A program made the translations under genes and the position numbers. Below, piece after piece: positions 1 through 64,000 of a DNA stretch of 64,000 nucleotides. The notes under the pieces are model-generated. The model searched no databases. It saw nothing but the letters and a program-made list of their open reading frames with translations, and was not told the origin of the DNA. The stretch's first letter is position 1, and each line of letters begins with the position of its first letter. Source of the DNA: Lysobacter gummosus (GTDB lineage: Bacteria; Pseudomonadota; Gammaproteobacteria; Xanthomonadales; Xanthomonadaceae); the NCBI RefSeq assembly GCF_001442805.1, contig NZ_CP011131.1:3286001-3350000 (forward strand), in the 5' to 3' direction.

Positions 1-384
1 AACGCGCGCACCGACGTGTACCTGCGCGGCCTGGCGCCGCCGGAACGGCGCGTGGAGGAAACCCTGGCCCGCGCCGCGCGCTATCGCGCCGCCGGCGCCG
101 ACGGCCTGTTCGTGCCCGGGCTGACCGATGAAGCCTCGGTGCGCACGATCGCCGCCGAGGCCGGCATGCCCTTGAACCTGCTCGCGCGCAGCGCGCTGCC
201 GGGCGCCGACGAACTGCAGCGCTGGGGCGTGCGTCGCCTGAGCGCCGGCTCGGACATCGCCCAGTCGATGTATGCGCGCATGGCCGCCTTGGCCGCCGGT
301 TTTCTGCGCGACGGCGACTGCAAGCCGCTCTCGGCCGAGGCGATGGCGTATTCGCAGGTCAATGCGTTGTTTCAGGATCGCTGA
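1..384 (+). CDS. Isocitrate lyase/PEP mutase family protein, C-terminal part
   Basis: The gene enters from the left edge, so only the last 127 residues are visible. The reading frame is open from base 1 (N-A-R-T-D-V-Y-L) to the TGA at 382-384. The segment NARTDVYL followed by an Arg-rich helix and AAGADGLFVPGL is typical of the TIM-barrel isocitrate lyase/phosphoenolpyruvate mutase superfamily, where this is the late beta-strand/alpha-helix part of the barrel. These enzymes form or cleave C-C or P-C bonds on small oxoacids. The active-site loop and metal-binding residues lie upstream of the window, so the exact reaction cannot be told. Family assignment is good; substrate unknown. Confidence 0.8.
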   Translation, partial: NARTDVYLRGLAPPERRVEETLARAARYRAAGADGLFVPGLTDEASVRTIAAEAGMPLNLLARSALPGADELQRWGVRRLSAGSDIAQSMYARMAALAAGFLRDGDCKPLSAEAMAYSQVNALFQDR

Positions 385-885
385 AGCCGTCGTGGGGTGA
401 GCGCTTCCGCCTGTGACTTCGCGCGGGCGGAAGCGGCTTTGTACGAGCCCGGCGGCCACCCAGAGCGAGCAGAACCACGAGGTGGTCATGATGGTCGGCA
501 TCGTGTGGGCTCATGGAGTCGCTGCGAGCCGACAGTGACCGGCTGCAATGGGAGGGGCTTCAGCCCCGATGCTTTTCGATCAAATCGCCAGACTTTTCCA
601 CAATCCGGCCATCTGATCGAAAAGCATCGAGGCTGAAGCCCTCCCTCAAGAGCCGCGCGCGTTTGCAAGATCTTCCTACTCAGCGCATCCGATCCATCGC
701 GATGATGCGATTTACCCGTTAAATTTTCGCCATCGATCCAGGCCAGCGGCTAGCCCGATCCGGCTATTTCCCCGCAACCGCGCGACGCGTAGCTTGCCGG
801 CCAAGCTGGCACGGCGAGCGCAAAACCCGCACCGCCGCGCAGCGATCGCACAGCGGTTCAATGGATGGACTAGCGGAGGATTGTC
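385..885. other. Intergenic region without a gene
   Basis: About 500 bases between the PEP-mutase-like gene and the TIGR04222-type gene. Apart from the inverted repeat at 550-647 and a GGAGGA ribosome binding site at 875-880 for the next gene, I see nothing. Short open frames here read through the repeat and have no recognisable motif. Confidence 0.6.
550..647. repeat. Dispersed inverted repeat (GGCTTCAGCCCCGATGC type)
   Basis: Two arms of about 33 bases (550-582 and 613-647) are near-perfect reverse complements: GGGAGGGGCTTCAGCCCCG then ATGCTTTTCGATCA, and back. Half-units of the same family recur at 37829-37853, 47059-47098 and 60567-60605, each in an intergenic gap. The paired form could fold into a long hairpin. 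It resembles REP/BIME-type dispersed palindromes. No coding function is seen. Confidence 0.8.
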
Positions 886-2364
886 ATGAACGATCCGAAC
901 ACGACGGCGACGGACAACGCGCAATGGACACCGGCTCAACAGCAATTGTGGCAACGGCTGCGCGACTATCGTTTCGACGAGCCGGACTCGGAGGAATTCG
1001 CCCTGCGCGTCGCCACGCACGCGCAACTCGATATCGCCGACGCGCAGGCCGCGATCGAGGAATACCGGCACTTCTGTTTTCTCGCGATCAGCGCCGGACA
1101 CCCGGTCACGCCGAGCAAGCTCGTCGATGAGGTGTGGCACGCACACATCACCGACACCCAGCGTTATCTGAGCTTCTGCCGGCACACGCTCAAGCGCTGG
1201 CTGCACCACGTGCCTTCACGCGGCGGTGTCTCGGAAGATCGGCGCCACCAGCGCCAGTACGCCGACACTGTGCGCAGCTACACACGCTACTTCGGCCAGC
1301 CGCCGCAAAAATTCTGGCCCGCGCCGCAAATCGAACCCGCCCCCAAGCCGGCACCGGCCATCGGCCGCGCCGTCGCGCGCGAACCCGCGCACGGCCTGTC
1401 CTGGATGCTGCGCCTGAGCCTGATCGCCGGCATCGCCTATCTGCTCATCGCCGCCTATTACGAGCAGGGCAATCCGCTGCACTGGCGCGGGCCGGGATTC
1501 CTGCTGTGGTACCTCACCCTGATGTTCGCCGCCTACCGGCTCGGCGCCTGGCTGCGGCGGCGCGCGCTGGATCGCGGCGATCGCGGTTCGCGCAAGGCCG
1601 ACCGATGGGAGCTGGCCTATCTGGCCGGTGGCGCGGAACGCGTCGCCGATACCATCGTCGCCGAATTGCTGGAACGCGATGCGGTGACGCTCGAGTTCGA
1701 CCGCGACCGCGTCGACAAGGCGCGCCGCACCGGGCGGGTATGGCTGCGGCCGCGTGAGTTGTCGCCGCAAGAGCTGGATGCGCTGCCGGCGATTCTGCGC
1801 GAGGCGCTGGATGAGGTCGTGCGCACGCGCAAGGCTCTGTCCAGCATCCTGCTGGCATTGCGCGAACGCCACCAGCACATGCACCGGCAGTTGCAGGACT
1901 CGGGCCTGACCAACACGCCGGAGCAGCAGCACAAGGCGAAGGTGTACTCGATGGCGCCGCTGGCCGCGCTGATATTGCTGGGCCTGATCAAGATCGATAT
2001 CGGCTTGAGCAATGACCACCCGGTCGGATTCCTGACCGTGCTGACGATACTCACGGTGTTGATCACCCTGACCCGATTGCCGTCCAAGCCGGACGAACTG
2101 CTCAGCCATGCCGGCGAGTGGGAGCTGTTCCGCGCACGCCAGCGCCAGCGCAGCGAACCCGGCGACGCCATGACCTACGTCGCCCTCGCCGGCCCCATCG
2201 CCTTGATCGGCACACCGCTGGCCGACTATCACCAGGTTCGTGCCCCGCACGGAAGCAACGCAGGCGGCGGCGACGGAGCCGGGGGTGGCGGTGGAGGCGA
2301 TGGCGGCGGCGGCGGAGGTTGCGGCGGCGGCTGTGGCGGTTGCGGGGGCTGCGGCGGCGGTTGA
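886..2364 (+). CDS. TIGR04222-like membrane protein with Gly/Cys-rich tail
   Basis: A 492-residue protein. The start is supported by GGAGGA five bases upstream of the ATG. The N-terminal 120 residues hold a VDEVWHAHITDTQRY segment seen in glycine-rich domain proteins. Hydrophobic helices follow near residues 173-190 and 203-220, and a second pair near 355-395. The middle cytoplasmic-looking part (about 235-345) is charged. The last 40 residues are nearly all Gly with some Asp, then Cys spaced as CGGGCGGCGGCGGG. This fits TIGR04222-type membrane proteins, whose function is not established. The cysteine-bearing tail could bind metal or be an anchor; that is inference. It stands alone, with a hairpin after it. 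Confidence 0.7.
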   Translation: MNDPNTTATDNAQWTPAQQQLWQRLRDYRFDEPDSEEFALRVATHAQLDIADAQAAIEEYRHFCFLAISAGHPVTPSKLVDEVWHAHITDTQRYLSFCRHTLKRWLHHVPSRGGVSEDRRHQRQYADTVRSYTRYFGQPPQKFWPAPQIEPAPKPAPAIGRAVAREPAHGLSWMLRLSLIAGIAYLLIAAYYEQGNPLHWRGPGFLLWYLTLMFAAYRLGAWLRRRALDRGDRGSRKADRWELAYLAGGAERVADTIVAELLERDAVTLEFDRDRVDKARRTGRVWLRPRELSPQELDALPAILREALDEVVRTRKALSSILLALRERHQHMHRQLQDSGLTNTPEQQHKAKVYSMAPLAALILLGLIKIDIGLSNDHPVGFLTVLTILTVLITLTRLPSKPDELLSHAGEWELFRARQRQRSEPGDAMTYVALAGPIALIGTPLADYHQVRAPHGSNAGGGDGAGGGGGGDGGGGGGCGGGCGGCGGCGGG

Positions 2365-2441
2365 TGCCGTCTGCCACGGCGACCGAAACCTGTAGATTTC
2401 GCCGAGCAATCGCCGCTGCCCTGCGCATCATTCCAATCGAT

Positions 2442-2474
2442 CGACGGGTCCGCGACACCAGCGCGGACCCGTCG
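2442..2474. terminator. Hairpin between convergent genes
   Basis: Perfect 13-base arms CGACGGGTCCGCG (2442-2454) and CGCGGACCCGTCG (2462-2474) with a 7-base loop. It lies between two converging genes. There is no clear T-run, so it may act as a bidirectional stop or transcript-stabilising hairpin rather than a classical intrinsic terminator. Confidence 0.6.
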
Positions 2475-2490
2475 TGTCGAGGCTACGGCT

Positions 2491-3234
2491 TCAGAACGAT
2501 CCCGCCGTCGGCCGCACGATCACCTCGCTGACGTCCACGTCCGCCGGCTGCTCGATCGCGAAGCCGATCGCGCGCGCGATCGAATCCGGGCCGATGGCGA
2601 TGCGGCGGAATTCGCGCATGCCCTGCGCAGTGTCCGGATCGGTGATGGTGTCGGCCAGTTCCGACTCGACCACGCCGGGCGAGATCGTGGTGACGCGGAT
2701 GTCCTGGTGTTCCTGGCGCAGGCCGTCGGAAATCGCCCACACCGCGAACTTGGTCGCGCAGTACACCGCCCCGGTCGGCACGACGTAGTGCGCGCCCAGC
2801 GAGGCGACGTTGATCACCTGGCCGTGGCCCTGCGCCTGCATCGCCGGCAGCACCGCGGCGATGCCGTGCAGCACGCCGCGGATGTTCACGTCGATCATGC
2901 GGTTCCATTCGTCGAGCTTGAGCGCCTTCAGCGGCGACAGCGGCATCACGCCTGCATTGTTGACCAACACGTCGATGGCGCCGAACTCGGCTTGCGCATA
3001 ACGCACGAAGGCGGCGAAGTCCTCCGCGTCGGTCACGTCCAGGGCGCGATAGCGCAGCGTGCCGCCGGCGGCGGCGAGGGTTTCGCTCAAGGCTTGCAGG
3101 CGCTCGGTGCGGCGCGCGCCGATCACGACCTTCGCGCCGCGCTCGGCGAGCAGCCGCGCGGTCGCCTCGCCGATGCCGCTGCTGGCGCCGGTGATCAATA
3201 CAATTTTGCCTTGCACGTTGGGGTGGGTGCTCAT
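2491..3234 (-). CDS. SDR family oxidoreductase
   Basis: A 247-residue classical short-chain dehydrogenase/reductase. Visible motifs are the cofactor loop TGASSGIG near residue 16, NNAGV in the middle, the catalytic Ser in NVASLGAH, and the YCATK pair (catalytic Tyr and Lys). The Arg in the GARRTER segment after beta-2 suggests NADP(H). I chose the ATG giving MSTHPNVQGK, with GAAGGA about eight bases upstream, over a longer frame that runs into the divergent promoter. It is divergent from an AraC-type regulator 230 bases away, which probably controls it. Substrate unknown. Confidence 0.88.
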   Translation of the reverse strand: MSTHPNVQGKIVLITGASSGIGEATARLLAERGAKVVIGARRTERLQALSETLAAAGGTLRYRALDVTDAEDFAAFVRYAQAEFGAIDVLVNNAGVMPLSPLKALKLDEWNRMIDVNIRGVLHGIAAVLPAMQAQGHGQVINVASLGAHYVVPTGAVYCATKFAVWAISDGLRQEHQDIRVTTISPGVVESELADTITDPDTAQGMREFRRIAIGPDSIARAIGFAIEQPADVDVSEVIVRPTAGSF

Positions 3235-3464
3235 CTCGAAATCCTTCGCTTGGGGCGGACGCGGGTCGTCCGGCTTGGTCGCCACTGTGCGGATGGCGGC
3301 CGCGGCCGCGGTAGAACGATCGCGGCCGGTTCTTGCACGATCCTCCATAACCCGGCTCCAGCCCTTGCCGCGCCCGCCGCACGGACGGATCATCGCAGCC
3401 ATCCCCACCCCGCCGAATCCTCGGTAAAACCCCGGATTTCGGCCTATTCAACAGGCATCGCGCG

Positions 3465-4400
3465 ATGGAAGCGGTAGAACGGCTGGCTCAGGCGATTGAT
3501 CGAAACTCCGGCATCGACGGCCTGCACCCGACCGCCTTGCCGCGGGTGCAACTGATCCGCTCCAGCCGCCGCGTCGATGCAATCCACGAGCTGCATCGCC
3601 CGGCGGTGTGCATCGTCGCCCAGGGCAGCAAGCGGGTGATGCTCGGCGACCGCATCTTCGAATACGACCGCCGCCGCTATCTGGTGGTGTCGGTGGACGT
3701 GCCGATCCTCGGCCAGATTGCCCAGGCCAGCGAGGACGAACCTTATCTGTGCCTGCGCCTGGACCTGGACCCGGCGGTGCTGAGCGCGCTGTGGCTGGAA
3801 TCGGGTCTGCCCGAGCCGGCCGACAGCGCGCCGGGGCCCAGCCTCATGCTCAGCGATGCGACGCCGGATCTGCTCGATGCCGCGGTGCGGCTGCTGGCCC
3901 TGCTCGACCAGCCCGACGACATTCCGATGCTGGCGCCGCTGATCGAGCGCGAAATCCTGTACCGCCTGATCAAGGGCGAACAGGCCACGCGTCTGCGCGA
4001 GATCGCCCACGGCGAGAGCCGGCTGCGCCACGTCACCCGCGCCATCGACTGGATCAAGCGCAACTACCGCGAACCCTTCGACATGAGGCAACTGGCCGCG
4101 CACGCCAGCATGAGCGCCTCGGCGCTGCACGCGCACTTCAAGTCGGTGACGCGCATGAGCCCGCTGCAGTACCAGAAGCAACTGCGCCTGCAACAGGCGC
4201 GCGGACTGATGCTGGGCGAGGCGATGGACGCGACCAGCGCCGGACACGCGGTCGGCTACGACAGCCCGTCGCAGTTCAGCCGCGAATACAGCCGTTTGTT
4301 CGGCGCGCCGCCGTTGCGCGACGTGGCCCGCCTGCGCGAATTGCCGCCCAGTTTCCAGGGCTCCGCAGCGAGCACAGGCGCCGGCTTCGCGCAGAACTGA
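3465..4400 (+). CDS. AraC family transcriptional regulator (AraC_N type)
   Basis: A 311-residue regulator. Residues about 20-180 match the AraC_N (PF06719) sensor fold, with the HELHRPAVCIVAQGSKRVMLGD stretch in pieces typical of that family. The C-terminal 100 residues carry two helix-turn-helix motifs: MRQLAAHASMSASALHAHFK and the second ending in VGYDSPSQFSREYSRLFGAPP. It is divergently transcribed from the SDR gene, the usual arrangement for a regulator of its neighbour. The inducer is unknown. Confidence 0.88.
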   Translation: MEAVERLAQAIDRNSGIDGLHPTALPRVQLIRSSRRVDAIHELHRPAVCIVAQGSKRVMLGDRIFEYDRRRYLVVSVDVPILGQIAQASEDEPYLCLRLDLDPAVLSALWLESGLPEPADSAPGPSLMLSDATPDLLDAAVRLLALLDQPDDIPMLAPLIEREILYRLIKGEQATRLREIAHGESRLRHVTRAIDWIKRNYREPFDMRQLAAHASMSASALHAHFKSVTRMSPLQYQKQLRLQQARGLMLGEAMDATSAGHAVGYDSPSQFSREYSRLFGAPPLRDVARLRELPPSFQGSAASTGAGFAQN

Positions 4401-4413
4401 GCCGCGCCGCTGC

Positions 4414-5331
4414 TCAAGCCTGCGCGCGCAGCCACGCCAGCAGCGCGGCCGCCGGCGAGCCTTCGCTTATCGCCTGCGGCGAAAGCAGGTGATAACCGCT
4501 GCCGTCGGCGGCGAACCCCTGCGGCGCGACCAGCACACCGGCCTCGATATCGTCGCGCACCAGTTGCCACGGCCCGATCGCGACGCCCACGCCGGCCGCC
4601 GCGGCCTGCAGACTGAAGTAGAAATGTTCGAACGCCTGCGTCTGCACGACCGGTACGCGCCGTCGCGCCGCCCGCGCCCAATCGGCCCAGGCGCCGAGTC
4701 GGGTCGCGCTGTGCAGCAACACCGCCGATTCGTCCCACTGCGCGCGCCGGCCCTCGCCGCGCAGATGCCGCGCGCGATAGGCCGGACTGCACACCGGGCC
4801 GACCCGTTCTTCGAACAGCAACTGCGCGTGCACGCGCCGGCCCCAATCGAAATCGTTGCGGCGGATCGCCAGATCGATCTCGCCGAACCCGACCGGACCT
4901 CCGCCGGCGACCAGTTGCAGGCCGATGCCCGGATGCGCGGCCTGGAACGCCGGCAGGCGCGGAATCAGCCAGCGCATCAGCAAGGTCGGCTCGCACGACA
5001 GCACCAGCGCGGGCTTGCGCGGCGGCTCGCGCAGTTCGCGAACCGTGGCGGCGAGTACGTCGAAGGCCGCGGCGGTGGCATCGCGCAGACGCTCGCCCGC
5101 CGCGGTCAGGAATACGCGCTGGCTGCGGCGCTGGAACAGCTCGACCGCGAGCGCGTCCTCGATCGAACGCACCGCGCGGCTGACCGCGCCGTGGGTCAGA
5201 TGCAACTCCTGCGCGGCGCGGGTGAAGCTGCCCAGGCGCGCGGCTGCCTCGAAACAGCGCAGCGCGCCCAGCGGCGGCAGCTCGCCGCGCCGATAGCGTG
5301 AGTTTTCCTCACCAGGCTTGTGATCATTCAT
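4414..5331 (-). CDS. LysR family regulator (GcvA-like)
   Basis: A 305-residue LysR-type regulator. The winged helix-turn-helix occupies residues 18-77, with ALRCFEAAARLGSFTRAAQE and LTHGAVSRAVRSIED. The effector domain follows and reads like the GcvA/AmpR/DsdC branch (SCEPTLLMRWLIPRLPAF, DLAIRRND). It is divergent from the LysE-type exporter with only 65 bases between starts. LysR/LysE divergent pairs are a known arrangement in which the regulator turns on export of its amino acid ligand, so that role is inferred here. Confidence 0.88.
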   Translation of the reverse strand: MNDHKPGEENSRYRRGELPPLGALRCFEAAARLGSFTRAAQELHLTHGAVSRAVRSIEDALAVELFQRRSQRVFLTAAGERLRDATAAAFDVLAATVRELREPPRKPALVLSCEPTLLMRWLIPRLPAFQAAHPGIGLQLVAGGGPVGFGEIDLAIRRNDFDWGRRVHAQLLFEERVGPVCSPAYRARHLRGEGRRAQWDESAVLLHSATRLGAWADWARAARRRVPVVQTQAFEHFYFSLQAAAAGVGVAIGPWQLVRDDIEAGVLVAPQGFAADGSGYHLLSPQAISEGSPAAALLAWLRAQA

Positions 5332-5396
5332 GGTTTGCGGCCTCGATCCAGCGCCTCTAATTTAGCCTTATCCCCGAACTCCGGCGCAGCCCCCCG

Positions 5397-6026
5397 ATGC
5401 AGGAATTGATAGCGGTAGTCACCATCACCGTGCTGGCGGTGATCAGCCCCGGGCCGGATTTCGCGATGGTCTCGCGCAACAGCCTGCTGCTGTCGCGCCG
5501 CGCCGGCGTGCTGACCGCGCTCGGCATCGGCCTTGGGGTCTGGGTGCATGTGGCCTACACCCTGCTGGGGGTGGGGCTGGTGATCCAGCAATCGCTGCGC
5601 CTGTATGCGGCGCTGAAGATTCTCGGCGCGCTGTACCTGATCTACCTGGGCGTGAAGATGCTGCGCTCGCGCGCCGAACCGGCGCCAGCCGCGGGCCTGC
5701 CCGCCGAGCCGCCGCCGGCGATCTCCGACGCCGCCGCATTGCGCACCGGTTTCCTGACCAACGCGCTAAATCCCAAGTGCACGGTGTTCGTGGTCAGCCT
5801 GTTCCTGCAGGTGGTGCAACCGGCGACGCCGCTGGCGCAGCGGATCGGCTACGGCGCCTTCGTCAGCGCCACCCATGTGCTGTGGTTCGCCCTGGTCGCG
5901 CTGCTGTTCTCGCATGGCGCGGTCCGCGCCGGATTGCTGCGCTGGCGGCACGGGATCGATCGCGCCTTCGGTGCGCTGCTGATCGGTTTCGGCGGTTTAC
6001 TGGCCGGATCGGCCTTGCGCCGGTAA
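5397..6026 (+). CDS. LysE/RhtB family amino-acid exporter
   Basis: A 209-residue inner-membrane protein with about six hydrophobic segments. The N-terminus TVLAVISPGPDFAMVSRN carries the SPGPD motif that marks the LysE/RhtB/threonine efflux superfamily, and the LYLIYLGVKMLRS helix and FLTNALNPKCTVFVVSLF segment are also typical. It exports an amino acid or a homoserine-lactone-like metabolite by antiport; the substrate cannot be read from sequence. The divergent LysR gene is its likely regulator. Confidence 0.88.
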   Translation: MQELIAVVTITVLAVISPGPDFAMVSRNSLLLSRRAGVLTALGIGLGVWVHVAYTLLGVGLVIQQSLRLYAALKILGALYLIYLGVKMLRSRAEPAPAAGLPAEPPPAISDAAALRTGFLTNALNPKCTVFVVSLFLQVVQPATPLAQRIGYGAFVSATHVLWFALVALLFSHGAVRAGLLRWRHGIDRAFGALLIGFGGLLAGSALRR

Positions 6027-6064
6027 CTCGGACCGCTGATCCGGGACTGCATCGCCGACCGCGC

Positions 6065-6676
6065 TCACGCCGGGTCGGCCGAACGCGCGGCCTCGGCGCG
6101 GAATTGCTTCAGCGCCGCGCTGTCGGCCTTTAGCTGGGCGAGCATCTTGCAAAACAGCCGCCCCTGCTCAATCGCATCATCCAGGGCGATGTGCGTATGC
6201 GGATCATCGGAAAACCAATGTCGCGGCATCGCGCGCTTGCTGGTATCTCGATACGACAGATCGAGCACGGCCATCGCCAAGGTCTTCATGTCCAACGCGG
6301 AATGACTGAACGGACTCTCGCCAGTAAAACGGATCAGGTACCAGTAGACGAAGCTGAAATCAAAACCGGCCGGATAGGCGACGAACACCGGCTTGCCCGG
6401 CAGATCCCTGAGCCAAGCCAGGTACTGCGTCATCACATCCGACGGTGGCCGGGCATCAACCCGCGCTGCATCCCAGGCCTGCGGTTGCTCGGCCCACCAC
6501 GCCAGCGTTTTCGGATCACCCGCAGCGCCTTCCAGCTCAAGCAGGTTGGCCGAGAACGTCGCGATCAGTTCGCCGTCGGCGGTAAACGCCGCCGACCCCA
6601 GACTCAACATCGAATTCGCCGCCGGAATCGGCCCGTCGGATTCGATATCCGTGGATACGTAGATTTCCTTCGCCAT
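6065..6676 (-). CDS. DEDDh-type 3'-5' exonuclease
   Basis: A 203-residue RNase H-fold nuclease. The DxE motif is in [10 protein letters not shown] (Asp10, Glu12), a third acid is in AGFDFSF (Asp106), and the last motif HIALDDA supplies His162 and Asp167. These form the DEDDh two-metal site of the epsilon/oligoribonuclease/RNase T superfamily. The closest general type is the small bacterial 3'-5' exoribonuclease group. It stands alone between the LysE-type exporter and the HvfX operon and does not appear to be in an operon. DNA or RNA preference is not readable. Confidence 0.82.
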
Positions 6677-6980
6677 GAATCGTGTATCCCTGCAAGCGGA
6701 GCGATCGCGGCCGTCGAAAAGCGGCGCTGCTCAGGATTATGCCTGCGCTTCGTCGATGATCGAGCATGTCGGCCGGCCAGACCCGACCTGATCAGGCCGC
6801 AACCGCAGCCATCCGCAACTACTGCGCCGTCACCCTCGGCCGAGCTTTGTATCCGAATGTATCCAACCACCCCATCCGTGCGTTTGGCTGACAAATCCCC
6901 GCCTGCGCCGACACCCTGACGATACCGCGACGCCCCGAAATAGCCCCATCCCAACCGGGCCGGCCTTTCAGGAGCGAACC
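6677..6980. other. Intergenic region upstream of the hvf operon
   Basis: About 300 bases between the divergently arranged exonuclease and hvfX. It must contain the promoters for both. An AGGAG ribosome binding site sits at 6970-6974, six bases before the hvfX ATG. I found no convincing dyad operator for a metal regulator. Confidence 0.5.
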
Positions 6981-7667
6981 ATGCGGTATCTGCCTTCCAC
7001 CCTCTCCTCCCTCACCCCGCGCATCGATGCGGTGGGCCGCTGGCTCGCGCCGACCGGTCTGCGCGTGTTGCTGGCTTGGGAATTCTTCGAAGCCGGCCGC
7101 GAGAAGTGGTTGGGCGAGAACTGGTTCGCCGATCTGGGCGACAAGTTTCCGCTGCCGTTCTCGCTGCTCGGGCCCGATGTGAACTGGACCCTGGCCACCT
7201 GGCTGGAACTGAGCGCCAGCATTGCGCTGCTGTTCGGACTGGGCACGCGCTACGCGGCCTTCGCGCTGTGGGTGCTGACCGTGGTCGCCATCTACGCCGT
7301 GCACTGGCCCAGCGATTGGTCGAGCCTGAGCGAACTGTGGCAGGGCTACGCGATCAGCGACCAGGGCCACGGCAACTACAAGCTGCCGCTGCTGTATCTG
7401 GTGATGTTGCTGCCGCTGATCCTCAACGGCGGCGGCCACCTCAGCCTCGATCATCTGCTGAGCGCCGCGCGAACCGCCCGCGCGAACAGCGGCTTCGATC
7501 GCCGCGCCTGGGGCGTGACCGCACTGGCCTTCGGCTTGCCGCTGAGCCTGCTGCTGCCCTGGCTCGGCGGCGCGATGGCCGCCGTCGGCGTCGCCCTGAT
7601 CGCATTCAAGCCCGGCCGCGCTGCCGATTCGGGCGCGATGACGAAGGCCTTCGCCGCGGCTCGTTAA
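6981..7667 (+). CDS. hvfX: HvfX-like DoxX family membrane protein
   Basis: A 228-residue DoxX-type membrane protein with four to six hydrophobic helices. Its segments [39 protein letters not shown] and the [19 protein letters not shown] helix match the DoxX proteins found with DUF692/DUF2063 genes (HvfX in Haemophilus, GigT in gold-induced operons). Family members in these operons are thought to work on, or export, the copper-binding RiPP, but the molecular role is not settled. It is the first gene of the operon, with a clean AGGAG ribosome binding site, followed 116 bases later by the precursor gene. Confidence 0.85.
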
Positions 7668-7783
7668 GCCGCCGCCGTCCATCGCATCCCGCGGCTTCGA
7701 CCGCCGCTGCACCGACTCGCTTCCCCTCGCCGCGCATGCGGCGCCCACCCCTGCGGCATCGCCGCGATCTTTGGAGAAACACC

Positions 7784-8209
7784 ATGTCCCGTAACGACTC
7801 GACCACCCGCACCTCGACCCGCAACCACAGCCTCGGCCTGATCGGCGTCGCCCTGGCCGGCGGCATGTTCCTGAGCGGTTCGGCCTTCGCCGTGCAGCCG
7901 CTGGCCCAGGGCTATCTCGCCTCGGCCGGCCACGCCGCCAAGGCCGGCGAAGGCAAGTGCGGTGAAGGCAAATGCGGCGAAGAGAGCTTCGCCAAGACCG
8001 ACACCAATCACGACCAGAAGGTCTCGCGCGAAGAGTTCATCGCCGCCGCGCCCAAGCGTGCCGCCGAGTTCAATCAGATCGACACCGACAAGAACGGCAG
8101 CATTTCCCTGCCCGAAGCCCTGAAGTCGGTCGAAGCCGCGCGCAAGGCCGCCGGCAAGTCGGTGGGCGAAGGCAAGTGCGGCGAGGGCAAGTGCGGCGGT
8201 CAGGCCTGA
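7784..8209 (+). CDS. hvfA: HvfA-type metallophore RiPP precursor with EGKCG motifs and EF-hands
   Basis: A 141-residue exported precursor. Residues 1-36 are a Sec signal peptide with a twin of Ser/Thr/Arg residues, a hydrophobic core and an SAFA cleavage site. Two EGKCG motifs follow at 56-65 (Cys59, Cys64) and two more at 129-138 (Cys132, Cys137), four residues from the C-terminus. EGKCG cysteines are the sites modified by DUF692/MNIO enzymes to oxazolone-thioamide or thiooxazole in HvfA and bufferins, which bind copper. Between the pairs lie two canonical EF-hand loops: [12 protein letters not shown] (73-84) and [12 protein letters not shown] (100-111), both with all acidic ligands. The ATG has GGAGAA upstream. 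A hairpin with a T-run follows before the enzyme gene. Modification and metal binding are inferred. Confidence 0.88.
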
Positions 8210-8216
8210 CCGTCTT

Positions 8217-8256
8217 GCGCCCCTTCCTATCCCTCCCCGGGAAGGGGCGCCTTTTT
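8217..8256 (+). terminator. Attenuator-like hairpin between precursor and MNIO enzyme
   Basis: An 11-base perfect stem GCGCCCCTTCC (8217-8227) with GGAAGGGGCGC (8240-8250), a 12-base loop, then CTTTTT. It sits in the 67-base gap between hvfA and hvfB. A leaky terminator here would give more precursor mRNA than enzyme mRNA, as is common in RiPP operons. Confidence 0.75.
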
Positions 8257-8276
8257 CTTCCATGCGAGATGCCGCG

Positions 8277-9134
8277 ATGAACGACTTCCACGCTTCCACC
8301 CACGCCGGTCTCGGCCTGCGCCGCGGCCTGTTGCCCGAACTGCTGACGATGGACGAGCACGCCGTGGATTTCCTCGAATGCGCGCCCGACAACTGGATCG
8401 GCGTCGGCGGCCGCTTCGGCGAAGCGCTGGCGCAGTTGTCCGCGCGCTTTCCGCTGAGCTGCCACGGTTTGTCGCTCTCGCTCGGCGGCACACAGCCGCT
8501 GGATACGGTGCTGTTGACTCGCACTCGCAAATTTCTCGATCGCCACCAAGTGAGCCTGTACAGCGAGCACCTGAGCTACTGCAGCGACGACGGCCATCTG
8601 TACGACCTGATGCCGATCCCGTTCACCGACGAAGCCATCCACCACGTCGCCGGCCGCATCCGCCAAGTGCAGGATCTGCTGGGCCGGCGCATCGCGGTGG
8701 AGAACGTCTCCTACTACGCCGCGCCGTATCAGGCGCTGAGCGAAGCCGACTTCATCCGCGCGGTGCTGGCCGAAGCCGATTGCGATCTGCTTCTGGACGT
8801 CAACAATCTTTTCGTCAACGCCTGCAATCACGGCTACGACGCCGGCCAATTCCTGGCCCGGCTGCCGGCGCAGCGCATCGCTTCGATGCACATCGCCGGC
8901 CATTACGACGAAGCCGAGGATCTGAAGGTCGATACCCACGGTGCGCCGGTCAAGGGCGAGGTGTGGTCCCTGCTCGAACAGGCCTATGCGCGTTTCGGCG
9001 TGCGCCCGACCCTGCTGGAGCGCGATTTCAATTTCCCGCCGTTGAGCGAGCTGCTGGCCGAAACCGATCGCATCCGCGCGATGCAGGCCGCGGCGATGAG
9101 CTCGGCCGACCGCCGCGAGGCCAGCCATGACTGA
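8277..9134 (+). CDS. hvfB: DUF692/MNIO RiPP-modifying oxidase (HvfB)
   Basis: A 285-residue TIM-barrel protein of the DUF692 (MNIO) family, multinuclear iron enzymes that oxidise peptide cysteines. Metal-ligand motifs are visible in order: [44 protein letters not shown] and a late DTHGAPV. In the family these His, Asp, Glu and Asn residues hold the iron cluster. Start at 8277 gives MNDFHAST; an in-frame ATG at 8262 is possible but has no better ribosome binding site. Its stop overlaps the start of hvfC by eight bases, so the two are translationally coupled, as expected for enzyme and partner protein. Confidence 0.93.
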
Positions 9135-9915
9135 GCGTCTGCGCGAACAGCAATACACCCTTGCCCGCCACCTGCGCGATCCGGCCCGGCACGCGCCGCC
9201 GCCGGGTATCGAAGAGCGCCGCCTGCGAATCTATCGCGAGTTGTTCTTCGGCTCGATCGAATCCCTGCTCGCCGGCAGCTTCCCGGTGATCCGCCAGACC
9301 CTGGACGAAACCCGCTGGCGCGCGCTGGTGCGAGCGTTCTACGCCGACCATCGCAGCCAGACGCCGTTGTTCACCCGCATCGCCGCCGAGTTCGTCGCCT
9401 TCGTGCAGCACTACGAGGCCTTGCGCGATGACGCGCCATGGCTGGCGGAACTGGCGCATTACGAGTGGGTGGAGATCGATCTGCAACTCAGCGACACGCC
9501 CGCATCGGCGCATCGCGCCGACGGCGACTTGCTCGACGCGATGCCGCTGCTGTCGCCGCAAGCGCTGGCGCTGGGCTATCGCTGGCCGGTGAACCTGATC
9601 GGCCCGCACCTGCAACCGCGCACACCGCCGCAGTTGCCGACCTTGCTGCTGGTGCATCGCGACGCCGGGCACGAAGTGCGGTTCGCGCAGATCGCGCCGC
9701 TGACTTATCGGCTGCTGCAGTCGCTGCACAACCATCGCTGGTCCGGCCGCCGTCACCTGCACGCGCTGGCGGAGGAAACCGGCGGCGACGCCGACCAACT
9801 GCAGGCGCAGGGGCTGGCCTTGCTGGAACGGCTTCGCGAGCAAGGAATCGTGCTCGGCACCGCCGCGGACGATGCGCCGCCTCCTTCTTTCACTTCCACT
9901 CGGAGCGACCCATGA
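9127..9915 (+). CDS. hvfC: HvfC-type DUF2063 partner protein of the MNIO enzyme
   Basis: A 262-residue DUF2063-family protein. The N-terminal part (about 5-100) carries the typical [20 protein letters not shown] and FPVIRQTL...WRALVRAFY segments, and a C-terminal winged-helix-like part follows. In Haemophilus and in bufferin systems this protein pairs with the DUF692 enzyme and recruits the precursor. It overlaps hvfB by eight bases and the next gene by ATGA, so the operon is tight here. The old annotation of the family as putative DNA-binding is not supported by context. Confidence 0.9.
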
Positions 9916-10568
9916 ACCTGCAAACCACGACGCCGCTGACCAGCGGTTGGAAACTGTTCGGCGTGATCGCCGCGCTGATCCTGGCCATGTCCGCCGCCAT
10001 CTTGTGGGCGCATGCGGATCCGGTCGAAGGCGTGCGCAGCCTCATCCGCGCCACGGCCCGCACCTCGTTCACCCTATTCCTGATCGCCTTCACCGCCTCG
10101 GCCTTCGTCGCCCTGGTGCCGGCGCCGTGGTCGAAGGCCGTGTTGCGCGAACGCCGCTACATCGGCCTGGCCTTCGCGTTTTCGCATCTGGTGCATGCCA
10201 TCGCGATCTACAGCTACGGCCGGCTCGCGCCGGAGTTCTGGCCCGGCCGCACCGGTTTCGCGAATGTGCCCGGCTCGGTCGGTTACCTCTTCATCGTGTT
10301 GATGACCGTCACCTCGTTCAAACCGGTGGCGCGCCGCCTCAGCGCCGTTGCCTGGAAACGCCTGCACACCACCGGCATGTGGGTGATCGCGGCGGTGTTC
10401 GCTTCCTCGTATTTCAAGCGCATCCCGATGGATTCGGCCTATGCGATCCCGTTCGGGATCCTGCTGGCGGCGATCGCGATCCGCCAGGTCGGCAAGCTTG
10501 CGCAAGCCAACAAACGCCGTCAGACCGCAACGCGCGGCGCCGCTCAGTACCCAACCGAAGCCGCGTAG
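9912..10568 (+). CDS. Ferric-reductase-like transmembrane protein (MsrQ-like)
   Basis: A 218-residue membrane protein with about six hydrophobic helices and few charges. Paired histidines in AFSHLVHAIAIY and RLHTTGMWVIAAVF are where b-type haem would sit in the ferric reductase/MsrQ-like domain. It starts on the ATGA overlapping the hvfC stop, so it belongs to the same transcription unit. Being coupled to a metallophore operon suggests electron delivery across the membrane, either to copper/iron or to the modified peptide; this is inference. A second, canonical msrQ lies at 44171, so this copy is a specialised paralogue. Confidence 0.75.
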   Translation: MNLQTTTPLTSGWKLFGVIAALILAMSAAILWAHADPVEGVRSLIRATARTSFTLFLIAFTASAFVALVPAPWSKAVLRERRYIGLAFAFSHLVHAIAIYSYGRLAPEFWPGRTGFANVPGSVGYLFIVLMTVTSFKPVARRLSAVAWKRLHTTGMWVIAAVFASSYFKRIPMDSAYAIPFGILLAAIAIRQVGKLAQANKRRQTATRGAAQYPTEAA

Positions 10569-10636
10569 CAACTCACGTCACTCAACCCTCCGGCGACCCG
10601 ATCCCACGTCGCCGCTCATCCTCCCGGAGCATCGCC

Positions 10637-11062
10637 ATGATCAAGCAAACCGAACAAGTGCTTTACACCGCCCACACCCACACCACCGGCGGCCGCGACG
10701 GCAGCGGCCGCTCCAGCGACGGCGCCATCGACGTCAAGCTCAGCACGCCCGGCTCGGGCCGGCCGGGCAGCAATCCCGAGCAGTTGTTCGGCATCGGCTA
10801 TTCGGCGTGCTTCATCGGCGCGATGCAGTTGGCCGGCGCCAGGCTCGGCATCAAGCTGCCGGCCGACGCCGCCATCGACGCCGCGGTGAGCCTGGGCAAG
10901 ACCGACGGCGGCGCCAGCTACCTGCTCTCGGTGAAGTTGACCGTGATCCTGCCGGGCCTGGACGACGCGCGGAAGCATCAGCTGGTCGAAGCCGCGCATC
11001 AGACCTGCCCGTACTCGCATGCCACCCGCGGCAACGTCGATGTCGAGTTCGAGATCGTCTGA
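10637..11062 (+). CDS. ohr: Ohr family organic hydroperoxide reductase
   Basis: A 141-residue OsmC/Ohr fold enzyme. The two catalytic cysteines are visible: Cys58 in FGIGYSACFIGAMQ and Cys124 in HQTCPYSHATRGN. The N-terminal VLYTAHTHTTGGRDG matches Ohr rather than OsmC. It reduces organic hydroperoxides in the cytoplasm using lipoylated proteins. The neighbouring gene is not an OhrR (MarR) regulator, which is unusual for ohr; instead it follows the hvf cluster by 68 bases. A strong hairpin terminates it. Confidence 0.93.
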   Translation: MIKQTEQVLYTAHTHTTGGRDGSGRSSDGAIDVKLSTPGSGRPGSNPEQLFGIGYSACFIGAMQLAGARLGIKLPADAAIDAAVSLGKTDGGASYLLSVKLTVILPGLDDARKHQLVEAAHQTCPYSHATRGNVDVEFEIV

Positions 11063-11074
11063 CTCCACGCCGGC

Positions 11075-11104
11075 CCCGCGTGCGCACCGCGCACGCGGGT
11101 TTGT
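11075..11104 (+). terminator. Intrinsic terminator after ohr
   Basis: Perfect 11-base stem CCCGCGTGCGC (11075-11085) and GCGCACGCGGG (11089-11099) with a 3-base loop, then TTTGTGT. It closes the hvfX-to-ohr block. Confidence 0.75.
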
Positions 11105-11223
11105 GTAAGCCAATGTAACCGCGCCGCTTACGACAGCTTCGCTTACAAAAACCGGCCGCCGCGAAACACCGCCGATACGCCGCGCCGCTGCAATAGCCGC
11201 TCACTCCCAACGAGATTCTCCCC

Positions 11224-12015
11224 ATGCTCCGCACCGTATTGTTCAGCGCCCTGGCTTGCGCATCGTTGCTCTCCACCACCAGCGCCGCCACGGAAAAAAG
11301 CGACGCAAGCGCGCCTGCGACCGTGGTCCTGGTCCACGGCGCCTTCGCCGACGGCGCCAGTTGGAACAAGGTCATCGCCATCCTGAATTCCTGGGGCGTG
11401 CCGTCGATCGCGGTGCACAGCCCGTTGACCTCGCTGCAGGATGATGTCGACGCGACCCGTCGCGCGATCAAGGCCGCGCCGGGCAAGGTGGTGTTGGTAG
11501 GCCATTCCTGGGGCGGCACCGTCATCACCCAGGCCGGTGTCGATGCGCAGGTCAGCGCGCTGGTCTACGTCGCCGCGTTCGCCCCCGATGTCGGCCAGAA
11601 CAGCGCCGATCAGGGTCGCGATTTTCCGGTTCCGCCCGGACTGAGCAGCCTGCAGAACCGCGACGGATTCCTGTGGCTCAGCCAAGCCGGCGTCGCGCGC
11701 GATTTCGCACCGGACCTCAAGCCGCGCGAGTCGCGCCTGTTGTTCAACACCCAGGCGCCGATCAAGGCCAGCGCGTTCGGCGAAGCGGTCACGCAGGCCG
11801 CGTGGCGGACCAAGCCGAGCTGGTACGTGATCGCGCGCAACGACCGCATGCTCGCGCCGCAACTGCAGGCCGCGACCGCGCAGCGCATCCACGCGCAGGT
11901 GAGCTCGACCGGCTCCAGCCATGTCGCGCCGCTGTCGCAACCGCGCGAGGTGGCGTTCGCGATTCTCGAAGCGGCCGGCGTCAAAACGCAAGACAGCGTG
12001 CAAGAGGGAGGCTGA
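11224..12015 (+). CDS. Exported alpha/beta hydrolase
   Basis: A 263-residue alpha/beta hydrolase with a signal peptide (residues 1-21, ending TSAA). The nucleophile elbow is GHSWGG, preceded by the oxyanion segment LVHGAFADGASW. The late SSHVAPLSQP supplies the catalytic His. It resembles the exported EstC/MEKC-like hydrolases annotated as alpha/beta hydrolase in Xanthomonadaceae. Substrate unknown. The gene is followed after three bases by ccdA, so they are likely co-transcribed. Confidence 0.85.
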   Translation: MLRTVLFSALACASLLSTTSAATEKSDASAPATVVLVHGAFADGASWNKVIAILNSWGVPSIAVHSPLTSLQDDVDATRRAIKAAPGKVVLVGHSWGGTVITQAGVDAQVSALVYVAAFAPDVGQNSADQGRDFPVPPGLSSLQNRDGFLWLSQAGVARDFAPDLKPRESRLLFNTQAPIKASAFGEAVTQAAWRTKPSWYVIARNDRMLAPQLQAATAQRIHAQVSSTGSSHVAPLSQPREVAFAILEAAGVKTQDSVQEGG

Positions 12016-12018
12016 GCC

Positions 12019-12741
12019 ATGTTCGCGCACGGCATCGCCGAATACGCCCTGGCCGGCGTCGCCGGCCTGGCCACCATCGCCTCGCCCTGCATCCTGCCGG
12101 TGCTGCCGATCGTGCTGGCGGCCACCTCCGGACGCAGCCGCGCCGAACCGATGTGGATCATCGCTGGCTTCACCGCCAGCTTCGCCGCCGGCGGCATCGC
12201 CATCGGCGCCTTGTCGGCGTTCTCCGGCGAACTGCAATACGGCATTCGCAACGCCGCCATCGTATTGCTGCTGCTGGCCGGATTGGCTTGCTGGTGGTCG
12301 GCGCCGTTCGACTGGCTCGCAGCGCAGGTGCAGCAGCGGCTGTCCACTCGCATCGCGCGGACCTCGGCGCAGACCGTGCCGCGCACCGGCAAGGGCGGCG
12401 CGTTGTTGGTCGGCGCCTCGCTCGGACTGGTCTGGACGCCGTGCGCCGGGCCGATCCTGGCCTCGGTGCTGGCCCTGGCCGCCTCGGCGCAGGCGCCGGC
12501 CAAGGCCACCGCCCTGCTCGGCCTTTACGCGCTGGGCGCCGGCGTGCCGCTGCTGGCCATCGCTTACGGCGGCCACTGGGTGTCGTCGCGCCTGGCGTTC
12601 TTCAACCGCCATGCGCTGCCGATCCGCCGCGCCTTCGGCGCCATCGCCGTCGCGGTCGCGGTGCTGCAACTGCTGCAGTACGACGTCGTCTTCTCGGCCT
12701 GGGCCACGCAATGGCTTCCCGCTGTGTCCACCGGACTTTGA
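12019..12741 (+). CDS. CcdA-type thiol-reductant transporter
   Basis: A 240-residue inner-membrane protein of the DsbD/CcdA transmembrane family. Two proline-flanked cysteines are present: SPCILPVLPIVLA near residue 24 and WTPCAGPILASVL near 140. These shuttle electrons from cytoplasmic thioredoxin to periplasmic proteins. It lies directly upstream of a secreted CxxC protein, the natural electron acceptor. Compared with full DsbD, the terminal periplasmic domains are missing, as in CcdA. Confidence 0.9.
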   Translation: MFAHGIAEYALAGVAGLATIASPCILPVLPIVLAATSGRSRAEPMWIIAGFTASFAAGGIAIGALSAFSGELQYGIRNAAIVLLLLAGLACWWSAPFDWLAAQVQQRLSTRIARTSAQTVPRTGKGGALLVGASLGLVWTPCAGPILASVLALAASAQAPAKATALLGLYALGAGVPLLAIAYGGHWVSSRLAFFNRHALPIRRAFGAIAVAVAVLQLLQYDVVFSAWATQWLPAVSTGL

Positions 12742-12760
12742 CTTCACGAAGGAATTCACC

Positions 12761-13318
12761 ATGAACAAGACCCTGAGCCTGCTCAAACCCGTCTTCTGCG
12801 CGCTGTGCCTGTGCCTCGCCGCCGGCGCCTGCACGCCCGGCGCTCACGCCGAGCCGGTGCACGGCACCCAGACCTTGCCCGCGCGCAAGGCGCCGGAGTT
12901 CGAAGGCATCGACCGCTGGATCAACAGCCCGCCGCTGACCATGGCCGGTTTGCGCGGCAAGGTCGTGCTGGTCGAGTTCTGGACTTACTCGTGCATCAAC
13001 TGCATCCATGTCATGCCCTACGTGAAGCAGTGGCATCAGCGCTATCAACCCGCCGGCCTGACCGTGATCGGCGTGCATACGCCGGAATACGGCTACGAGA
13101 AGATCGCGCGTAATGTCGATGCGGCGGTGAAGCGCTTCGGCATCGAGTACCCGGTCGCGCAGGACAACGCCTTCGCCACCTGGAACGCCTACCGCAACCG
13201 CTACTGGCCGGCGCTGTATCTGATCGATCGCGACGGCCACGTGGTCTACGAGCACTTCGGCGAAGGCGGCTACGCCCAGACCGAGGCCAAGATCCAGCAA
13301 CTGCTGCAGGCGCGCTGA
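12761..13318 (+). CDS. Periplasmic thioredoxin-like (redoxin) protein
   Basis: A 185-residue protein with a signal peptide/lipobox-like N-terminus (residues 1-30, LAAGACTPG). The thioredoxin fold carries YSCINCIHVMPYV with a CINC active site, and the cis-Pro loop in RYWPALYLIDRDG. The CINC and TYS context matches the DipZ/TlpA-like redoxins often linked to CcdA. It probably receives electrons from the CcdA protein 19 bases upstream. A Cys at the end of LAAGAC suggests it could be a lipoprotein; this is not certain. Confidence 0.88.
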   Translation: MNKTLSLLKPVFCALCLCLAAGACTPGAHAEPVHGTQTLPARKAPEFEGIDRWINSPPLTMAGLRGKVVLVEFWTYSCINCIHVMPYVKQWHQRYQPAGLTVIGVHTPEYGYEKIARNVDAAVKRFGIEYPVAQDNAFATWNAYRNRYWPALYLIDRDGHVVYEHFGEGGYAQTEAKIQQLLQAR

Positions 13319-13422
13319 GCCGGCGTCACAGCGCACGCGCCGCGACGCCTGCGCTTGCTGGGGCATAATCGCGAACAGGCCGAGTCCGGGCCTGGCGTCC
13401 TTTCCACCGGCGGGATTTGTGC

Positions 13423-14163
13423 ATGAAACAGCTCGATCACATCCTGATCGTCGATGACGATCGCGACATCCGCGAAATGGTCGCCGACTATCTGCAAAAG
13501 AACGGCCTGCGCACCACCGTGGCCGCCGACGGCCGGGAAATGCGCGCGGTGCTCGACACCCACGCGGTCGATCTGATCGTGCTGGATGTGATGATGCCGG
13601 GCGAAGACGGCTTGGTGCTGTGCCGCAATCTTCGCGCGAGCAAGCACCGTTCGATCCCGGTGTTGATGCTGACCGCGCGCGACGACGCCACCGATCGCAT
13701 CATCGGCCTGGAAATGGGCGCGGACGACTACGTGGTCAAGCCGTTCTCGGCGCGCGAGTTGCTGGCGCGGATCAATGCGGTGATCCGTCGCACCCGCATG
13801 CTGCCGCCGAACCTGCAGATCAGCGAAGCCAGTCGGCTGATCGCGTTCGGCCAGTGGCGATTGGACACCAGCGCGCGTCATCTGCTCGATGAGCAGGATA
13901 CGGTCATCGCGCTCAGCGGCGCGGAGTTCCGTCTGCTGCGGGTGTTTCTCGATCATCCGCAGCGCGTGCTCAGCCGCGATCAACTGCTGAACCTGACCCA
14001 GGGCCGCGACGCGGAGCATTTCGACCGCTCCATCGACCTGCTGGTCAGCCGACTGCGCCAGCGCCTGCAGGACGGCGCGCGCGAGCAGACCTACATCAAG
14101 ACCGTGCGCAGCGAGGGCTATGTGTTCTCGATGCCGGTCACCCTGGTCGGCGACGAGGCATGA
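13423..14163 (+). CDS. OmpR family response regulator
   Basis: A 246-residue two-domain response regulator. The receiver domain has acidic pair Asp11-Asp12, phosphoacceptor Asp55 in IVLDVMMPG, and Lys106 in VVKPFSA. The C-terminal winged helix (about 145-238) has the typical SGAEFRLLRVFLDHP and RSIDLLVSRLRQRL. It overlaps the histidine kinase gene by ATGA, so they form a pair. Given its location after the ccdA-redoxin genes, it may control thiol, copper or envelope stress genes; this is inference only. Confidence 0.92.
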   Translation: MKQLDHILIVDDDRDIREMVADYLQKNGLRTTVAADGREMRAVLDTHAVDLIVLDVMMPGEDGLVLCRNLRASKHRSIPVLMLTARDDATDRIIGLEMGADDYVVKPFSARELLARINAVIRRTRMLPPNLQISEASRLIAFGQWRLDTSARHLLDEQDTVIALSGAEFRLLRVFLDHPQRVLSRDQLLNLTQGRDAEHFDRSIDLLVSRLRQRLQDGAREQTYIKTVRSEGYVFSMPVTLVGDEA

Positions 14164-15491
14164 ACGCCGCGGCCGCCCAAACGCCATCGAAATGGCTGCC
14201 GCGCAGCATCGCTTCGCGGCTGTACCTGATCCTGTTCGCCGGCCTGCTGCTCGCGCACGGATTGTCGTTCGGCCTGTTGTTCTATGAGCGCTACGTCACT
14301 GCCACCTCGATGATGCTCGGCAATCTGGAGCAGGACGTGATCACCTCGGTCGCCGTGCTCGACCGCATCCCTGCCGCCGAACGCGCGGAATTCCTTCCGC
14401 ACCTCACCCGCCGCACCTACCGCTACGTGCTCAGTTCCGGCGAGTCCGGCAGCGCCGAACTCAGCGAACGCGCGCAGAACATCACCCGCCTGATCGGCTC
14501 CGCATTGGGCCCGCGTTATCCCGTGCGCGCCGAGACCGTCTCGCGGCGCCCGGAGCGCATCCAGGTTCACCTGACCCTGGGCGACGGCCATCCGCTGACG
14601 ATCGAAGTCGCGCCCTCGACGATGCCGATCGCGCAATGGCTGCCGTACGTACTGGCGATCCAACTGGGCTTGCTGCTGCTGATCACCTGGCTGGCGGTGC
14701 GGCTGGCGACGCGGCCGCTGGCATGGCTGGCCAACGCCGCCGAATCGCTGAGCCCCAGCGGCGGTAGCGAACCTCTGCGCGAAGGCGGCCCGACCGAAGT
14801 GGCCAAGGCCGTGTCGGCGTTCAACGCGATGCAGGACCGCATCGCCGCCTACCTGAGCGAGCGTCTGCAGATTCTCGCGGCGATCTCGCACGATCTGCAG
14901 ACGCCGATCACGCGCATGAAGCTGCGCACCGAAGCCATGGACGAATCGCCGCTGCGCGCCAAGCTGATCGACGATCTCGACGAAATGCAGCACCTGGTGC
15001 GCGAAGGCGTCGCCTACGCGCGCAGCGCCCACGGCGCGTCCGAGCCGCCGCTCAAGCTCGATCTGGACGCGTTCCTCGACAGTCTGGTGTTCGATTACCA
15101 GGACACCGGCAAGGACGTAGTCCTGGCCGGATGCGTCGGCGCGCCGATCTTTACCCGCCCGCACGCGCTGCGCCGGGTAATCGGCAATCTGATCGACAAC
15201 GCCGTCAAGTACGCCGGCGCGGCCGAGGTGGAAGTCGTGCGCGCCGCCGACGGCGGCATCGCCGTCAGCGTGCTGGATCGCGGCCCCGGCATTCCGGAGC
15301 TCGAACTCGACGCGGTGCTGCAACCGTTCTATCGCCTGGAGGCCTCGCGCAACCGCGACAGCGGCGGCGCCGGCCTGGGATTGGCTATCGCTCAACAGCT
15401 GACGCTGTCGTTGAACGCGAAGCTGGTCCTGGAAAACCGCGAAGGCGGCGGTTTGCGCGCCACCTTGTCGCTGCCCTCGGCGAAGGCCTGA
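14160..15491 (+). CDS. Sensor histidine kinase
   Basis: A 443-residue membrane kinase. The first membrane segment is about residues 20-42, then a periplasmic domain of about 115 residues, and a second segment about 161-182. HAMP follows to about 235. The phosphoacceptor is His244 in ISHDLQTPITRMK. The ATPase domain shows the N box (VIGNLIDNAVKYA), G1 (DRGPGIPE) and G2 (GGAGLGLAIAQQ). It is most like EnvZ/RstB-type OmpR partners. The periplasmic sensor has no recognisable ligand motif; no cysteine or His cluster is visible in it. Confidence 0.92.
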   Translation: MNAAAAQTPSKWLPRSIASRLYLILFAGLLLAHGLSFGLLFYERYVTATSMMLGNLEQDVITSVAVLDRIPAAERAEFLPHLTRRTYRYVLSSGESGSAELSERAQNITRLIGSALGPRYPVRAETVSRRPERIQVHLTLGDGHPLTIEVAPSTMPIAQWLPYVLAIQLGLLLLITWLAVRLATRPLAWLANAAESLSPSGGSEPLREGGPTEVAKAVSAFNAMQDRIAAYLSERLQILAAISHDLQTPITRMKLRTEAMDESPLRAKLIDDLDEMQHLVREGVAYARSAHGASEPPLKLDLDAFLDSLVFDYQDTGKDVVLAGCVGAPIFTRPHALRRVIGNLIDNAVKYAGAAEVEVVRAADGGIAVSVLDRGPGIPELELDAVLQPFYRLEASRNRDSGGAGLGLAIAQQLTLSLNAKLVLENREGGGLRATLSLPSAKA

Positions 15492-15492
15492 T

Positions 15493-16542
15493 TCAATCCA
15501 GGCCGCTGAGGCCGAGGTAGTCCGGCGCCAGCGCGCGCAGGAAATCGGCCGCATCGAAGGCCTGCCCGGGCGCGATCACGCCGTCGCCGCGGCGCCGGCC
15601 ATCGACGATGCGTTCCAGGGCCTCGACCAGCAGCGGCGCGGTGACCGCGTAGATGTCCTGCCCCTGCGCGGCGACCCGGTGCCGCCTAGCGCCACCGCGG
15701 ACCTCCACTTCGATCGCGAAGCGCTGCGCCGAGCGGCCGTGCGCATCGGCCGCCATCGGCGGCGGCGTGGCCGGATCGCGCAGATCCTTCAGCGGCGTCA
15801 GATTGAGATACGAATGCACCTCGGCCACGCGCAGGTGCTGAGCGATCAGCGGGATTTCGCTGAAGGGCAATGCGACCACGTCCTGCTTGGCGAACGGCGC
15901 GGCGAAAGTCCATTCGCGCGTCGGCGCCGGATCGGCGAGAAACTGCAACGCGCCCCCGCCGATAACCAGCCGCCGCGCGGTATTGCGCTGCCCGGTCAGG
16001 CGCGTGCCGGCGGTGGGGTGCCAACTGTCGAGCGCGATGGCGATATCGATCGCGTCCGCGCCGGCTTCATCGCCCACCGCCGCGGTGGCGAGCAGATCGG
16101 CGAGGCCGCCGTAGAACGCCATCGCCGGAATCACGGCGACGCCGGCCTGCACTGCCGCATCGTGATAGCGCTCGAACGCGGCGATCACCGGCTGCTGTTC
16201 GGCCGCGGTGTCCAGGTAGTGGATGCGCGCGCGCAACGCCGCTTCGATCAGCGGCCCGCCCGATTCGCTGAAAGGCCCGGCGCAGTTGAGCACGGCGACG
16301 GCGCCTTCCAGCGCGCGATCGAGCGAAGCCGGATCATCGACGGTCGCCACCCGCTGCTCCAGCCCGGGGAAATCCTGCGCCAGGGCGGCCAGCTTGGTCG
16401 CGTCGCGGCCAGCCAGGATCGGCTCCCACCCGTGCGCGAGCAGATGCGCGACGGTGAACCGTCCGGTATGACCGTAAGCGCCGAATACGCTTACGCGCCG
16501 GGAGTTCGAGGGATGTTGCGCAGCCGCGGGATCGATGGACAT
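15493..16542 (-). CDS. Saccharopine dehydrogenase-like NAD(P)-binding protein (copy 1)
   Basis: A 349-residue protein with an N-terminal Rossmann fold, VFGAYGHTGRFTVAHLL, typical of the saccharopine dehydrogenase NADP-binding/trans-acting enoyl reductase group. NCAGPF and YLDTAAEQ are also typical. It converges on the sensor kinase with one base between stops. A clear paralogue lies at 25803 on the other strand. Function is not known; it may reduce an enoyl or imine substrate. Confidence 0.8.
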   Translation of the reverse strand: MSIDPAAAQHPSNSRRVSVFGAYGHTGRFTVAHLLAHGWEPILAGRDATKLAALAQDFPGLEQRVATVDDPASLDRALEGAVAVLNCAGPFSESGGPLIEAALRARIHYLDTAAEQQPVIAAFERYHDAAVQAGVAVIPAMAFYGGLADLLATAAVGDEAGADAIDIAIALDSWHPTAGTRLTGQRNTARRLVIGGGALQFLADPAPTREWTFAAPFAKQDVVALPFSEIPLIAQHLRVAEVHSYLNLTPLKDLRDPATPPPMAADAHGRSAQRFAIEVEVRGGARRHRVAAQGQDIYAVTAPLLVEALERIVDGRRRGDGVIAPGQAFDAADFLRALAPDYLGLSGLD

Positions 16543-16700
16543 TGGGTTCTCTGGGAGCCGGTAAAAAGGACAAGCATAGAAGACACCAGAGCGGGCGGCG
16601 GCGCTGTCGAAATATTTAGTTCCTCGTCCGAGCTGCGCTGGCGATCTGGCGGTTGAGCGTTTGTTCCATCGAACGCAGGCCGACCGCCGCCTCGCGCAGC

Positions 16701-17207
16701 CTATCGACCAACCTCATCGCGAGACGCCAGCTCCAACACCACCGAGGTATCGATCTGTCGCTCGGGGATATCCCAATAACTGCGCAGCAACGCAGCCGCG
16801 CGCGCCTGCGGCACCAGCACGAAGCCGTTGCGCTGATAGAACGCGATCGCCCAGGCGGCATCGGCCCAGGTGCCGACCAGGACCGGGCGCTGGGCGTTCT
16901 CACGCAGATGCCGCAGCAGCGCCGCGCCCACGCCGGAACGCTGGCGGCCGGGGCGCACATAGGCGTGACGGATCAGATCGACGTCGCGCACCGGCTGGAT
17001 GCCCATTACGCCAAGCAGTTCGCCCTCGTGTTCGTAACCGGAAAACGCCACGCCGGCGGCGATCTCCTCGCGCAGTTCCCGCGCCGGCATGTACGGCTCA
17101 TGCCAGCGGTCGGCTGGGATCACGCCGCGGTAGGCCTCGGCGGCGGCATTGATGATCGTGAGGATCGCCTCTTCTTCGTCGGCGCGGCAGGGACGGATCG
17201 GATTCAT
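16701..17207 (-). CDS. GNAT family N-acetyltransferase
   Basis: A 168-residue GNAT acetyltransferase. The acetyl-CoA loop is RPGRQRSGVGAALLRHL (R/Q-x-x-G-x-G/A pattern), and the late WAIAFYQRNGF is a standard GNAT motif B. GGGGAG lies about six bases upstream of the ATG. The acceptor substrate is not readable. It stands alone between the reductase-like gene and an AraC regulator. Confidence 0.87.
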   Translation of the reverse strand: MNPIRPCRADEEEAILTIINAAAEAYRGVIPADRWHEPYMPARELREEIAAGVAFSGYEHEGELLGVMGIQPVRDVDLIRHAYVRPGRQRSGVGAALLRHLRENAQRPVLVGTWADAAWAIAFYQRNGFVLVPQARAAALLRSYWDIPERQIDTSVVLELASRDEVGR

Positions 17208-17363
17208 CGCCGGCTCCCCGCCGCTGCGCGCGGGGCTGGATGGAAGGACGGCGCGGAATGGAGATTGGGATGGGGACGGCGGTTGCGCATGAGTACGGGC
17301 TCGTGTGATCGGAGCCCTACTGTCCGCAACGCCGCGCCGGCGGTCTTGGATAAAAGTGCGCGC

Positions 17364-18185
17364 TCAGCCCAGGCGACGCGCGTACCGATTCGGGGTGACG
17401 CCGAACTGGCGCACGAAACAACGGTTGAGATGACTTTGATCGCAGAAACCGGCCTGCAACGCGGCGTCGGCCGCTGAGTGGCCGAGCCGGATCAGCCGCC
17501 GCGCCAGGGCGATGCGCCGCTGCACGATGTAGGCATGCGGGGTCAGGCCGAACTCGCGCGCGAAGCCGCGAATCAATTGATAGCGGCTGACGCCGGCCTC
17601 GGCGGACAGCTCGGCCAGCGACAGTTCCGCCGCCGGTTCGGCCTCGATGCGGTCGCGCGCGCGTCGCACCGGTGCGGTGGCGCCGGCAGCCGCCCGCGCC
17701 GGCGTGGTCGCGTTGACGTCGCTGGCGGCGAGCAAACGCAGCAATGCGGTTTCGCGCGCCATCGCCGCGGCCGATCCGCTTATCGCCGCCGATCCGGTCA
17801 ATACCGCATAGGCCGATTCGAACACGCGCCGCACGCGTTCATCGCCGAACACCGCCGCGGCGAAGGTCAACGGCCGCCGCGCGCCGTCGGCGATCTGGAT
17901 CCGGGCCTGATCGACCATTTGCTGATCGAGATACAGCATCCGCCATGCCCGCGGCCGCCCGCCGATCGCGCGGCCGTCGTGGACCTCGCCAGGGTTGACG
18001 AAGATCAACTGCCCCGGACCGGCCTCGACCTGACGGCGGTCGCTGGCGGAGGCGTGGCCGCCGGCATCGACGACGCCGATGCCGTATTGATCGTGGACAT
18101 GGCGCGGATAAGCGCGCGCCGTCACCGCGCTCATCGCATCGATGCCGGTCAACGCGGTGGCGAGGTAGCGGATCTGTTCGGGCAT
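17364..18185 (-). CDS. AraC family regulator with cupin sensor
   Basis: A 273-residue regulator with an N-terminal cupin-type AraC-binding domain (HVHDQYGIGVVDAGG, PGQLIFVNPGEVHDGR) and a C-terminal double helix-turn-helix (LSLAELSAEAGVSRYQLIRG, then AALQAGFCDQSHLNRCFVRQ). The AGPGQ...NPGEVHDG pattern is that of the AraC group that controls adjacent exporters or sugar genes. The neighbours on both sides do not form an obvious regulon. Confidence 0.88.
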   Translation of the reverse strand: MPEQIRYLATALTGIDAMSAVTARAYPRHVHDQYGIGVVDAGGHASASDRRQVEAGPGQLIFVNPGEVHDGRAIGGRPRAWRMLYLDQQMVDQARIQIADGARRPLTFAAAVFGDERVRRVFESAYAVLTGSAAISGSAAAMARETALLRLLAASDVNATTPARAAAGATAPVRRARDRIEAEPAAELSLAELSAEAGVSRYQLIRGFAREFGLTPHAYIVQRRIALARRLIRLGHSAADAALQAGFCDQSHLNRCFVRQFGVTPNRYARRLG

Positions 18186-18260
18186 GGGCCAACGGGGTGG
18201 CGCGTGGGAGGACGGTTCCTTCGCATCCTACCGCGCCGCGGCCGTTGAAGCGGCGATCGC

Positions 18261-18989
18261 TCAGCGCGTGGTTTCCAGCGGCGGCCAGACGTAGCAGCCT
18301 CCGTCGCTCGACCTCATGGCTTGCATGAAGATATCCGGAGGAAAATAACCGCGCCCGCACAAGGCGCCGGAAAACTCCGGACCGCCCTCGCCTTCGGTCA
18401 GCACGACGAAGGGCTTCTCGGCGGCATCGGTGAAGATGAAGAAAATATCGCTGCCGCCCAGCCCGCCATCCTCAAAAATCACCCGCACGATCGAGGCCCA
18501 GGCGAAGCTCACATCCACCTCCGGCTCGCGCGGCGGCCGGGCGCGTATGCGCACCTGCGTGTCGTCGAAACTGACCTTGAACCATTCCTTGACCGTCGGC
18601 GGCGGGCCGCGAATAGCCTGCATGAACATGCCCACACCGCCGAGTATCGCGATCACCGAACCCGCCAGCCCGAGCAGGCCGTGTTTCAGGCCGATGTCGC
18701 CGCCCTGCCACAGCGTCCACAGCAGCCATGCCAATCCGGCGACGCCGCCCAGCGCGAAGACCGTAGCGATGACGTATTGCGGCAGTTGCAGCAGCAGTCG
18801 CCGCCACGACCAGACCTTCATGTCGGTGGCGCGCACCAACTCGGCATGCAGATCGCTGGCGTACAACCAGCCGGCGCAAAAGCTGAAAGGCAATCCCAGC
18901 AGCCACCAGGGGCTGCCGGTGATGCGCAGCATCAACAGCGACAAAGGCAAAACCGCGACGGCCGCGGCGAGTTTGTGTCCGGTCTTCAT
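18261..18989 (-). CDS. Hypothetical membrane protein
   Basis: A 242-residue protein I do not recognise. There are about four hydrophobic helices in the first 125 residues (around 7-22, 26-42, 72-93 and 106-124). The C-terminal 115 residues are soluble and contain VSFAWASIVRVIFEDGG and FFIFTDAAEKPFVVL, a beta-rich pattern like a small PH-type domain (YcxB-like layout). The final part has GGPEFSGALCGRGYFPP. Operon membership is unclear; a 5' neighbour on the same strand is not present. Confidence 0.6.
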   Translation of the reverse strand: MKTGHKLAAAVAVLPLSLLMLRITGSPWWLLGLPFSFCAGWLYASDLHAELVRATDMKVWSWRRLLLQLPQYVIATVFALGGVAGLAWLLWTLWQGGDIGLKHGLLGLAGSVIAILGGVGMFMQAIRGPPPTVKEWFKVSFDDTQVRIRARPPREPEVDVSFAWASIVRVIFEDGGLGGSDIFFIFTDAAEKPFVVLTEGEGGPEFSGALCGRGYFPPDIFMQAMRSSDGGCYVWPPLETTR

Positions 18990-19051
18990 CGTCCCTGCGT
19001 CGCCTCGGCCAACACGTCGCCTTCGTCCTCGTTATCGCCCCGCCTCATCGC

Positions 19052-19246
19052 TCAGTCGCGCCGCTGCAAGGCTTCGCGCGCCTGACCCGGCGTCGTGCCG
19101 GTCCAGCGTTGGAACGCGCGGATGAACGATGGCGGTTCCTGATAGCCCGGCGCCGCGGCGATGCGCTGGATGTCGATATCCGGGTCGGCCAGCATCCGCA
19201 TCGCGTCGCGCTGGCGCGCGTCGTCGAGCAGTTCCTGGAAGCCACG
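19052..19246 (-). pseudogene. AraC family regulator, C-terminal remnant
   Basis: About 62 residues of an AraC-type second helix-turn-helix remain: FQELLDDARQRDAMRMLADP, then a region ending SFIRAFQRWTGTTPGQAREA. This matches the C-terminus of OruR-like AraC regulators. Everything N-terminal to it, including the first helix-turn-helix and sensor domain, is missing, and there is no good start codon. The remnant faces away from an acyl-CoA ligase remnant about 100 bases to the right. Confidence 0.75.
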
Positions 19247-19348
19247 GCGGCGTTCGGCGGCGCTGCATGCTGGCAGGGGTGTGATGACGCGCATCGTTCC
19301 CTGATGGCCCTTGATGCTAATCATGTTGACACGCTCGGTACCGATTGC

Positions 19349-19630
19349 AACTCCCGGGTCGTGGCGAAACTGAATCCATTGGCCTGCGACCGTCCCAGCC
19401 CGCAGGCCGCGGAGAGATTGCTGCGCGCGGAAATGGAACGGGTCAACACGCAGTTGGAGAATCACGAAAAGATCGCTCGCCTGTGCATCGTCGGCGAGCC
19501 GTGGAGCATCGGCAACGGCATCATGACCCCGGCGATGAAATTTCGACGCCACGTGGTCGAGCAGCGCTACGCCGACTGGGTGGCCGACGGGCGCGCGGAG
19601 ACTGTCGTCTGGCAGGACCCGATGGCTTGA
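19349..19630 (+). pseudogene. AMP-binding acyl-CoA ligase, C-terminal remnant
   Basis: About 93 residues resemble the C-terminal lid of long-chain acyl-CoA synthetases: AERLLRAEMERVNTQLENHE, CIVGEPWSIGNGIMTPAMK with the catalytic Lys position, then FRRHVVEQRYADW. The adenylation core, with the P-loop-like TSGTTG, is absent. The frame is open upstream of 19349 but the residues there do not fit the family. It reads away from the AraC remnant, so both genes have lost their 5' parts. Confidence 0.78.
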
Positions 19631-19656
19631 GCGCGCCGTCGCCTCGCTGACGCGCG

Positions 19657-20532
19657 TCAGGAACCCCAGTCCAACCATTCTCCCGGCGCCATCGGCTGTA
19701 TCGCGATCGCCGCAGCCGACTTCGCGCGTGCAGCCTTGCGCAACAAGCCGATCGGATCGTCCAACTCCCGATACTCCTCGTCCATGCCCGCTATGCCGTA
19801 GTGGATCGGAATCAGACGGCGCGCGCCGAGGATGGTCGCGGCCGCCACCGCCTGCTCCGGCGTCAGCACGCCCGGCAGGCCGCTGACCGGCTTGCGCCAA
19901 CCGAAACGCGCGCCGTTGACCGGCAGAAACGCCGCATCGAACGGGCCGAACTGGCGCGCGATTCGCCACCAGTGCCCGTGCCAGAGCGTGTCGCCGCCAT
20001 GAAAGATGCGGCGACCGCCGGCCGACACCACCCACGACACCTGCGGATCGCCGTAACCGTCCGAAGCCGGCACGGCGGTGGCGGTGAAGTCGCCGAGCAG
20101 TTGCGGCTCCCACAACGCGCTCGGCCGCGCCCGCGCTTTTTCGGGCATGGGCTGCGGCTGGATTCCGGCCGGAAACACCAGCGCCCCGCCCTTGCTCAGC
20201 GCCTGCGCCGCGGCCATCGGATCGAAATGATCCGGATGCGCGTGGGTGATCGCGACATAGGTATCGCCCACCGCATCGCCGACCGGAATCAAGCGATCCT
20301 TGAGCGCGGCGCCCCAGGCGTCGGGATTCATCAACGGGTCGATGAACAAGGTCGCCTGCGGCAATTGCAGGCGGATGCCGGCCCACGCCAGCCGCTGGAT
20401 TTTCAGTTCATTGCCGTTGCCGGCCGCGAACACCTTGCCGGGCAGCAAGCTCGCCGCCGCGAAGCCGGCGCAGCCGCACAGGAATTGCCGGCGCCCGATG
20501 CCGCGGCCGGACATCGCATCTTCGCGGTTCAT
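19657..20532 (-). CDS. UlaG-like MBL-fold hydrolase with TAT-type signal
   Basis: A 291-residue metallo-beta-lactamase-fold protein. The N-terminus has GRRQFLCGCAGFAAASLLPG, a twin-arginine signal. The metal site is THAHPDHFD with later GGDTLW and IPIHYG. This order matches UlaG/lactonase-type and N-acyl-phosphatidylethanolamine hydrolase-like MBL proteins. The start ATG overlaps the stop of the upstream MBL gene by ATGA, so the two are co-translated. Substrate unknown. If the TAT signal is real, it acts in the periplasm. Confidence 0.85.
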   Translation of the reverse strand: MNREDAMSGRGIGRRQFLCGCAGFAAASLLPGKVFAAGNGNELKIQRLAWAGIRLQLPQATLFIDPLMNPDAWGAALKDRLIPVGDAVGDTYVAITHAHPDHFDPMAAAQALSKGGALVFPAGIQPQPMPEKARARPSALWEPQLLGDFTATAVPASDGYGDPQVSWVVSAGGRRIFHGGDTLWHGHWWRIARQFGPFDAAFLPVNGARFGWRKPVSGLPGVLTPEQAVAAATILGARRLIPIHYGIAGMDEEYRELDDPIGLLRKAARAKSAAAIAIQPMAPGEWLDWGS

Positions 20533-21353
20533 GCCTGCACCGCCCGCGCCGCGAGCGCCGCGTCGAAGGCGAACACCGACTGCGCGATGACGACGTCCAG
20601 ATTGCGCCGATGCCATTCGCGCTCGAACGCGCACGCTTCCACCGGCGGCGCCAGACAGGCTTCGATGGGAATCGAGGCGATGCGGGCATCGGCTTCGTCC
20701 GCGGCGAAATCGAGCCGCAGTTGCGTGACATGGTGTTGCAATCGGTCCAGATAATGCACCGCGTTGTCGAGCACGTCCGCCGGAAATTTGCCCATATGCC
20801 CGCCGACGACGGTGCCGCGGCCGAACTGGCGAATACGGCCGATCGCGGCGCGAATCAACGCCGGATCGGCCTTGGACAGATAGACGATATTGCCGACGAT
20901 GTTGTCGCCTACGCAGACCAGATCGGCGCCGGGAACGTCCACGCTGATGTGGTCCATGGTCTTGCCGGGGTTATGGATCAGACTCAGCTCATGCCGGCCC
21001 CAGCGCAGGCTCATCGCGCTGTCGAACACCGCCCGCGGTTCGCGATAGAACGCATCGACCCGCCGGTTCTGCGAAAGAAAGGTATGGCGATGATGACGGT
21101 GCGCGATGGTCAGCGCGTCGGGGAACAGCGAAAGTCCGGCCATGTGATCGCTCATGAAATGCGTCGCCACGATCACCCGCACCGTCTTGCGCAAGTCCTC
21201 GCACAGCACCCGGCGCAGCCAGCGCGCATCGTCCTGGCTGCCCAGCGAATCGATCAGCAGCGCGTGCTCGCCGTCGAGGATCGCGGTGGCGACCGACTCG
21301 TGGTCGTCGCCGACGAACATCAGCACGTCGCCGGCCAGTTCTTCGAATTTCAT
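20529..21353 (-). CDS. MBL-fold metallohydrolase
   Basis: A 274-residue cytoplasmic metallo-beta-lactamase-fold protein. The metal motif is THFMSDHMAG, with the first acid replaced: HxxxDH, and a later CVGDNIVGN and GHMGKF. The first motif gives the HxHxDH only in part, so metal binding may differ from classical members. Start at MKFEEL is chosen by comparison with the usual domain start; MMGPP ten codons upstream is possible. It is the first gene of a two-gene operon with the TAT-type MBL protein, and is divergent from a LysR regulator. Confidence 0.78.
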   Translation of the reverse strand: MKFEELAGDVLMFVGDDHESVATAILDGEHALLIDSLGSQDDARWLRRVLCEDLRKTVRVIVATHFMSDHMAGLSLFPDALTIAHRHHRHTFLSQNRRVDAFYREPRAVFDSAMSLRWGRHELSLIHNPGKTMDHISVDVPGADLVCVGDNIVGNIVYLSKADPALIRAAIGRIRQFGRGTVVGGHMGKFPADVLDNAVHYLDRLQHHVTQLRLDFAADEADARIASIPIEACLAPPVEACAFEREWHRRNLDVVIAQSVFAFDAALAARAVQA

Positions 21354-21489
21354 GATGCGCGTCCGCCGTTTCGGTGGCCCCATCATTTCCAGCGCCGGCA
21401 ACGCTGACAAACGAGATGTTTTCCGCACCGCATTAGGAAAACTAACTTGATAGGATGCCGGCTCCGGCACCCGCAGGCTCGATGCGATC

Positions 21490-22434
21490 GTGAAGTCCTT
21501 CCACCCTGTCCCGCTCAGCGCCTTGCGCGCCTTCGAAGCCGCGGCGCGATGCCTGAGTTTCCAGGCCGCAGCCGCGCAGCTGTTCGTCACCCCGGCCGCG
21601 GTCAGCCATCAGGTGAAGCGCCTGGAGGCGCACCTGGGCGTGAAGCTGTTCCATCGCGGCCATCGCGCGGTCGAACTGACCGCGCAGGGCGAGGCGCTGG
21701 CCGCGTCGCTGACTCAGTTGTTCGGGCTGATCAACCTGGCCCTGGACCGGGCCACCGCGCCCGCCCACGCCGACCTGCGCGTGAGCACGATGGAATCGTT
21801 CGCGGCGAAATGGCTCGCGCCGCGGCTGCATCGATTCCATCGCGATCATCCCGAGGTCAAGGTGCGCATCGAAACCGGCAACGAGCAAGCCGATTTCCTC
21901 CGCGACGGCATCGATATCGCCCTGCGCTACGGACCCGGCGCTTACACCGGTGTGCGCACCGAACATTTGCTGGACGCGCCGGTGTTCCCGATCTGCGCGC
22001 CATCGCGACCGGACGACAGCCGTCCGCCGCTGACGCAGCCCGACGAACTGCTGCGGCATACCTTGCTGCACGACGAAAGCGCCGTCGGCCGCGCCGGCGT
22101 GCCGGATTGGGCCGCGTGGCTGGAATCGGCGGGCGTTACGCGCATGGACGCCACGCGCGGCCCGGTCTTCTCCAGCATCTATCTGGCTCAGGAAGCGGCG
22201 ATCGCCGGACATGGCGTCGCCCTCGGCGTGGGTCCGCTGGTCGCGGAGGATTTGCAGCGCGGGCGGCTGATCGCGCCATTCGATCACGTCCTCGCTAACG
22301 CGTATGCGTTCTGGATCGTGCGCCCGCCCGACGGCGGCGATGGCAATCCGGCTGTCGATGCCTTCTGCCGTTGGCTGCGCGAGGAAGCGGCGGGCGTGGA
22401 TTCGCAAACCGCGATCGGCGTGGGCGCAGGTTGA
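21490..22434 (+). CDS. LysR family regulator (GcvA-like)
   Basis: A 314-residue LysR regulator with winged helix RAFEAAARCLSFQAAAAQLF and VTPAAVSHQVKRLEAHLG. The effector half has the GcvA-type features LRVSTMESFAAKWLAPRLHR and DGIDIALRYGPG. The gene is divergent from the two-gene MBL operon with 136 bases between starts, so it is the likely activator of that operon. Confidence 0.9.
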   Translation: MKSFHPVPLSALRAFEAAARCLSFQAAAAQLFVTPAAVSHQVKRLEAHLGVKLFHRGHRAVELTAQGEALAASLTQLFGLINLALDRATAPAHADLRVSTMESFAAKWLAPRLHRFHRDHPEVKVRIETGNEQADFLRDGIDIALRYGPGAYTGVRTEHLLDAPVFPICAPSRPDDSRPPLTQPDELLRHTLLHDESAVGRAGVPDWAAWLESAGVTRMDATRGPVFSSIYLAQEAAIAGHGVALGVGPLVAEDLQRGRLIAPFDHVLANAYAFWIVRPPDGGDGNPAVDAFCRWLREEAAGVDSQTAIGVGAG

Positions 22435-23002
22435 ACTGATGTCATCGCCGCGAGCGAGTCGCGGCGTTTCTACCTCGAACCTTTGCATCGCATTGCGCGA
22501 ACGTGATCCTCCAGGTGGAAGGCATAGAACAGCGGCGCTTGCCCTGCGTCCTGACGTCCCGTCATCGCGCCGACTTCCGCCTGATCGATGGCACGTCAGT
22601 GCATCAGCATCAGATGGCCGATTCACCCGAATTTTTCAACGGAATAGACCGGAAGCGAACGCTAGTTGGAGATTTGCCGCGCACGCATGCCTCCCGCTGC
22701 GTCGATGCATGCCGCTGAAGCTTCAACGCGCTCCCCACGCCTGGAGCGCCGCGGGGGCCGCTGATCCAGCGCTGTGATCCTGGCGAATCGTTGCTGGAAT
22801 CCGCGAGCACCCAATGAACAGTCAACGCCCGGTCGAATGTGGTCGGCGGCTGGCGCTTCCAGCCGATCGGCAGGCGCGGCAGCCCTTCAAGTTGCTTGAG
22901 GTCAAGCCCAGCCCACGACCACCGACGCGATACAGCGCGACGGCAGGCGCCTTCGAGGCGCCGCCGCCGGGGGCTTGCATTTTATCTACTTAGCATTACT
23001 AT
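22435..23002. other. Intergenic region before the PadR operon
   Basis: About 570 bases with no supportable gene. Short frames show no motif and no ribosome binding site. From about 22980 the base composition becomes markedly AT-rich leading to the PadR promoter. The rest may be the eroded edge of a transferred segment. Confidence 0.5.
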
Positions 23003-23030
23003 CTACTGGTAAGTAGTATCACTTAGTAGA
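22985..23030. promoter_or_regulatory. Putative PadR operator/promoter
   Basis: An AT-rich stretch just before padR with nested inverted repeats. The inner one is CTACT (23003-23007), GGTA spacer, AGTAG (23012-23016). The outer one is TCTACT (22985-22990) with AGTAGA (23025-23030). This is the kind of site PadR dimers bind for autoregulation. Protein binding is inferred. Confidence 0.6.
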
Positions 23031-23042
23031 AAGAGGTATCCG

Positions 23043-23360
23043 ATGGGCAAACAGATGACGGAGATGCTCAAAGGGACGCTGGAAGGCATCGTCCTTGCCC
23101 TCCTGGCCGGGAAGCCGGCGTACGGGTACGAAATCACGACCTTGCTCCGGGCCAAAGGCTTCTCGGAAATCGCCGAGGGCACCGTGTATGCGCTGCTCAT
23201 AAGAATCGAGCAAAAGGGTCTTGTCGACGTCGAGAAACGTCCTTCCGAAAAAGGACCGCCGCGCAAGGTGTACTCGCTCAACGCTCAGGGCGGGAAGGAA
23301 CTGGAAGAGTTCTGGAGAACATGGCGCTTTCTGTCCGAACGGCTCGAACAACTCAGATAA
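23043..23360 (+). CDS. PadR family transcriptional regulator
   Basis: A 105-residue PadR winged-helix regulator: PAYGYEITTLLRAKGF, then GTVYALLIRIEQKGLVDVE and GPPRKVYSLNAQG. It has AAGAGG six bases before the ATG. The operon (PadR, DUF1048, ABC ATPase, ABC permease) is typical of drug- or peptide-responsive exporters, with PadR as a repressor released by the drug. Codon use with AGA and AAA looks less GC-biased than its neighbours. Confidence 0.92.
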   Translation: MGKQMTEMLKGTLEGIVLALLAGKPAYGYEITTLLRAKGFSEIAEGTVYALLIRIEQKGLVDVEKRPSEKGPPRKVYSLNAQGGKELEEFWRTWRFLSERLEQLR

Positions 23361-23374
23361 AGAGAGGCACGAAC

Positions 23375-23725
23375 ATGTTTATCGCACGAATGATCGACGA
23401 GAAGAAACGTTACCGGCGCTACAAGACGCGCACGCAACAGCTTCCTGCGGATTACCACACCGCCATCGAGGCGCTGGAGCGGTACCTGATGTACTTCGGG
23501 CCTGGAAAGGGCGAGGAACTGCTGGCGATGCTGGAGGATCTTGCCGATCTGTTCGACGAGAGCGCGGCGAACCGGACCCCGATCCGCGCGATCGTCGGGG
23601 AAGACCCTGTGGAATTCGCCGAGGCGTTTCGTCGGAACTATCCGGTGGGTCAGTGGATCGTCCGCGAACAGGAACGATTGACCAGCGCCATCGACAGCGT
23701 GGCGAGAGAAGAGAAAACCACATGA
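23375..23725 (+). CDS. DUF1048 family protein
   Basis: A 116-residue small helical protein: KKRYRRYKTRTQQLPADYHT, IEALERYLMYFGPGKGEELLAM and a C-terminal charged helix. It belongs to the DUF1048 family that is nearly always found next to PadR and ABC-2 exporter genes. Function unknown; it may be an adaptor for the regulator or transporter. It overlaps the ATPase gene by ATGA. Confidence 0.85.
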   Translation: MFIARMIDEKKRYRRYKTRTQQLPADYHTAIEALERYLMYFGPGKGEELLAMLEDLADLFDESAANRTPIRAIVGEDPVEFAEAFRRNYPVGQWIVREQERLTSAIDSVAREEKTT

Positions 23726-24537
23726 CTATCCTGGCAAAGATGGCAACAACGCGCGACCGCGAGCCTGCGATCCGCGTGCAGGGCATGGCGAAGGCCTACA
23801 AGGAGTTGCAGGTCCTGCTCGACGTGAACTTCGAGGTGGCCCCAGGCAGCATCTTCGCCCTGCTCGGCTCCAACGGAGCGGGAAAGACCACGATGGTGAG
23901 AATCCTGTGCACGCTGCTCAGAGCAGACGCCGGCACAGCCACCATCAATGGATTCGACGTCACCGAGAGCCCGTTCCAGGTTCGCGAATCCATCAGTCTG
24001 ACCGGACAGTTCACAGCGGTCGACGAAATCCTCTCCGGTCGCGAGAACCTCGTCCTGGTCGCGAAACTGCGCCATCTCGATGACCCCGGGCAGGTGGCGG
24101 ATGATCTTCTCGCGCGCTTCAATCTCGCCGATGCGGCATCACGAAAGGTGTCTGCGTACTCGGGAGGCATGCGCCGGCGCCTCGACATCGCCATGAGCCT
24201 GATCGGGCGGCCGAAAGTGATCTTCCTCGACGAGCCGACCACCGGCCTGGATCCCGAAGCGCGCATCGAAGTGTGGAAAATCGTCAAGGAGCTCGCCAGG
24301 CAAGGGACCACCGTTCTGCTCACCACGCAGTATCTCGATGAGGCGGAGCAACTCGCCGATCGGATCGCCATTCTTCATCAGGGGCACATCATCGCGAACG
24401 GCACCCTCGCCGAGCTGAAGCGACTGCTCCCGCCGGCGAAGGTCGAGTACGTCGAAAGACAGCCGACTCTGGAGGACATCTTTCTCGCACTCGTGGGCAA
24501 CAACGACAAGGACGAACCAAGTGAGGGCCACTCATGA
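23722..24537 (+). CDS. ABC transporter ATP-binding protein (DrrA-like)
   Basis: A 271-residue ABC ATPase. Walker A is GSNGAGKTT, the signature is YSGGMRRRLDIA, Walker B is VIFLDEPTTGLD, and the switch His is replaced by Gln in LLTTQYLDEAEQL, as in DrrA-type exporters. It pairs with the permease gene that overlaps its stop by ATGA. Probable job: export of an antibiotic, lipid or dye. Confidence 0.93.
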   Translation: MTILAKMATTRDREPAIRVQGMAKAYKELQVLLDVNFEVAPGSIFALLGSNGAGKTTMVRILCTLLRADAGTATINGFDVTESPFQVRESISLTGQFTAVDEILSGRENLVLVAKLRHLDDPGQVADDLLARFNLADAASRKVSAYSGGMRRRLDIAMSLIGRPKVIFLDEPTTGLDPEARIEVWKIVKELARQGTTVLLTTQYLDEAEQLADRIAILHQGHIIANGTLAELKRLLPPAKVEYVERQPTLEDIFLALVGNNDKDEPSEGHS

Positions 24538-25295
24538 GCACGCGCTTCTTCGCAGACACGGCCGTCTTGCTGGGCCGCTCCATGCGCCACATCACCCGCA
24601 GCCTGGACACGATCGTCACGACCGCGATCACGCCCGTCGCCCTCATGCTGCTGTTCGTCTACGTGTTCGGCGGCGCGCTCAGGAAAAACACGGATAACTA
24701 CGTCAATTATCTGTTGCCTGGAATCCTGCTGATCGCAATCGCGTCGGGCATCGCCTACACCGCCTTTCGGTTGTTCATCGATATGAAGAGCGGAATATTC
24801 GAGCGATTTCAGTCCATGCCGATCCAACGATCGTCGGTGCTGTGGGCCCACGTCATGACCTCGCTGTTCGCCAACGGGCTCTCGCTCGCGATCATTGTGC
24901 TGGTGGCCGTGGCCATGGGATTCCGCACTTCGGCAAGCCCGCTGGCATGGCTCGCCGTTGCGGGAATCCTGGCGCTATTCACCCTGGCGCTCACCTGGAT
25001 CGCAATCATCGCCGGCCTGTCGGCGAAGTCCGTCGACGGTGTCAGCGGATTCTCCTACCCATTTATCTTCCTGCCGTTCATCAGCTCGGCGTTCGTCCCC
25101 ACCGATACCATGCCGGGTCCCGTGCGCGTCTTCGCCGAGAACCAGCCGGTCACTTCAATCGTCAACACGATCCAGGATCTGTTTGCGCAACGACCGGTCG
25201 GCAACGACATATGGATCGCTCTCGCATGGTGCTCCGGCACCCTCGTTCTGGCGTACGTTTTCGCGATGACGGCGTACCGGCGCAAGATCACCTGA
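24534..25295 (+). CDS. ABC-2 type permease (DrrB-like)
   Basis: A 253-residue ABC-2 membrane protein with six hydrophobic helices. DTIVTTAITPVALMLLFVYV and the YLLPGILLIAIASGIAYTAF helix, followed by DMKSGIFERFQSMPI, match DrrB-like permeases. Near the C-terminus SYPFIFLPFISSAFVPTDTM and FAENQPVTSIVNTI are conserved in this family. It is last in the PadR operon. Confidence 0.92.
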   Translation: MSTRFFADTAVLLGRSMRHITRSLDTIVTTAITPVALMLLFVYVFGGALRKNTDNYVNYLLPGILLIAIASGIAYTAFRLFIDMKSGIFERFQSMPIQRSSVLWAHVMTSLFANGLSLAIIVLVAVAMGFRTSASPLAWLAVAGILALFTLALTWIAIIAGLSAKSVDGVSGFSYPFIFLPFISSAFVPTDTMPGPVRVFAENQPVTSIVNTIQDLFAQRPVGNDIWIALAWCSGTLVLAYVFAMTAYRRKIT

Positions 25296-25802
25296 GGACG
25301 TATCGGACTGGCTTTCTTCCACCCTACCCCCAAGTGAACGGATGGAAAATAGGCTCGCCACGAATCAATACAATAAACCAAGAAAGATCGATCGCGTAAA
25401 AATTCATTGATGGAAACAGTGGCCGAACGGACCGACCCATGTTGATCCGCAACATTCCGCCAAGTATCTGAAAAAACGCGAACAAAGATTTAAAATTTCA
25501 TCCGAAGTCTTCGTTGAAGCCGCAAGCTGTCGCTGCGACGGTAGCCTCTGGTCTTGTGGAGCACCCACCCAAGCTCGGGTGGAGCCTGCCTTATCGACAC
25601 GCAAGAAATATCGTTGAGCTTGGTCCTGGGTCAATCAACGCTTTCCCCTGTTCCGAATCAGCCCGACTGCCCACGAAATCATGGGCGGTTCAAGTTCTGC
25701 ATCCGTGCCTTCGGATTCAACGGTTTAGCTAAAGATTCCGATAGCCGATACAGATAGCGGATGGTTCCATTGGCCAAGACACCATCCGCCGCGGAGCACT
25801 GC
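25296..25802. other. Intergenic region, lower GC
   Basis: About 500 bases with no gene I can support. It is visibly more AT-rich than its surroundings, particularly 25350-25510. It separates the PadR operon from the second saccharopine-dehydrogenase-like gene and may mark a junction between acquired blocks. Confidence 0.5.
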
Positions 25803-26816
25803 ATGACGAGGTCGAATCGCAACGTCACCGTTTACGGTGCCTACGGACATACCGGCCGCTTTGTTGTCGCCGAACTGTGCGAACGTGGATGGACACCGAT
25901 ACTGGCCGGACGCGATGCAGGCAAGCTGGACGAGATGGGCAGCGCGTTTCCCGAACTCGAACGGCGCGTGGCGTCGGTCATGGATCCATCCTCGCTCGAC
26001 CGTGCCCTGGTCGGCGCCTTCGGCGTCATCAACTGCGCCGGGCCATTTCTCGACACCGCAGTGCCCATGCTGGAAGCAGCGCTGCGTGCGCGCGTCCACT
26101 ACCTGGATGTATGCGCCGAGCAGGCGGTCGCGCTTGGCATCTTCGAGCGTTTTTCTGAAACAGCGAGGAATACTGGGATCACAGTGATTCCAGCGATGGC
26201 GTTCTACGGCGGTTTGGCGGATTTGCTGGCGACAACGGCGATGCAGGATTGGCCGGATGCAGACGCGATCGAGATCGGCGTAGCCTTGGACCGCTGGCAC
26301 CCGACGGCAGGCACGCGCGCGCCGAGACGCCCTGCCCACGGTTCGCGTTTGGTATTTACGGACGGAAAACTGGAACCGCTCGCCGATCCACCGCCATCGC
26401 GCGAATGGACGTTCTGCGCACCGTTCGCAACGCAACAGATGGTGGCGCTGCCCTTCTCGGAGATCATCACGATCTCGCGGCATATGCGCAGCGATAAGGT
26501 GCAGTCCTATATGAACCTCACGCCGCTCAACGACCTGCGCGATCCCAGTACGCCGCCACCGACATCGACCGATGCGCGCGGACGTTCGGCGCAGGTCTTC
26601 GCCGTCGATGTCCTGGTGCGCCGGAATGGCCAGACACGTCGCGCAATTGCGCATGGACGCGACATCTACGCGATCAGCGCGCCGCTGGTAGTTGAGGCGC
26701 TCCAACGCATAAGCGACGGGCGATGCAGGAAGATCGGCGTCGCCGCCCCGGCAGAGGCGTTCGTGGCCCACGAATTTCTTGCCTCGATCCGCGATCTTCG
26801 CCTTGAAGGATGTTGA
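25803..26816 (+). CDS. Saccharopine dehydrogenase-like NAD(P)-binding protein (copy 2)
   Basis: A 337-residue paralogue of the protein at 15493. Both share VYGAYGHTGRF / VFGAYGHTGRF, AGPF, YLDVCAEQ / YLDTAAEQ, VIPAMAFYGGLADLLAT, DRWHPTAGTR / DSWHPTAGTR, NLTPLNDLRDPSTPPP / NLTPLKDLRDPATPPP and RGRSAQ / HGRSAQ. The ATG at 25803 has GGAG upstream and is preferred to 25761. It is probably a NAD(P)H-dependent reductase of unknown substrate. One copy may be a recent duplication or a transferred homologue. Confidence 0.8.
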   Translation: MTRSNRNVTVYGAYGHTGRFVVAELCERGWTPILAGRDAGKLDEMGSAFPELERRVASVMDPSSLDRALVGAFGVINCAGPFLDTAVPMLEAALRARVHYLDVCAEQAVALGIFERFSETARNTGITVIPAMAFYGGLADLLATTAMQDWPDADAIEIGVALDRWHPTAGTRAPRRPAHGSRLVFTDGKLEPLADPPPSREWTFCAPFATQQMVALPFSEIITISRHMRSDKVQSYMNLTPLNDLRDPSTPPPTSTDARGRSAQVFAVDVLVRRNGQTRRAIAHGRDIYAISAPLVVEALQRISDGRCRKIGVAAPAEAFVAHEFLASIRDLRLEGC

Positions 26817-27016
26817 TAGTCATCGCTCTCCGGCGGCAGGTGGAAGCGAACGCCGGAATAAAAGGTAACGAGCCAAATCCGCCCCGCGGGCGGGAGTCGA
26901 TCAACGCATTCGCGGTATCTCCGGGACCTCGCCAGCGCGAAGCGCTGCGCGAAGTCGTGGCCCTGCCCTCGATCTAAAGCAGTCATTCTTCTGCAACAAA
27001 GGCTTGAAATACTTCC

Positions 27017-27033
27017 TATATTCCGGAAATATA
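27017..27033. promoter_or_regulatory. Putative ArsR operator
   Basis: A near-perfect dyad TATATTCCGGAAATATA lies just ahead of the arsR ATG at 27039. A possible -35 TTGAAA (27004-27009) and -10 ATATAG (27029-27034) overlap it, with 19 bases between. If this -10 is used, the transcript would start very close to the ATG, giving a leaderless arsR mRNA. Repressor binding is inferred. Confidence 0.55.
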
Positions 27034-27038
27034 GAAAT

Positions 27039-27359
27039 ATGAATACGACCCAGACCATACAGGCGCTTCGTGCGCTCGCCCACGACCATCGCCTTGCCGC
27101 TTATCGCGAGCTCGTGCAAGCCGGTCCGGCCGGCATGGCCGTGGGCGAACTGCGCGATCAACTCGATCTGCCGCCCGCGACTCTCACCGCACATCTGAAC
27201 CAGCTGCGCGCCGCGGGCCTGGTCACCGACGAGCGCGAGGGCAGAGTTATCCGGATACGCGCCGATTACGACCGCATGAATGGCCTTATCGGCTTCCTGA
27301 CCAAGAACTGCTGTGGCGGAAAGTCGTGCGCTCCCGCCGCCGGCAAGAAGCTTCGTTGA
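27039..27359 (+). CDS. arsR: ArsR family metalloregulator
   Basis: A 106-residue ArsR/SmtB regulator with winged helix VGELRDQLDLPPATLTAHLN. The C-terminal NCCGGKSCAPAAGKK has three Cys that could bind As(III)/Sb(III), consistent with ArsR variants whose ligands moved to the C-terminus. There is no Cys pair in the recognition helix (ELCVCDL type), so the C-terminal site must do the sensing. It starts an arsenic operon. Confidence 0.9.
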   Translation: MNTTQTIQALRALAHDHRLAAYRELVQAGPAGMAVGELRDQLDLPPATLTAHLNQLRAAGLVTDEREGRVIRIRADYDRMNGLIGFLTKNCCGGKSCAPAAGKKLR

Positions 27360-27380
27360 ACCGCATCCAAGAGCAGCGAA

Positions 27381-27884
27381 ATGACCGACAAGATCTATAA
27401 CGTCCTGTTTCTGTGCACCGGCAATTCCGCGCGAAGCATCATGGCCGAGGCGATCCTCAATGTGCTGGGGAAAGGGCGATTCAAAGCCTACAGCGCCGGC
27501 AGCCATCCCAGCGGCCAGGTCCAGCCGATGGCCCGGCAGCTTGCCGAAGCCATTGGATATGACGCAAGCCAGATTCGCAGCAAGAGCTGGGACGAATTCG
27601 CCGCGGATGGCGCACCCCATATGGATATCGTGATCACGGTCTGCGACAACGCCGCTGGCGAGGCCTGCCCAATCTGGTTGGGCCATCCCGCGCTGGCCCA
27701 TTGGGGGGTGCCCGATCCTGTGGCGGCCACGGGGGATGAAGAAGATCGCCGCCACGCTTACACCGCAGCGTTCGCCACCCTTCGCCGTCGCATCGAATTG
27801 CTGCTTTCGCTCCCGCTGCAAAGCCTGGATCGCCTGGCCGCACAGGCGAAGCTGGGTGAAATCGCGCGCGTCGGCGCCGAATGA
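27381..27884 (+). CDS. arsC: Arsenate reductase, thioredoxin-coupled LMW-phosphatase type
   Basis: A 167-residue arsenate reductase of the low-molecular-weight protein-tyrosine phosphatase fold. The P-loop FLCTGNSARSIMAE has nucleophile Cys12. The loop WGVPDPVAATG carries the Asp-Pro general acid. A further Cys pair is visible in ITVCDNAAGEACPIW. It reduces As(V) to As(III) in the cytoplasm. It overlaps the aquaporin gene by ATGA. Confidence 0.92.
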   Translation: MTDKIYNVLFLCTGNSARSIMAEAILNVLGKGRFKAYSAGSHPSGQVQPMARQLAEAIGYDASQIRSKSWDEFAADGAPHMDIVITVCDNAAGEACPIWLGHPALAHWGVPDPVAATGDEEDRRHAYTAAFATLRRRIELLLSLPLQSLDRLAAQAKLGEIARVGAE

Positions 27885-28531
27885 TCCGGCAGCGTCTGTT
27901 CGCGGAATTTCTGGCTACGAGCCTGCTGCTGGTCACGGTCGTGGGCTCGGGCATCATGGCCGAACGCCTGGCAGGCGGAAACGATGCGGTCGCGTTGATG
28001 GCGAACACGTTGGCTACGGTCGGCGGGCTCTACATTCTCATTGAGCTCTTCCGTCCCGTAAGCGGCGCCCACATGAACCCGGCGGTCAGCACCGTCATGG
28101 CCATGCGCGGCGAACTCTCCTGGCCCCTGCTGCCGGGCTACATCGTGGTTCAGCTCTTGGGCGCTGCGTGCGGCGCATGGCTTGCGAACGCGATGTTCGA
28201 TCTGCCGCTGCTGGAGTTCTCGACGAAAGCGCGGACCGGCTTGGGTCAATGGCTTGGCGAGATCGTCGCGACCGCAGGACTGCTGCTCGTGGTGCTGCGG
28301 GCGCCTTCATCGCGGGTGGCTGCGATGGTGGCTGCATATATAGGGGCGGCCTACTGGTTCACCTCCTCCACATCCTTCGCCAATCCCGCAGCATCCTTCG
28401 GGCGCATGTTCAGCGACAGCTTCGCGGGCATTGCGCCGGATGACGTGCCGGCCTTTATCGCGGCTCAGATCCTGGGAGCGACGCTGGGCGCGGCAATCAA
28501 CAAGCTCGTAGGCACAGCAGATCGCGTCTAG
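27881..28531 (+). CDS. Aquaporin family arsenite channel (AqpS-like)
   Basis: A 216-residue MIP-family channel with six hydrophobic helices and the two NPA boxes: HMNPAVSTVMA and SFANPAASFGRM. Translationally coupled to arsC, it is likely the route for As(III) efflux down its gradient, a substitute for ArsB seen in AqpS-type ars operons. An ArsB or Acr3 pump is not present in this operon. The export role is inferred from context. Confidence 0.87.
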   Translation: MIRQRLFAEFLATSLLLVTVVGSGIMAERLAGGNDAVALMANTLATVGGLYILIELFRPVSGAHMNPAVSTVMAMRGELSWPLLPGYIVVQLLGAACGAWLANAMFDLPLLEFSTKARTGLGQWLGEIVATAGLLLVVLRAPSSRVAAMVAAYIGAAYWFTSSTSFANPAASFGRMFSDSFAGIAPDDVPAFIAAQILGATLGAAINKLVGTADRV

Positions 28532-28632
28532 CGTCCAAGGCCTGCCAATCGTTCAGTCGAATCGTTTCGCATGCCTGACGCAGAGCGGCTTTCCGCAACT
28601 GCTCGCGCAGCGGCGCGACCGGAACCCAGGCC

Positions 28633-28844
28633 ATCGGAAAAACCGTGATCCTGGTTGATGACGGCATGGCGACGGGCTCGAGCACGCGCGTCGCCGTCGT
28701 CGCATTGCGTAAGCGGCAGCCGACGCGGCTGATCGTCGCGGTTCCGGCAGGAGCACCGGAAACCTGCGACGAGTTCCGGGCCGAAGCCGATGAAGCCGTC
28801 TACGCGGCCACCCCGGAATGGTTCGCCGGTGTCGGCAAGTGGTG
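28633..28844 (+). pseudogene. Phosphoribosyltransferase fragment cut by an IS
   Basis: About 70 residues of a PRTase: the PRPP-binding loop ILVDDGMATGSSTRVAVVAL, then TRLIVAVPAGAPETCDEF and YAATPEWFAGVGKW. The 5' part is gone (a stop lies in frame at 28576 and the residues after it do not fit the family), and the 3' end is broken exactly where the first IS begins. The missing tail (usually FxQTxDEEV) is not found on the far side of the IS elements. Confidence 0.8.
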
Positions 28845-28859
28845 TCACCTCCCCATAAA

Positions 28860-29705
28860 TCAGTGCCACCCAAAACTAGAGGTCGCCGGGTCGTTGTGAA
28901 CTCGGAACTCGACGGGTGTTAGGCCGCCCAGGCTGTCATGGGGAATCTCGCCGTTGTAGTCGCAAAGCCACTGTTCGGTGTGTTCGCGAACCTCGCTCAG
29001 GGTTCGAAATACGTGCATGTCCAGCACACCGCGTCGGTAGCTGCCGCTGAAGCGTTCGATAAAACCGTTCTGCATCGGGCGGCCGGGCTCGATGAAGTCC
29101 AAGGTGATGCCTTTGCGTTCAGCCCACTCGGCCAGCGCCAACGCGATGAACTCCGGGCCGTTGTCCAAGCGCAACTTGCGGGGATAACCGCGCCAGGCGC
29201 CAATGCGTTCCAGGGTGCGGATGACTCGGGTAGCCGGCAGATTCAGATCGACTTCGATCGCCAAGGCTTCGCGACTGAAATCGTCGATGACGTTGAAGGT
29301 GCGAAAGCGGCGGCCATCCCATAGTGCGTCGGACATGAAGTCGATCGACCAACTGCCGTTGATCTGCTCGCCGGCTACCAGCGGCAAAGGATGCCGGTTA
29401 GGCAGTCGTTTCTTGCCGCGACGTCGGTGATTAAGTTGCATCAGGCAATACACCCGCCACACCAGCTTGTGGTTCCAAGGCTGCCCTCGGCGCCGGATCA
29501 ACTGGAACAGCTTGTCGAATCCGCGCTCCGGGAACCGCTCAGCCAACTCCGCCAACAACGCAATGACCTGCTCGTCGCGATCCGGGCGCCGCACCGTCGA
29601 TCGCGACAGGCCAATCGCCGTACAAGCCCGGCGCTCGCTCCAACCGTGGTACTCCATCAACCACGCGGCCAGCGGGCGCTTATGCCCCGAGGCTAGAGCT
29701 TTTTT
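28860..29705 (-). CDS. IS3-family transposase OrfB (DDE)
   Basis: About 281 residues read in the -1 frame from the end of orfA. Catalytic residues are visible in [18 protein letters not shown] and [12 protein letters not shown] (D, D, E). The integrase core lies in the second half. The A-AAA-AAG slip at 29700-29705 on this strand joins orfA to orfB to give the full transposase. Confidence 0.88.
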
Positions 29706-29959
29706 GCGATGACATCCTTCAAGGCATGGTTTTCCATCGCCAGCTCGGCGTACATACGTTTGAGCTTGTTGTGCTCGGCTTCCAGATCCCGCAGCCGTTG
29801 CACATCCGCCGCTTCCATCCCGCCGTACTTGGACTTCCACACGTAGTACGTTGCTTCGGAAATGCCCAACTCGTGGCAGACATCCTTGACTTGGCGCCCG
29901 CCTTCGACCTGCTTCAGCGTCGTGACGATCTGGCTCTCAGTGAACTTGCTCTTGCGCAT
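29693..29959 (-). CDS. IS3-family OrfA (helix-turn-helix)
   Basis: An 88-residue OrfA with a helix-turn-helix ([20 protein letters not shown]) and a leucine-zipper-like tail ([19 protein letters not shown]). It ends DVIAKKL, at the A-AAA-AAG slippery run used for -1 frameshifting into orfB. On its own it acts as a DNA-binding regulator of transposition in this family. Confidence 0.87.
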
Positions 29960-30055
29960 TTCAGTCTCCTTTGGGCTAGTTTGCCTGGAGACCTCTAGTT
30001 ATTGCTGGAGTGAGTTTACGGGGAGGTGAATCGCCCAGGTTTTTGTAGACAGTCG

Positions 30056-30922
30056 TCAGCCGTTTAGTGCGTACCGCCTTTCAAACTCTATCGGGGACAG
30101 GCCATTGTTGGAACTGTGCCGTCGTTTGGGGTTGTAGAACAGCTCGATGTAATCGAACACATCGCCTCGTGCTTTGTCATGGGTATGGTAGATCCGTTGC
30201 TTAACCCGTTCGCGCTTGAGCAACTGGAAGAAGCTTTCCATCGCGGCGTTGTCGTGACAGTTACCGCGTCGGCTCATGCTGCACACGATGCCGTGGGCCT
30301 TCAAAAAGCTCTGCCAGTCTTCGCTCGTGAACTGACTGCCTTGATCCGAGTGCAAGAGCAAACCAGGCGCGGGCTTGCGTCGCCACACCGCCGCTAGCAG
30401 CGCCTGCAGCACCAGATCGGAGTGCTGCGTTGGACGCGTGGCCCAGCCCACGATCCTGCGGGAGAACAGATCGAGCACGACGGCCAAGTACAAGAAGCCT
30501 TCGTGGGTGCGAATGTAGGTGATGTCGGTCACCCAGGCCCGATTGGGTTCTTGCGCTGTGAACTCACGCGCCAGCACGTTGTTGGCGACGGCGCCGATCG
30601 GCCCGCTCAACGGCCGCGGCCGCCGGCCGTAGCCCACCATGGCGCGCAGCCCTTCTTGCTTCATCAAACGCGCAACGCGGTGTTTGCTGCACGTTTCACC
30701 CAACTCGCGCAGGTCCGTGGTGATCTTGCGATGGCCGTAGATCGAGCCGCTTTCCAACCAACTGTGCTTGATCAATCCCAACAGACGTTGGTCGTCGCGT
30801 GCACGCGCACTGGCCGGCGCGTGAAGCCAAGCGTAGTAACCGCTGCGGTTTATGCCCAAGACACGGCACATTGCGGCCAGGCCGAACTCGTCGGCGTGCT
30901 GCTTCATGAAGGCGTACTTCAC
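30056..30922 (-). CDS. IS3-family transposase OrfB (DDE)
   Basis: A 288-residue transposase. The core shows WVTDITYIRTHEGFLYLAVV, LLLHSDQGSQFTS and a late NAAMESFFQLLKRE, giving D, D and E of the DDE triad. The HTH_21-type segment is at the start (RVLGINRSGYYAWLHAP). It looks intact. It is expressed by -1 frameshift from orfA. Confidence 0.92.
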   Translation of the reverse strand: MKYAFMKQHADEFGLAAMCRVLGINRSGYYAWLHAPASARARDDQRLLGLIKHSWLESGSIYGHRKITTDLRELGETCSKHRVARLMKQEGLRAMVGYGRRPRPLSGPIGAVANNVLAREFTAQEPNRAWVTDITYIRTHEGFLYLAVVLDLFSRRIVGWATRPTQHSDLVLQALLAAVWRRKPAPGLLLHSDQGSQFTSEDWQSFLKAHGIVCSMSRRGNCHDNAAMESFFQLLKRERVKQRIYHTHDKARGDVFDYIELFYNPKRRHSSNNGLSPIEFERRYALNG

Positions 30923-30924
30923 CT

Positions 30925-31197
30925 TTACCCCTTGGCAAAGTACGCGGCGGCTTTTTTTAGGATGTCTCGTTCTTCAGTCACGCGCCGAAGTTCTGCCTTC
31001 AGGCGTCGCACGTCCGCGTTCTGATCTTTTTCCACACGACGAACCACATCGCTTTTGCCTTGCTGACGCCGCCAGCCGTACAGGCTGTGCACCGACACGC
31101 CCAGGCGCTCGGCTACTTCGGCCACCGGCCGCCCGTACTCCACGATCTGACGGACCGCTTCGATCTTGAACTCATCGGTGTATCGCTTCGCGCTCAT
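30925..31197 (-). CDS. IS3-family OrfA
   Basis: A 90-residue OrfA starting MSAKRYTDEFKIEAVRQIVE with helix-turn-helix (VAEVAERLGVSVHSLYGWRR) and a charged coiled-coil tail ending ILKKAAAYFAKG. On its strand an A7G run at 30952-30958 near the end provides the usual slippery site. Confidence 0.9.
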   Translation of the reverse strand: MSAKRYTDEFKIEAVRQIVEYGRPVAEVAERLGVSVHSLYGWRRQQGKSDVVRRVEKDQNADVRRLKAELRRVTEERDILKKAAAYFAKG

Positions 31198-31399
31198 AAC
31201 CACCTCCACTTAAGCCATAGTTTATGGCTGCGAGATGTCTACGAAACCCTGGGCGATTCAGGGATCGCTCGTGCTGCTGCCATTTGCGAAAGAGAAATGT
31301 CCGCAATGCGGACAAAATTTGTGACCATTGAGCTGTAGCAGGAGATTTCTTCGCGCGCATGTTAGAGATGAAATTTGCTGTCTAAATACTAGAGAAATC

Positions 31400-31427
31400 G
31401 GCCCCGGCAAATGCCGGGGCCTTTCTC
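31400..31427. terminator. Hairpin downstream of the phage portal fragment
   Basis: Perfect 10-base arms GGCCCCGGCA (31400-31409) and TGCCGGGGCC (31412-31421), then TTTCTC. It may terminate transcription of sequence to its left in the plus direction, or be a phage gene terminator. Confidence 0.7.
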
Positions 31428-31444
31428 ATGTGCTGACCCAGCAG

Positions 31445-31828
31445 TCATGCGTCACCCAGATCGTATGGCAAGAAACGCACAACCTCGTCGCCGATCCAAT
31501 CGTTGATGCGACGGAAGCGAGCTTGCAGCGGCAGCAACTCGTTTCGCGCGAATACGCGAGCTGCCTTTTCCACGTCATCGAATCCGCCCGTGTTGTTCGG
31601 CACGATTCCTAGCAGTTGCGACGGCACGCGATGCGCGGTGAGCACGTCATCGCGGGTCGCACCCTTGATGCCTAGAAATTCGTCCTTCGCCGCAACCTCG
31701 CTGATCGGGATGACCTGCACGCCGTCTTTCTTTCCATTCGGCGAGTACAGGAACAGATTTCGGAAGTTGCCGACGCCCTTTGCATCGGCGAAAGGCGTAT
31801 CGCTCGCAGAGGAAGCCGGCGAATTCAA
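31445..31828 (-). pseudogene. Phage portal protein (P2 Q-like), C-terminal fragment
   Basis: About 127 residues of a PBSX/P2-type portal protein remain: GNFRNLFLYSPNGKKDGVQV, RDDVLTAHRVPSQLLGIVPN, and FARNELLPLQARF. This is the C-terminal end of the portal, which forms the DNA-entry ring of the capsid. The upstream part is cut by the third IS. No other phage gene is recognisable, so it is a relic of a prophage that was once here. Confidence 0.85.
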
Positions 31829-31869
31829 TGACTGGCCTGCGTTAACTGGTCCAGATGTAAAGTTAGTTT

Positions 31870-32328
31870 ACAAGGCTAGGCATTGCCGCGTGTACTCATC
31901 GATCAACACCAATATCTTCAACACAGCCCATCATGGGTTCGCTCCATCACGAAATCCCAGCTCCAGACGTGATGAGGATGCTCGGGCCGCAAGCGAAGAC
32001 AACTGCCATCGGCGAGCCAGAGCCGACCGCGCTTGGGTTGCTTGGTCGACACCTTCAGTCCTTCGCGCTTCCAGATACGCTCGACTCGCGATCGACTCGT
32101 TGACCAGCCTTGCGCTCTCACCAAGGCATGCACGCGCCGATAGCCGTAGCGGCCGTACTGGCTGGCCAATGCGATCAGCGCCTGCGTGAGCGAAGACTCA
32201 TCGCTGCGTGGCTGCGGAACATAGCGAACCGACGAGCGGGTGACATGCAATGCCCGGCAAATCCGTCGCTCCGCGTAGCCCAGGTGCTCGTGCACGTGCA
32301 CGTGAGCCACAGCTTGACGACGACGCAT
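31870..32328 (-). pseudogene. Truncated IS3 OrfB (third IS)
   Basis: Starts MRRRQAVAHVHVHEHLGYAE and keeps the HTH-like region and HHVWSWDFVMERTHDG, then a one-base frameshift. After the shift, KILVLIDEYTRQCLAL and a stop follow. The second and third catalytic acids are lost. Confidence 0.82.
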
Positions 32329-32333
32329 CGGGC

Positions 32334-32618
32334 TTAGAAGTTTCCCTTGCTTACCTCTTGCAGGATCTGGTTATCGATCACCGCGTCCGACAAGGCACGC
32401 CGCAGCCTTGCATTCTCCATCTCCATCTCCAGGTCCTTCAGGCGTTTGGCCTGGTCTACCTTCAGGCCGCCGTACTCCTTGCGCCAACGGAAGTAGGTTT
32501 GCTCGGTCACACCCAACTGGCGACTAATCTCGGCGATCGTGCGGTCTTGAGCCGACAGCACTTCGGCTTCTCGCAGCTTGTGGATGATCTCTTCGGAACT
32601 AAAGCGCTTCTTAGGCAT
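32334..32618 (-). CDS. IS3-family OrfA (third IS)
   Basis: A 94-residue OrfA starting MPKKRFSSEEIIHKLREAEV, with the helix-turn-helix SRQLGVTEQTYFRWRKEYGG and a coiled coil. It looks intact. The ATG has GGAG-like bases upstream (AAGGAGA). Belongs to the internally deleted IS. Confidence 0.85.
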   Translation of the reverse strand: MPKKRFSSEEIIHKLREAEVLSAQDRTIAEISRQLGVTEQTYFRWRKEYGGLKVDQAKRLKDLEMEMENARLRRALSDAVIDNQILQEVSKGNF

Positions 32619-32687
32619 GGTCCAAATCTCCTTGGTCATAGTTTATGAACAATCGATCTGGATCAGTTTTTTCAGGTCAGCTCAATC

Positions 32688-32777
32688 TGGCGGAGAGAGT
32701 GGGATTCGAACCCACGGAAGGTTTGACCCTTCGGCGGTTTTCAAGACCGCTGCCTTAAACCACTCGGCCATCTCTCC
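32688..32777 (-). tRNA. tRNA-Ser (UGA)
   Basis: A 90-base tRNA on the minus strand with acceptor stem GGAGAGA/TCTCTCC, discriminator G, encoded CCA (32688-32690), long variable arm and anticodon UGA (32741-32743 read as TCA on the plus strand). The T-loop GGTTCGAATCC is present. Its 3' end points toward the IS/phage remnants, the side where tRNA-targeting integrative elements sit. Confidence 0.96.
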
Positions 32778-32846
32778 GTAGAACGCGTTGCCGCTCGCGG
32801 GCGGCACCCTGCGCGCCCGGCCTTGCACCGGGCGCGGGACATTCTC

Positions 32847-33860
32847 TCACGCCGGAGCGGAAATCTTCACCGGCTTGTCGTGCTTCTTGCCGTCGCGGTG
32901 GGCGACGCTGTCCGGGCACGGCTGGCCGCCCTTGATGTCGCTGCATTGCAGACGCGCGGATTCGACCAGGGACGGCGCCTTCTCGGCCAGGAAGTCGATG
33001 AATACCCGCACCGCCGGCAGCAGGCCGCGGCGCGAGGCGAACACGGCGTGGAAAATGCCCTGCGGCAGGCGCCAGTTCGGCAGCACCACTTCCAGCTCGC
33101 CCCGGCGCACGGCTTCGGCGCAGACGGTTTCCGGCAGCAGGGTGATGCCCACGCCCTGCTCTGCCAGCGCCATCAGCATCGGGAAGTCGAAGCCCATCAC
33201 GCGCGGCTTGAGTTCGACCTTGCGCACTTCGCCGTCGGGACCGTGCAATTCCCAGCGCTGGCGGGCGTCGTCTTCGCTGATGCTCAGGGTGACGTGATCG
33301 GCCAGTTCGTCCGGATTGGTCGGGCGGCCCATGCGGGTCAGGTATTTGGGGCTGGCGACGAGCAATTCCTGGATCTGGCCGAAGCTGCGCATGACCAGGC
33401 TGCCGTCGTCGTCGAGCTTGGAGCGCACGCGCAGGGCGACGTCGATGCCTTCGTTGATGATGTCCACGCGCCGGTTGCTGACGTGCAATTGCACGCGAAC
33501 CTGCGGGTACTTGGCCAGGAATTCGGGCAGCAGCTTTGGAATCTGCTGCTGCGCGAGACCGACCGGGACGCTGACCCGGATCACCCCGCGCGGCTCGGCA
33601 CTGAGCCGATCGACCACTTCGCGCGCGGCCTGGGCCTCTGCCAGCATCGATTGGGCGTGGCGATACACGCTGTTGCCGACTTCGGTCACGGCGAAGCGGC
33701 GGGTGGAACGCTGCAGCAGGCGCACGCCCAGATCGGTTTCCAACTGACTGATGCGGCGGCTCAGGCGCGACTTGGGAATGCCCAGCGCGCGCTCGGCGGC
33801 GGCGAAACCGGCGTGGTCCACGACCATCGCGAAGTAGTAGAGGTCATTGAGATCGTGCAT
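32847..33860 (-). CDS. LysR family regulator, divergent from azoR
   Basis: A 337-residue LysR regulator of the CrgA/AaeR branch, with winged helix MHDLNDLYYFAMVVDHAGFA, LGIPKSRLSRRISQLETDLG. The effector half has VSVPVGLAQQQIPKLLPEFL. The C-terminal 25 residues (CPDSVAHRDGKKHDKPVKIS) are charged and not part of the usual LysR fold. It is divergent from azoR with 120 bases between and probably controls it. Confidence 0.9.
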   Translation of the reverse strand: MHDLNDLYYFAMVVDHAGFAAAERALGIPKSRLSRRISQLETDLGVRLLQRSTRRFAVTEVGNSVYRHAQSMLAEAQAAREVVDRLSAEPRGVIRVSVPVGLAQQQIPKLLPEFLAKYPQVRVQLHVSNRRVDIINEGIDVALRVRSKLDDDGSLVMRSFGQIQELLVASPKYLTRMGRPTNPDELADHVTLSISEDDARQRWELHGPDGEVRKVELKPRVMGFDFPMLMALAEQGVGITLLPETVCAEAVRRGELEVVLPNWRLPQGIFHAVFASRRGLLPAVRVFIDFLAEKAPSLVESARLQCSDIKGGQPCPDSVAHRDGKKHDKPVKISAPA

Positions 33861-33980
33861 GACGATAGTTCCAAAAGTAGAACAGTTGGTGGTATTGAAC
33901 CAGCTTTATCCCATTACCGCAACGATCCAGACTTTGCTCCAACGCGGCACCGCCCGCCTTCCAGCCTACCGAGGCCCACC

Positions 33981-34559
33981 ATGAAGCTGCTGCACATCGA
34001 TTCCAGCGCCTTGGGCGCAAATTCCGTGACCCGTGAGCTGTCCGCAGCCGTAGCGGCGCGTTGGCAGGACGAGGTGGCGGGGCTGCGCATCGACTACCGC
34101 GATCTGGACGCCGACCCGGTTCCGCATCTTACCGGTCGTTCCCTGGCAAAGGTCGATCCGGCCGAAACCGAGGAATCAGAGCGCATCCTGCAACAATTCC
34201 TGGACGCCGACGTGATTGTATTGGGCGCGCCGATGTACAACTTCGGCATTCCTTCCACGCTCAAGGCCTGGATCGACCGGGTCGCGGTGGCCGGCAGGAC
34301 CTTCCGCTACACCGCCGACGGCCCCGAGGGGCTGGCCAAGGGCAAGAAGGCCATCATCGTCAGCGGCCGCGGCGGTTTGCACACCGGCCAGCCCAGCGAT
34401 TTCCAGGAGACCTACCTGCGTCACGTCCTCGGTTTCATCGGCGTGACCGATGTCGAGTTCGTGCGTGCCGAGGGTGTGTCTTACTCGCCTCAGCATCGTG
34501 CCGACGCGCTCGCTGCGGCGCACGCTTCCATCCCGCTGCCGCAACGCAAGGCGGCATGA
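33981..34559 (+). CDS. azoR: FMN-dependent NADH azoreductase
   Basis: A 192-residue flavodoxin-like azoreductase. MKLLHIDSSALGANSVTREL binds the FMN phosphate, then VLGAPMYNFGIPSTLKAWID and SGRGGLHTG. It reduces azo bonds and quinones with NAD(P)H in the cytoplasm. The divergent LysR gene is the likely regulator. An in-frame extension upstream is an overlapping open frame, not part of the protein. Confidence 0.93.
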   Translation: MKLLHIDSSALGANSVTRELSAAVAARWQDEVAGLRIDYRDLDADPVPHLTGRSLAKVDPAETEESERILQQFLDADVIVLGAPMYNFGIPSTLKAWIDRVAVAGRTFRYTADGPEGLAKGKKAIIVSGRGGLHTGQPSDFQETYLRHVLGFIGVTDVEFVRAEGVSYSPQHRADALAAAHASIPLPQRKAA

Positions 34560-34689
34560 GGCTTCATCCGTGTCTGTCCCGCAACACCCGTGATTACCGT
34601 GTAGCTCCCAAGTCCGGCGTTCCCTCCCCCCACGCCGGCATTCGCCGGGTCCTGACGGGCCCGGCTTTTTTGTGGCCGCGGTATGGGCT

Positions 34690-34828
34690 CGCGGCCCTCA
34701 CCCCGGCCCTCTCCCGCAAGCGGGAGAGGGAGTAGTACGACGCGACCGGAGCGGTCGAACAGCAAGCGCGAACGAAAACCTCCGAAGAGCTCCCTCTCCC
34801 ACTTGCGGGAGAGGGCCGGGGTGAGGGG
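34690..34828. repeat. Long inverted repeat (CCCTCACCCCGGCCCTCTCCC)
   Basis: Arms at about 34693-34725 and 34794-34828 are reverse complements: CCCTCACCCCGGCCCTCTCC then GCGGGAG and back. The middle has CGACCGGAGCGGTCG. It lies in the gap between azoR and serS, both converging on it. A family of such hairpins is common between convergent genes in Xanthomonadaceae. It may end transcription. Confidence 0.75.
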
Positions 34829-34845
34829 CCGCGAACCTGTCCCGC

Positions 34846-36141
<1,296 letters not shown>

Positions 36142-36310
36142 TTAGCCGGATGTGGCGGGGAGAACCGCAGATTATCGCGTCAACGCGGCTTTTTCGCGAA
36201 CCGCGCGTGGTCCGCGGCGGTTGCGGCCGACAGCGCGCGGCATTTCGTTGCAGAATGCACGGCGTCTCGAAATCGCCGTGATCCCTCCGACCCGCGAGTC
36301 CTCCTGCCCT

Positions 36311-36976
36311 ATGTCCACGCCCTCCCCCGCGCCGCGCCGTTCCTTCAACTTCGCTTCCTGGCTGCCCTCGGGCAAGGCCTGGTGGTGGGTGCTGGGGGCG
36401 TTCGCGATCGGGCTGGCGCTGTTCGCCTGGGTCTGGTCGAGCAACCGCAACCGCAACGACGGCTTCTACCGCGCCGGCGAACAAGCGCCGCCGACCAGCG
36501 AGCAACCGTTCTATGCGCCGCTGCCAGCGCCCGCAGCCGCCGACGGAAGCGCCCCGGCCGCGCCGCCTGCGGCGCCGGAAGCGACGACGCAGGCGGCTCC
36601 GGATGAGCAGCCGCGCTTGGTCGAGAACCCGAATCCTCCCGCTCCGCCGCAGTCCGCGCCGAGCGCGCAGCCCTCGCCGGCGCCGGTCGCCAGCGGCGCG
36701 CACGTGCCGGCCACGCCGCTGCCGGGCAACCGCGCGCCGCAGTACCCGGCCGCGTCGCTGCGCCGCGGCGAAGGCGGCACGGTGCGGGTGCGGGTCGAGG
36801 TGACCGAACAGGGCGATACCGGTGCGGTCGATGTCGCCGAAACCAGCGGCTCGCGGATGCTCGACCGCGCCGCGGTCAATGCGGTGCGCAGCTGGCGTTT
36901 CCGCCCTGCCATGCGCGGGGGGCGACCGGCGGCCGACGTGGTGATGGTGCCGATCACGTTTAATCCAACCCAGTAA
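36311..36976 (+). CDS. TonB C-terminal domain protein (copy 1)
   Basis: A 221-residue protein with one membrane helix (about 23-42), a Pro/Ala-rich spacer (50-135), and a C-terminal TonB domain: PQYPAASLRRGEGGTVRVRV, SGSRMLDRAAVNAVRSWRFR. These single-TonB-domain proteins may energise an outer-membrane receptor. It is divergent from serS. A similar protein follows at 37165; the two share the RRGEGGTV and SGSR segments. Confidence 0.85.
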   Translation: MSTPSPAPRRSFNFASWLPSGKAWWWVLGAFAIGLALFAWVWSSNRNRNDGFYRAGEQAPPTSEQPFYAPLPAPAAADGSAPAAPPAAPEATTQAAPDEQPRLVENPNPPAPPQSAPSAQPSPAPVASGAHVPATPLPGNRAPQYPAASLRRGEGGTVRVRVEVTEQGDTGAVDVAETSGSRMLDRAAVNAVRSWRFRPAMRGGRPAADVVMVPITFNPTQ

Positions 36977-37164
36977 GCATTCAACGCGCTATTACCGAAG
37001 CCGAGCCCCCCGACTTCCAGCTTTTAAATGCCGCTCATGCCCAATTCGCGCTTGAATCGCCCCTGAACCAAATCCACACCTCGTTCACCCGCGAGTAACG
37101 CCGCCGCTTAGAAGCTCGGCCTCCGCGATCCCATCCCCCGGGGATCGTTCGCAAGGAGGTCGGC

Positions 37165-37776
37165 ATGAGCACACCGTCACAAACCATCGATCCCAACCGG
37201 CCCGAGCACGAGGTCCCGGCTCCGGAAGCCACCGCGGTCGAGGCCGCGCCCAGCCGCAACGGCCTGTGGCTGCTGATGTTGCTGCTCGCGGCCACGTTCA
37301 TGGGCTGGTATTTCTACGGCAAGCGCCCGGCCGTCGCGCCGCCGGCGCCGATCCATCCGGTGGTGACCTTGCCGCCGGTGGAACGCACTCCGGCCGATGG
37401 CGCCGCCGACGCCAACGCCGCTACCGCATCCAGGCAGGCCGCCGTGGCCAAGGCCAAGGCGGCCGCGCATCGCAAGGCGCTCGCGGCCAAACCGCGCGCC
37501 ACCGACGCGCGACCGATCGCAAGCCGCAGCCCGGAACCGCGTTACCCGGTCGCCGCGCTGCGTCGCGGCGAAGGCGGCACCGTGGTGCTGCGGGTCAATG
37601 TCGGCGCCGACGGCGTTCCGGACGACATCGCGGTCTCCCGCCGCAGCGGCTCGCGCGATCTCGATCGCGCGGCGATGCTGGCCATGCGCGACTGGCGCTT
37701 CAAGCCGGCGACTCGCAATGGGCGCGAGGTCGCTTCGGTGGTGGAGCAGCCGGTGGAGTTTCGTCCGGCGCAGTGA
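37165..37776 (+). CDS. TonB C-terminal domain protein (copy 2)
   Basis: A 203-residue paralogue of the preceding gene: helix about 34-51 (LWLLMLLLAATFMGWYFY), spacer with Lys/Ala repeats, C-terminal RYPVAALRRGEGGTVVLRVN and SGSRDLDRAAMLAMRDWRFK. The ribosome binding site AAGGAGG precedes the ATG. The pair looks like a tandem duplication that then diverged in its spacer. Which receptor either one serves is unknown. Confidence 0.85.
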   Translation: MSTPSQTIDPNRPEHEVPAPEATAVEAAPSRNGLWLLMLLLAATFMGWYFYGKRPAVAPPAPIHPVVTLPPVERTPADGAADANAATASRQAAVAKAKAAAHRKALAAKPRATDARPIASRSPEPRYPVAALRRGEGGTVVLRVNVGADGVPDDIAVSRRSGSRDLDRAAMLAMRDWRFKPATRNGREVASVVEQPVEFRPAQ

Positions 37777-37828
37777 AGGGTCGATCAGCAAGCCGGGATA
37801 TGCGGCACTGCGATCTGAAAGAAGAGCG

Positions 37829-37853
37829 TCGGGGCTGAAGCCCCTCCCACAAA
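37829..37853. repeat. Half-unit of the GGCTTCAGCCCC dispersed repeat
   Basis: TCGGGGCTGAAGCCCCTCCC followed by CACAAAA, the same unit as at 550, 47059 and 60567. Confidence 0.7.
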
Positions 37854-37854
37854 A

Positions 37855-37885
37855 AAACGGCAGCCTTCGGGCTGCCGTTTTTTTT
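37855..37885. terminator. Intrinsic terminator
   Basis: AAACGGCAGCC (37855-37865), loop TTCG, GGCTGCCG then a run of eight or more T. A strong terminator after the second TonB-domain gene. Confidence 0.9.
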
Positions 37886-37923
37886 GCGTGGCGGATTTTG
37901 CAGACATGACATATCTACAAGGT

Positions 37924-38034
37924 CGTCATTCCCGCGAACGCGGGAATCCAGGGCCTTTCGTGCGAGAACGCTAGAAGTCGCTGGATGTTCGGCTCCGCCG
38001 AAGTAAAGCGGAACCCGCCTTCGCGGGAATGACG
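37924..38034. repeat. Dispersed CGTCATTCCCGCG repeat (paired unit)
   Basis: CGTCATTCCCGCGAACGCGG then AATCCAGGGCCTTTCGTGCG, a short middle, then the inverted copy ending TCGCGGGAATGACG. The same family is in arrays at 48669 and 62556. It sits in the gap between two convergent genes. Confidence 0.85.
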
Positions 38035-38069
38035 GCCTGGGGAGACCGGTGGCCTTCCTAGCAGCCGCT

Positions 38070-39410
38070 TTACTCAGCAACCCTGACCCGCATCCCCGCC
38101 TGCGCCGCCAACGCCTCGAAGCCCGGAAACGAAGTCGCCACATTGGCCACATCGCCGATCCGCACTTCTCCCGACGCCAACTGCGCGGCGATGGAAAAAC
38201 TCATGGCGATGCGATGGTCGCCGTGGCTTTCCACTTCGCCGCCATGCAGCGGGCCCCCGTCGATGATCGCGCCGTCGGGCGTTTCCTCGATGCGCGCGCC
38301 CAGCGCGCGCAGACCGGTGGCCATGGTCGCGATGCGGTCGGATTCCTTGACCCGCAACTCGGCCGCGCCGCGGATCACGCTGCGCCCTTGCGCGAGCGAG
38401 GCGGCGACGAACAAGGCCGGGAATTCGTCGATCATGTCCGGCACCAGCGCTTCAGGCACTTCGATGCCGTGCAGTGGCGCATGGCGCACGCGCAAGTCCG
38501 CGACCGGTTCGCCGCCCTCGGCGCGCGGGTTTTCTTCGACGATGTCCGCGCCCATCAGCCGCAGCGCCGCCAGCAGGCCGGTGCGACGCGGGTTCATGCC
38601 GACCGCTTCGAGCAGCAGCTGCGAACCCGGCACCACGCTCGCCGCGACCAGGAAGAACGCGGCCGAGGAGAAATCCGCCGGCACCGCGACATCGGTCGCG
38701 CGCAGCGTGTGGCCGCCGCTCAATCTGGCGTAGCCGGGCGAGAAGTCGATCGGCCAGCCGAACGCGGCCAGCATGCGCTCGGTGTAGTCGCGGGTCGGAT
38801 GCGGTTCGTGCACGACGGTGTCGCCGCGCGCGTACAGGCCGGCCAGCAGCAGCGCCGACTTCACTTGCGCGCTGGCGACCGGCAAGGTGTATTCGATCCC
38901 GGTCAGCGCGCGGCCGCCATGGATGCGCAGCGGCGACAGGCCGCCTTCGTCGGTGTCGATGCGCGCGCCCATCGCCGCCAGCGGCTCGGTCACGCGGCGC
39001 ATCGGCCGCTTCGACAACGAGGCATCGCCGATCAGCACGCTGTCGAAGGCTTGTCCGGCCAGCGCGCCGGCGAGCAGGCGCATGCCGGTGCCGGCATTAC
39101 CGCAGTCCAGCGGCGCGTCGATGCCGCGCAGGCCGTGCAGGCCCACGCCGTGGACGATGCGTTCGCTCGCGCTCGGCGTTTCGATGCGCACACCCAAGCG
39201 CTCGAACACGCGCGCGGTGGCGCGGGTGTCCTCGCCTTCCAGAAACCCAGTGACGCGGGTGACGCCCTCGGCCAATGCGCCCAGCATGACCGCGCGATGC
39301 GACACCGACTTGTCGCCGGGCACGCGCAGCGAGCCACGCAACGGCATGCCCGCGCCGGCGATCCAGTCCTGCGCGGCGGCGGCGCCGTGATCGGCGCTGG
39401 CCGCGCTCAT
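38070..39410 (-). CDS. aroA: 3-phosphoshikimate 1-carboxyvinyltransferase (EPSP synthase)
   Basis: A 446-residue EPSP synthase, sixth step of the shikimate path. Motifs: VPGDKSVSHRAVM at the start of the fold, GNAGTGMRLLAGALAG, and SHGDHRIAMSF near the C-terminus. Start at MSAASADH overlaps the hisC stop by ATGA, so hisC and aroA are co-translated. Part of the pheA-hisC-aroA run. Confidence 0.96.
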   Translation of the reverse strand: MSAASADHGAAAAQDWIAGAGMPLRGSLRVPGDKSVSHRAVMLGALAEGVTRVTGFLEGEDTRATARVFERLGVRIETPSASERIVHGVGLHGLRGIDAPLDCGNAGTGMRLLAGALAGQAFDSVLIGDASLSKRPMRRVTEPLAAMGARIDTDEGGLSPLRIHGGRALTGIEYTLPVASAQVKSALLLAGLYARGDTVVHEPHPTRDYTERMLAAFGWPIDFSPGYARLSGGHTLRATDVAVPADFSSAAFFLVAASVVPGSQLLLEAVGMNPRRTGLLAALRLMGADIVEENPRAEGGEPVADLRVRHAPLHGIEVPEALVPDMIDEFPALFVAASLAQGRSVIRGAAELRVKESDRIATMATGLRALGARIEETPDGAIIDGGPLHGGEVESHGDHRIAMSFSIAAQLASGEVRIGDVANVATSFPGFEALAAQAGMRVRVAE

Positions 39411-40567
39411 GCCAGCACCTCGTCGAGCGCGGCGAGCAGGCGGCGGTTTTCGTCGGGCGAGCCGACGCTGATGCGGATGCAATCGGCCAGGCCATAGCCG
39501 CCCATCGGCCGCAGGATCACCCCGCGTTCGACCAGGGCCGCTTCGATCTGCGGTGTGCGCGCACCGAACTCGACCAGCACGAAATTGGTCTGCGACGGAA
39601 ACACGCGCAGGCCGCGCCTGCCCAGCGCCTCACTCAAGGCCGAACGCTGCTCGGCGTTGCGCGCGCAGGCCCACTGCAGATGATCGACATCGCCCAGCGC
39701 GGCTTCGCACGCGGCCAGCCCCAGGCCGTTGACGTTGAAGCTTTCGCGCAGACGGTCCATCACCGCGATCAGCCCGGGTTGCGCCAGCAGATACCCAACG
39801 CGCAGGCCGGCCAGGCCGTAGGCCTTGCTGAAGGTGCGGGTGATGGCGAGATTCGGATAACGGTCGAGCAAGGACAAGGCGCTGGCGTAATCGGGCGCGT
39901 CGGCCATTTCCGCGTAAGCCTCGTCCATGACCACGATCACTTCGCCAGGCACGCGATCGAGGAACGCGATCAGCGCGTCGCGGCCGAACCAGGTGCCGGT
40001 CGGGTTGTTCGGATTGGCGATGTAGACCAGGCGCGTGGCCGGACCGACCGCCGCGGCGATCGCGTCCAGGTCGTGGCCGTTGGGCATCGCCGCATCGCGC
40101 GGCAAGGCCTCGACGATGCGCATCTGCGCGCCGGCGGCCTGGGCCGACAGCGCGAACACGGCGAAGCCGTAACGCGAGAACACGATCTCATCGCCCGGAC
40201 CTGCGAACACTTGCCCGAGCTGCATCAGCAATTCGTGCGAACCGTTGCCCAGCTGGATCTGCTTGACGTCCACGCCATGCCGGGCCGCGAGTGCGCGCTT
40301 GAGATCGGCGCCGAGCGGATCGGGATAGCGATGCAGCGCGTGCAGGCTGTCGAGGATCGCCTGGCGCGCGGCCGGCGACGGGCCGTACGGGTTTTCGTTG
40401 GAGCCCAGTTCGGCGAGGTTGGCTTCGCCGAACTTGCGCCGCAGCGCGACCAGATCGTGGCCCGGATCGTAGGCCTTCAGGCGCTGCACGCCCGGCTGCG
40501 CGCGCGCGGCGAACCAGGCTTCGTCGAAGGCCGGCGCCTGCGCGGATTGCGATGCCGCCTGACTCAT
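39407..40567 (-). CDS. hisC: Histidinol-phosphate aminotransferase
   Basis: A 386-residue PLP aminotransferase of fold type I. SNENPYGPSP at the N-terminus, the PLP Lys in TFSKAYGLAGLRVGY, and the IANPNNPTGT loop are clear. Between pheA and aroA this HisC2-type enzyme may also act as aromatic aminotransferase, as inferred for the same order in Pseudomonas and Xanthomonas. It overlaps both neighbours by ATGA. Confidence 0.93.
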   Translation of the reverse strand: MSQAASQSAQAPAFDEAWFAARAQPGVQRLKAYDPGHDLVALRRKFGEANLAELGSNENPYGPSPAARQAILDSLHALHRYPDPLGADLKRALAARHGVDVKQIQLGNGSHELLMQLGQVFAGPGDEIVFSRYGFAVFALSAQAAGAQMRIVEALPRDAAMPNGHDLDAIAAAVGPATRLVYIANPNNPTGTWFGRDALIAFLDRVPGEVIVVMDEAYAEMADAPDYASALSLLDRYPNLAITRTFSKAYGLAGLRVGYLLAQPGLIAVMDRLRESFNVNGLGLAACEAALGDVDHLQWACARNAEQRSALSEALGRRGLRVFPSQTNFVLVEFGARTPQIEAALVERGVILRPMGGYGLADCIRISVGSPDENRRLLAALDEVLA

Positions 40568-41787
40568 GCGATCGCCACCGGGTAGGAACCGAGCACCTTC
40601 ACCTCGTGCGCGAGTTCGTCCAGTTCTTCCAGCGCTTCGCGCATCGCCGGCTCCTGCACGTGGCCGCCGATATCGACGAAGAACGCGTACTGCCAGCGGC
40701 CGGTATGGCCCGGACGCGACTCGATGCGGTTCATGCTCAGCCCGCGCTTGGCGAACGGCGAGAGCACGTTGTACAGCGCGCCCGGCTCGTCCTTGATGAA
40801 GATCAACAGCGAGGTGCGGTCGTTGCCGGACGGCGTGAACAGTTCGCGGCCGATCACGAGGAAGCGCGTGGTGTTGTCGGGACGGTCTTCGATGGGACCG
40901 GCGACGTTGCGCAGCCCGTAGACGTTGCCGGCGCTGGCGCCGGCGATCGCCGCCGCGTCGTCGGCGTTGCGCGCGCGGCGCGCGGCCTCGGCGTTGCTCG
41001 ACACCGCGATCTTCTCCGCCTTGGGCAGGTACTGGCGCAGCCAGGCCTTGCATTGGGCGAAGGACTGCGGGTGCGAGTAGACGCGCTCGATATCCTCGAT
41101 GCGGCCGCTGCGCGAAAGCAGATGCTGGTGCACGCGCAGTTCGACTTCGCCGCTGATCTTCAGCTTGGAGGTCAAGAACATGTCGAGCGTGGACTGGATG
41201 GTGCCCTGGGTGGAGTTCTCCACCGGCACCACGCCGAAATCGGCGCTGCCGGCTTCGACTTCCTGGAACACTTCCTCGATGCTCGCCAGCGGCAGGCCGT
41301 GGATCGAATGACCGAAGTGCTTGTACACCGCCTGCTGCGAATGCGTGCCTTCCGGGCCGAGGAAGCCGATCTTCAACGGCTCCTGCTGAGCCAGGCAGGC
41401 CGACATGATTTCGCGGAACAGCCGCACCAGCACTTCGTCGTTGAGCGGGCCGTCGTTGCGATCGACCACCCGGCGCAGCACCTGGGCTTCGCGTTCGGGG
41501 CGGTAGTAATCCACCGCCGCGGCGAGCTTGCCCTTGGCCTTGCCCACCTGATTGGCGAACTGCGCGCGCTCGCCGATCAGTTGCTGGATGTGCAGGTCGA
41601 TGCCGTCGATGCGTTCGCGCAGCGTGGCCAGATCGGGAATGGCCGCGGCGGGCGCAGCTTCTTCGATCGCAGCCGGCTTGGCTTTGCCCGCCGGTTTATT
41701 TTCCGCGGCGCTATTGGCGGCGGCGGGCTTCGCCTTGCCGGGCAGCTTGGCTTGCGATTTCTTGGTCTTGCTGGATTTGTCAGTCAT
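40564..41787 (-). CDS. pheA: Bifunctional chorismate mutase/prephenate dehydratase
   Basis: A 407-residue P-protein. A Lys/Ala-rich N-terminal extension of about 50 residues comes first, then the AroQ chorismate mutase (about 50-135), prephenate dehydratase (about 138-315; PVENSTQGTI, and SHPQSFAQCKAWL with the catalytic Thr region), and the ACT domain (DRTSLLIFIKDEPGALYNVL, ESRPGHTGRWQYAFFVD) that senses Phe. It makes phenylpyruvate. The extension is unusual and may be a linker. First of three ATGA-overlapping genes. Confidence 0.95.
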   Translation of the reverse strand: MTDKSSKTKKSQAKLPGKAKPAAANSAAENKPAGKAKPAAIEEAAPAAAIPDLATLRERIDGIDLHIQQLIGERAQFANQVGKAKGKLAAAVDYYRPEREAQVLRRVVDRNDGPLNDEVLVRLFREIMSACLAQQEPLKIGFLGPEGTHSQQAVYKHFGHSIHGLPLASIEEVFQEVEAGSADFGVVPVENSTQGTIQSTLDMFLTSKLKISGEVELRVHQHLLSRSGRIEDIERVYSHPQSFAQCKAWLRQYLPKAEKIAVSSNAEAARRARNADDAAAIAGASAGNVYGLRNVAGPIEDRPDNTTRFLVIGRELFTPSGNDRTSLLIFIKDEPGALYNVLSPFAKRGLSMNRIESRPGHTGRWQYAFFVDIGGHVQEPAMREALEELDELAHEVKVLGSYPVAIA

Positions 41788-41928
41788 TGGAGTCTCGTCG
41801 CTTCCGAAGGTGTTCGCTGCCGTCCGTGGCGAAACTTGATCGCCTTCGGATCGCCCGGCCCGGCCATCCTTGGCCGGGCGTTCGCAGCCGCGGCCGATGC
41901 CGACAGGGCATCGGCCAAGCGCGGCCGC

Positions 41929-43014
41929 TCACCCGTGCCGTTGTTGGAAGTCTTGCATGAAGGAAGCCAACGCCTGCACGCCCTTTTCGGGCATCGCGTT
42001 GTAGATAGAAGCGCGCATGCCGCCCAGGGCGCGATGGCCCTTGAGCGAGATCAGCCCGGCCGCTTCGGCTTCCTTGAGGAAGGGCTTGTCCAGCGCTTCG
42101 TCCTTGAGGAAGAACGGCACGTTCATGCGCGAGCGCACCGCCGGCAGCACTTCGTTGCGATAGAAGCCGCCGGAGTTGTCGATCACCCCGTACAGCAGCG
42201 CCGACTTGCGCGCGTTGCGCTGGGCGAACTCGGTCACGCCGCCTTCGGCCAGCATCCACTTGAACACCAGCCCGGCCAGATACCAGTTATAGGTCGGCGG
42301 AGTGTTGAGCATCGACTCGCCCTTGACGTGAGCGCGGTAGTCGAAGATTTCCGCGCGCGGCTGGCCGGCGCGTTCGAGCAGTTCGCGCTTGACGATGACC
42401 ACGCTGACGCCGACCGGGCCGAGGTTCTTCTGCGCGCCGGCGTAGATCACGCCGAACCTGGACACGTCCAGCGGCTCGGACACGATCGAGGAGCTGAAAT
42501 CGGCGACCAGGGGAACCTCGCCGACGTCGGGAATATCGCGGAACTCAACGCCATGGATGGTTTCGTTCGCGGTGTAGTGAACGTAGGCCGCGTCCTTGGA
42601 CAGAGTCCAGGTGTCGCGCGCCGGAATTTCGCGGAAGCCGCTGGCCTCGCCGTTGGCGGCGACATTCGCGTTGACGTAAGGCTTGACCTGCTTCAATGCG
42701 GTCTTGCCCCAGTGGCCGGTGACCACGTAGTCCACGGTCTGGCCGGGATTAGCGAAGTTCAACGCGATCAACGCCTGCTGCGCGGTCGCGCCGCCCTGCA
42801 GGAACATCACCGCGTAATCGTCCGGGATCGACATCAGCGTGCGCAGGTCGCGCTCGGCCTCGGCGGCGACCTGGATGAACTCCGGTCCGCGATGGCTGAG
42901 TTCCACGATCGAGGCCCCGGCGTTGTTCCACTCCAGCAGTTCCGACTGCGCCTGCAGCAAGACCGATTCGGGCAGGGTCGCGGGACCGGCACTAAAGTTG
43001 AAAGCGCGGGACAT
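41929..43014 (-). CDS. serC: Phosphoserine aminotransferase
   Basis: A 361-residue PLP aminotransferase: [15 protein letters not shown] at the N-terminus, [15 protein letters not shown], the PLP Lys in [12 protein letters not shown], and the C-terminal [15 protein letters not shown]. It makes phosphoserine for serine and is also needed for vitamin B6. It precedes pheA by 141 bases on the same strand; the order serC-pheA-hisC-aroA is standard in this family. Confidence 0.96.
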
Positions 43015-43197
43015 CGGTGGCTCCGTGGTTGGGGTGGGCCCCGCAGTATGCCGCAGTGCAGCACCGTGTGTACTTGTCGTTACTCGCGCAACTTTTACCC
43101 CGCAAGCGGCCTCTATAGGGGTACCCGGTCTCGTATGGATGATGAGCCGCCCCCACCCGCCGCGAAGCCATCGCCCGTCCGTCCCGGAGCCGTCCCC

Positions 43198-44169
43198 ATG
43201 TCGTTGCGCGAAGCACTGAATATCCCCTCCTCGCAGATCACCGACGAGGCGGTCTACCGCGACCGGCGGCGCCTGCTGGCCGCCTTCGCCCTGAGCCCGG
43301 CGCTGGGCCTGTCGGGCTGCGCCGAAGCCGAAGCCCCGCCGCCGCCCAAGGCCGCGCCGCCCAGTCCGGAACAGATCAAGGCCGGCTTTCGCACCGACGA
43401 AGTCCAGACCAGCTACGCCGACGTCACCTCGTACAACAACTTCTACGAATTCGGCACCAACAAGGGCGACCCTTCGGCGGCCGACAAGACCCTGCGCACC
43501 AGTCCGTGGACGGTAGCGGTGGGCGGCGCTTGCGCCAAACCCGGCAAGCTTTCGCTGGAAGATCTGATCAAGGGCCTGGCCCCGCAGGAACGCGTGTACC
43601 GGCTGCGCTGCGTGGAAGGCTGGTCGATGGTGATCCCATGGCTTGGGGTGCCGCTGGCCGATGTGCTCAAGCGCTTCGAGCCGACCTCCAAGGCCAAGTA
43701 CGTCGCCTTCACCACCCTGGCCGACCGCAAGCAGATGCCGGGCATCGCCTATCCCTCGATCAACTGGCCTTACCGCGAGGGTCTGCGCATCGACGAGGCC
43801 ATGCATCCGCTGACCCTGCTGGCGACCGGCCTGTACGGCAAGCCGCTGCCGCAGCAGAACGGCGCGCCGCTGCGGCTGGTGGTGCCGTGGAAGTACGGCT
43901 TCAAGAGCATCAAGTCGATCATCGCCATCAGCTTCGTCGAGCACCGGCCGCTGACCAGCTGGAACGACCTGCAATCCAACGAATACGGGTTCTTCTCCAA
44001 CGTCAATCCGGCGGTCGATCACCCGCGCTGGAGCCAGAAGACCGAACGCCGCATCGCCGGCACCGGCAGCAAGCTGTTCGCCGACCGCATCCCGACCCGG
44101 TTGTTCAACGGCTATGGCGAGCAGGTATCCAGCCTGTACGCCGGCATGAACCTGCGGACCTGGTTCTGA
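43198..44169 (+). CDS. msrP: Methionine sulfoxide reductase catalytic subunit MsrP
   Basis: A 323-residue molybdopterin protein. [18 protein letters not shown] contains the Cys that binds molybdenum, and [12 protein letters not shown] and GFKSIKSII are typical of YedY/MsrP. A signal [20 protein letters not shown] begins with a twin-arginine motif and ends in a lipobox. If used, the protein would be a TAT-exported lipoprotein; ordinary MsrP is soluble. It repairs oxidised periplasmic Met with MsrQ. Confidence 0.94.
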
Positions 44170-44170
44170 G

Positions 44171-44872
44171 ATGACGGCCGATTCCGCGGCTCATCCGCCG
44201 GCCGCCGCGTCCGCGTCGCGGCCGGCGCACAAACGCAGGACGCCCCGGGGCGTGATTGCGGCCAAGATCGTCGTGCATGCGCTCGCGCTGACCCCGGCGG
44301 CGATCCTGGCCTGGCAGATCCGCGAGGAATTCCTGACCGGCAGCGGCGGCTTGGGCGCCGACCCGATCGCCGCGATCGAGCACCGGCTGGGCCTGTGGGC
44401 GCTGCGATTGCTGATGATCGCGCTGGCGGTGACGCCGCTGCGTCAGCTGACCGGGCAAGCGGCGCTGCTGCGTTTCCGGCGCCTGCTGGGGCTGTATGCG
44501 TTCTTCTACGCCAGCCTGCATCTGGCGGCGTATCTGATCCTGGATCTGAAGGGATACTGGACGCAGATCTTCGAGGAGATCGCCAAGCGGCCGTACATCA
44601 CCGTGGGTTTCCTGGCCTGGCTGCTGCTGATTCCGCTGGCGCTGACTTCGACCCAGGGAATGATGCGCCGGCTGGGGCGTTTGTGGGGACGGCTGCATCA
44701 GCTGGTCTATGTCATCGCCGTGCTGGCGGTGCTGCATTTCTGGTGGCTGGTGAAGTCCGATATCCGCGAGCCGGCGTTGTACGCGGCGATCCTGGCGGTG
44801 CTGCTGGGCTGGCGGGTGTGGCGCAGGTTCGCCGAGGCCAGGGCGCGGGCCAGGCAGACGGCGGCGCGCTGA
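44171..44872 (+). CDS. msrQ: Haem-binding membrane subunit MsrQ
   Basis: A 233-residue membrane protein with six helices and haem-ligand histidines in [12 protein letters not shown] and [18 protein letters not shown]. It passes electrons from quinol or flavin to MsrP. It begins one base after msrP, so they form an operon. N-terminal and C-terminal ends are charged, as usual. Confidence 0.93.
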
Positions 44873-44955
44873 GCATCGCCAAACATCACGAAGCCGCCAG
44901 ATCTCTTGCGGGAGGGTTCAGCCCCCGACAACCCGCCGCGACGCGACTCAGCCGC

Positions 44956-45759
44956 TCAGCGCACGCCGTACAGCAGCAACAGCCCCAGCAAGCCGGCCAT
45001 CACCACCGCCGCCAGCAACAGCCACGGCATGCGCCGCACCGACGACGGCAAGGCCGACGGCGGCGACGGCCGGGGTTCGTTCGCGGCCGCTTCCTGCGCC
45101 AGTTGCGCCTGCAAGGCCTCGGCCGCGCTGAACTGGCGGCTCGGCGCTTCGATCACGAAGCGGTGCTGGCCGTCGAGCAACAACTGGTCGCCGGGCTTGA
45201 GCAAGGCATGCCGCACCGGCTGGCCGTTGACCACGCTGCCGTCCACCGACCCCACATCGCGCAGGACCACGCCGTCGGCGTGCGCCTCCAGGCGCGCGTG
45301 ACGATCGGCGAAGGCCGGCTCGTTGATGCGGATGTCGCAATCGCCGGCGCGGCCGATCACCTTGGGCTGATCCAGGGTGTAGCAGCGGCCGTGATGGATG
45401 CCGCCGACGCCGCGCACGACCATGCGCGAATCGGCCGGAATCTCCACGCCGAACGGCGGCGCGGCTTCGGGCTTGTCGGCCACCAGCAGCAATTCCACGC
45501 CGTCGAGGAAAATCGCGTCGCCCGCGCGCAGCATCGCCATGCGTTTGACCGGACGGCCGTTGACGTGCAGACCGCGCAGGCCTTCGCGCACCTGCAGCCA
45601 GACGCCGCGGCGGTCCACGGTCAGTTGCGCGATCGCCGCGCCCGCGTCCTCGACCAGGACGGTGCGGCCGGCCGCGTCGCGGCCGATGGCATGTACGCCC
45701 GGCTTCAGTGCCAGGTCGCCATGTTCGCGGTTGGGGTATCGAAGTTTGAGGGCGCTCAC
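44956..45759 (-). CDS. Tandem FHA domain membrane protein
   Basis: A 267-residue protein with two FHA-like domains: first about 22-85 (AIGRDAAGRTVLVEDAG, LRGLHVNGRPV), second about 132-203 (KVIGRAGDCDIRINEPAFAD, SVDGSVVNGQPVRHALLKPG). The C-terminus has a single membrane helix (about 245-264) and a short tail. The second domain has the Gly-Arg and Asn-Gly motifs needed to bind phosphothreonine; the first lacks the usual Ser-x-x-His. No kinase gene is nearby. Partner unknown. Confidence 0.85.
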   Translation of the reverse strand: MSALKLRYPNREHGDLALKPGVHAIGRDAAGRTVLVEDAGAAIAQLTVDRRGVWLQVREGLRGLHVNGRPVKRMAMLRAGDAIFLDGVELLLVADKPEAAPPFGVEIPADSRMVVRGVGGIHHGRCYTLDQPKVIGRAGDCDIRINEPAFADRHARLEAHADGVVLRDVGSVDGSVVNGQPVRHALLKPGDQLLLDGQHRFVIEAPSRQFSAAEALQAQLAQEAAANEPRPSPPSALPSSVRRMPWLLLAAVVMAGLLGLLLLYGVR

Positions 45760-45852
45760 TCGACAGGAATCTAGCAGGTTGTGTAAACGGGCACACCCAG
45801 GATGCTGGCTTCGGCGGATGAATGAACTCTATGGCACATGGCGGACTGAGGG

Positions 45853-45931
45853 GCCAGGAACGAGTCCAGAGGAGTGAGTACAGTGCTTTGACTCACTCCT
45901 CACTCCTGCGAACTCGTTCCTGGCTCCTCGC
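45853..45931. repeat. Imperfect inverted repeat/hairpin
   Basis: GGCCAGGAACGAGT...GGAGTGAGT is mirrored by ACTCACTCC...ACTCGTTCCTGGCTCC across about 80 bases. It lies in the 220-base gap between the FHA gene (minus) and the PHA-region gene (plus). It could form a long hairpin in RNA. I do not see the same sequence elsewhere in the window. Confidence 0.7.
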
Positions 45932-45982
45932 TCCCGGCCGCAGGCCTTGGCACAATAGCCGGCTCCAGGGAGAACCCAGACC

Positions 45983-46258
45983 ATGTCCAGTATCGATATC
46001 CGCCACCCGCACACGCTGGCTCCGGCCAAGGCCCGCAAGGCCGTCGAGGAAGTCGCGCAAAAGCTCGCCGAGCGTTTCGACGTCGAGTACGGCTGGGAAG
46101 ACGACATCCTGAATTTTTCCCGCAGCGGCGTGGACGGCAAGATCGCGCTCAAGCCCAATCAACTGCACGTGACCGCGCAGCTCGGGTTCCTGCTGGGCGC
46201 GCTGAAGGGGCCGATCGAATCGGAAATCCGCCGGGTCCTGGAAGAACGCTTCAAGTAA
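45983..46258 (+). CDS. PHA_gran_rgn family protein
   Basis: A 91-residue protein of the polyhydroxyalkanoic acid system family (PF09650): IDIRHPHTLAPAKARKAVEE and ALKPNQLHVTAQLGFLLGAL. In other bacteria it lies near PHA granule genes. Its job is not known. Start chosen at the ATG after CAGGGAGAA. Two phasin genes lie downstream in the window. Confidence 0.88.
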   Translation: MSSIDIRHPHTLAPAKARKAVEEVAQKLAERFDVEYGWEDDILNFSRSGVDGKIALKPNQLHVTAQLGFLLGALKGPIESEIRRVLEERFK

Positions 46259-46267
46259 GCTCCGCGC

Positions 46268-46990
46268 TCAGGCCAGTCCCGGAAACGGGTCGGCGTCCTC
46301 GTCGAACAAGCGCTGCGCCACCTCGCGCTCGTCCTGCTCGATCTCGGCGATGAACTCGCGCACATCGCCCAGTTGCGCGAACGCGGCGAAACCGCGTTCC
46401 AGGAATCCCTGCAGCTCCGACAGCCCCGCCGCCTTGGCCGGGCCGCGCGAGAGCTTGAGCAGGGTCATCACCCCCGGCATCCGCAGCGCCTTGCCCAGGC
46501 CCAGGCCGACCCGCGAGATCAGCTGGATCTGATGCTCGCGCAGGCGCGGCAGCCCGCAGGCGCGGTAGGCCTGGGCGTACAGCGCCCCATCGAGCTTGCG
46601 CCGGCGCGGGGCGATCTCGTGCAGCCATTGGCTCATGCGCAGATCGAAGGCCTGGGTCAGCACGCCCAGCTCGATCGCGTCGGCGACCGTGGACAGCAAG
46701 GCGCCCGGCAGCAGCTTCTGCATCATCGGCAGGACCTTGGCGATGTCGGCGTCGCGGCGGCTGAAGTCGCGGTCGTTGTAGACGTCGCTGAGAAAGAACT
46801 GCGCCGCCGGACGCCGGCGCGGATCGCGCAGGAAGCGGTCGAAACTGGCCTCCAGCCGCCGCGCCTGCCATTGGCGCAGCTCCGGAAGCCAGCGCAACTG
46901 GTTGCGCGGTTCGCGCCGCGGATCGTGCAGGGCCTGGTGGCGGGCCAGCAGGCAGCCCAGTCGTCGGCTGAGGTCGGTCGTCCTGGACAT
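46268..46990 (-). CDS. FFLEELY-type conserved protein
   Basis: A 240-residue protein with RRPAAQFFLSDVYNDRDFSR, a variant of the FFLEELY motif that names a small family. It has several helices and no membrane segment. Start at MSRTTDLS is chosen; an upstream ATG at 47047 has a better ribosome binding site (GAGG) and would add 19 Pro/Arg-rich residues. Function unknown. Convergent with the PHA_gran_rgn gene, with nine bases between stops. Confidence 0.75.
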   Translation of the reverse strand: MSRTTDLSRRLGCLLARHQALHDPRREPRNQLRWLPELRQWQARRLEASFDRFLRDPRRRPAAQFFLSDVYNDRDFSRRDADIAKVLPMMQKLLPGALLSTVADAIELGVLTQAFDLRMSQWLHEIAPRRRKLDGALYAQAYRACGLPRLREHQIQLISRVGLGLGKALRMPGVMTLLKLSRGPAKAAGLSELQGFLERGFAAFAQLGDVREFIAEIEQDEREVAQRLFDEDADPFPGLA

Positions 46991-47058
46991 CGGGAGGGAT
47001 GATCGCGGCGGCGGCGGCCGGCTGCAAGGCGTGCGGGCCTCAGGCATCGTCGCCTCGG

Positions 47059-47098
47059 AGCGGAAAGCACCGGGCCTGAAGCCCCGCCACAAAAGCTG
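47059..47098. repeat. Half-unit of the GGCTTCAGCCCC dispersed repeat
   Basis: GGCCTGAAGCCCCGCCACAA preceded by CGGAGCGGAAAGCACCG, a degenerate unit of the same family as at 550 and 60567. It overlaps the possible upstream region of the FFLEELY-type gene. Confidence 0.6.
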
Positions 47099-47245
47099 AG
47101 CGCCCTGTCGAGCGGGAGGGCCTTGAGCCTCCTGGCTTTCGCCTGCCTGTCGCCGCCGCCTGCGACCTTGGTACAGGTCTGCTGGACGCCTCGCCCGGCT
47201 GGGCTACACTCGGCCGAATTCCGCCAAGGCCGTGCCGCCGATCAC

Positions 47246-48592
47246 ATGCTGTCACTTCACTCCGCCCGGAATCGGGCGAGCCGCAAACAGTCGGCCAACG
47301 GCACCCGCCCCTCCGCATCCAAGCCTGCGACGAAATCCGCGTCCGACGGCGCCAAGCCGAAGATCGGCCTGGCCATCGCCGGCGGCGGCCCGATCGGCGG
47401 CATGTACGAGCTGGGCGCTCTGCGCGCGCTCGACGAGGCGATCGAAGGCCTCGACCTGACCCGGCTGGACTGCTACGTCGGCGTCAGCAGCGGCGCCTTC
47501 CTCGCCGCCGGTCTGGCCAATCGCATGGACACCGCCGAGATGTGCCGGATCTTCGTCACCGGCGACAGCGCCGACGTCGAATTCCGCCCCGAGACCTTCA
47601 TGCGCCCGGCGTTCCTGGAATACGTCAAGCGCGCGGCGAGCTTTCCGCGCCTGGCCGCCGAATGGTGGCGCGAGCTGTTGTTCTCGCCGCTGGAAGCGCG
47701 CTGGTCGGACCTGATCACCCGTTTCGGCGGCCTGATCCCCAACGGCCTGTTCGACAACGCCCAGGTCGAGCTGTTCCTGCGCGAAGTGTTCACCCGGCGC
47801 GGCCGCAGCAACGATTTCCGCGAACTCGACGCAGAGCTGTACGTGGTCGCTGTCGATATCGACAGCGGCGACGCGGTGCGTTTCGGCGGCGACAACTGGA
47901 AGGACGTGCCGATCTCGCAGGCGGTCCAGGCCAGCGCCGCGCTGCCGGGCCTGTACCCGCCGGTGCAGATCCGCGGCCGTCACTTCGTCGATGGCGCGCT
48001 GCGCCGGACCATGCACGCCTCGGTCGTGCTCGAACGCGGCGTGGACCTGCTGATCGGCATCAATCCGCTGGTGCCGTTCAACCACAACCACGGCGTGCCG
48101 GTGGCCGAGGACAACAGCCTGGCCGCGGGCGGCCTGCCGGCGGTGCTGTCGCAGACCTTCCGCACCCTGCTGCAATCGCGCATGCAGGTCGGGCTGGCGC
48201 GCTACGCCCAGCAATACCCCGATATCGACCAACTGGTGTTCGAGCCCAACGCCGAAGACCGCGAGTTGTTCTTCACCAACGCCTTCAGCTTCTCGGCGCG
48301 CAAGCGCATCTGCGAGATCGCCTACCGCAACACCCTGGCCGACCTGCGCCTGCGCCGGGACACGCTGGCGCCGATGCTGGCCGCGCACGGCCTGCGCCTG
48401 CGCGAGGACGTGCTGGCCGATACCGAGCGCTCCATCCTCGACGGCATCGGCAAGCCGCAGCGCGATACCGAGACCACGGCGCGGCTGCGGCGGGCGCTGG
48501 ATGATGTGGATCATCTGGTGGCCAAGGCGCCGAAGGCGTCGCCGTCGCGGGCCGGGAAGCGGGCGGTTCGCAAGCGGCAACAAGTGGGGTGA
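47246..48592 (+). CDS. Patatin-like phospholipase
   Basis: A 448-residue cytoplasmic patatin domain protein. The oxyanion loop is AGGGPIGGMYELGA, the nucleophile is GVSSGAFLAAG (Ser in GxSxG), and the catalytic Asp is in FVDGALRR. It hydrolyses phospholipid or neutral lipid. The first 40 residues are Ser/Lys-rich. Start chosen at MLSLHSARN; longer in-frame extension upstream is not supported by a ribosome binding site. It lies between the PHA_gran_rgn and phasin genes, which suggests a lipid-droplet or granule role by inference. Confidence 0.88.
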   Translation: MLSLHSARNRASRKQSANGTRPSASKPATKSASDGAKPKIGLAIAGGGPIGGMYELGALRALDEAIEGLDLTRLDCYVGVSSGAFLAAGLANRMDTAEMCRIFVTGDSADVEFRPETFMRPAFLEYVKRAASFPRLAAEWWRELLFSPLEARWSDLITRFGGLIPNGLFDNAQVELFLREVFTRRGRSNDFRELDAELYVVAVDIDSGDAVRFGGDNWKDVPISQAVQASAALPGLYPPVQIRGRHFVDGALRRTMHASVVLERGVDLLIGINPLVPFNHNHGVPVAEDNSLAAGGLPAVLSQTFRTLLQSRMQVGLARYAQQYPDIDQLVFEPNAEDRELFFTNAFSFSARKRICEIAYRNTLADLRLRRDTLAPMLAAHGLRLREDVLADTERSILDGIGKPQRDTETTARLRRALDDVDHLVAKAPKASPSRAGKRAVRKRQQVG

Positions 48593-48668
48593 GGGTGGTT
48601 GGCGTCGGCCAGACTGACTACTTGGGCGACACCGAACATCCGGAGACTTCAGCGCCATATCTCCAGTC

Positions 48669-49103
48669 CGTCATTCCCGCGAACGCAGGCTCCGCTTTAC
48701 TTCGGCGAAGCCGGACATCCAGGGCCTTTCGTGCGAGAACGTCTGAAGCCACTCAACTCCCACTTTCACGGACTCTGCCCTGTCTCGGCGAAGCCGACCT
48801 CGCAGAGACTTCAGCGCCATCTCTCCGGTCCGTCATTCCCGCGAACGCGGGCTCCGCTTTACTTCGGCGAAGCCGAACATCCAGGGCCGTTCGTGCGAGA
48901 ACGCCTGAAGTCGCCCGACTCCCGCTTTCACAGACGCGGTTCTACTTCGGCGAAGCCGAACCCCCAGAAGCTTCAACGCCATCTCCCCAGGCCGTCATTC
49001 CCGCGAACGCGGGAATCCAGTGACTTCAAACGTTCTCGCACGAAAAGCCCTGGATGTTCGGCTTCGCCGAAGTAAAGCGGAGCCCGCGTCCGCGGGAATG
49101 ACG
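48669..49103. repeat. Array of CGTCATTCCCGCG dispersed repeats
   Basis: Three forward units begin at 48669, 48831 and 48993, the first two with a period of about 162 bases, plus an inverted unit ending at about 49103 (TCCGCGGGAATGACGG). Each forward unit has CGTCATTCCCGCGAACGC, most with GCTTTACTTCGGCGAAGCC and TTCGTGCGAGAACG. Open frames through it on both strands are a by-product of the repeat. Confidence 0.85.
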
Positions 49104-49112
49104 GGCAAGGGT

Positions 49113-49308
49113 GACTTTCGTCGCTTCTGAAATGGGGTACTGACGCCGCGAATTGCTGATTCAACGCGGTCGCTTCGAGCGACTTTCATCGCAGCTGGAT
49201 TGGACCCCTTGCGCCGCGATCTGCTGATTCAACGCCGTCGCTTCTAGTGACTTTCGTCGCGGCTGGATTGGGGTCCTGACGCCGCGATTTGCTGATTCAA
49301 CGCCGGAC
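49113..49308. repeat. Tandem 68-base repeat upstream of phasin gene
   Basis: Three copies begin GACTTTC at 49113, 49181 and 49249 with a 68-base period. Each ends with GCTGATTCAACGC. The middle part varies slightly (e.g. CTGGATTGG). They lie about 100 bases upstream of the phasin start. Confidence 0.85.
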
Positions 49309-49412
49309 AAACGGTTTGCGCGCTTGGATGTTTGGGCGTACTCCAAGTGTTGGTGTGAATACTCTAGACAGCAAGCCCATCTTGGGGGCACAGCACTAAC
49401 CCCAATCACAGG

Positions 49413-50024
49413 ATGTCCATGGCCGCCAAGTTCAAGAAGACCGCGAAGAAGTCCGCCGGCAAGACCCAAAACGCCGGCAAGGGCAGCGCGCAGGAGCAGG
49501 CCGAGCGCCTGTCCAAGACGTTGAGCGAATCCGCGCAGCAGATCTGGCTGGCCGGCGTCGGCGCGTTCGGTCGCGCTCAGGCCGAGGGCACCAAGCTGTT
49601 CGAAGGTCTGGTCAAGGAAGGTCTGAACCTGGAACAGACCGCGCGCAAGTTCACCGGCGGTCAGGCCAGCGTGTTGCGCGATGCGGTCGAGTCCAAGGTC
49701 GGCCAGGCGCGCGAGCGCGCGACCGATACCTGGGATCGCCTCGAAAAGGTGTTCGAAGAACGCGTGCAGCGCGCGCTGGTCAAGCTCGGCGTGCCGGGCC
49801 GCGACGATCTGGCCGGCCTGAGCGAGCGCGTCGATGCCCTGACCGCCGAGCTGCGCCGCCAAGGTGGCGCGCCGGCCGCGCGCAAGGCTTCCGCCAAGGC
49901 CGCCAAGCCTGCCGCCGCGGCGCGCAAGCCGAAGGCCGCCAAGGCCGCGGCGAAGAAGCCGGCCAAGGCCGCCAAGGCACCGCGCAAGTCGATCGCCCGT
50001 CCCAAGCCGCCGGTCGCGCCGTAA
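49413..50024 (+). CDS. Phasin family protein with histone-like tail (PhaF type)
   Basis: A 203-residue protein. Residues about 28-125 form the phasin helix region: SAQQIWLAGVGAFGRAQAEG and FEGLVKEGLNLEQ. The last 50 residues are Ala/Lys/Pro repeats (AKAAKPAAAARKPKAAKAAA, then KKPAKAAKAPRKS), like the DNA-binding tail of PhaF. Such proteins coat PHA granules and link them to the nucleoid. Start at 49413 or 49419 (MAAK); AGGA precedes. A terminator hairpin follows at 50110. Confidence 0.88.
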   Translation: MSMAAKFKKTAKKSAGKTQNAGKGSAQEQAERLSKTLSESAQQIWLAGVGAFGRAQAEGTKLFEGLVKEGLNLEQTARKFTGGQASVLRDAVESKVGQARERATDTWDRLEKVFEERVQRALVKLGVPGRDDLAGLSERVDALTAELRRQGGAPAARKASAKAAKPAAAARKPKAAKAAAKKPAKAAKAPRKSIARPKPPVAP

Positions 50025-50109
50025 GCGGCCGCTCGCCGATACAAGATTCGTAGTACCTGTCGTACACACCCGGTTCGATCGCGCGGCCATCCATCGCCGC
50101 GCACTGTTT

Positions 50110-50178
50110 AAGCCCGCCAGTCCGCGCTTCCGTATGCTCCCCTCCCCTTACGGTTTCGGACTGGCGGGCTTTCTTATT
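50110..50178. terminator. Terminator after phasin gene
   Basis: AAGCCCGCCAGTCCG (50110-50124) pairs with CGGACTGGCGGGCTT (50157-50171), 32-base loop, then TCTTATTT. A perfect 15-base stem. Confidence 0.85.
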
Positions 50179-50461
50179 TCCCGGCCTCAGGGCGCCATGC
50201 CCTGCACGGTTCTTGCGCCGTCGCGCACGCTTAGACCACTGCGCATCTAGCGCACTTTGTGGCTTACAGACACTCCAAATACGTTCCTCCGGCACTGTTC
50301 GTGCCAGCATGCAGTTGCCGTTCACAGCCCCGTCCGTGGGACGTTGGAAGAGCAACGGCTGATGAAAGACACAACGATTCCGAGAAATTGGTCTCATTTT
50401 TCGTGAATTTCATGTATCTGAAGCCGTATATCCTCAGCGTCTTTTATGGGCCTAGCGCTGC
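50179..50461. other. Intergenic region before the Mrr-like gene
   Basis: About 280 bases between the terminator and the Mrr-like gene. I see an AT-richer stretch near 50370-50415 that may be the promoter, but no operator or RNA gene. Confidence 0.5.
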
Positions 50462-51556
50462 ATGTCGAGTTTCTCCTTGTGGGCTGCCGCCGCCGTCACC
50501 CTGACGATCGGTCTGGCGTCCACCGCCTACCTTTGGTCCTATCGCCGCCATCGCACTGAGGTCTCCACCGGTATCGCCGGTCTGGCCAAGATGCGCTGGC
50601 GCGAATTCGCGCGCCTGATCGTCGAGGCTCTGCGCGAGCGCGGGTTCGAGGCGGAGTCGGTGGAGGAATCCCTCGCCCGCGGCACTCAGGCCGAGCTGCG
50701 CCTGCTGCGCGCCGGCAAGCCGTGGCTGCTGTCGTGCAAGCTCGGCGACGCCGATTACAAGGTCTCGGCCGCGACCGTAGCCGAGTTGGCGGATGCGGTG
50801 CGCTTCAACGGCGCCGCCGGCGGTCTGCTGGTCACCACGGGGCGCTTCGACGGCCATTCCGAGCGCGTCTCCGACGGGCTGGATCTGTACAGCGGCGAGA
50901 CGCTGTGGGAGCTGGTCGAGCCGTTGCTGCCGGCCTCTACTCGCCACGAGGTCATCGCCGCGGCGCAGAAGCGCAGTATCCAGACGATCGTCGCGGCCTG
51001 GGCCGGGGCGATCGTGTTGGGGTTGATCGTGGGTTTCGTGGTGCCGCATTTGCTTCCAAGCGCTCCGCCTGCGGCTGCTCCGGCGACCGAGACGGCCGCT
51101 GCCGCGGCGCCTGCGGCGCAGGGCGGCGGGGATGTCGCGCCGGTGCCGGCGGATGCGCCGCCCGCGGCTGCGATGCCGCCTGTGGACGCGACGCCTGCGC
51201 CTGCTGCTGATGATGCGGCCGCTCCCGCCGACGATCAGGCTGCCGATGTTCAACCGGCGGTACCGGCTCGCCCTCTGGCGGCTGCGCCGGCGGCTTCGGG
51301 CACTACGGCTAATCCTGCGGCCGATCGCGCTTATGTGATTCGCGCTATCGCGGGGTTGAACGGGGTCGAGCGGGCGTTGTGGTCTACGCCTTCCAATTTG
51401 CTGATCTATCGTCTTACCGAAGCGGGCAAGCAGGATATCGACAGCATCTGCGAGGTGTTGGATCGGTATCCGGAGTTGCGGTCTTCTCGGGTGCAGTTGC
51501 AGCCGCCGCCTGGCAGTACTACTCGGGTGCGGTTCTTTCAGTGTCGCGCTTATTGA
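50462..51556 (+). CDS. Membrane-anchored Mrr-like nuclease-fold protein
   Basis: A 364-residue protein. First membrane segment about 5-27, then an Mrr/restriction-endonuclease-like domain (about 40-165): MRWREFARLIVEALRERGFE, AGKPWLLSCKLGDADYKVSA, AAGGLLVTTGRFDGHS. A second helix (about 184-204) precedes an Ala/Pro/Asp linker of 85 residues and a C-terminal domain (about 285-364). The QxK of Mrr nucleases reads SCK and the catalytic Asp is AEL, so the active site looks altered. It stands alone; no methylase is nearby. Whether it cuts DNA is doubtful. Confidence 0.75.
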   Translation: MSSFSLWAAAAVTLTIGLASTAYLWSYRRHRTEVSTGIAGLAKMRWREFARLIVEALRERGFEAESVEESLARGTQAELRLLRAGKPWLLSCKLGDADYKVSAATVAELADAVRFNGAAGGLLVTTGRFDGHSERVSDGLDLYSGETLWELVEPLLPASTRHEVIAAAQKRSIQTIVAAWAGAIVLGLIVGFVVPHLLPSAPPAAAPATETAAAAAPAAQGGGDVAPVPADAPPAAAMPPVDATPAPAADDAAAPADDQAADVQPAVPARPLAAAPAASGTTANPAADRAYVIRAIAGLNGVERALWSTPSNLLIYRLTEAGKQDIDSICEVLDRYPELRSSRVQLQPPPGSTTRVRFFQCRAY

Positions 51557-51705
51557 TCGCGGGGACGCGCTAGGCGCTTCACGCAAGATCGAACGCTATA
51601 AGCAGATCGAACGCTAGCTAAAAAAGAACCGGATTGCCCGGCTCTTAGGGTGTCCTTCGGTCTCGCGAGTTAATAGCTACGCCGGGCCAAAGCTTTGCTA
51701 CAGCT

Positions 51706-51737
51706 AAAAAAAGAGCCGGGATTACCGGCTCTTTTTT
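51706..51737. terminator. Bidirectional terminator
   Basis: A7 GAGCCGG (51706-51719), loop GATTA, CCGGCTC T6 (51725-51737). It lies between converging genes and works in both directions. A weaker copy of the stem is at 51620-51646. Confidence 0.9.
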
Positions 51738-51757
51738 GTTTGTCCGCCGACGGCGGT

Positions 51758-53746
51758 TTACCAGTGCACGCCGCGCATCAGTGAGGCGAAGGCGATTTGT
51801 TCGTTGCTGGCGTGTTCGTCCTTGAGGCCCTTTCTGTCGCCCTTGGCGGCGGCGGAATCGGGGAACAGTTCGAAGGCGGTGCTCATGACCACTTCGTAGG
51901 CCTTCGGCGCCAGGGCGTTGACCACCGAGGCGAAGATGCCCAGGCGGGTGGCGATGCGGCTCGGGCGTTCGATGATGCCCTTGACCACCAGGTCGGCGGC
52001 TTCGTCGGGGGTCAGGGTCGGCACGCTGTCGTACATCTTGGTCGGCGCGATCATCGGGGTCTTCACCAGCGGCATGTTGATGGTGGTGAAGCTGATGCCC
52101 TTGCCCGACAACTCGCCCTGGGCGCAGCGGCTCCATGCGTCCAGCGCCGCCTTCGAGGCGACGTAGGCCGAGAACCGCGGCGAATTGGCCAGCACGCCGA
52201 TCGAGGAGATGTTGATGATGTGGCCCTTGCGGCGCTCGGTCATCTTCGGCATGAAGCCCATGATCAGGCGCAGGCTGCCGAAATAATTGAGCTGCATGGT
52301 GCGTTCGAAATCGTGGAAGCGATCGTAGCTGAGCTCGATCGAACGCCGGATCGAACGGCCGGCGTTGTTGACCAGGATATCGACGTGGCCGTGATCGGCC
52401 AGCACCTGCTTGACCAGGCGGTCGCAATCGGCCATGTCGGCCAAGTCGGCGGTGTAGGCGAATACCTTGCCGCCCAACGCCTTCATCTCGTCGCGGGCCT
52501 TGAACAATTCGGCCTCGCCGCGCGCGACGATCACCGTCACCGCGCCGGCCGCGGCGACCTTCTCCGCGGTCGCAAGGCCGATGCCCGAGGAACCGCCGGT
52601 GATCACCACGACCTTGTTGCGGACCTTCCCCTTGAGGGTGCGATCGACGAACAGGTCCGGGTCCAGATGCCGTTCCCAGTAGTCCCACAGCCGCCAGGCG
52701 TAGCTGTCCAGGTTCGGGACCTTGATCCCGCTGCCGCGCAGCGCGCGCTCGGTCTCGCGATTGTCGAACCGGGTCGGATAGGTGATGAACTTCATCACTT
52801 CCTTCGGGATCTTGAAGTCGCGCAGCAGCATGCCGATGAAACGCTTGACCGGCGGCAGGTTGGTCACCGCGCCGCGGATGCCGGCCGGCACGAAGGCGAA
52901 CATGCGCGCGTCGATGCGCATGGTCATCTCCGGCGTATGGCCGGCGCGGGCGAAGGTGTTGAGCACCTCGCCGACGCGCTGCGGCTCCGGATCGGTCAAA
53001 TGGAAGCAGTGGCCGTCGAGCTTGGGCTTGTGCGCGATGTGGTCCATCGCATCGACCACGTAGTCCACCGGGATGATGTTGATGCGGCCGCCTTCCAGGC
53101 CCAGCATCGGCATCCACGGCGGCAGCATCTCGCGCAGCTTCTTGAGGAAGGTGAAGAAGTAGTACGGGCCGTCGATCTTGTCCATCTCGCCGGTCTGCGA
53201 ATGGCCGACCACCATGCCCGGGCGATAGATGCGCCACTTGACCCGCTTTTCGTTGCGGACCAGGCCTTCGGAATCGTGTTTGGTGCGCAGGTACGGATCG
53301 TCCAGGCCTTCGGCCTCGTCGAACATGTCCTCGCGGAACACGCCCGAATACAGGCCGGCGGCGGCGATCGAACTGGTGTGGTGGAAGCAGCCGGCGGCGA
53401 TGGCCGCGGCCAGGTCCAGCGCGTGCTGGGTGCCGTCGATGTTGGCCACGCGCTGGGCCTGCGCGCTGGCGGTAAGGTCGTAGATCGCGGCCAGATGGAA
53501 GAAATGCTTGATCTTGCCGTTCAACGCGCGCAGTTGCGCGGCGGTGAGGCCGCACTTGGGCTGGGTCATGTCGCCCGCGACCGGGATCACACGTTTGAGA
53601 TCCCAGCCCATCTTCTTGGCGGTGGCATCGAATTTCTTTTGCGAATCCTTGCGCACCAGCACGTGGATCGTGCCCTTGCGTTTGAGCAAGTTGCTGACGA
53701 GAAAGCGACCGATGAAACCCGTCGCGCCGGTGACGAAATAGCTCAT
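51758..53746 (-). CDS. Two-domain fatty acyl-CoA reductase (FAR type)
   Basis: A 662-residue protein. N-terminal reductase domain (about 1-360): MSYFVTGATGFIGRFLVSNL binds NADPH, with the Tyr-x3-Lys in DDPYLRTKHDSEG. C-terminal SDR domain (about 375-620): VVITGGSSGIGLATAEKVAA, NNAGRSIRRS, NISSIGVLANSPRFSAYVAS then K. This order and length match the Marinobacter FAR (Maqu_2220 type, about 661 residues), which turns fatty acyl-CoA into fatty alcohol for wax esters. AGGAGAGG precedes the ATG. It is divergent from an acyl-CoA-binding protein gene. Confidence 0.9.
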   Translation of the reverse strand: MSYFVTGATGFIGRFLVSNLLKRKGTIHVLVRKDSQKKFDATAKKMGWDLKRVIPVAGDMTQPKCGLTAAQLRALNGKIKHFFHLAAIYDLTASAQAQRVANIDGTQHALDLAAAIAAGCFHHTSSIAAAGLYSGVFREDMFDEAEGLDDPYLRTKHDSEGLVRNEKRVKWRIYRPGMVVGHSQTGEMDKIDGPYYFFTFLKKLREMLPPWMPMLGLEGGRINIIPVDYVVDAMDHIAHKPKLDGHCFHLTDPEPQRVGEVLNTFARAGHTPEMTMRIDARMFAFVPAGIRGAVTNLPPVKRFIGMLLRDFKIPKEVMKFITYPTRFDNRETERALRGSGIKVPNLDSYAWRLWDYWERHLDPDLFVDRTLKGKVRNKVVVITGGSSGIGLATAEKVAAAGAVTVIVARGEAELFKARDEMKALGGKVFAYTADLADMADCDRLVKQVLADHGHVDILVNNAGRSIRRSIELSYDRFHDFERTMQLNYFGSLRLIMGFMPKMTERRKGHIINISSIGVLANSPRFSAYVASKAALDAWSRCAQGELSGKGISFTTINMPLVKTPMIAPTKMYDSVPTLTPDEAADLVVKGIIERPSRIATRLGIFASVVNALAPKAYEVVMSTAFELFPDSAAAKGDRKGLKDEHASNEQIAFASLMRGVHW

Positions 53747-53920
53747 ACCCCTCTCCTGGATGGCCCCGATCGGCCGCCGCTGCGGCGGCATGACGCTACG
53801 GTGCCAGAGCCTGAGCGCAGTAACAATTCTTTTCCGTATTGACCGCGCCGCTCCGTATTGACCGCCTGGGGAGCGCGTGCTGTTATGCCGCTTCACCCTG
53901 GTGCCCAGGAGAGGCCGCCC

Positions 53921-54178
53921 GTGTCCGACATCCAGTCCGCGTTCGAACAAGCCGCAAAAGACGTCCAAGCCCTGCCCGACCGTCCGGATAACGACACCCT
54001 GCTGCGCCTGTACGCGCTGTACAAGCAAGGCGCCGAAGGCGACGTCAACGGGCCCAAGCCTGGGTTCTTCGATTTCGTCGGCACCGCCAAGTACGAGGCC
54101 TGGGAAAAGCTCAAGGGCACCGCGCAGGACGAGGCGAAGAAGAAATACGTCGATCTGGTCAAGAAACTGCGCGGCTGA
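53921..54178 (+). CDS. Acyl-CoA-binding protein
   Basis: An 85-residue ACBP: FEQAAKDVQALPDRPDNDTL, LYALYKQGAEGDVNGPKPG, KYEAWEKLKGTAQDEAKKKY. It has the four-helix layout and the conserved Tyr-Lys-Gln and Lys-Trp residues that hold the CoA. The start is GTG at 53921 with AGGAGAGG upstream. ACBP carries acyl-CoA in the cytoplasm. Its place opposite an acyl-CoA reductase suggests it supplies that enzyme. Confidence 0.93.
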   Translation: MSDIQSAFEQAAKDVQALPDRPDNDTLLRLYALYKQGAEGDVNGPKPGFFDFVGTAKYEAWEKLKGTAQDEAKKKYVDLVKKLRG

Positions 54179-54216
54179 CGCCGCGCCCGCCCCGTCCCTC
54201 TTACCTAGGCAGCCCG

Positions 54217-54843
54217 ATGGCGAAACAGACCCGCCAGCGCATCCTCGATGCTGCGTTGACCATGTTCAACGCGCAGGGCGAGCCCAACGTCACCACCAAC
54301 CATATCGCCGACGAGCTGGAGATCAGCCCGGGCAATCTGTACTACCACTTCCGCAACAAGGACGACATCATCGAGCAGTTGTTCGCGCGCTTCGAGGAGC
54401 GCATGGACGCCGCGCTCGCCGCGCCCCAGGGGCGCCTGCCCGGACTCGAGGACATCTGGCTGCAGTTGCACCTGGTGTTCGAATGCATCTGGGACTACCG
54501 CTTCCTGTACCGCGATCTGGTCGAGATCCTCAGCCGCAACCGCCGCCTGCGCCTGCGCTTCGCGCGCATCCTCAAGCGCGCCGATGAACAGGCGCATCTG
54601 GTCATGCGGGGTTTGTCGCAGGCCGGAGTCATGCGGGCTTCCGGGGATGAATTGGCCGCGACCGCGACCAATGTGCTGGTCATCGCGACCTTCTGGCTCA
54701 ACTACGCCGCCGCGCGCGGCGACAAGGACGAACACGCGGCGATCCGCGACGGCATCGTCCAGGTGATGATGCTGCTCTCGCCGTTCCTTCGCGATGCCGA
54801 ACGGCTGCATCTGAATACGCTGATCCGGGCTTATCTGGACTGA
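54217..54843 (+). CDS. TetR family regulator
   Basis: A 208-residue TetR regulator with N-terminal helix-turn-helix: RILDAALTMFNAQGEPNVTT, NHIADELEISPGNLYYHFRN. The C-terminal ligand domain (TetR_C_33-like) has QLHLVFECIWDYRFLYRDLV. It follows the ACBP gene by 38 bases in the same direction, so it likely controls acyl-CoA metabolism genes here, perhaps sensing acyl-CoA. Confidence 0.9.
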   Translation: MAKQTRQRILDAALTMFNAQGEPNVTTNHIADELEISPGNLYYHFRNKDDIIEQLFARFEERMDAALAAPQGRLPGLEDIWLQLHLVFECIWDYRFLYRDLVEILSRNRRLRLRFARILKRADEQAHLVMRGLSQAGVMRASGDELAATATNVLVIATFWLNYAAARGDKDEHAAIRDGIVQVMMLLSPFLRDAERLHLNTLIRAYLD

Positions 54844-54961
54844 TCGGGCCCGGCCGCTTCGGCCAGTACAGTTGTCACTGACCCGCGCCCGCGTCCGGGC
54901 GCACACTGCCGCGGCCGCGACGGCGCGCCGCCGTCGCTCCCTGCCCCGCGGAGCCGCCCCC

Positions 54962-55555
54962 ATGCGCAAGCTGACCTTGCAGATGCAGATGTCCGTCGAT
55001 GGCAGCGTCGCCGCCGAGCGCGACGGCTGGCAACTGTGGGGCTTCGACTGGCGCGGCCCCTGGGCCTGGGACGCGGCCTTGAAGCAGCGCTTCAACGCCA
55101 CCTTGGACCGCATCGACGGTCTGGTGCTGAGCCGGCCGATGGCCGAGGAAGGCTTCATCGACCATTGGACGGCCGCCGCCGCGCATCATCCGGACGACCG
55201 CGATTTCGACTTCACGCGCAAGATCCTCGCCCTGGACAAGATCGTGATCAGCGACAAGATCGAACAGCCGTGCTGGCCGCGCACACGCATCGCCGGCGGC
55301 GGCCTGGCGCGGGAAGTGAACGCGCTCAAGGCCCAGCCCGGCAAGGGGCTGATCTGCTACGGCGGCGTCGGTTTCGCCTCGGCGCTGACCGCGGCCGGGC
55401 TGGTGGATGAATTCGAGTTCTATCTCAATCCCGCCGCGGCCGGCGCGGGTCGCTCGCTGTTTCCGCAGGACGGGCTGGCGCTGAGCCTGCTGGATTCGCA
55501 GGCCTACGAGTGCGGGATGATCGTCAACCGCTATCGGCCGCGCGATCGCGGCTGA
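54962..55555 (+). CDS. Dihydrofolate reductase family (RibD C-terminal-like) protein
   Basis: A 197-residue protein of the RibD_C/DHFR fold: RKLTLQMQMSVDGSVAAE at the N-terminus, ICYGGVGFASALTAAGLVDE, and FEFYLNPAAAGAGRSLFPQ. It is an NADPH-binding reductase of unknown substrate. It lies alone between TetR and a convergent phasin gene, with a bidirectional terminator after it. Confidence 0.87.
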   Translation: MRKLTLQMQMSVDGSVAAERDGWQLWGFDWRGPWAWDAALKQRFNATLDRIDGLVLSRPMAEEGFIDHWTAAAAHHPDDRDFDFTRKILALDKIVISDKIEQPCWPRTRIAGGGLAREVNALKAQPGKGLICYGGVGFASALTAAGLVDEFEFYLNPAAAGAGRSLFPQDGLALSLLDSQAYECGMIVNRYRPRDRG

Positions 55556-55586
55556 GCTTCGACCGGCACCCTGGCCGGCGACGAAC

Positions 55587-55611
55587 GAAGGGCGCCATCG
55601 CGGCGCCCTTC
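55587..55611. terminator. Bidirectional terminator
   Basis: GAAGGGCGCC (55587-55596), loop ATCGC, GGCGCCCTTC (55602-55611), followed by TTTCTTT a little later. Between two converging genes. Confidence 0.8.
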
Positions 55612-55679
55612 GATGTTTCTTTCGATGTTCCGGCCTGATCCGCGGCGATCGCATCGCCGGGACCGTGGCCGCGCCGCGA

Positions 55680-56087
55680 TCAGGCCTTGCGGCTGCGGCG
55701 CGCGGCCGGCTTGCGCGCGGTGCGGCGCGAAACCGGCTTCTTCGCCGCCGGCTTGCGCGACTTGCGCTGGGTGCGGGGTTTGCCGCTCTTCAGGCCCAAC
55801 TTGTCCAGCACCGGGGCCAGACGCGCCTCGACCTCGGCGCTGAACTTGATGACCTTGGGTTCGACCTGATCGCGCACGTTCTCGATCCCGCCGCGCACGT
55901 TGCTGCGCGCGTCGGAGGCCAGATCGCGCACGCGCTGTTGCAGCGCCTCGACCCGACCGGCCGCGCGGCCGGCGCCGGCGAGCGCTTCGCGGCGCGCGAT
56001 CACGGCCAGACCCAGACCGGCCAGCCACAGGTGACGCAGCGTGGTTTCGTTCGCTGCCACCGGCTTCTTGCGTTTCACAGCTGCCAT
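55680..56087 (-). CDS. Phasin family protein with Arg/Lys-rich tail
   Basis: A 135-residue protein. The first 90 residues are a phasin-like amphipathic helix (LRHLWLAGLGLAVIARREAL, VEPKVIKFSAEVEARLAPVL). The last 40 residues are basic repeats (RKSRKPAAKKPVSRRTARKP). It resembles the longer phasin at 49413 and may likewise coat granules and bind DNA. Start chosen at MAAVKRKK. Confidence 0.8.
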   Translation of the reverse strand: MAAVKRKKPVAANETTLRHLWLAGLGLAVIARREALAGAGRAAGRVEALQQRVRDLASDARSNVRGGIENVRDQVEPKVIKFSAEVEARLAPVLDKLGLKSGKPRTQRKSRKPAAKKPVSRRTARKPAARRSRKA

Positions 56088-56266
56088 CGTTTGCTCCGCC
56101 GACCGCCCGGAATGGGCGGTTCCACCAGCGCACTGTGGCCGCGCCCCATCGAGCAATCACACTAGCCGCTTCAGTTTGCGCACAGCCTGCGCGCTGCCTC
56201 TTGCCAGCGCCCCCGCCGCGGCGGGATGCTGCCCTCCCGATCCGATCCGTTCGACAAGGACTGCAG

Positions 56267-57121
56267 ATGGCCGCCAAATCCGCCTGGGCCGCTTTTCCTC
56301 ACGATGCCAAGGGCTACGCCTACGCCGGCGACGCTCTCAAGAAAGCCTGGCCCAAGCTGCACGCCGGCGATGCCGAACCGTATCCCGACGCCAAGCGCGC
56401 GACCGCGCTGATCAAGGCCGCCGGCAAGGCCGCGCCGAAGGGCCTGGACGCCGATGCGCTCGCCGCGGCGCTGCAGGACGCGTGGCGCGCATTCCATCGC
56501 GGCGATTTCAAGGCCGCCTTCGACGCCGGCCAGGCGCTCGGCCCGGTCGGCGCCAGCGTCGCGGTAAAAGCTCTGGGAATTCATGCGACTTACCTGGTCG
56601 ATGACGAAGCCGAACAGCTCAAGCGCTACGAGCAGGCGGCCAAGATCGCCGAGACCGCGGTCGCGGCGCTGCCCGACGAGGTCAACAGCCATTATCGCCA
56701 CGCCTTCGCGCTGGGCCGCTACAGCCAGGGCCTGAGCATCGCCAAGGCGCTCAAGGCCGGCATCGCCGGCAAGGTGCGCGCCGCGCTCGACACCACGCTG
56801 CAGCTCGAACCCAAGCACGCCGAAGCGCACACGGCAATGGCGCTGTATCACGCCGAGATCATCAACAAGATCGGCGGCATGATCGGCGGCCTCACCTACG
56901 GCGCGAAAGCCGCCGATGCCGACAAGCACATCAAGGCCGCGCTCAAGCTCACGCCCGACTCGCCGATCGCGCATATCGAACACGGCAACGTGCTGATCCT
57001 GCTGCACGGCGACAAGCAGGAAGACGCGGCCGCGGCGGCGTACGAAAAAGCCGCCAAGCTCAAGCCGCTCGATGCGATGGAGGCCTTGGACGCCAACTAC
57101 GCGAAGGAACAGTTGGAATAG
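56267..57121 (+). CDS. TPR-like helical protein
   Basis: A 284-residue protein made of helices with TPR-like repeats: LDTTLQLEPKHAEAHTAMAL and AALKLTPDSPIAHIEHGNVL. It has no signal peptide and no membrane helix. The N-terminal 60 residues have the KSAWAAFPHDAKGYAYAGDA pattern. Function unknown. The gene is preceded on the other strand by the phasin gene. Confidence 0.7.
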   Translation: MAAKSAWAAFPHDAKGYAYAGDALKKAWPKLHAGDAEPYPDAKRATALIKAAGKAAPKGLDADALAAALQDAWRAFHRGDFKAAFDAGQALGPVGASVAVKALGIHATYLVDDEAEQLKRYEQAAKIAETAVAALPDEVNSHYRHAFALGRYSQGLSIAKALKAGIAGKVRAALDTTLQLEPKHAEAHTAMALYHAEIINKIGGMIGGLTYGAKAADADKHIKAALKLTPDSPIAHIEHGNVLILLHGDKQEDAAAAAYEKAAKLKPLDAMEALDANYAKEQLE

Positions 57122-57258
57122 GCGGATTGAAATCCATGGGCTTGCGCTAATCCGCGCGCGGCGGGCGAATCGCGATCGCTGCGATTCGCCCGCCCGGCTC
57201 CGGCGAGATCGGGTGCGCACGCTCGCGAGCCTGAACAAAAGACAGCGCTGTCATCGCT

Positions 57259-57276
57259 ACGTGATGCGCATCACGT
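57259..57276. promoter_or_regulatory. Perfect CRP/Clp-like palindrome
   Basis: ACGTGATGCGCATCACGT is an 18-base perfect palindrome with GTGA-N6-TCAC, the core of the CRP/Clp consensus. It lies 94 bases upstream of the start at 57370. In Xanthomonas and Lysobacter, Clp is a global regulator of exported enzymes and virulence factors. Binding is inferred. Confidence 0.7.
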
Positions 57277-57369
57277 GCGTGTTCGTGTTTCAGGGGTTTT
57301 CCCCAGATGTGCCGCGATACCTCCCCCGGGCACCGTCGTTACATCGACCTGCCCCCACAGGAGCTGCTC

Positions 57370-59838
57370 ATGGCCATCGATGCCGCCTCGCGCGTCGCGC
57401 CGACGTACTTGCCGCAGATGCAATTCAACGCGGTCGAAACACCGCCGATCCGCAAATCCAACGGCCCCACCAGCGGGCCGGGCCACGAACCTTATCGCGG
57501 CAAGCCCGACCCGGTCGCCGAGGGCCGACGCATTCACGATCGCGTGACCGAAGGCGGTTACCAGATGGTCGCTCGCGACGCCCAGATCACCTACGACGAC
57601 ATCCGCTCCGTCGACGTCCCCGGCGAAGTGCAGCCCGGCTACACCCGTTTCATCACCAAGGACGGCGCCAAGCACGTCGTCGCCGAAATCGGCAATCCCT
57701 CGATCTTCGCCGCCGCCGAACAGAAATACCTCGATGTCGGCGCGGCCACGATCGATCTCACTCGCGGCAAGGCCGACCTGCCGCCGAAGAAAGACACCGA
57801 TGCGTTTTCGCTCAAGACCGACATCGAAAGCGGCGACGAGAAACTCACCATCGGCCAGGCCGCATACAAAGGCCTGGTAGACCAGTACAAGAAGGACGAC
57901 CTGGAGCCCGACAGCGACCAGGCCAGGCTGGTGCGATTGCTGGAAGCGCGCGACGCGGTCAGCAACGGCAAGTTCATCAAGCCGACCTACGAAGACTTCA
58001 AACCCTGGACCGGCACCAAGACCGAGGTCGAAAGCCTGACCCAGCTCGAACCGGCCGACATGAAGGAGATCTTCGACAGCGCCGCGATCAACCGCGAAAT
58101 CGAATACCTCATGCGGCGCGAGCCGATCGCGAAGGACTTCGCCGCCAAGCTCGACGAAGCGGTCAAGGCCGTGCCCGAGGCCGATCGCAAGGCGATGGCC
58201 GACAAACTCGCCAAGGTGGTCGAAAGCGCCGACTACGTCGATGAAATCTCCAAGCTGCCGTCCTGGGACGCGCCACGCGCGCGCGCCGACGTCGAGGACG
58301 CGATCAGCCAGTTGTCGCTGCTCGATCCCGACCGCGCCCGCAGCGCCGGGCAAAAGTTCACCGCCAACGCGCTGGCGAAGGATTTCGACAGCGCCTTCGC
58401 CGACCCGACCAAGGTCGATGACGAGGCCCTGGGCGGCGGCGTCGCCGACGTGCTGGAAACGGTCAAGGGCACGCTCGACACCGTCACCGGCCTGCCGGGC
58501 GAGATCGGCGAACAGATCGACAGTTTGCTCGGCAAGGACGGCGCCGATGCGCGCGTGGACGCGGGCAAGGTCGCGGCCGAACTGCGCGCCAACGGTTACA
58601 AGCCCGAGGACATCGACAAAGCGTTCTCCAAGGTCGATTTCGCCAGCGGCGACAAGGATTCGATCCGTAAACTGTTCGATCAGTTCGACTCGCAGGGCCT
58701 GCTGCCGGCGATCTCCGGCGCCTTCGGCCTGGCCGGCGCGGTGCATTCGCTGAGCACCGGCGAGTTCGGCACGGCCGAGGAAAACCTCGCCGTGGCCGGC
58801 GGTCTGATCAGTTTCGTCGGTTCACTGCCCGATGCGGCCAAGGTGTTGCCGAACTTGGCCGGCATCGACGCCTCGGCGCTGACCCTGCTCGGCGTCGACG
58901 GCAAGACCCAGGACGCGATCGGAGTCGGTTCGGCCGAGCCCAACAGCATCGTCAGCAAGGTCGGCGAACGCGTCGCCGCGACCGATGTGCCGGAGCCGAC
59001 CGGGGTGGACAAGGCGGACGAGATCACCAAGGGCTTCGGCGGTCTGATCTCCGGCAACGGAGCCGGCGCCGATGCCTCGCGTCTGAGCCGCTCGGCCACT
59101 GCGGCGGTCGATGTGGTGTCGAAGTTCACCGGCGTGGCCGGCGGCGTGCTCGACGTCGTCACCGGCGGCATGTCGGTCGAGCAGGCCTTCGGCGAGGACG
59201 GCAGTCCCGGCGATCGCGCCGAGGCGGTGCTGAGCCTGATCTCCGGTTCCAGCGAACTGGCCTCGGCCGGCGCCAACGCGCTCAGCACCTTCACCAGCGC
59301 GGCGCAGGGCGGACAGGCCAGCACCGCATCGCGGGTGCTGACGACGCTGTCGCGCGGCCTGTCGGCGGTGGGCGTGGCGGCCGGCGTGGTCGGCCTGCTG
59401 ATCGGCACCTGGGTGCAGAGCGCCAAGGACAAGAGTTTCGTCAAGGACCAGTACGAGTGGTTCAAGAACCTGGCCGGGGACGGCATCGCCCGGCCGGACT
59501 GGAATCTCAAGTACGACTATGCGGTGACCACGCTGGCCGAGTTCCGCAATGCCGGCGGCAAGAACGACGTGATCGCCGATTTGAGCCACGAGGATTGGGG
59601 CGGCCGGCAGGCGCCGGGCGACCGCAGCATCTTCGATTTCCATCGCGAGGAGTTCGCGCATTTCCGCGAACAGTGGGAGAAGGACCGCGGCGCCGAAAGC
59701 TACGCGCCCTTCCTCGACCCGGCCAAGCGCGAAGCCGATTTCAAGCGCGAGAAGGACCACATGGACGAGGTCAAGGCCTATCGAGAGGCCCACCCGACCC
59801 ATTTCGACGGATACAACGACTGGGTGCTGGATCTTTGA
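57370..59838 (+). CDS. Large cysteine-free protein of unknown function
   Basis: An 822-residue protein I do not recognise. Start at MAIDAASRV has AGGAG seven bases upstream. It has no signal peptide and I see no Cys. Residues 1-110 are Pro/Gly-rich then mixed. A central part is helical and acidic, with VLETVKGTLDTVTGLPGEIG. A Gly/Ala/Ser-rich stretch with FGLAGAVHSLSTGEFG and VVSKFTGVAGGVLDVVTGGM follows, and one real hydrophobic helix near 672-690 (GVAAGVVGLLIGTWV). The last 120 residues are charged and have Trp/His (SHEDWGGRQAPGDRSIFDF). The lack of Cys, hydrophobic helix and Clp-like site suggest a secreted effector or translocator; this is inference. Confidence 0.7.
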   Translation: MAIDAASRVAPTYLPQMQFNAVETPPIRKSNGPTSGPGHEPYRGKPDPVAEGRRIHDRVTEGGYQMVARDAQITYDDIRSVDVPGEVQPGYTRFITKDGAKHVVAEIGNPSIFAAAEQKYLDVGAATIDLTRGKADLPPKKDTDAFSLKTDIESGDEKLTIGQAAYKGLVDQYKKDDLEPDSDQARLVRLLEARDAVSNGKFIKPTYEDFKPWTGTKTEVESLTQLEPADMKEIFDSAAINREIEYLMRREPIAKDFAAKLDEAVKAVPEADRKAMADKLAKVVESADYVDEISKLPSWDAPRARADVEDAISQLSLLDPDRARSAGQKFTANALAKDFDSAFADPTKVDDEALGGGVADVLETVKGTLDTVTGLPGEIGEQIDSLLGKDGADARVDAGKVAAELRANGYKPEDIDKAFSKVDFASGDKDSIRKLFDQFDSQGLLPAISGAFGLAGAVHSLSTGEFGTAEENLAVAGGLISFVGSLPDAAKVLPNLAGIDASALTLLGVDGKTQDAIGVGSAEPNSIVSKVGERVAATDVPEPTGVDKADEITKGFGGLISGNGAGADASRLSRSATAAVDVVSKFTGVAGGVLDVVTGGMSVEQAFGEDGSPGDRAEAVLSLISGSSELASAGANALSTFTSAAQGGQASTASRVLTTLSRGLSAVGVAAGVVGLLIGTWVQSAKDKSFVKDQYEWFKNLAGDGIARPDWNLKYDYAVTTLAEFRNAGGKNDVIADLSHEDWGGRQAPGDRSIFDFHREEFAHFREQWEKDRGAESYAPFLDPAKREADFKREKDHMDEVKAYREAHPTHFDGYNDWVLDL

Positions 59839-60029
59839 GGCGGGCGGTGGGCGGCGGCGCGGGCGCGGGCAACCCCGCGCGCAGCGGTCGCGGCCCCGCG
59901 GCGCGGACGCTCGACGCAGCCGCGCTGACGGGGCCTATCCGCGCCGATCGCCGTTTTTTCCGGGCGATCGCAAGCAAGGCTTGCCTGTTGCGTTTGGGCC
60001 CATTAGAATTTGCGGCCCGATTCAACATC

Positions 60030-60104
60030 GGGCGGTTAGCTCAGCGGTAGAGCATCGCCTTCACACGGCGAGGGTCGCAGGTTCGAACCCTGCACCGCCC
60101 ACCA
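60030..60104 (+). tRNA. tRNA-Val (CAC)
   Basis: A 75-base tRNA: acceptor GGGCGGT/ACCGCCC, D-arm TTAGCTCAGCGG, anticodon stem TCGCC/GGCGA with loop TTCACAC (anticodon CAC, 60062-60064), T-loop GGTTCGAACCC, encoded CCA (60102-60104). Confidence 0.96.
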
Positions 60105-60117
60105 GTTAGACGAAAAG

Positions 60118-60139
60118 GCCGGCGAAAGCCGGCTTTTTT
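60118..60139 (+). terminator. Terminator after tRNA-Val
   Basis: GCCGGC (60118-60123), loop GAAA, GCCGGC (60128-60133), then six T. It ends the tRNA transcript. Confidence 0.88.
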
Positions 60140-60187
60140 CGTTTCCGCGGCGAGCGCCAGCGACCTGCCGCGCGCCGGAATCCAGCC

Positions 60188-60553
60188 ATGAACGACGCCC
60201 ACATCGCCCCGACCCGGCTGTATCACAACCCGCGCTGCTCCAAGTCGCGCGGCGCCCTGGAGCTGTTGCGCGAGCGCGGCCTGGAGCCGGCCATCGTCGC
60301 CTATCTCGAATCGCCGCCGGATGCGGCCGAACTGCGCGCCTTGCTCAAACTGCTGGGCGTTCAGGCGCGCGCGCTGCTGCGCAGCGGCGAGGACGAATAT
60401 GCCGCCCTGGGGCTGGATGAGGCCTCGCTCGACGAAGCGGCCTTGATCGCGGCGATGGTCGCGCATCCGCGCCTGATCGAGCGACCGGTCTTCGTGCATG
60501 GCGGACGCGCGGTGATCGGGCGGCCGCCGGAGCGGGTGCTCGAACTGCTCTAG
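60188..60553 (+). CDS. ArsC/Spx family glutaredoxin-type arsenate reductase
   Basis: A 121-residue ArsC-fold protein: LYHNPRCSKSRGALELLRER has the catalytic Cys17 after the HNPRC, and RPVFVHGGRAVIGRPPERV is the C-terminal motif with the Arg residues that hold arsenate. This is the glutaredoxin-linked type, different from the phosphatase-type arsC in the ars operon. It sits alone next to tRNA-Val, so it may be a YfgD-like housekeeping member. Confidence 0.88.
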   Translation: MNDAHIAPTRLYHNPRCSKSRGALELLRERGLEPAIVAYLESPPDAAELRALLKLLGVQARALLRSGEDEYAALGLDEASLDEAALIAAMVAHPRLIERPVFVHGGRAVIGRPPERVLELL

Positions 60554-60566
60554 TCAGCAGGCGAGC

Positions 60567-60605
60567 TGATCGAAAAGCATCGGGGCTGAAGCCCTCCCAC
60601 AAAAG
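60567..60605. repeat. Half-unit of the GGCTTCAGCCCC dispersed repeat
   Basis: TGATCGAAAAGCATCGGGGC then TGAAGCCCTCCCACAAAAG, the closest match to the right arm at 613-647. Confidence 0.8.
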
Positions 60606-60686
60606 ACTTCGCGGCTGCGCGGCAGGCCGGGCCTGAGCGAAGTTCCGTGCCCGAAACGAATCTACTTCAGCGCCATCGGCGCGCGA

Positions 60687-62309
60687 TCAGAACGACTTGC
60701 TGCTGCGCATCGCCAGCACCCGATCCGGCGCCCGGAACGAATCGCTGCGCGCGCCGGCCCAGAACGACTGGAACACCGCGTGCGCCGGAATCTTGCCGAT
60801 CAGTTCGCCGGGAGTGAGGAAGTTGTACAGCGCGCCGAGCGAGCGCACCTCGGTCGGCGAGACCCGGCGCAGGATGTGCTCGGGGCCGATCTCGCTCGGA
60901 TGGGTCAGCCCGGCTGCGCACAGCAGATCGCGCAGCGCCTTGAGCGTGTTGTCGTGGAAGTGGAACACGCGCGTGGACTTGTCCGGCACGTCGAGCTTGC
61001 CCCAGCGGCTCGGGTCCTGCGTCGCCACGCCGGTCGGGCAGCGGTCGGTATGGCAGCTCTGCGCCTGGATGCAGCCCAGCGCGAACATGTAGCCGCGCGC
61101 GGCGTTGCACCAGTCCGCGCCCATCGCCAGGGTGCGGCAGATGTCGAAGGCGCTGGTGATGCGCCCGGCCGCGCCGATGCGGATCTTGTCGCGCAGCTCC
61201 AGTCCGACCAGGGTGTTGTGCACCAGCATCAGCGCCTCGTGCATCGGCACGCCGACGTGATCGATGAATTCCGCCGGCGCCGCGCCGGTGCCGCCCTCGG
61301 CGCCATCGACGACGATGAAATCCGGCAACACTCCGGTTTCCTGCATCGCCTTGGCGATGCCGAACCATTCCCAGGGATGGCCGATGGCGAGCTTGAATCC
61401 GGTCGGCTTGCCGCCCGACAGCTCGCGCAATCTGGCGACGAAATGCAGCAGCCCCTGCGGCGAATCGAAGGCGGTGTGCGCGGCCGGCGACACGCAGTCC
61501 TGGCCCATCGGCACGCCGCGCGTGACGGAGATTTCCGCGCTGACCTTGGCCGCCGGCAGCACGCCGCCGTGACCGGGCTTGGCGCCTTGCGAGAGCTTGA
61601 TCTCGATCATCTTGACCTGCTCGTCGCGCGCATTGGCGAGGAAGCGCTCCTCGCTGAACATGCCGCGCTCATCGCGGCAGCCGAAGTAGCCCGAGCCGAT
61701 TTCCCAGACCAGATCGCCGCCGTTCTCGCGGTGGTACGGCGAAATCGAGCCCTCGCCGGTGTCGTGATAGAAGTTGCCGAGCTTGGCGCCCTTGTTGAGC
61801 GCGCGGATCGCATTGGCCGACAGCGAGCCGAAACTCATCGCGGAAATATTGAACACGCTGGCCGAATACGGATGCGCGGTGTTCTCGCCGATGGTGATGC
61901 GGAAATCGTGCGCGACGTGCGAGGTCGGCGCCAACGAATGGTTGATCCATTCGTAGTCCAGGCTGTAGACGTCCTGCTGGCTGCCGAACGGGCGCACGTC
62001 GTTGACCGACTTGGAGCGCTGATAGACCAGCGCGCGCTGCTGGCGCGAGAACGGCACCTCGGCGGTATCGGCCTCGATGAAGTACTGGCGCATCTCCGGG
62101 CCGATCGACTCCAGCCCGTAGCGGAAATGCGCGAGCACCGGGTAGTTGCGCCGCAGCGTGCTGCGGGTCTGCAGCAGGTCCAGCGTGCCCAGGATCGCCA
62201 CCGCGCCGAAACCGGCCACGCCCCACAGCCAGTCGCTGTGATGCGCGAACACCAGCACCGCCGAAATCAGGGTCAGGATCAGACTTGCAACGTAAGCGGC
62301 ATAGCGCAT
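60687..62309 (-). CDS. FMN-binding glutamate synthase family protein
   Basis: A 540-residue protein: two N-terminal hydrophobic helices (about 5-45), then the glutamate synthase central/FMN domain (about 80-510). FIVVDGAEGGTGAAPAEFID is the FMN loop, and CNAARGYMFALGCIQAQSC then HTDRCP holds Cys of the [3Fe-4S] cluster. It lacks the glutaminase domain of GltB, so it is not a complete GOGAT. It is membrane-anchored by the helices. The real substrate in this group is not known. Confidence 0.9.
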   Translation of the reverse strand: MRYAAYVASLILTLISAVLVFAHHSDWLWGVAGFGAVAILGTLDLLQTRSTLRRNYPVLAHFRYGLESIGPEMRQYFIEADTAEVPFSRQQRALVYQRSKSVNDVRPFGSQQDVYSLDYEWINHSLAPTSHVAHDFRITIGENTAHPYSASVFNISAMSFGSLSANAIRALNKGAKLGNFYHDTGEGSISPYHRENGGDLVWEIGSGYFGCRDERGMFSEERFLANARDEQVKMIEIKLSQGAKPGHGGVLPAAKVSAEISVTRGVPMGQDCVSPAAHTAFDSPQGLLHFVARLRELSGGKPTGFKLAIGHPWEWFGIAKAMQETGVLPDFIVVDGAEGGTGAAPAEFIDHVGVPMHEALMLVHNTLVGLELRDKIRIGAAGRITSAFDICRTLAMGADWCNAARGYMFALGCIQAQSCHTDRCPTGVATQDPSRWGKLDVPDKSTRVFHFHDNTLKALRDLLCAAGLTHPSEIGPEHILRRVSPTEVRSLGALYNFLTPGELIGKIPAHAVFQSFWAGARSDSFRAPDRVLAMRSSKSF

Positions 62310-62555
62310 GGCGATCGGATGGGTTCACGAGCTGAGGCCGAGCATACCCTCGGGCGCGTGGATTGGCTGTACGGCGGCGGGCGGGAGGTGGGGGGGGCTC
62401 TGCGAGGCTGAGAGGCTGCGGGGAACTGCGGTGCTGCCGCAGTGCTGCTGCGGACCTGGTGCGGACCTGGTGCGGAACTAGTGCGGAGCTGCCGCTGAGC
62501 TGCCGAGGAGCTGCTCACCATTACGCAGGTGCACGACCACGCCGACACCACCTAC
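62310..62555. repeat. Intergenic region with short degenerate GTGCGGA repeats
   Basis: Around 62440-62515 there are short direct repeats of about 11 bases (CTGCGGACCTG, GTGCGGACCTG, GTGCGGAACTA, GTGCGGAGCTG), then GCTGCC-type runs. No gene is supported. The rest of the gap is the dispersed repeat array described next. Confidence 0.6.
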
Positions 62556-62824
62556 CGTCATTCCCGCGAACGCGGGAATCCAGGGCCTTTCGTGCGAGAA
62601 CGTTTGAAGTCTCTGGATTCCCGCGTTCGCGGGAATGACGGTCTGGAGAGATGGCGCTGAAGTCTTTGGATTCCCGCCTTCGCGGGAATGACGGACTGAA
62701 AGGATTGCGCTGAAGTCTTGGGATTCCCGCGTTCGCGGGATGACGGACTGGAAGGATTGCGCTGAAGTCTCTGGATGTTCGGCTTCGCCGAAGTAAAGCG
62801 GAGCCCGCCTTCGCGGGAATGACG
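62556..62824. repeat. Array of CGTCATTCCCGCG dispersed repeats
   Basis: Starts CGTCATTCCCGCGAACGCGG with AATCCAGGGCCTTTCGTGCG. Several partial units follow (around 62610-62641, 62665-62695, 62720-62745) and the final full inverted unit (62772-62824) includes CTTCGCCGAAGTAAAGCGG and ends GGAATGACG. Units share the CGCTGAAGTCT linker. Confidence 0.85.
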
Positions 62825-62927
62825 GTCTTCGGGGTGCGCGCTGAAGGCGCGCAGTGCGCGGCTTCTACGGCAAGCCCAGCCTGCATCCACGGCAATGACG
62901 GCCCGGAAGACCGCCCTCGTCCCATCC

Positions 62928-64000
62928 CTACAACCGCGCATCCACCTCATCGCGCGGATACAGACTCTTGATGTCGTACAACAAGGCGCCGGGCTTGCCG
63001 TAGGCGCGCGCGCCGGCGGCGCCGAGGGTGCGGAATTCTTCGTGCGCCACCGCCAGCACGATCGCGTCGTAGACGCCGGCTTCGGGCCGCTCGACCATGT
63101 CCACCCCGTACTCGCGCCGCGCTTCCTCGGCATGCGCCCACGGGTCGTGGATCTCGACCTGGGCGCGGTATTCGCCGAACTCGCGCGCCAGATCGATCAC
63201 CCGGGTATTGCGCAGGTCGGCGCAGTTTTCCTTGAAGGTGATGCCCAGGATCAGAATCCGCGAACCGGCCAGAGCGATGCCGCGCTGGATCATGCGCTTG
63301 ACCACTTCGGCGGCGACATGGCTGCCCATCGAGTCGTTGATGCGACGGCACGCCAGCAGGATGTCGGGGTAGTAACCGGCGCTCTGCGCTTTCTGGATCA
63401 GGTAGTACGGGTCCACGCCGATGCAGTGGCCGCCGACCAGCCCGGGCCGGAACGGCAGGAAATTCCACTTGCTGCCGGCTGCTTCCAACACCTCGGTGGT
63501 GTCGATGCCGAGCTTCTGGAAGATCAGCGCGAACTCGTTGATCAAGGCGATGTTGGCATCGCGCTGCGTGTTCTCGATGACCTTGGCCGCTTCGGCCACG
63601 CGCAGGCTGGAGGCCTTGTGGGTGCCGGCCGGAATGATGCTGCGGTACAGGGCATCGACCCGGTCGGCGGTTTCCGGGGTCGAGCCGGAAGTGACCTTGG
63701 GAATGTCCACCAGGCGGCGCTGGCGATCGCCCGGGTTGATCCGCTCCGGGCTGTAGCCGACGAAGAAATCCTCGTTGCAGCGCAAGCCCGAGCTGCGTTC
63801 GAGTTCGGGAATGCAGATTTCCTCGGTCGCGCCGGGGTAGACGGTGGATTCGTAAATCACCGTGTCGCCGCGCTTGAGCAACCCGGCCAGGGCCCGGCTG
63901 GCCTGGATCAGCGGATTGAAGTCCGGGCGCTTGTGTTCGTCGATCGGCGTGGGCACGGTGATCACGTACACCTCGCGATCGGCCAGGTCTTCCAGGCTGG
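62928..64000 (-). CDS. Nucleotide-sugar dehydrogenase, C-terminal part (TviB/WbpA type)
   Basis: Partial at the right edge; the last 357 or so residues are visible. VITVPTPIDEHKRPDFNPL, IYESTVYPGATEEICIPELE and GYSPERINPGDRQRRLVDIP are of the UDP-sugar dehydrogenase family. The catalytic Cys is in GLVGGHCIGVDPYYLIQKAQ. The C-terminal domain has ILILGITFKENCADLRNTRV. This branch oxidises UDP-GlcNAc, UDP-GalNAc or UDP-ManNAc derivatives to uronic acids for Vi antigen, O-antigen or capsule. Likely the end of a surface-polysaccharide gene cluster that continues beyond the window. Confidence 0.92.
   Translation of the reverse strand, partial: SLEDLADREVYVITVPTPIDEHKRPDFNPLIQASRALAGLLKRGDTVIYESTVYPGATEEICIPELERSSGLRCNEDFFVGYSPERINPGDRQRRLVDIPKVTSGSTPETADRVDALYRSIIPAGTHKASSLRVAEAAKVIENTQRDANIALINEFALIFQKLGIDTTEVLEAAGSKWNFLPFRPGLVGGHCIGVDPYYLIQKAQSAGYYPDILLACRRINDSMGSHVAAEVVKRMIQRGIALAGSRILILGITFKENCADLRNTRVIDLAREFGEYRAQVEIHDPWAHAEEARREYGVDMVERPEAGVYDAIVLAVAHEEFRTLGAAGARAYGKPGALLYDIKSLYPRDEVDARL

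Follow-up and report, generated by a model that had tools for sequence, protein, structure and literature searches.

EfhP, BfmR, and the EGKCG peptides

The Ca2+ sensor EfhP (PA4107) is encoded in an operon with DUF692 and DUF2063 genes and carries EF-hand loops at residues 88-99 and 115-126 (PMC4053335). It possesses four EGKCG repeats, the cysteines of which have been proposed to sense iron (Fe) (PMC11559002). EfhP binds Ca2+ selectively with a Kd of 13.7 uM, changing shape and growing more hydrophobic with Ca2+ (PMC9132961), and it affects iron-uptake genes (PMC9132961, PMC11559002); in the available portions of these two papers, the work on EfhP concerns calcium and iron, not copper. For the Ca2+ assays, EfhP lacking the signal peptide was produced in E. 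coli (PMC9132961), and such protein was probably unmodified.

In P. aeruginosa, the efhP, pa4103, and bfmRS promoters are the top three BfmR regions, with efhP being the most highly activated gene (PMC8025907). BfmR-bound regions number 174 in that species (PMC8025907), and the box thus marks a wide regulon there. The motif obtained from ChIP-seq is TACAA-N3-GATACA, or TGTATC-N3-TTGTA as its reverse complement (PMC8025907). BfmR shifts PA4107 DNA in gels and leaves a footprint at PA4103—a gene holding pfam01794—where a GATACA-type motif is needed (PMC4148453).

EGKCG peptides receive thiooxazoles and bind Cu (PMC12668002, PMC13419390). With FonBC, a FonA-like substrate possessing two repeats was modified and a single-repeat one was not, so an EGKCG pair can be a full substrate unit (PMC12668002). 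A 2025 survey described a second type of EGKCG precursor, in which two EF-hands lie behind a short EGKCG domain; it cites EfhP and suggests for these fusions a role in copper homeostasis, or perhaps in Ca2+ homeostasis or signalling (PMC12452194). The fusion of EF-hands with EGKCG motifs is already published, and the survey removes any novelty of that combination as such. Among the matches listed in the literature searches, no paper was recognised as treating double-ended precursors or as joining BfmR with MNIO chemistry, and supplements may list double-ended forms; of those matches, PMC11559002 alone contained both 'bfmr' and 'egkcg'. The additions made here are the double-ended form, two Cys-loop registers, and a class-wide BfmR-type box. 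The locus joins three bodies of literature that were loosely linked in the searches made here, namely those on EfhP as a Ca2+ sensor, on BfmRS as a two-component system, and on the MNIO-made copper peptides.

The Lysobacter locus and its described relatives

The locus lies within a 64,000-nucleotide stretch of Lysobacter gummosus DNA (contig NZ_CP011131.1), referred to as the window.

Table 1. Features of the precursor locus and the linked regulator, by position in the window
Feature	Position	Strand	Basis
Predicted BfmR box, TGTATCCGAATGTATC	6848..6863	+	117 bp upstream of first gene; conserved, motif-like
HvfX / DoxX membrane protein	6981..7667	+	NF050144, 138.6 bits (cut-off 80); PF07681
Double-ended EF-hand/EGKCG precursor (EfhP-type HvfA), 141 aa	7784..8209	+	Motif patterns, Pfam, NCBIfam, homologues
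Presumed Sec signal peptide, residues 1-36	7784..7891	+	By eye; near-invariant cut region
N-terminal EGKCG pair, Cys59 and Cys64	7949..7978	+	Motif, alignment, codon comparison
EF-hand loop 1, residues 73-84	8000..8035	+	Pfam, alignment, structure model
EF-hand loop 2, residues 100-111	8081..8116	+	Pfam, alignment, structure model
C-terminal EGKCG pair, Cys132 and Cys137	8168..8197	+	ANGKxxPxGLF-like tail there in single-ended relatives
HvfB, MNIO maturase	8262..9134	+	NF003818, 429.6 bits (cut-off 360); PF05114
HvfC, RRE/DUF2063 partner protein	9127..9915	+	NF050145, 289.6 bits (cut-off 142)
Ferric-reductase-like membrane protein	9912..10568	+	PF01794, 32.7 bits (cut-off 28); overlaps HvfC end
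OmpR-family response regulator, BfmR-like	13417..14163	+	79% identical over 242 aa to the protein named BfmR of Pseudomonas aeruginosa (P0261)
Sensor histidine kinase, BfmS-like	14160..15491	+	Best NCBIfam EnvZ, below cut-off

The precursor resembles EfhP in its presumed signal peptide, its EGKCG repeats, and its two EF loops set 27 residues apart, and the resemblance extends to the Pseudomonas aeruginosa module of PA4106-PA4105, PA4103-PA4104, and BfmRS (PA4101-PA4102): MNIO and DUF2063 genes, a ferric-reductase-like PF01794 gene, BfmRS nearby, and a BfmR-type box. However, EfhP is described with four EGKCG repeats and EF loops spanning residues 88-126, whereas the window protein has two EGKCG motifs before its EF-hands and two after them. 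The window also differs from the EfhP locus in that HvfX comes first and that Ohr, hydrolase, DsbD-like, and thioredoxin-like genes stand before the regulator. EfhP was not found by name among the matches listed in the homologue searches, and the proposed kinship of the two proteins is drawn from published descriptions, gene order, and regulator identity.

The Buf_EGKCG/EF-hand_5 fusions share an EGKCG domain, two EF-hands, and MNIO, DUF2063, and DoxX genes with the window, but their EF-hands lie behind the EGKCG domain, and the main text of the survey mentions neither BfmR nor a two-component system (PMC12452194). The double-ended precursor is a variant of these fusions, since a second EGKCG pair (residues 129-138) follows its EF-hands. 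HvfA/oxazolin of Haemophilus influenzae and fontiphorin (captophorins) have EGKCG repeats and HvfB- and HvfC-type enzymes, and the oxazolin operon also includes HvfX; these peptides differ in being described, in the available parts of the sources, with no mention of EF-hands. On the HvfA equivalog model NF050188 the window protein scores 22.6, far under the cut-off of 95, and so is not filed as HvfA proper. Lanmodulin is likewise a small EF-hand protein with weak sequence and fold similarity to the precursor, but membership of the lanmodulin or XopAW families was rejected on scores far below their cut-offs (NF053806, lanmodulin, 18 bits versus 135). Lanmodulin is not known to carry EGKCG motifs.

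The precursor protein

A sequence-only reading of this DNA had described a protein of 141 residues with two EGKCG motifs, two EF-hand loops, and two more EGKCG motifs, and both translation and profile models bear this out. The four motifs occupy residues 56-60, 61-65, 129-133, and 134-138, and the protein has no cysteine outside them. Both EF loops match the canonical 12-residue pattern; PF00036 scores 32.1 bits against a cut-off of 25.4, with PF13202 and PF13499 also over their cut-offs, and the EGKCG-pair model NF050137 scores 31.7 against 19.5 in two stretches. Read by eye, the presumed signal peptide would be cut near residue 36, between AFA and VQ, and residues F35, A36, P39, L40, Q42, G43, and Y44 around this point are nearly invariant in the alignment of 89 homologues.

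The search for precursor homologues returned 807 at E <= 0.001, the near relatives being named Lysobacter. The sequence-only reading had proposed looking for relatives with both EF-hands and EGKCG motifs. Pattern matching was applied to 121 proteins, made up of the query and the 120 best of the 807, and in every one it recognised EGKCG-type motifs together with one EF loop or more. Within this same set, EGKCG motifs lie on both sides of the EF-hands in 25, including the window protein, and before them only in 96; in some of these relatives only one EGKCG precedes the EF-hands. The only invariant columns in an alignment of 89 sequences, hand-picked from the 121 with near-duplicates excluded, are L24, E61, G62, C64, G65, F96, D73, E84, D100, and E111. 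D73/E84 and D100/E111 are positions 1 and 12 of EF loops 1 and 2, and their invariance is claimed for the 89-row alignment alone, because position 1, and very nearly position 12, is built into the pattern used to recognise loops; P0091, outside that alignment, is a known exception with Glu at position 1 of loop 2. The earlier proposal of a Ca2+-binding core thus gains from ligand positions conserved in 89 homologues and from Ca2+ binding by the relative EfhP.

A codon comparison of seven same-genus copies (21 pairs) covered both EGKCG ends and the EF core. The 10-residue N-terminal cassette shows 42 synonymous codon differences and no amino-acid difference, and the 10-residue C-terminal cassette shows 6 and none, versus 122 synonymous and 143 amino-acid differences in the 39-codon EF core. 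A chance or mis-framed ORF is ruled out by homologue conservation together with these synonymous-biased changes.

The spacing of these elements defines two registers. Among 203 distinct precursors—15 of 218 entries, without a recognised loop pair, having been dropped—the last N-terminal Cys lies nine residues before EF loop 1 in 164 and six before it in 37, with distances of 13 and 18 in one precursor each. The EF loops are 27 residues apart in 177 of the 203, window protein included, and in the same survey a gap of anywhere between 9 and 28 residues separates loop 2 from the first C-terminal Cys. The nearly fixed spacing on one side and the variable distance on the other point to an N-side pair anchored to EF helix A and a free C-side pair. 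At least four of the dropped rows are true EF/EGKCG precursors in which one of the two loops is atypical, being either altered or shortened (P0035, P0045, P0091, and L069 at 4977-5381), the others being non-EF or spurious frames.

An AlphaFold model of the precursor, built with 89 sequences, places helices at residues 64-72, 82-88, 90-99, and 109-122, with short strands at the loops. Overall confidence is low (mean pLDDT 52.6, pTM 0.32); block means are 67-78 over residues 71-120, 51 over 61-70, and below 50 at both ends. The model of an N-sided relative (P0062) contains the same elements at a pLDDT of 75-89 (mean 57.4, pTM 0.40), and an EF-pair fold is predicted for the precursor. The model leaves both EGKCG ends disordered, and its pLDDT is near 50 where helix A begins (Cys64), so the idea that the core positions the metal-binding ends draws no support from it. 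Foldseek with the precursor model gave no match at E <= 0.001 (best E 5.7e-3); the matches listed were mostly calmodulins, with polcalcin and lanmodulin also present, and lanmodulin was the first match when the family profile was compared with the PDB by sequence.

Distribution and origin of the double-ended form

The sequence-only reading had called an EF-hand in a RiPP uncommon, a view that does not hold: the type is published (PMC12452194), and EF precursors occur in 18 of 20 genomes of the window's genus (7 double-ended, 11 N-sided). Across 93 loci with a usable HvfB (L164 relabelled), 40 precursors are double-ended, 30 are N-sided, and 23 lack EF-hands.

In a weakly resolved tree of 114 EF cores over 50 columns, the six-residue class (33 rows, two odd ones included) is split from the nine-residue class (81 rows) with support of 100/100. 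The 18 double-ended members of the nine-residue class, among them the window protein, form one clade (100/98) within the N-sided ones. A single origin of the double-ended form was rejected because double-ended precursors fall in two separate clades of this tree, which has only 50 columns; on these clades, the C-terminal EGKCG end appears to have arisen, or to have been lost and regained, at least twice.

The HvfB proteins of seven Lysobacter-type and four Pseudomonas double-ended members of the nine-residue class do not form one clade (p-AU 1.8e-35), which rejects a single maturase lineage for these precursors; a single clade is not rejected when only the HvfB proteins of the seven same-genus members are considered (p 0.217). 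Because the HvfB proteins of the double-ended clade are not one clade, precursor and maturase have changed partners.

Operon and neighbouring genes

HvfX, precursor, HvfB, and HvfC are contiguous, and the three partners all score over curated cut-offs, which supports the earlier reading of an HvfA-type precursor. The same order is common to the 17 other same-genus loci read. The ferric-reductase-like protein encoded after HvfC is 51% identical over 210 aa to a gene product in L082; by sequence similarity its gene corresponds to the one that neighbours HvfX in Pseudomonas chengduensis, and it probably corresponds to PA4103 as well. Such a gene lies near 17 of 17 nine-residue-class loci in the genus and 9 of 53 outside it, versus none of 27 other loci.

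Between the cluster and the BfmR-like pair, positions 10664-13318 encode an Ohr-type peroxiredoxin, an alpha/beta hydrolase, a DsbD-like membrane protein (scoring below its cut-off), and an AhpC/thioredoxin-like protein (12761-13318). These genes share a thiol/peroxide theme but are not constant among relatives, and Ohr was discarded as a core part of the module, being present in only 13 of 66 loci counted.

HvfB is not always adjacent: no match was found in the flanks of 31 of 80 EF/EGKCG precursor loci, some of which end early at contig ends, and this was counted against the preferred reading. The flanks concerned are L043, L045-L058, L060, L061, L069, L072, L073, L076, L077, L080, L083, L085, L087, L088, L091, L098, L100, and L103. 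The upstream box described below is present at no more than one mismatch in 28 of these 31 loci, and precursors with no HvfB nearby may be modified in trans.

A BfmR-type box and its linked regulator

DNA alignment of 18 same-genus loci revealed a conserved element upstream of HvfX, which in the window reads TTTGTATC-NN-AATGTATCC. At one mismatch or fewer, TTGTATC-N4-TGTATC has two sites in the 6.06-Mb genome and its reversed pattern has none. The reverse complement of the box resembles the published BfmR motif (PMC8025907), and TGTATC-N4-TGTATC is predicted from this to be a BfmR site. The sequence-only reading had noted neither this box and the BfmRS-like genes nor the kinship with EfhP. Boxes of other OmpR-type regulators were dropped as candidates after the BfmR papers were found.

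The scan for the box reached at most 1.35 kb ahead of the first EGKCG codons, the DNA available for L011-L040 covering only about 1.06-1.34 kb before the precursor frame. The best box has zero, one, or two mismatches in 39, 23, and 9 of 71 nine-residue-class loci, respectively. The nine loci with two mismatches provide no evidence, since the reversed pattern is also found in 9 of the 71 at that level (and in none at one mismatch or fewer). At one mismatch or fewer, the box precedes 62 of the 71 nine-residue-class loci versus none of 56 other EGKCG loci (0, 0, and 4 at zero, one, and two mismatches), a count that left out loci with no readable precursor (L021, L033, and others), scored L069 as 'other' despite its EF precursor, and includes one probably mislabelled locus (L039, 'sand3'). 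As 18 of the 71 loci belong to one genus and many are close kin within Pseudomonas, Fisher and hypergeometric p-values should not be taken as independent. Outside the window's genus, the box is found with zero, one, or two mismatches in 23, 21, and 9 of 53 loci, giving 44 of 53 at one mismatch or fewer. The published BfmR motif yields a weaker contrast (44 of 71 versus 2 of 56 at one mismatch or fewer; none when reversed).

The BfmR-like regulator is encoded around 5 kb downstream in the window. Its partner kinase and the kinase linked to the P. chengduensis locus share 58% identity over 428 aa; among linked orthologues, kinases are 53-96% and regulators 77-99% identical. With the window itself excluded, 26 of 70 nine-residue-class loci have a BfmR-like regulator in the flank, versus none of 27 others. 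By origin, this amounts to 17 of 17 loci in the genus and 9 of 53 outside it, with flanks there of at most 5 kb; the 44 of 53 with no regulator in the 5-kb flank were counted against the preferred reading. The regulator is downstream in 15 of the genus loci and on the other side, divergently oriented, in L163 and L164.

Across the order, the regulator occurs in 37 of 299 genomes (E <= 1e-115). Of the best 30 precursor loci of these 299 genomes, 3 have no EF-hands and the remainder fall into the nine-residue (11) and six-residue (16) classes. In all 11 nine-residue-class genomes the regulator is on the same contig within about 6 kb, an outcome with a chance of 2.4e-11 under independence if relatedness is ignored; it is present in 3 of the 16 six-residue-class genomes (G032, G211, and G235), on another contig or far away. 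Within the genus, 19 of 20 genomes have the regulator, and it was not found in the remaining one (G405), which has no EF precursor. The regulator is not exclusive to EF/EGKCG clusters: 26 of the 37 regulator genomes have no nine-residue-class precursor among the best 30 loci of the order, and in G272 a BfmR-like regulator is encoded at G272:C2:546932-547669 with neither an EF precursor nor an exact box found in that genome.

The only other exact box in the window's genome is at G000:C1:2187691-2187707 on the minus strand (L174, about 5192-5208). It precedes a gene for an alpha/beta hydrolase with, by eye, a twin-arginine-like start, a pairing seen in 5 of 20 genus genomes.

Proposed mechanism and alternatives

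We consider it probable that the precursor is the Lysobacter EfhP: an exported, BfmRS-controlled protein whose EGKCG cysteines HvfB and HvfC would turn into copper-binding 5-thiooxazoles around a Ca2+-binding EF pair. Gene set, motifs, conservation, box, linkage, and fixed spacing are read here from the DNA itself; relatives contribute BfmR binding at efhP, Ca2+ binding by EfhP, and thiooxazoles on EGKCG peptides, and by analogy an EfhP-type, MNIO-modified periplasmic precursor probably binds Cu. From these we infer the chemistry of the precursor itself, the role of the linked regulator in controlling it, and the proposed change from an open cytosolic to a folded periplasmic state.

BfmR would activate the operon via the TGTATC-N4-TGTATC box. 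Cytosolic Ca2+ is low. At such low free Ca2+ the EF core would remain open, allowing HvfBC, guided by the signal peptide or leader, to reach the cysteines on both sides and the open chain to be threaded by Sec. In the Ca2+-rich periplasm, the EF pair would then fold and the modified pairs would be held next to helix A and after helix D, giving a Ca-stabilised copper-holding protein. Opening and folding are suggested by the Kd of EfhP and by reports that periplasmic Ca2+ reflects or exceeds that outside (PMC9132961), and the modification by FonBC of a two-repeat but not a one-repeat substrate (PMC12668002) fits pairs at both ends, although some relatives carry just one EGKCG ahead of the EF-hands. 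A more elaborate form, which we regard as speculative and unlikely, is a copper clamp gated by calcium. Here the EF pair would be open while in the cytosol and would close on reaching the periplasm, and its closing would join both thiooxazole pairs, one at the mouth of helix A and the second after helix D, into a four-ring copper site, with Ca2+ as the gate and BfmRS as the conserved on-switch of this captophorin subclass.

The same protein could be a Ca2+ sensor first, its EF-hands sensing periplasmic Ca2+ and signalling to partners and its EGKCG pairs serving iron sensing or redox rather than copper holding. The selectivity of EfhP for Ca2+, its greater hydrophobicity with Ca2+, its effect on iron-uptake genes, and the suggested Fe sensing (PMC9132961, PMC11559002) all speak for this, as does the ferric-reductase-like gene after HvfC. 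Yet HvfB and HvfC are encoded beside the precursor, the characterised EGKCG peptides carry copper-binding thiooxazoles (PMC12668002, PMC13419390), and the EfhP assays used protein that was probably unmodified (PMC9132961), which leaves the sensor reading doubtful, albeit with some chance of being right. If, conversely, the precursor were a plain copper buffer, the EF pair would be a harmless, stable, soluble spacer and Ca2+ would have no regulatory role. EGKCG chemistry indeed does not need EF-hands, since the same genome encodes an EF-less EGKCG precursor with a close relative in all 20 genus genomes (best E 1.5e-34 or lower). However, the invariance of loop positions 1 and 12 in the 89 chosen homologues, the near-fixed Cys-loop spacing, and the nine-residue class's own control box are not required of a mere spacer, and such a buffer seems unlikely.

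The C-terminal EGKCG pair might also be an unmodified relic, or be cut off, leaving the N-terminal pair to do the work, and 96 of the 121 proteins compared, the query plus its 120 best matches out of 807, do have no C-terminal EGKCG. We hold this to be quite improbable: the pair has no amino-acid changes among the seven same-genus copies versus many in the core, it seems to have arisen or been regained more than once, and a pair can be a full substrate unit, as with the FonA-like peptide (PMC12668002).

Should EfhP-type proteins be modified RiPPs, Ca2+ measurements made without the modification may overlook half of the molecule, and the output of a main BfmR target would become testable chemistry. 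In the double-ended form, the question of whether folding with Ca2+ positions metal-binding rings can be put to a compact test.

Other EGKCG clusters

The EF-less precursor of the same genome belongs to a second cluster (L009 4001-7910; G000:C1:3648000-3651909) and carries EGKCG, EGSCG, and EGTCG motifs. This cluster has its own HvfB, HvfC, and HvfX-like genes with an ECF sigma factor gene upstream, and no exact TGTATC box was found in the L009 stretch. EF-hands are absent from the four relatives of its precursor that were read (L012, L013, L014, and L026). In Lysobacter prati, two genes for N-sided EF/EGKCG precursors flank a single HvfB/HvfC pair (L110 2696-5483).
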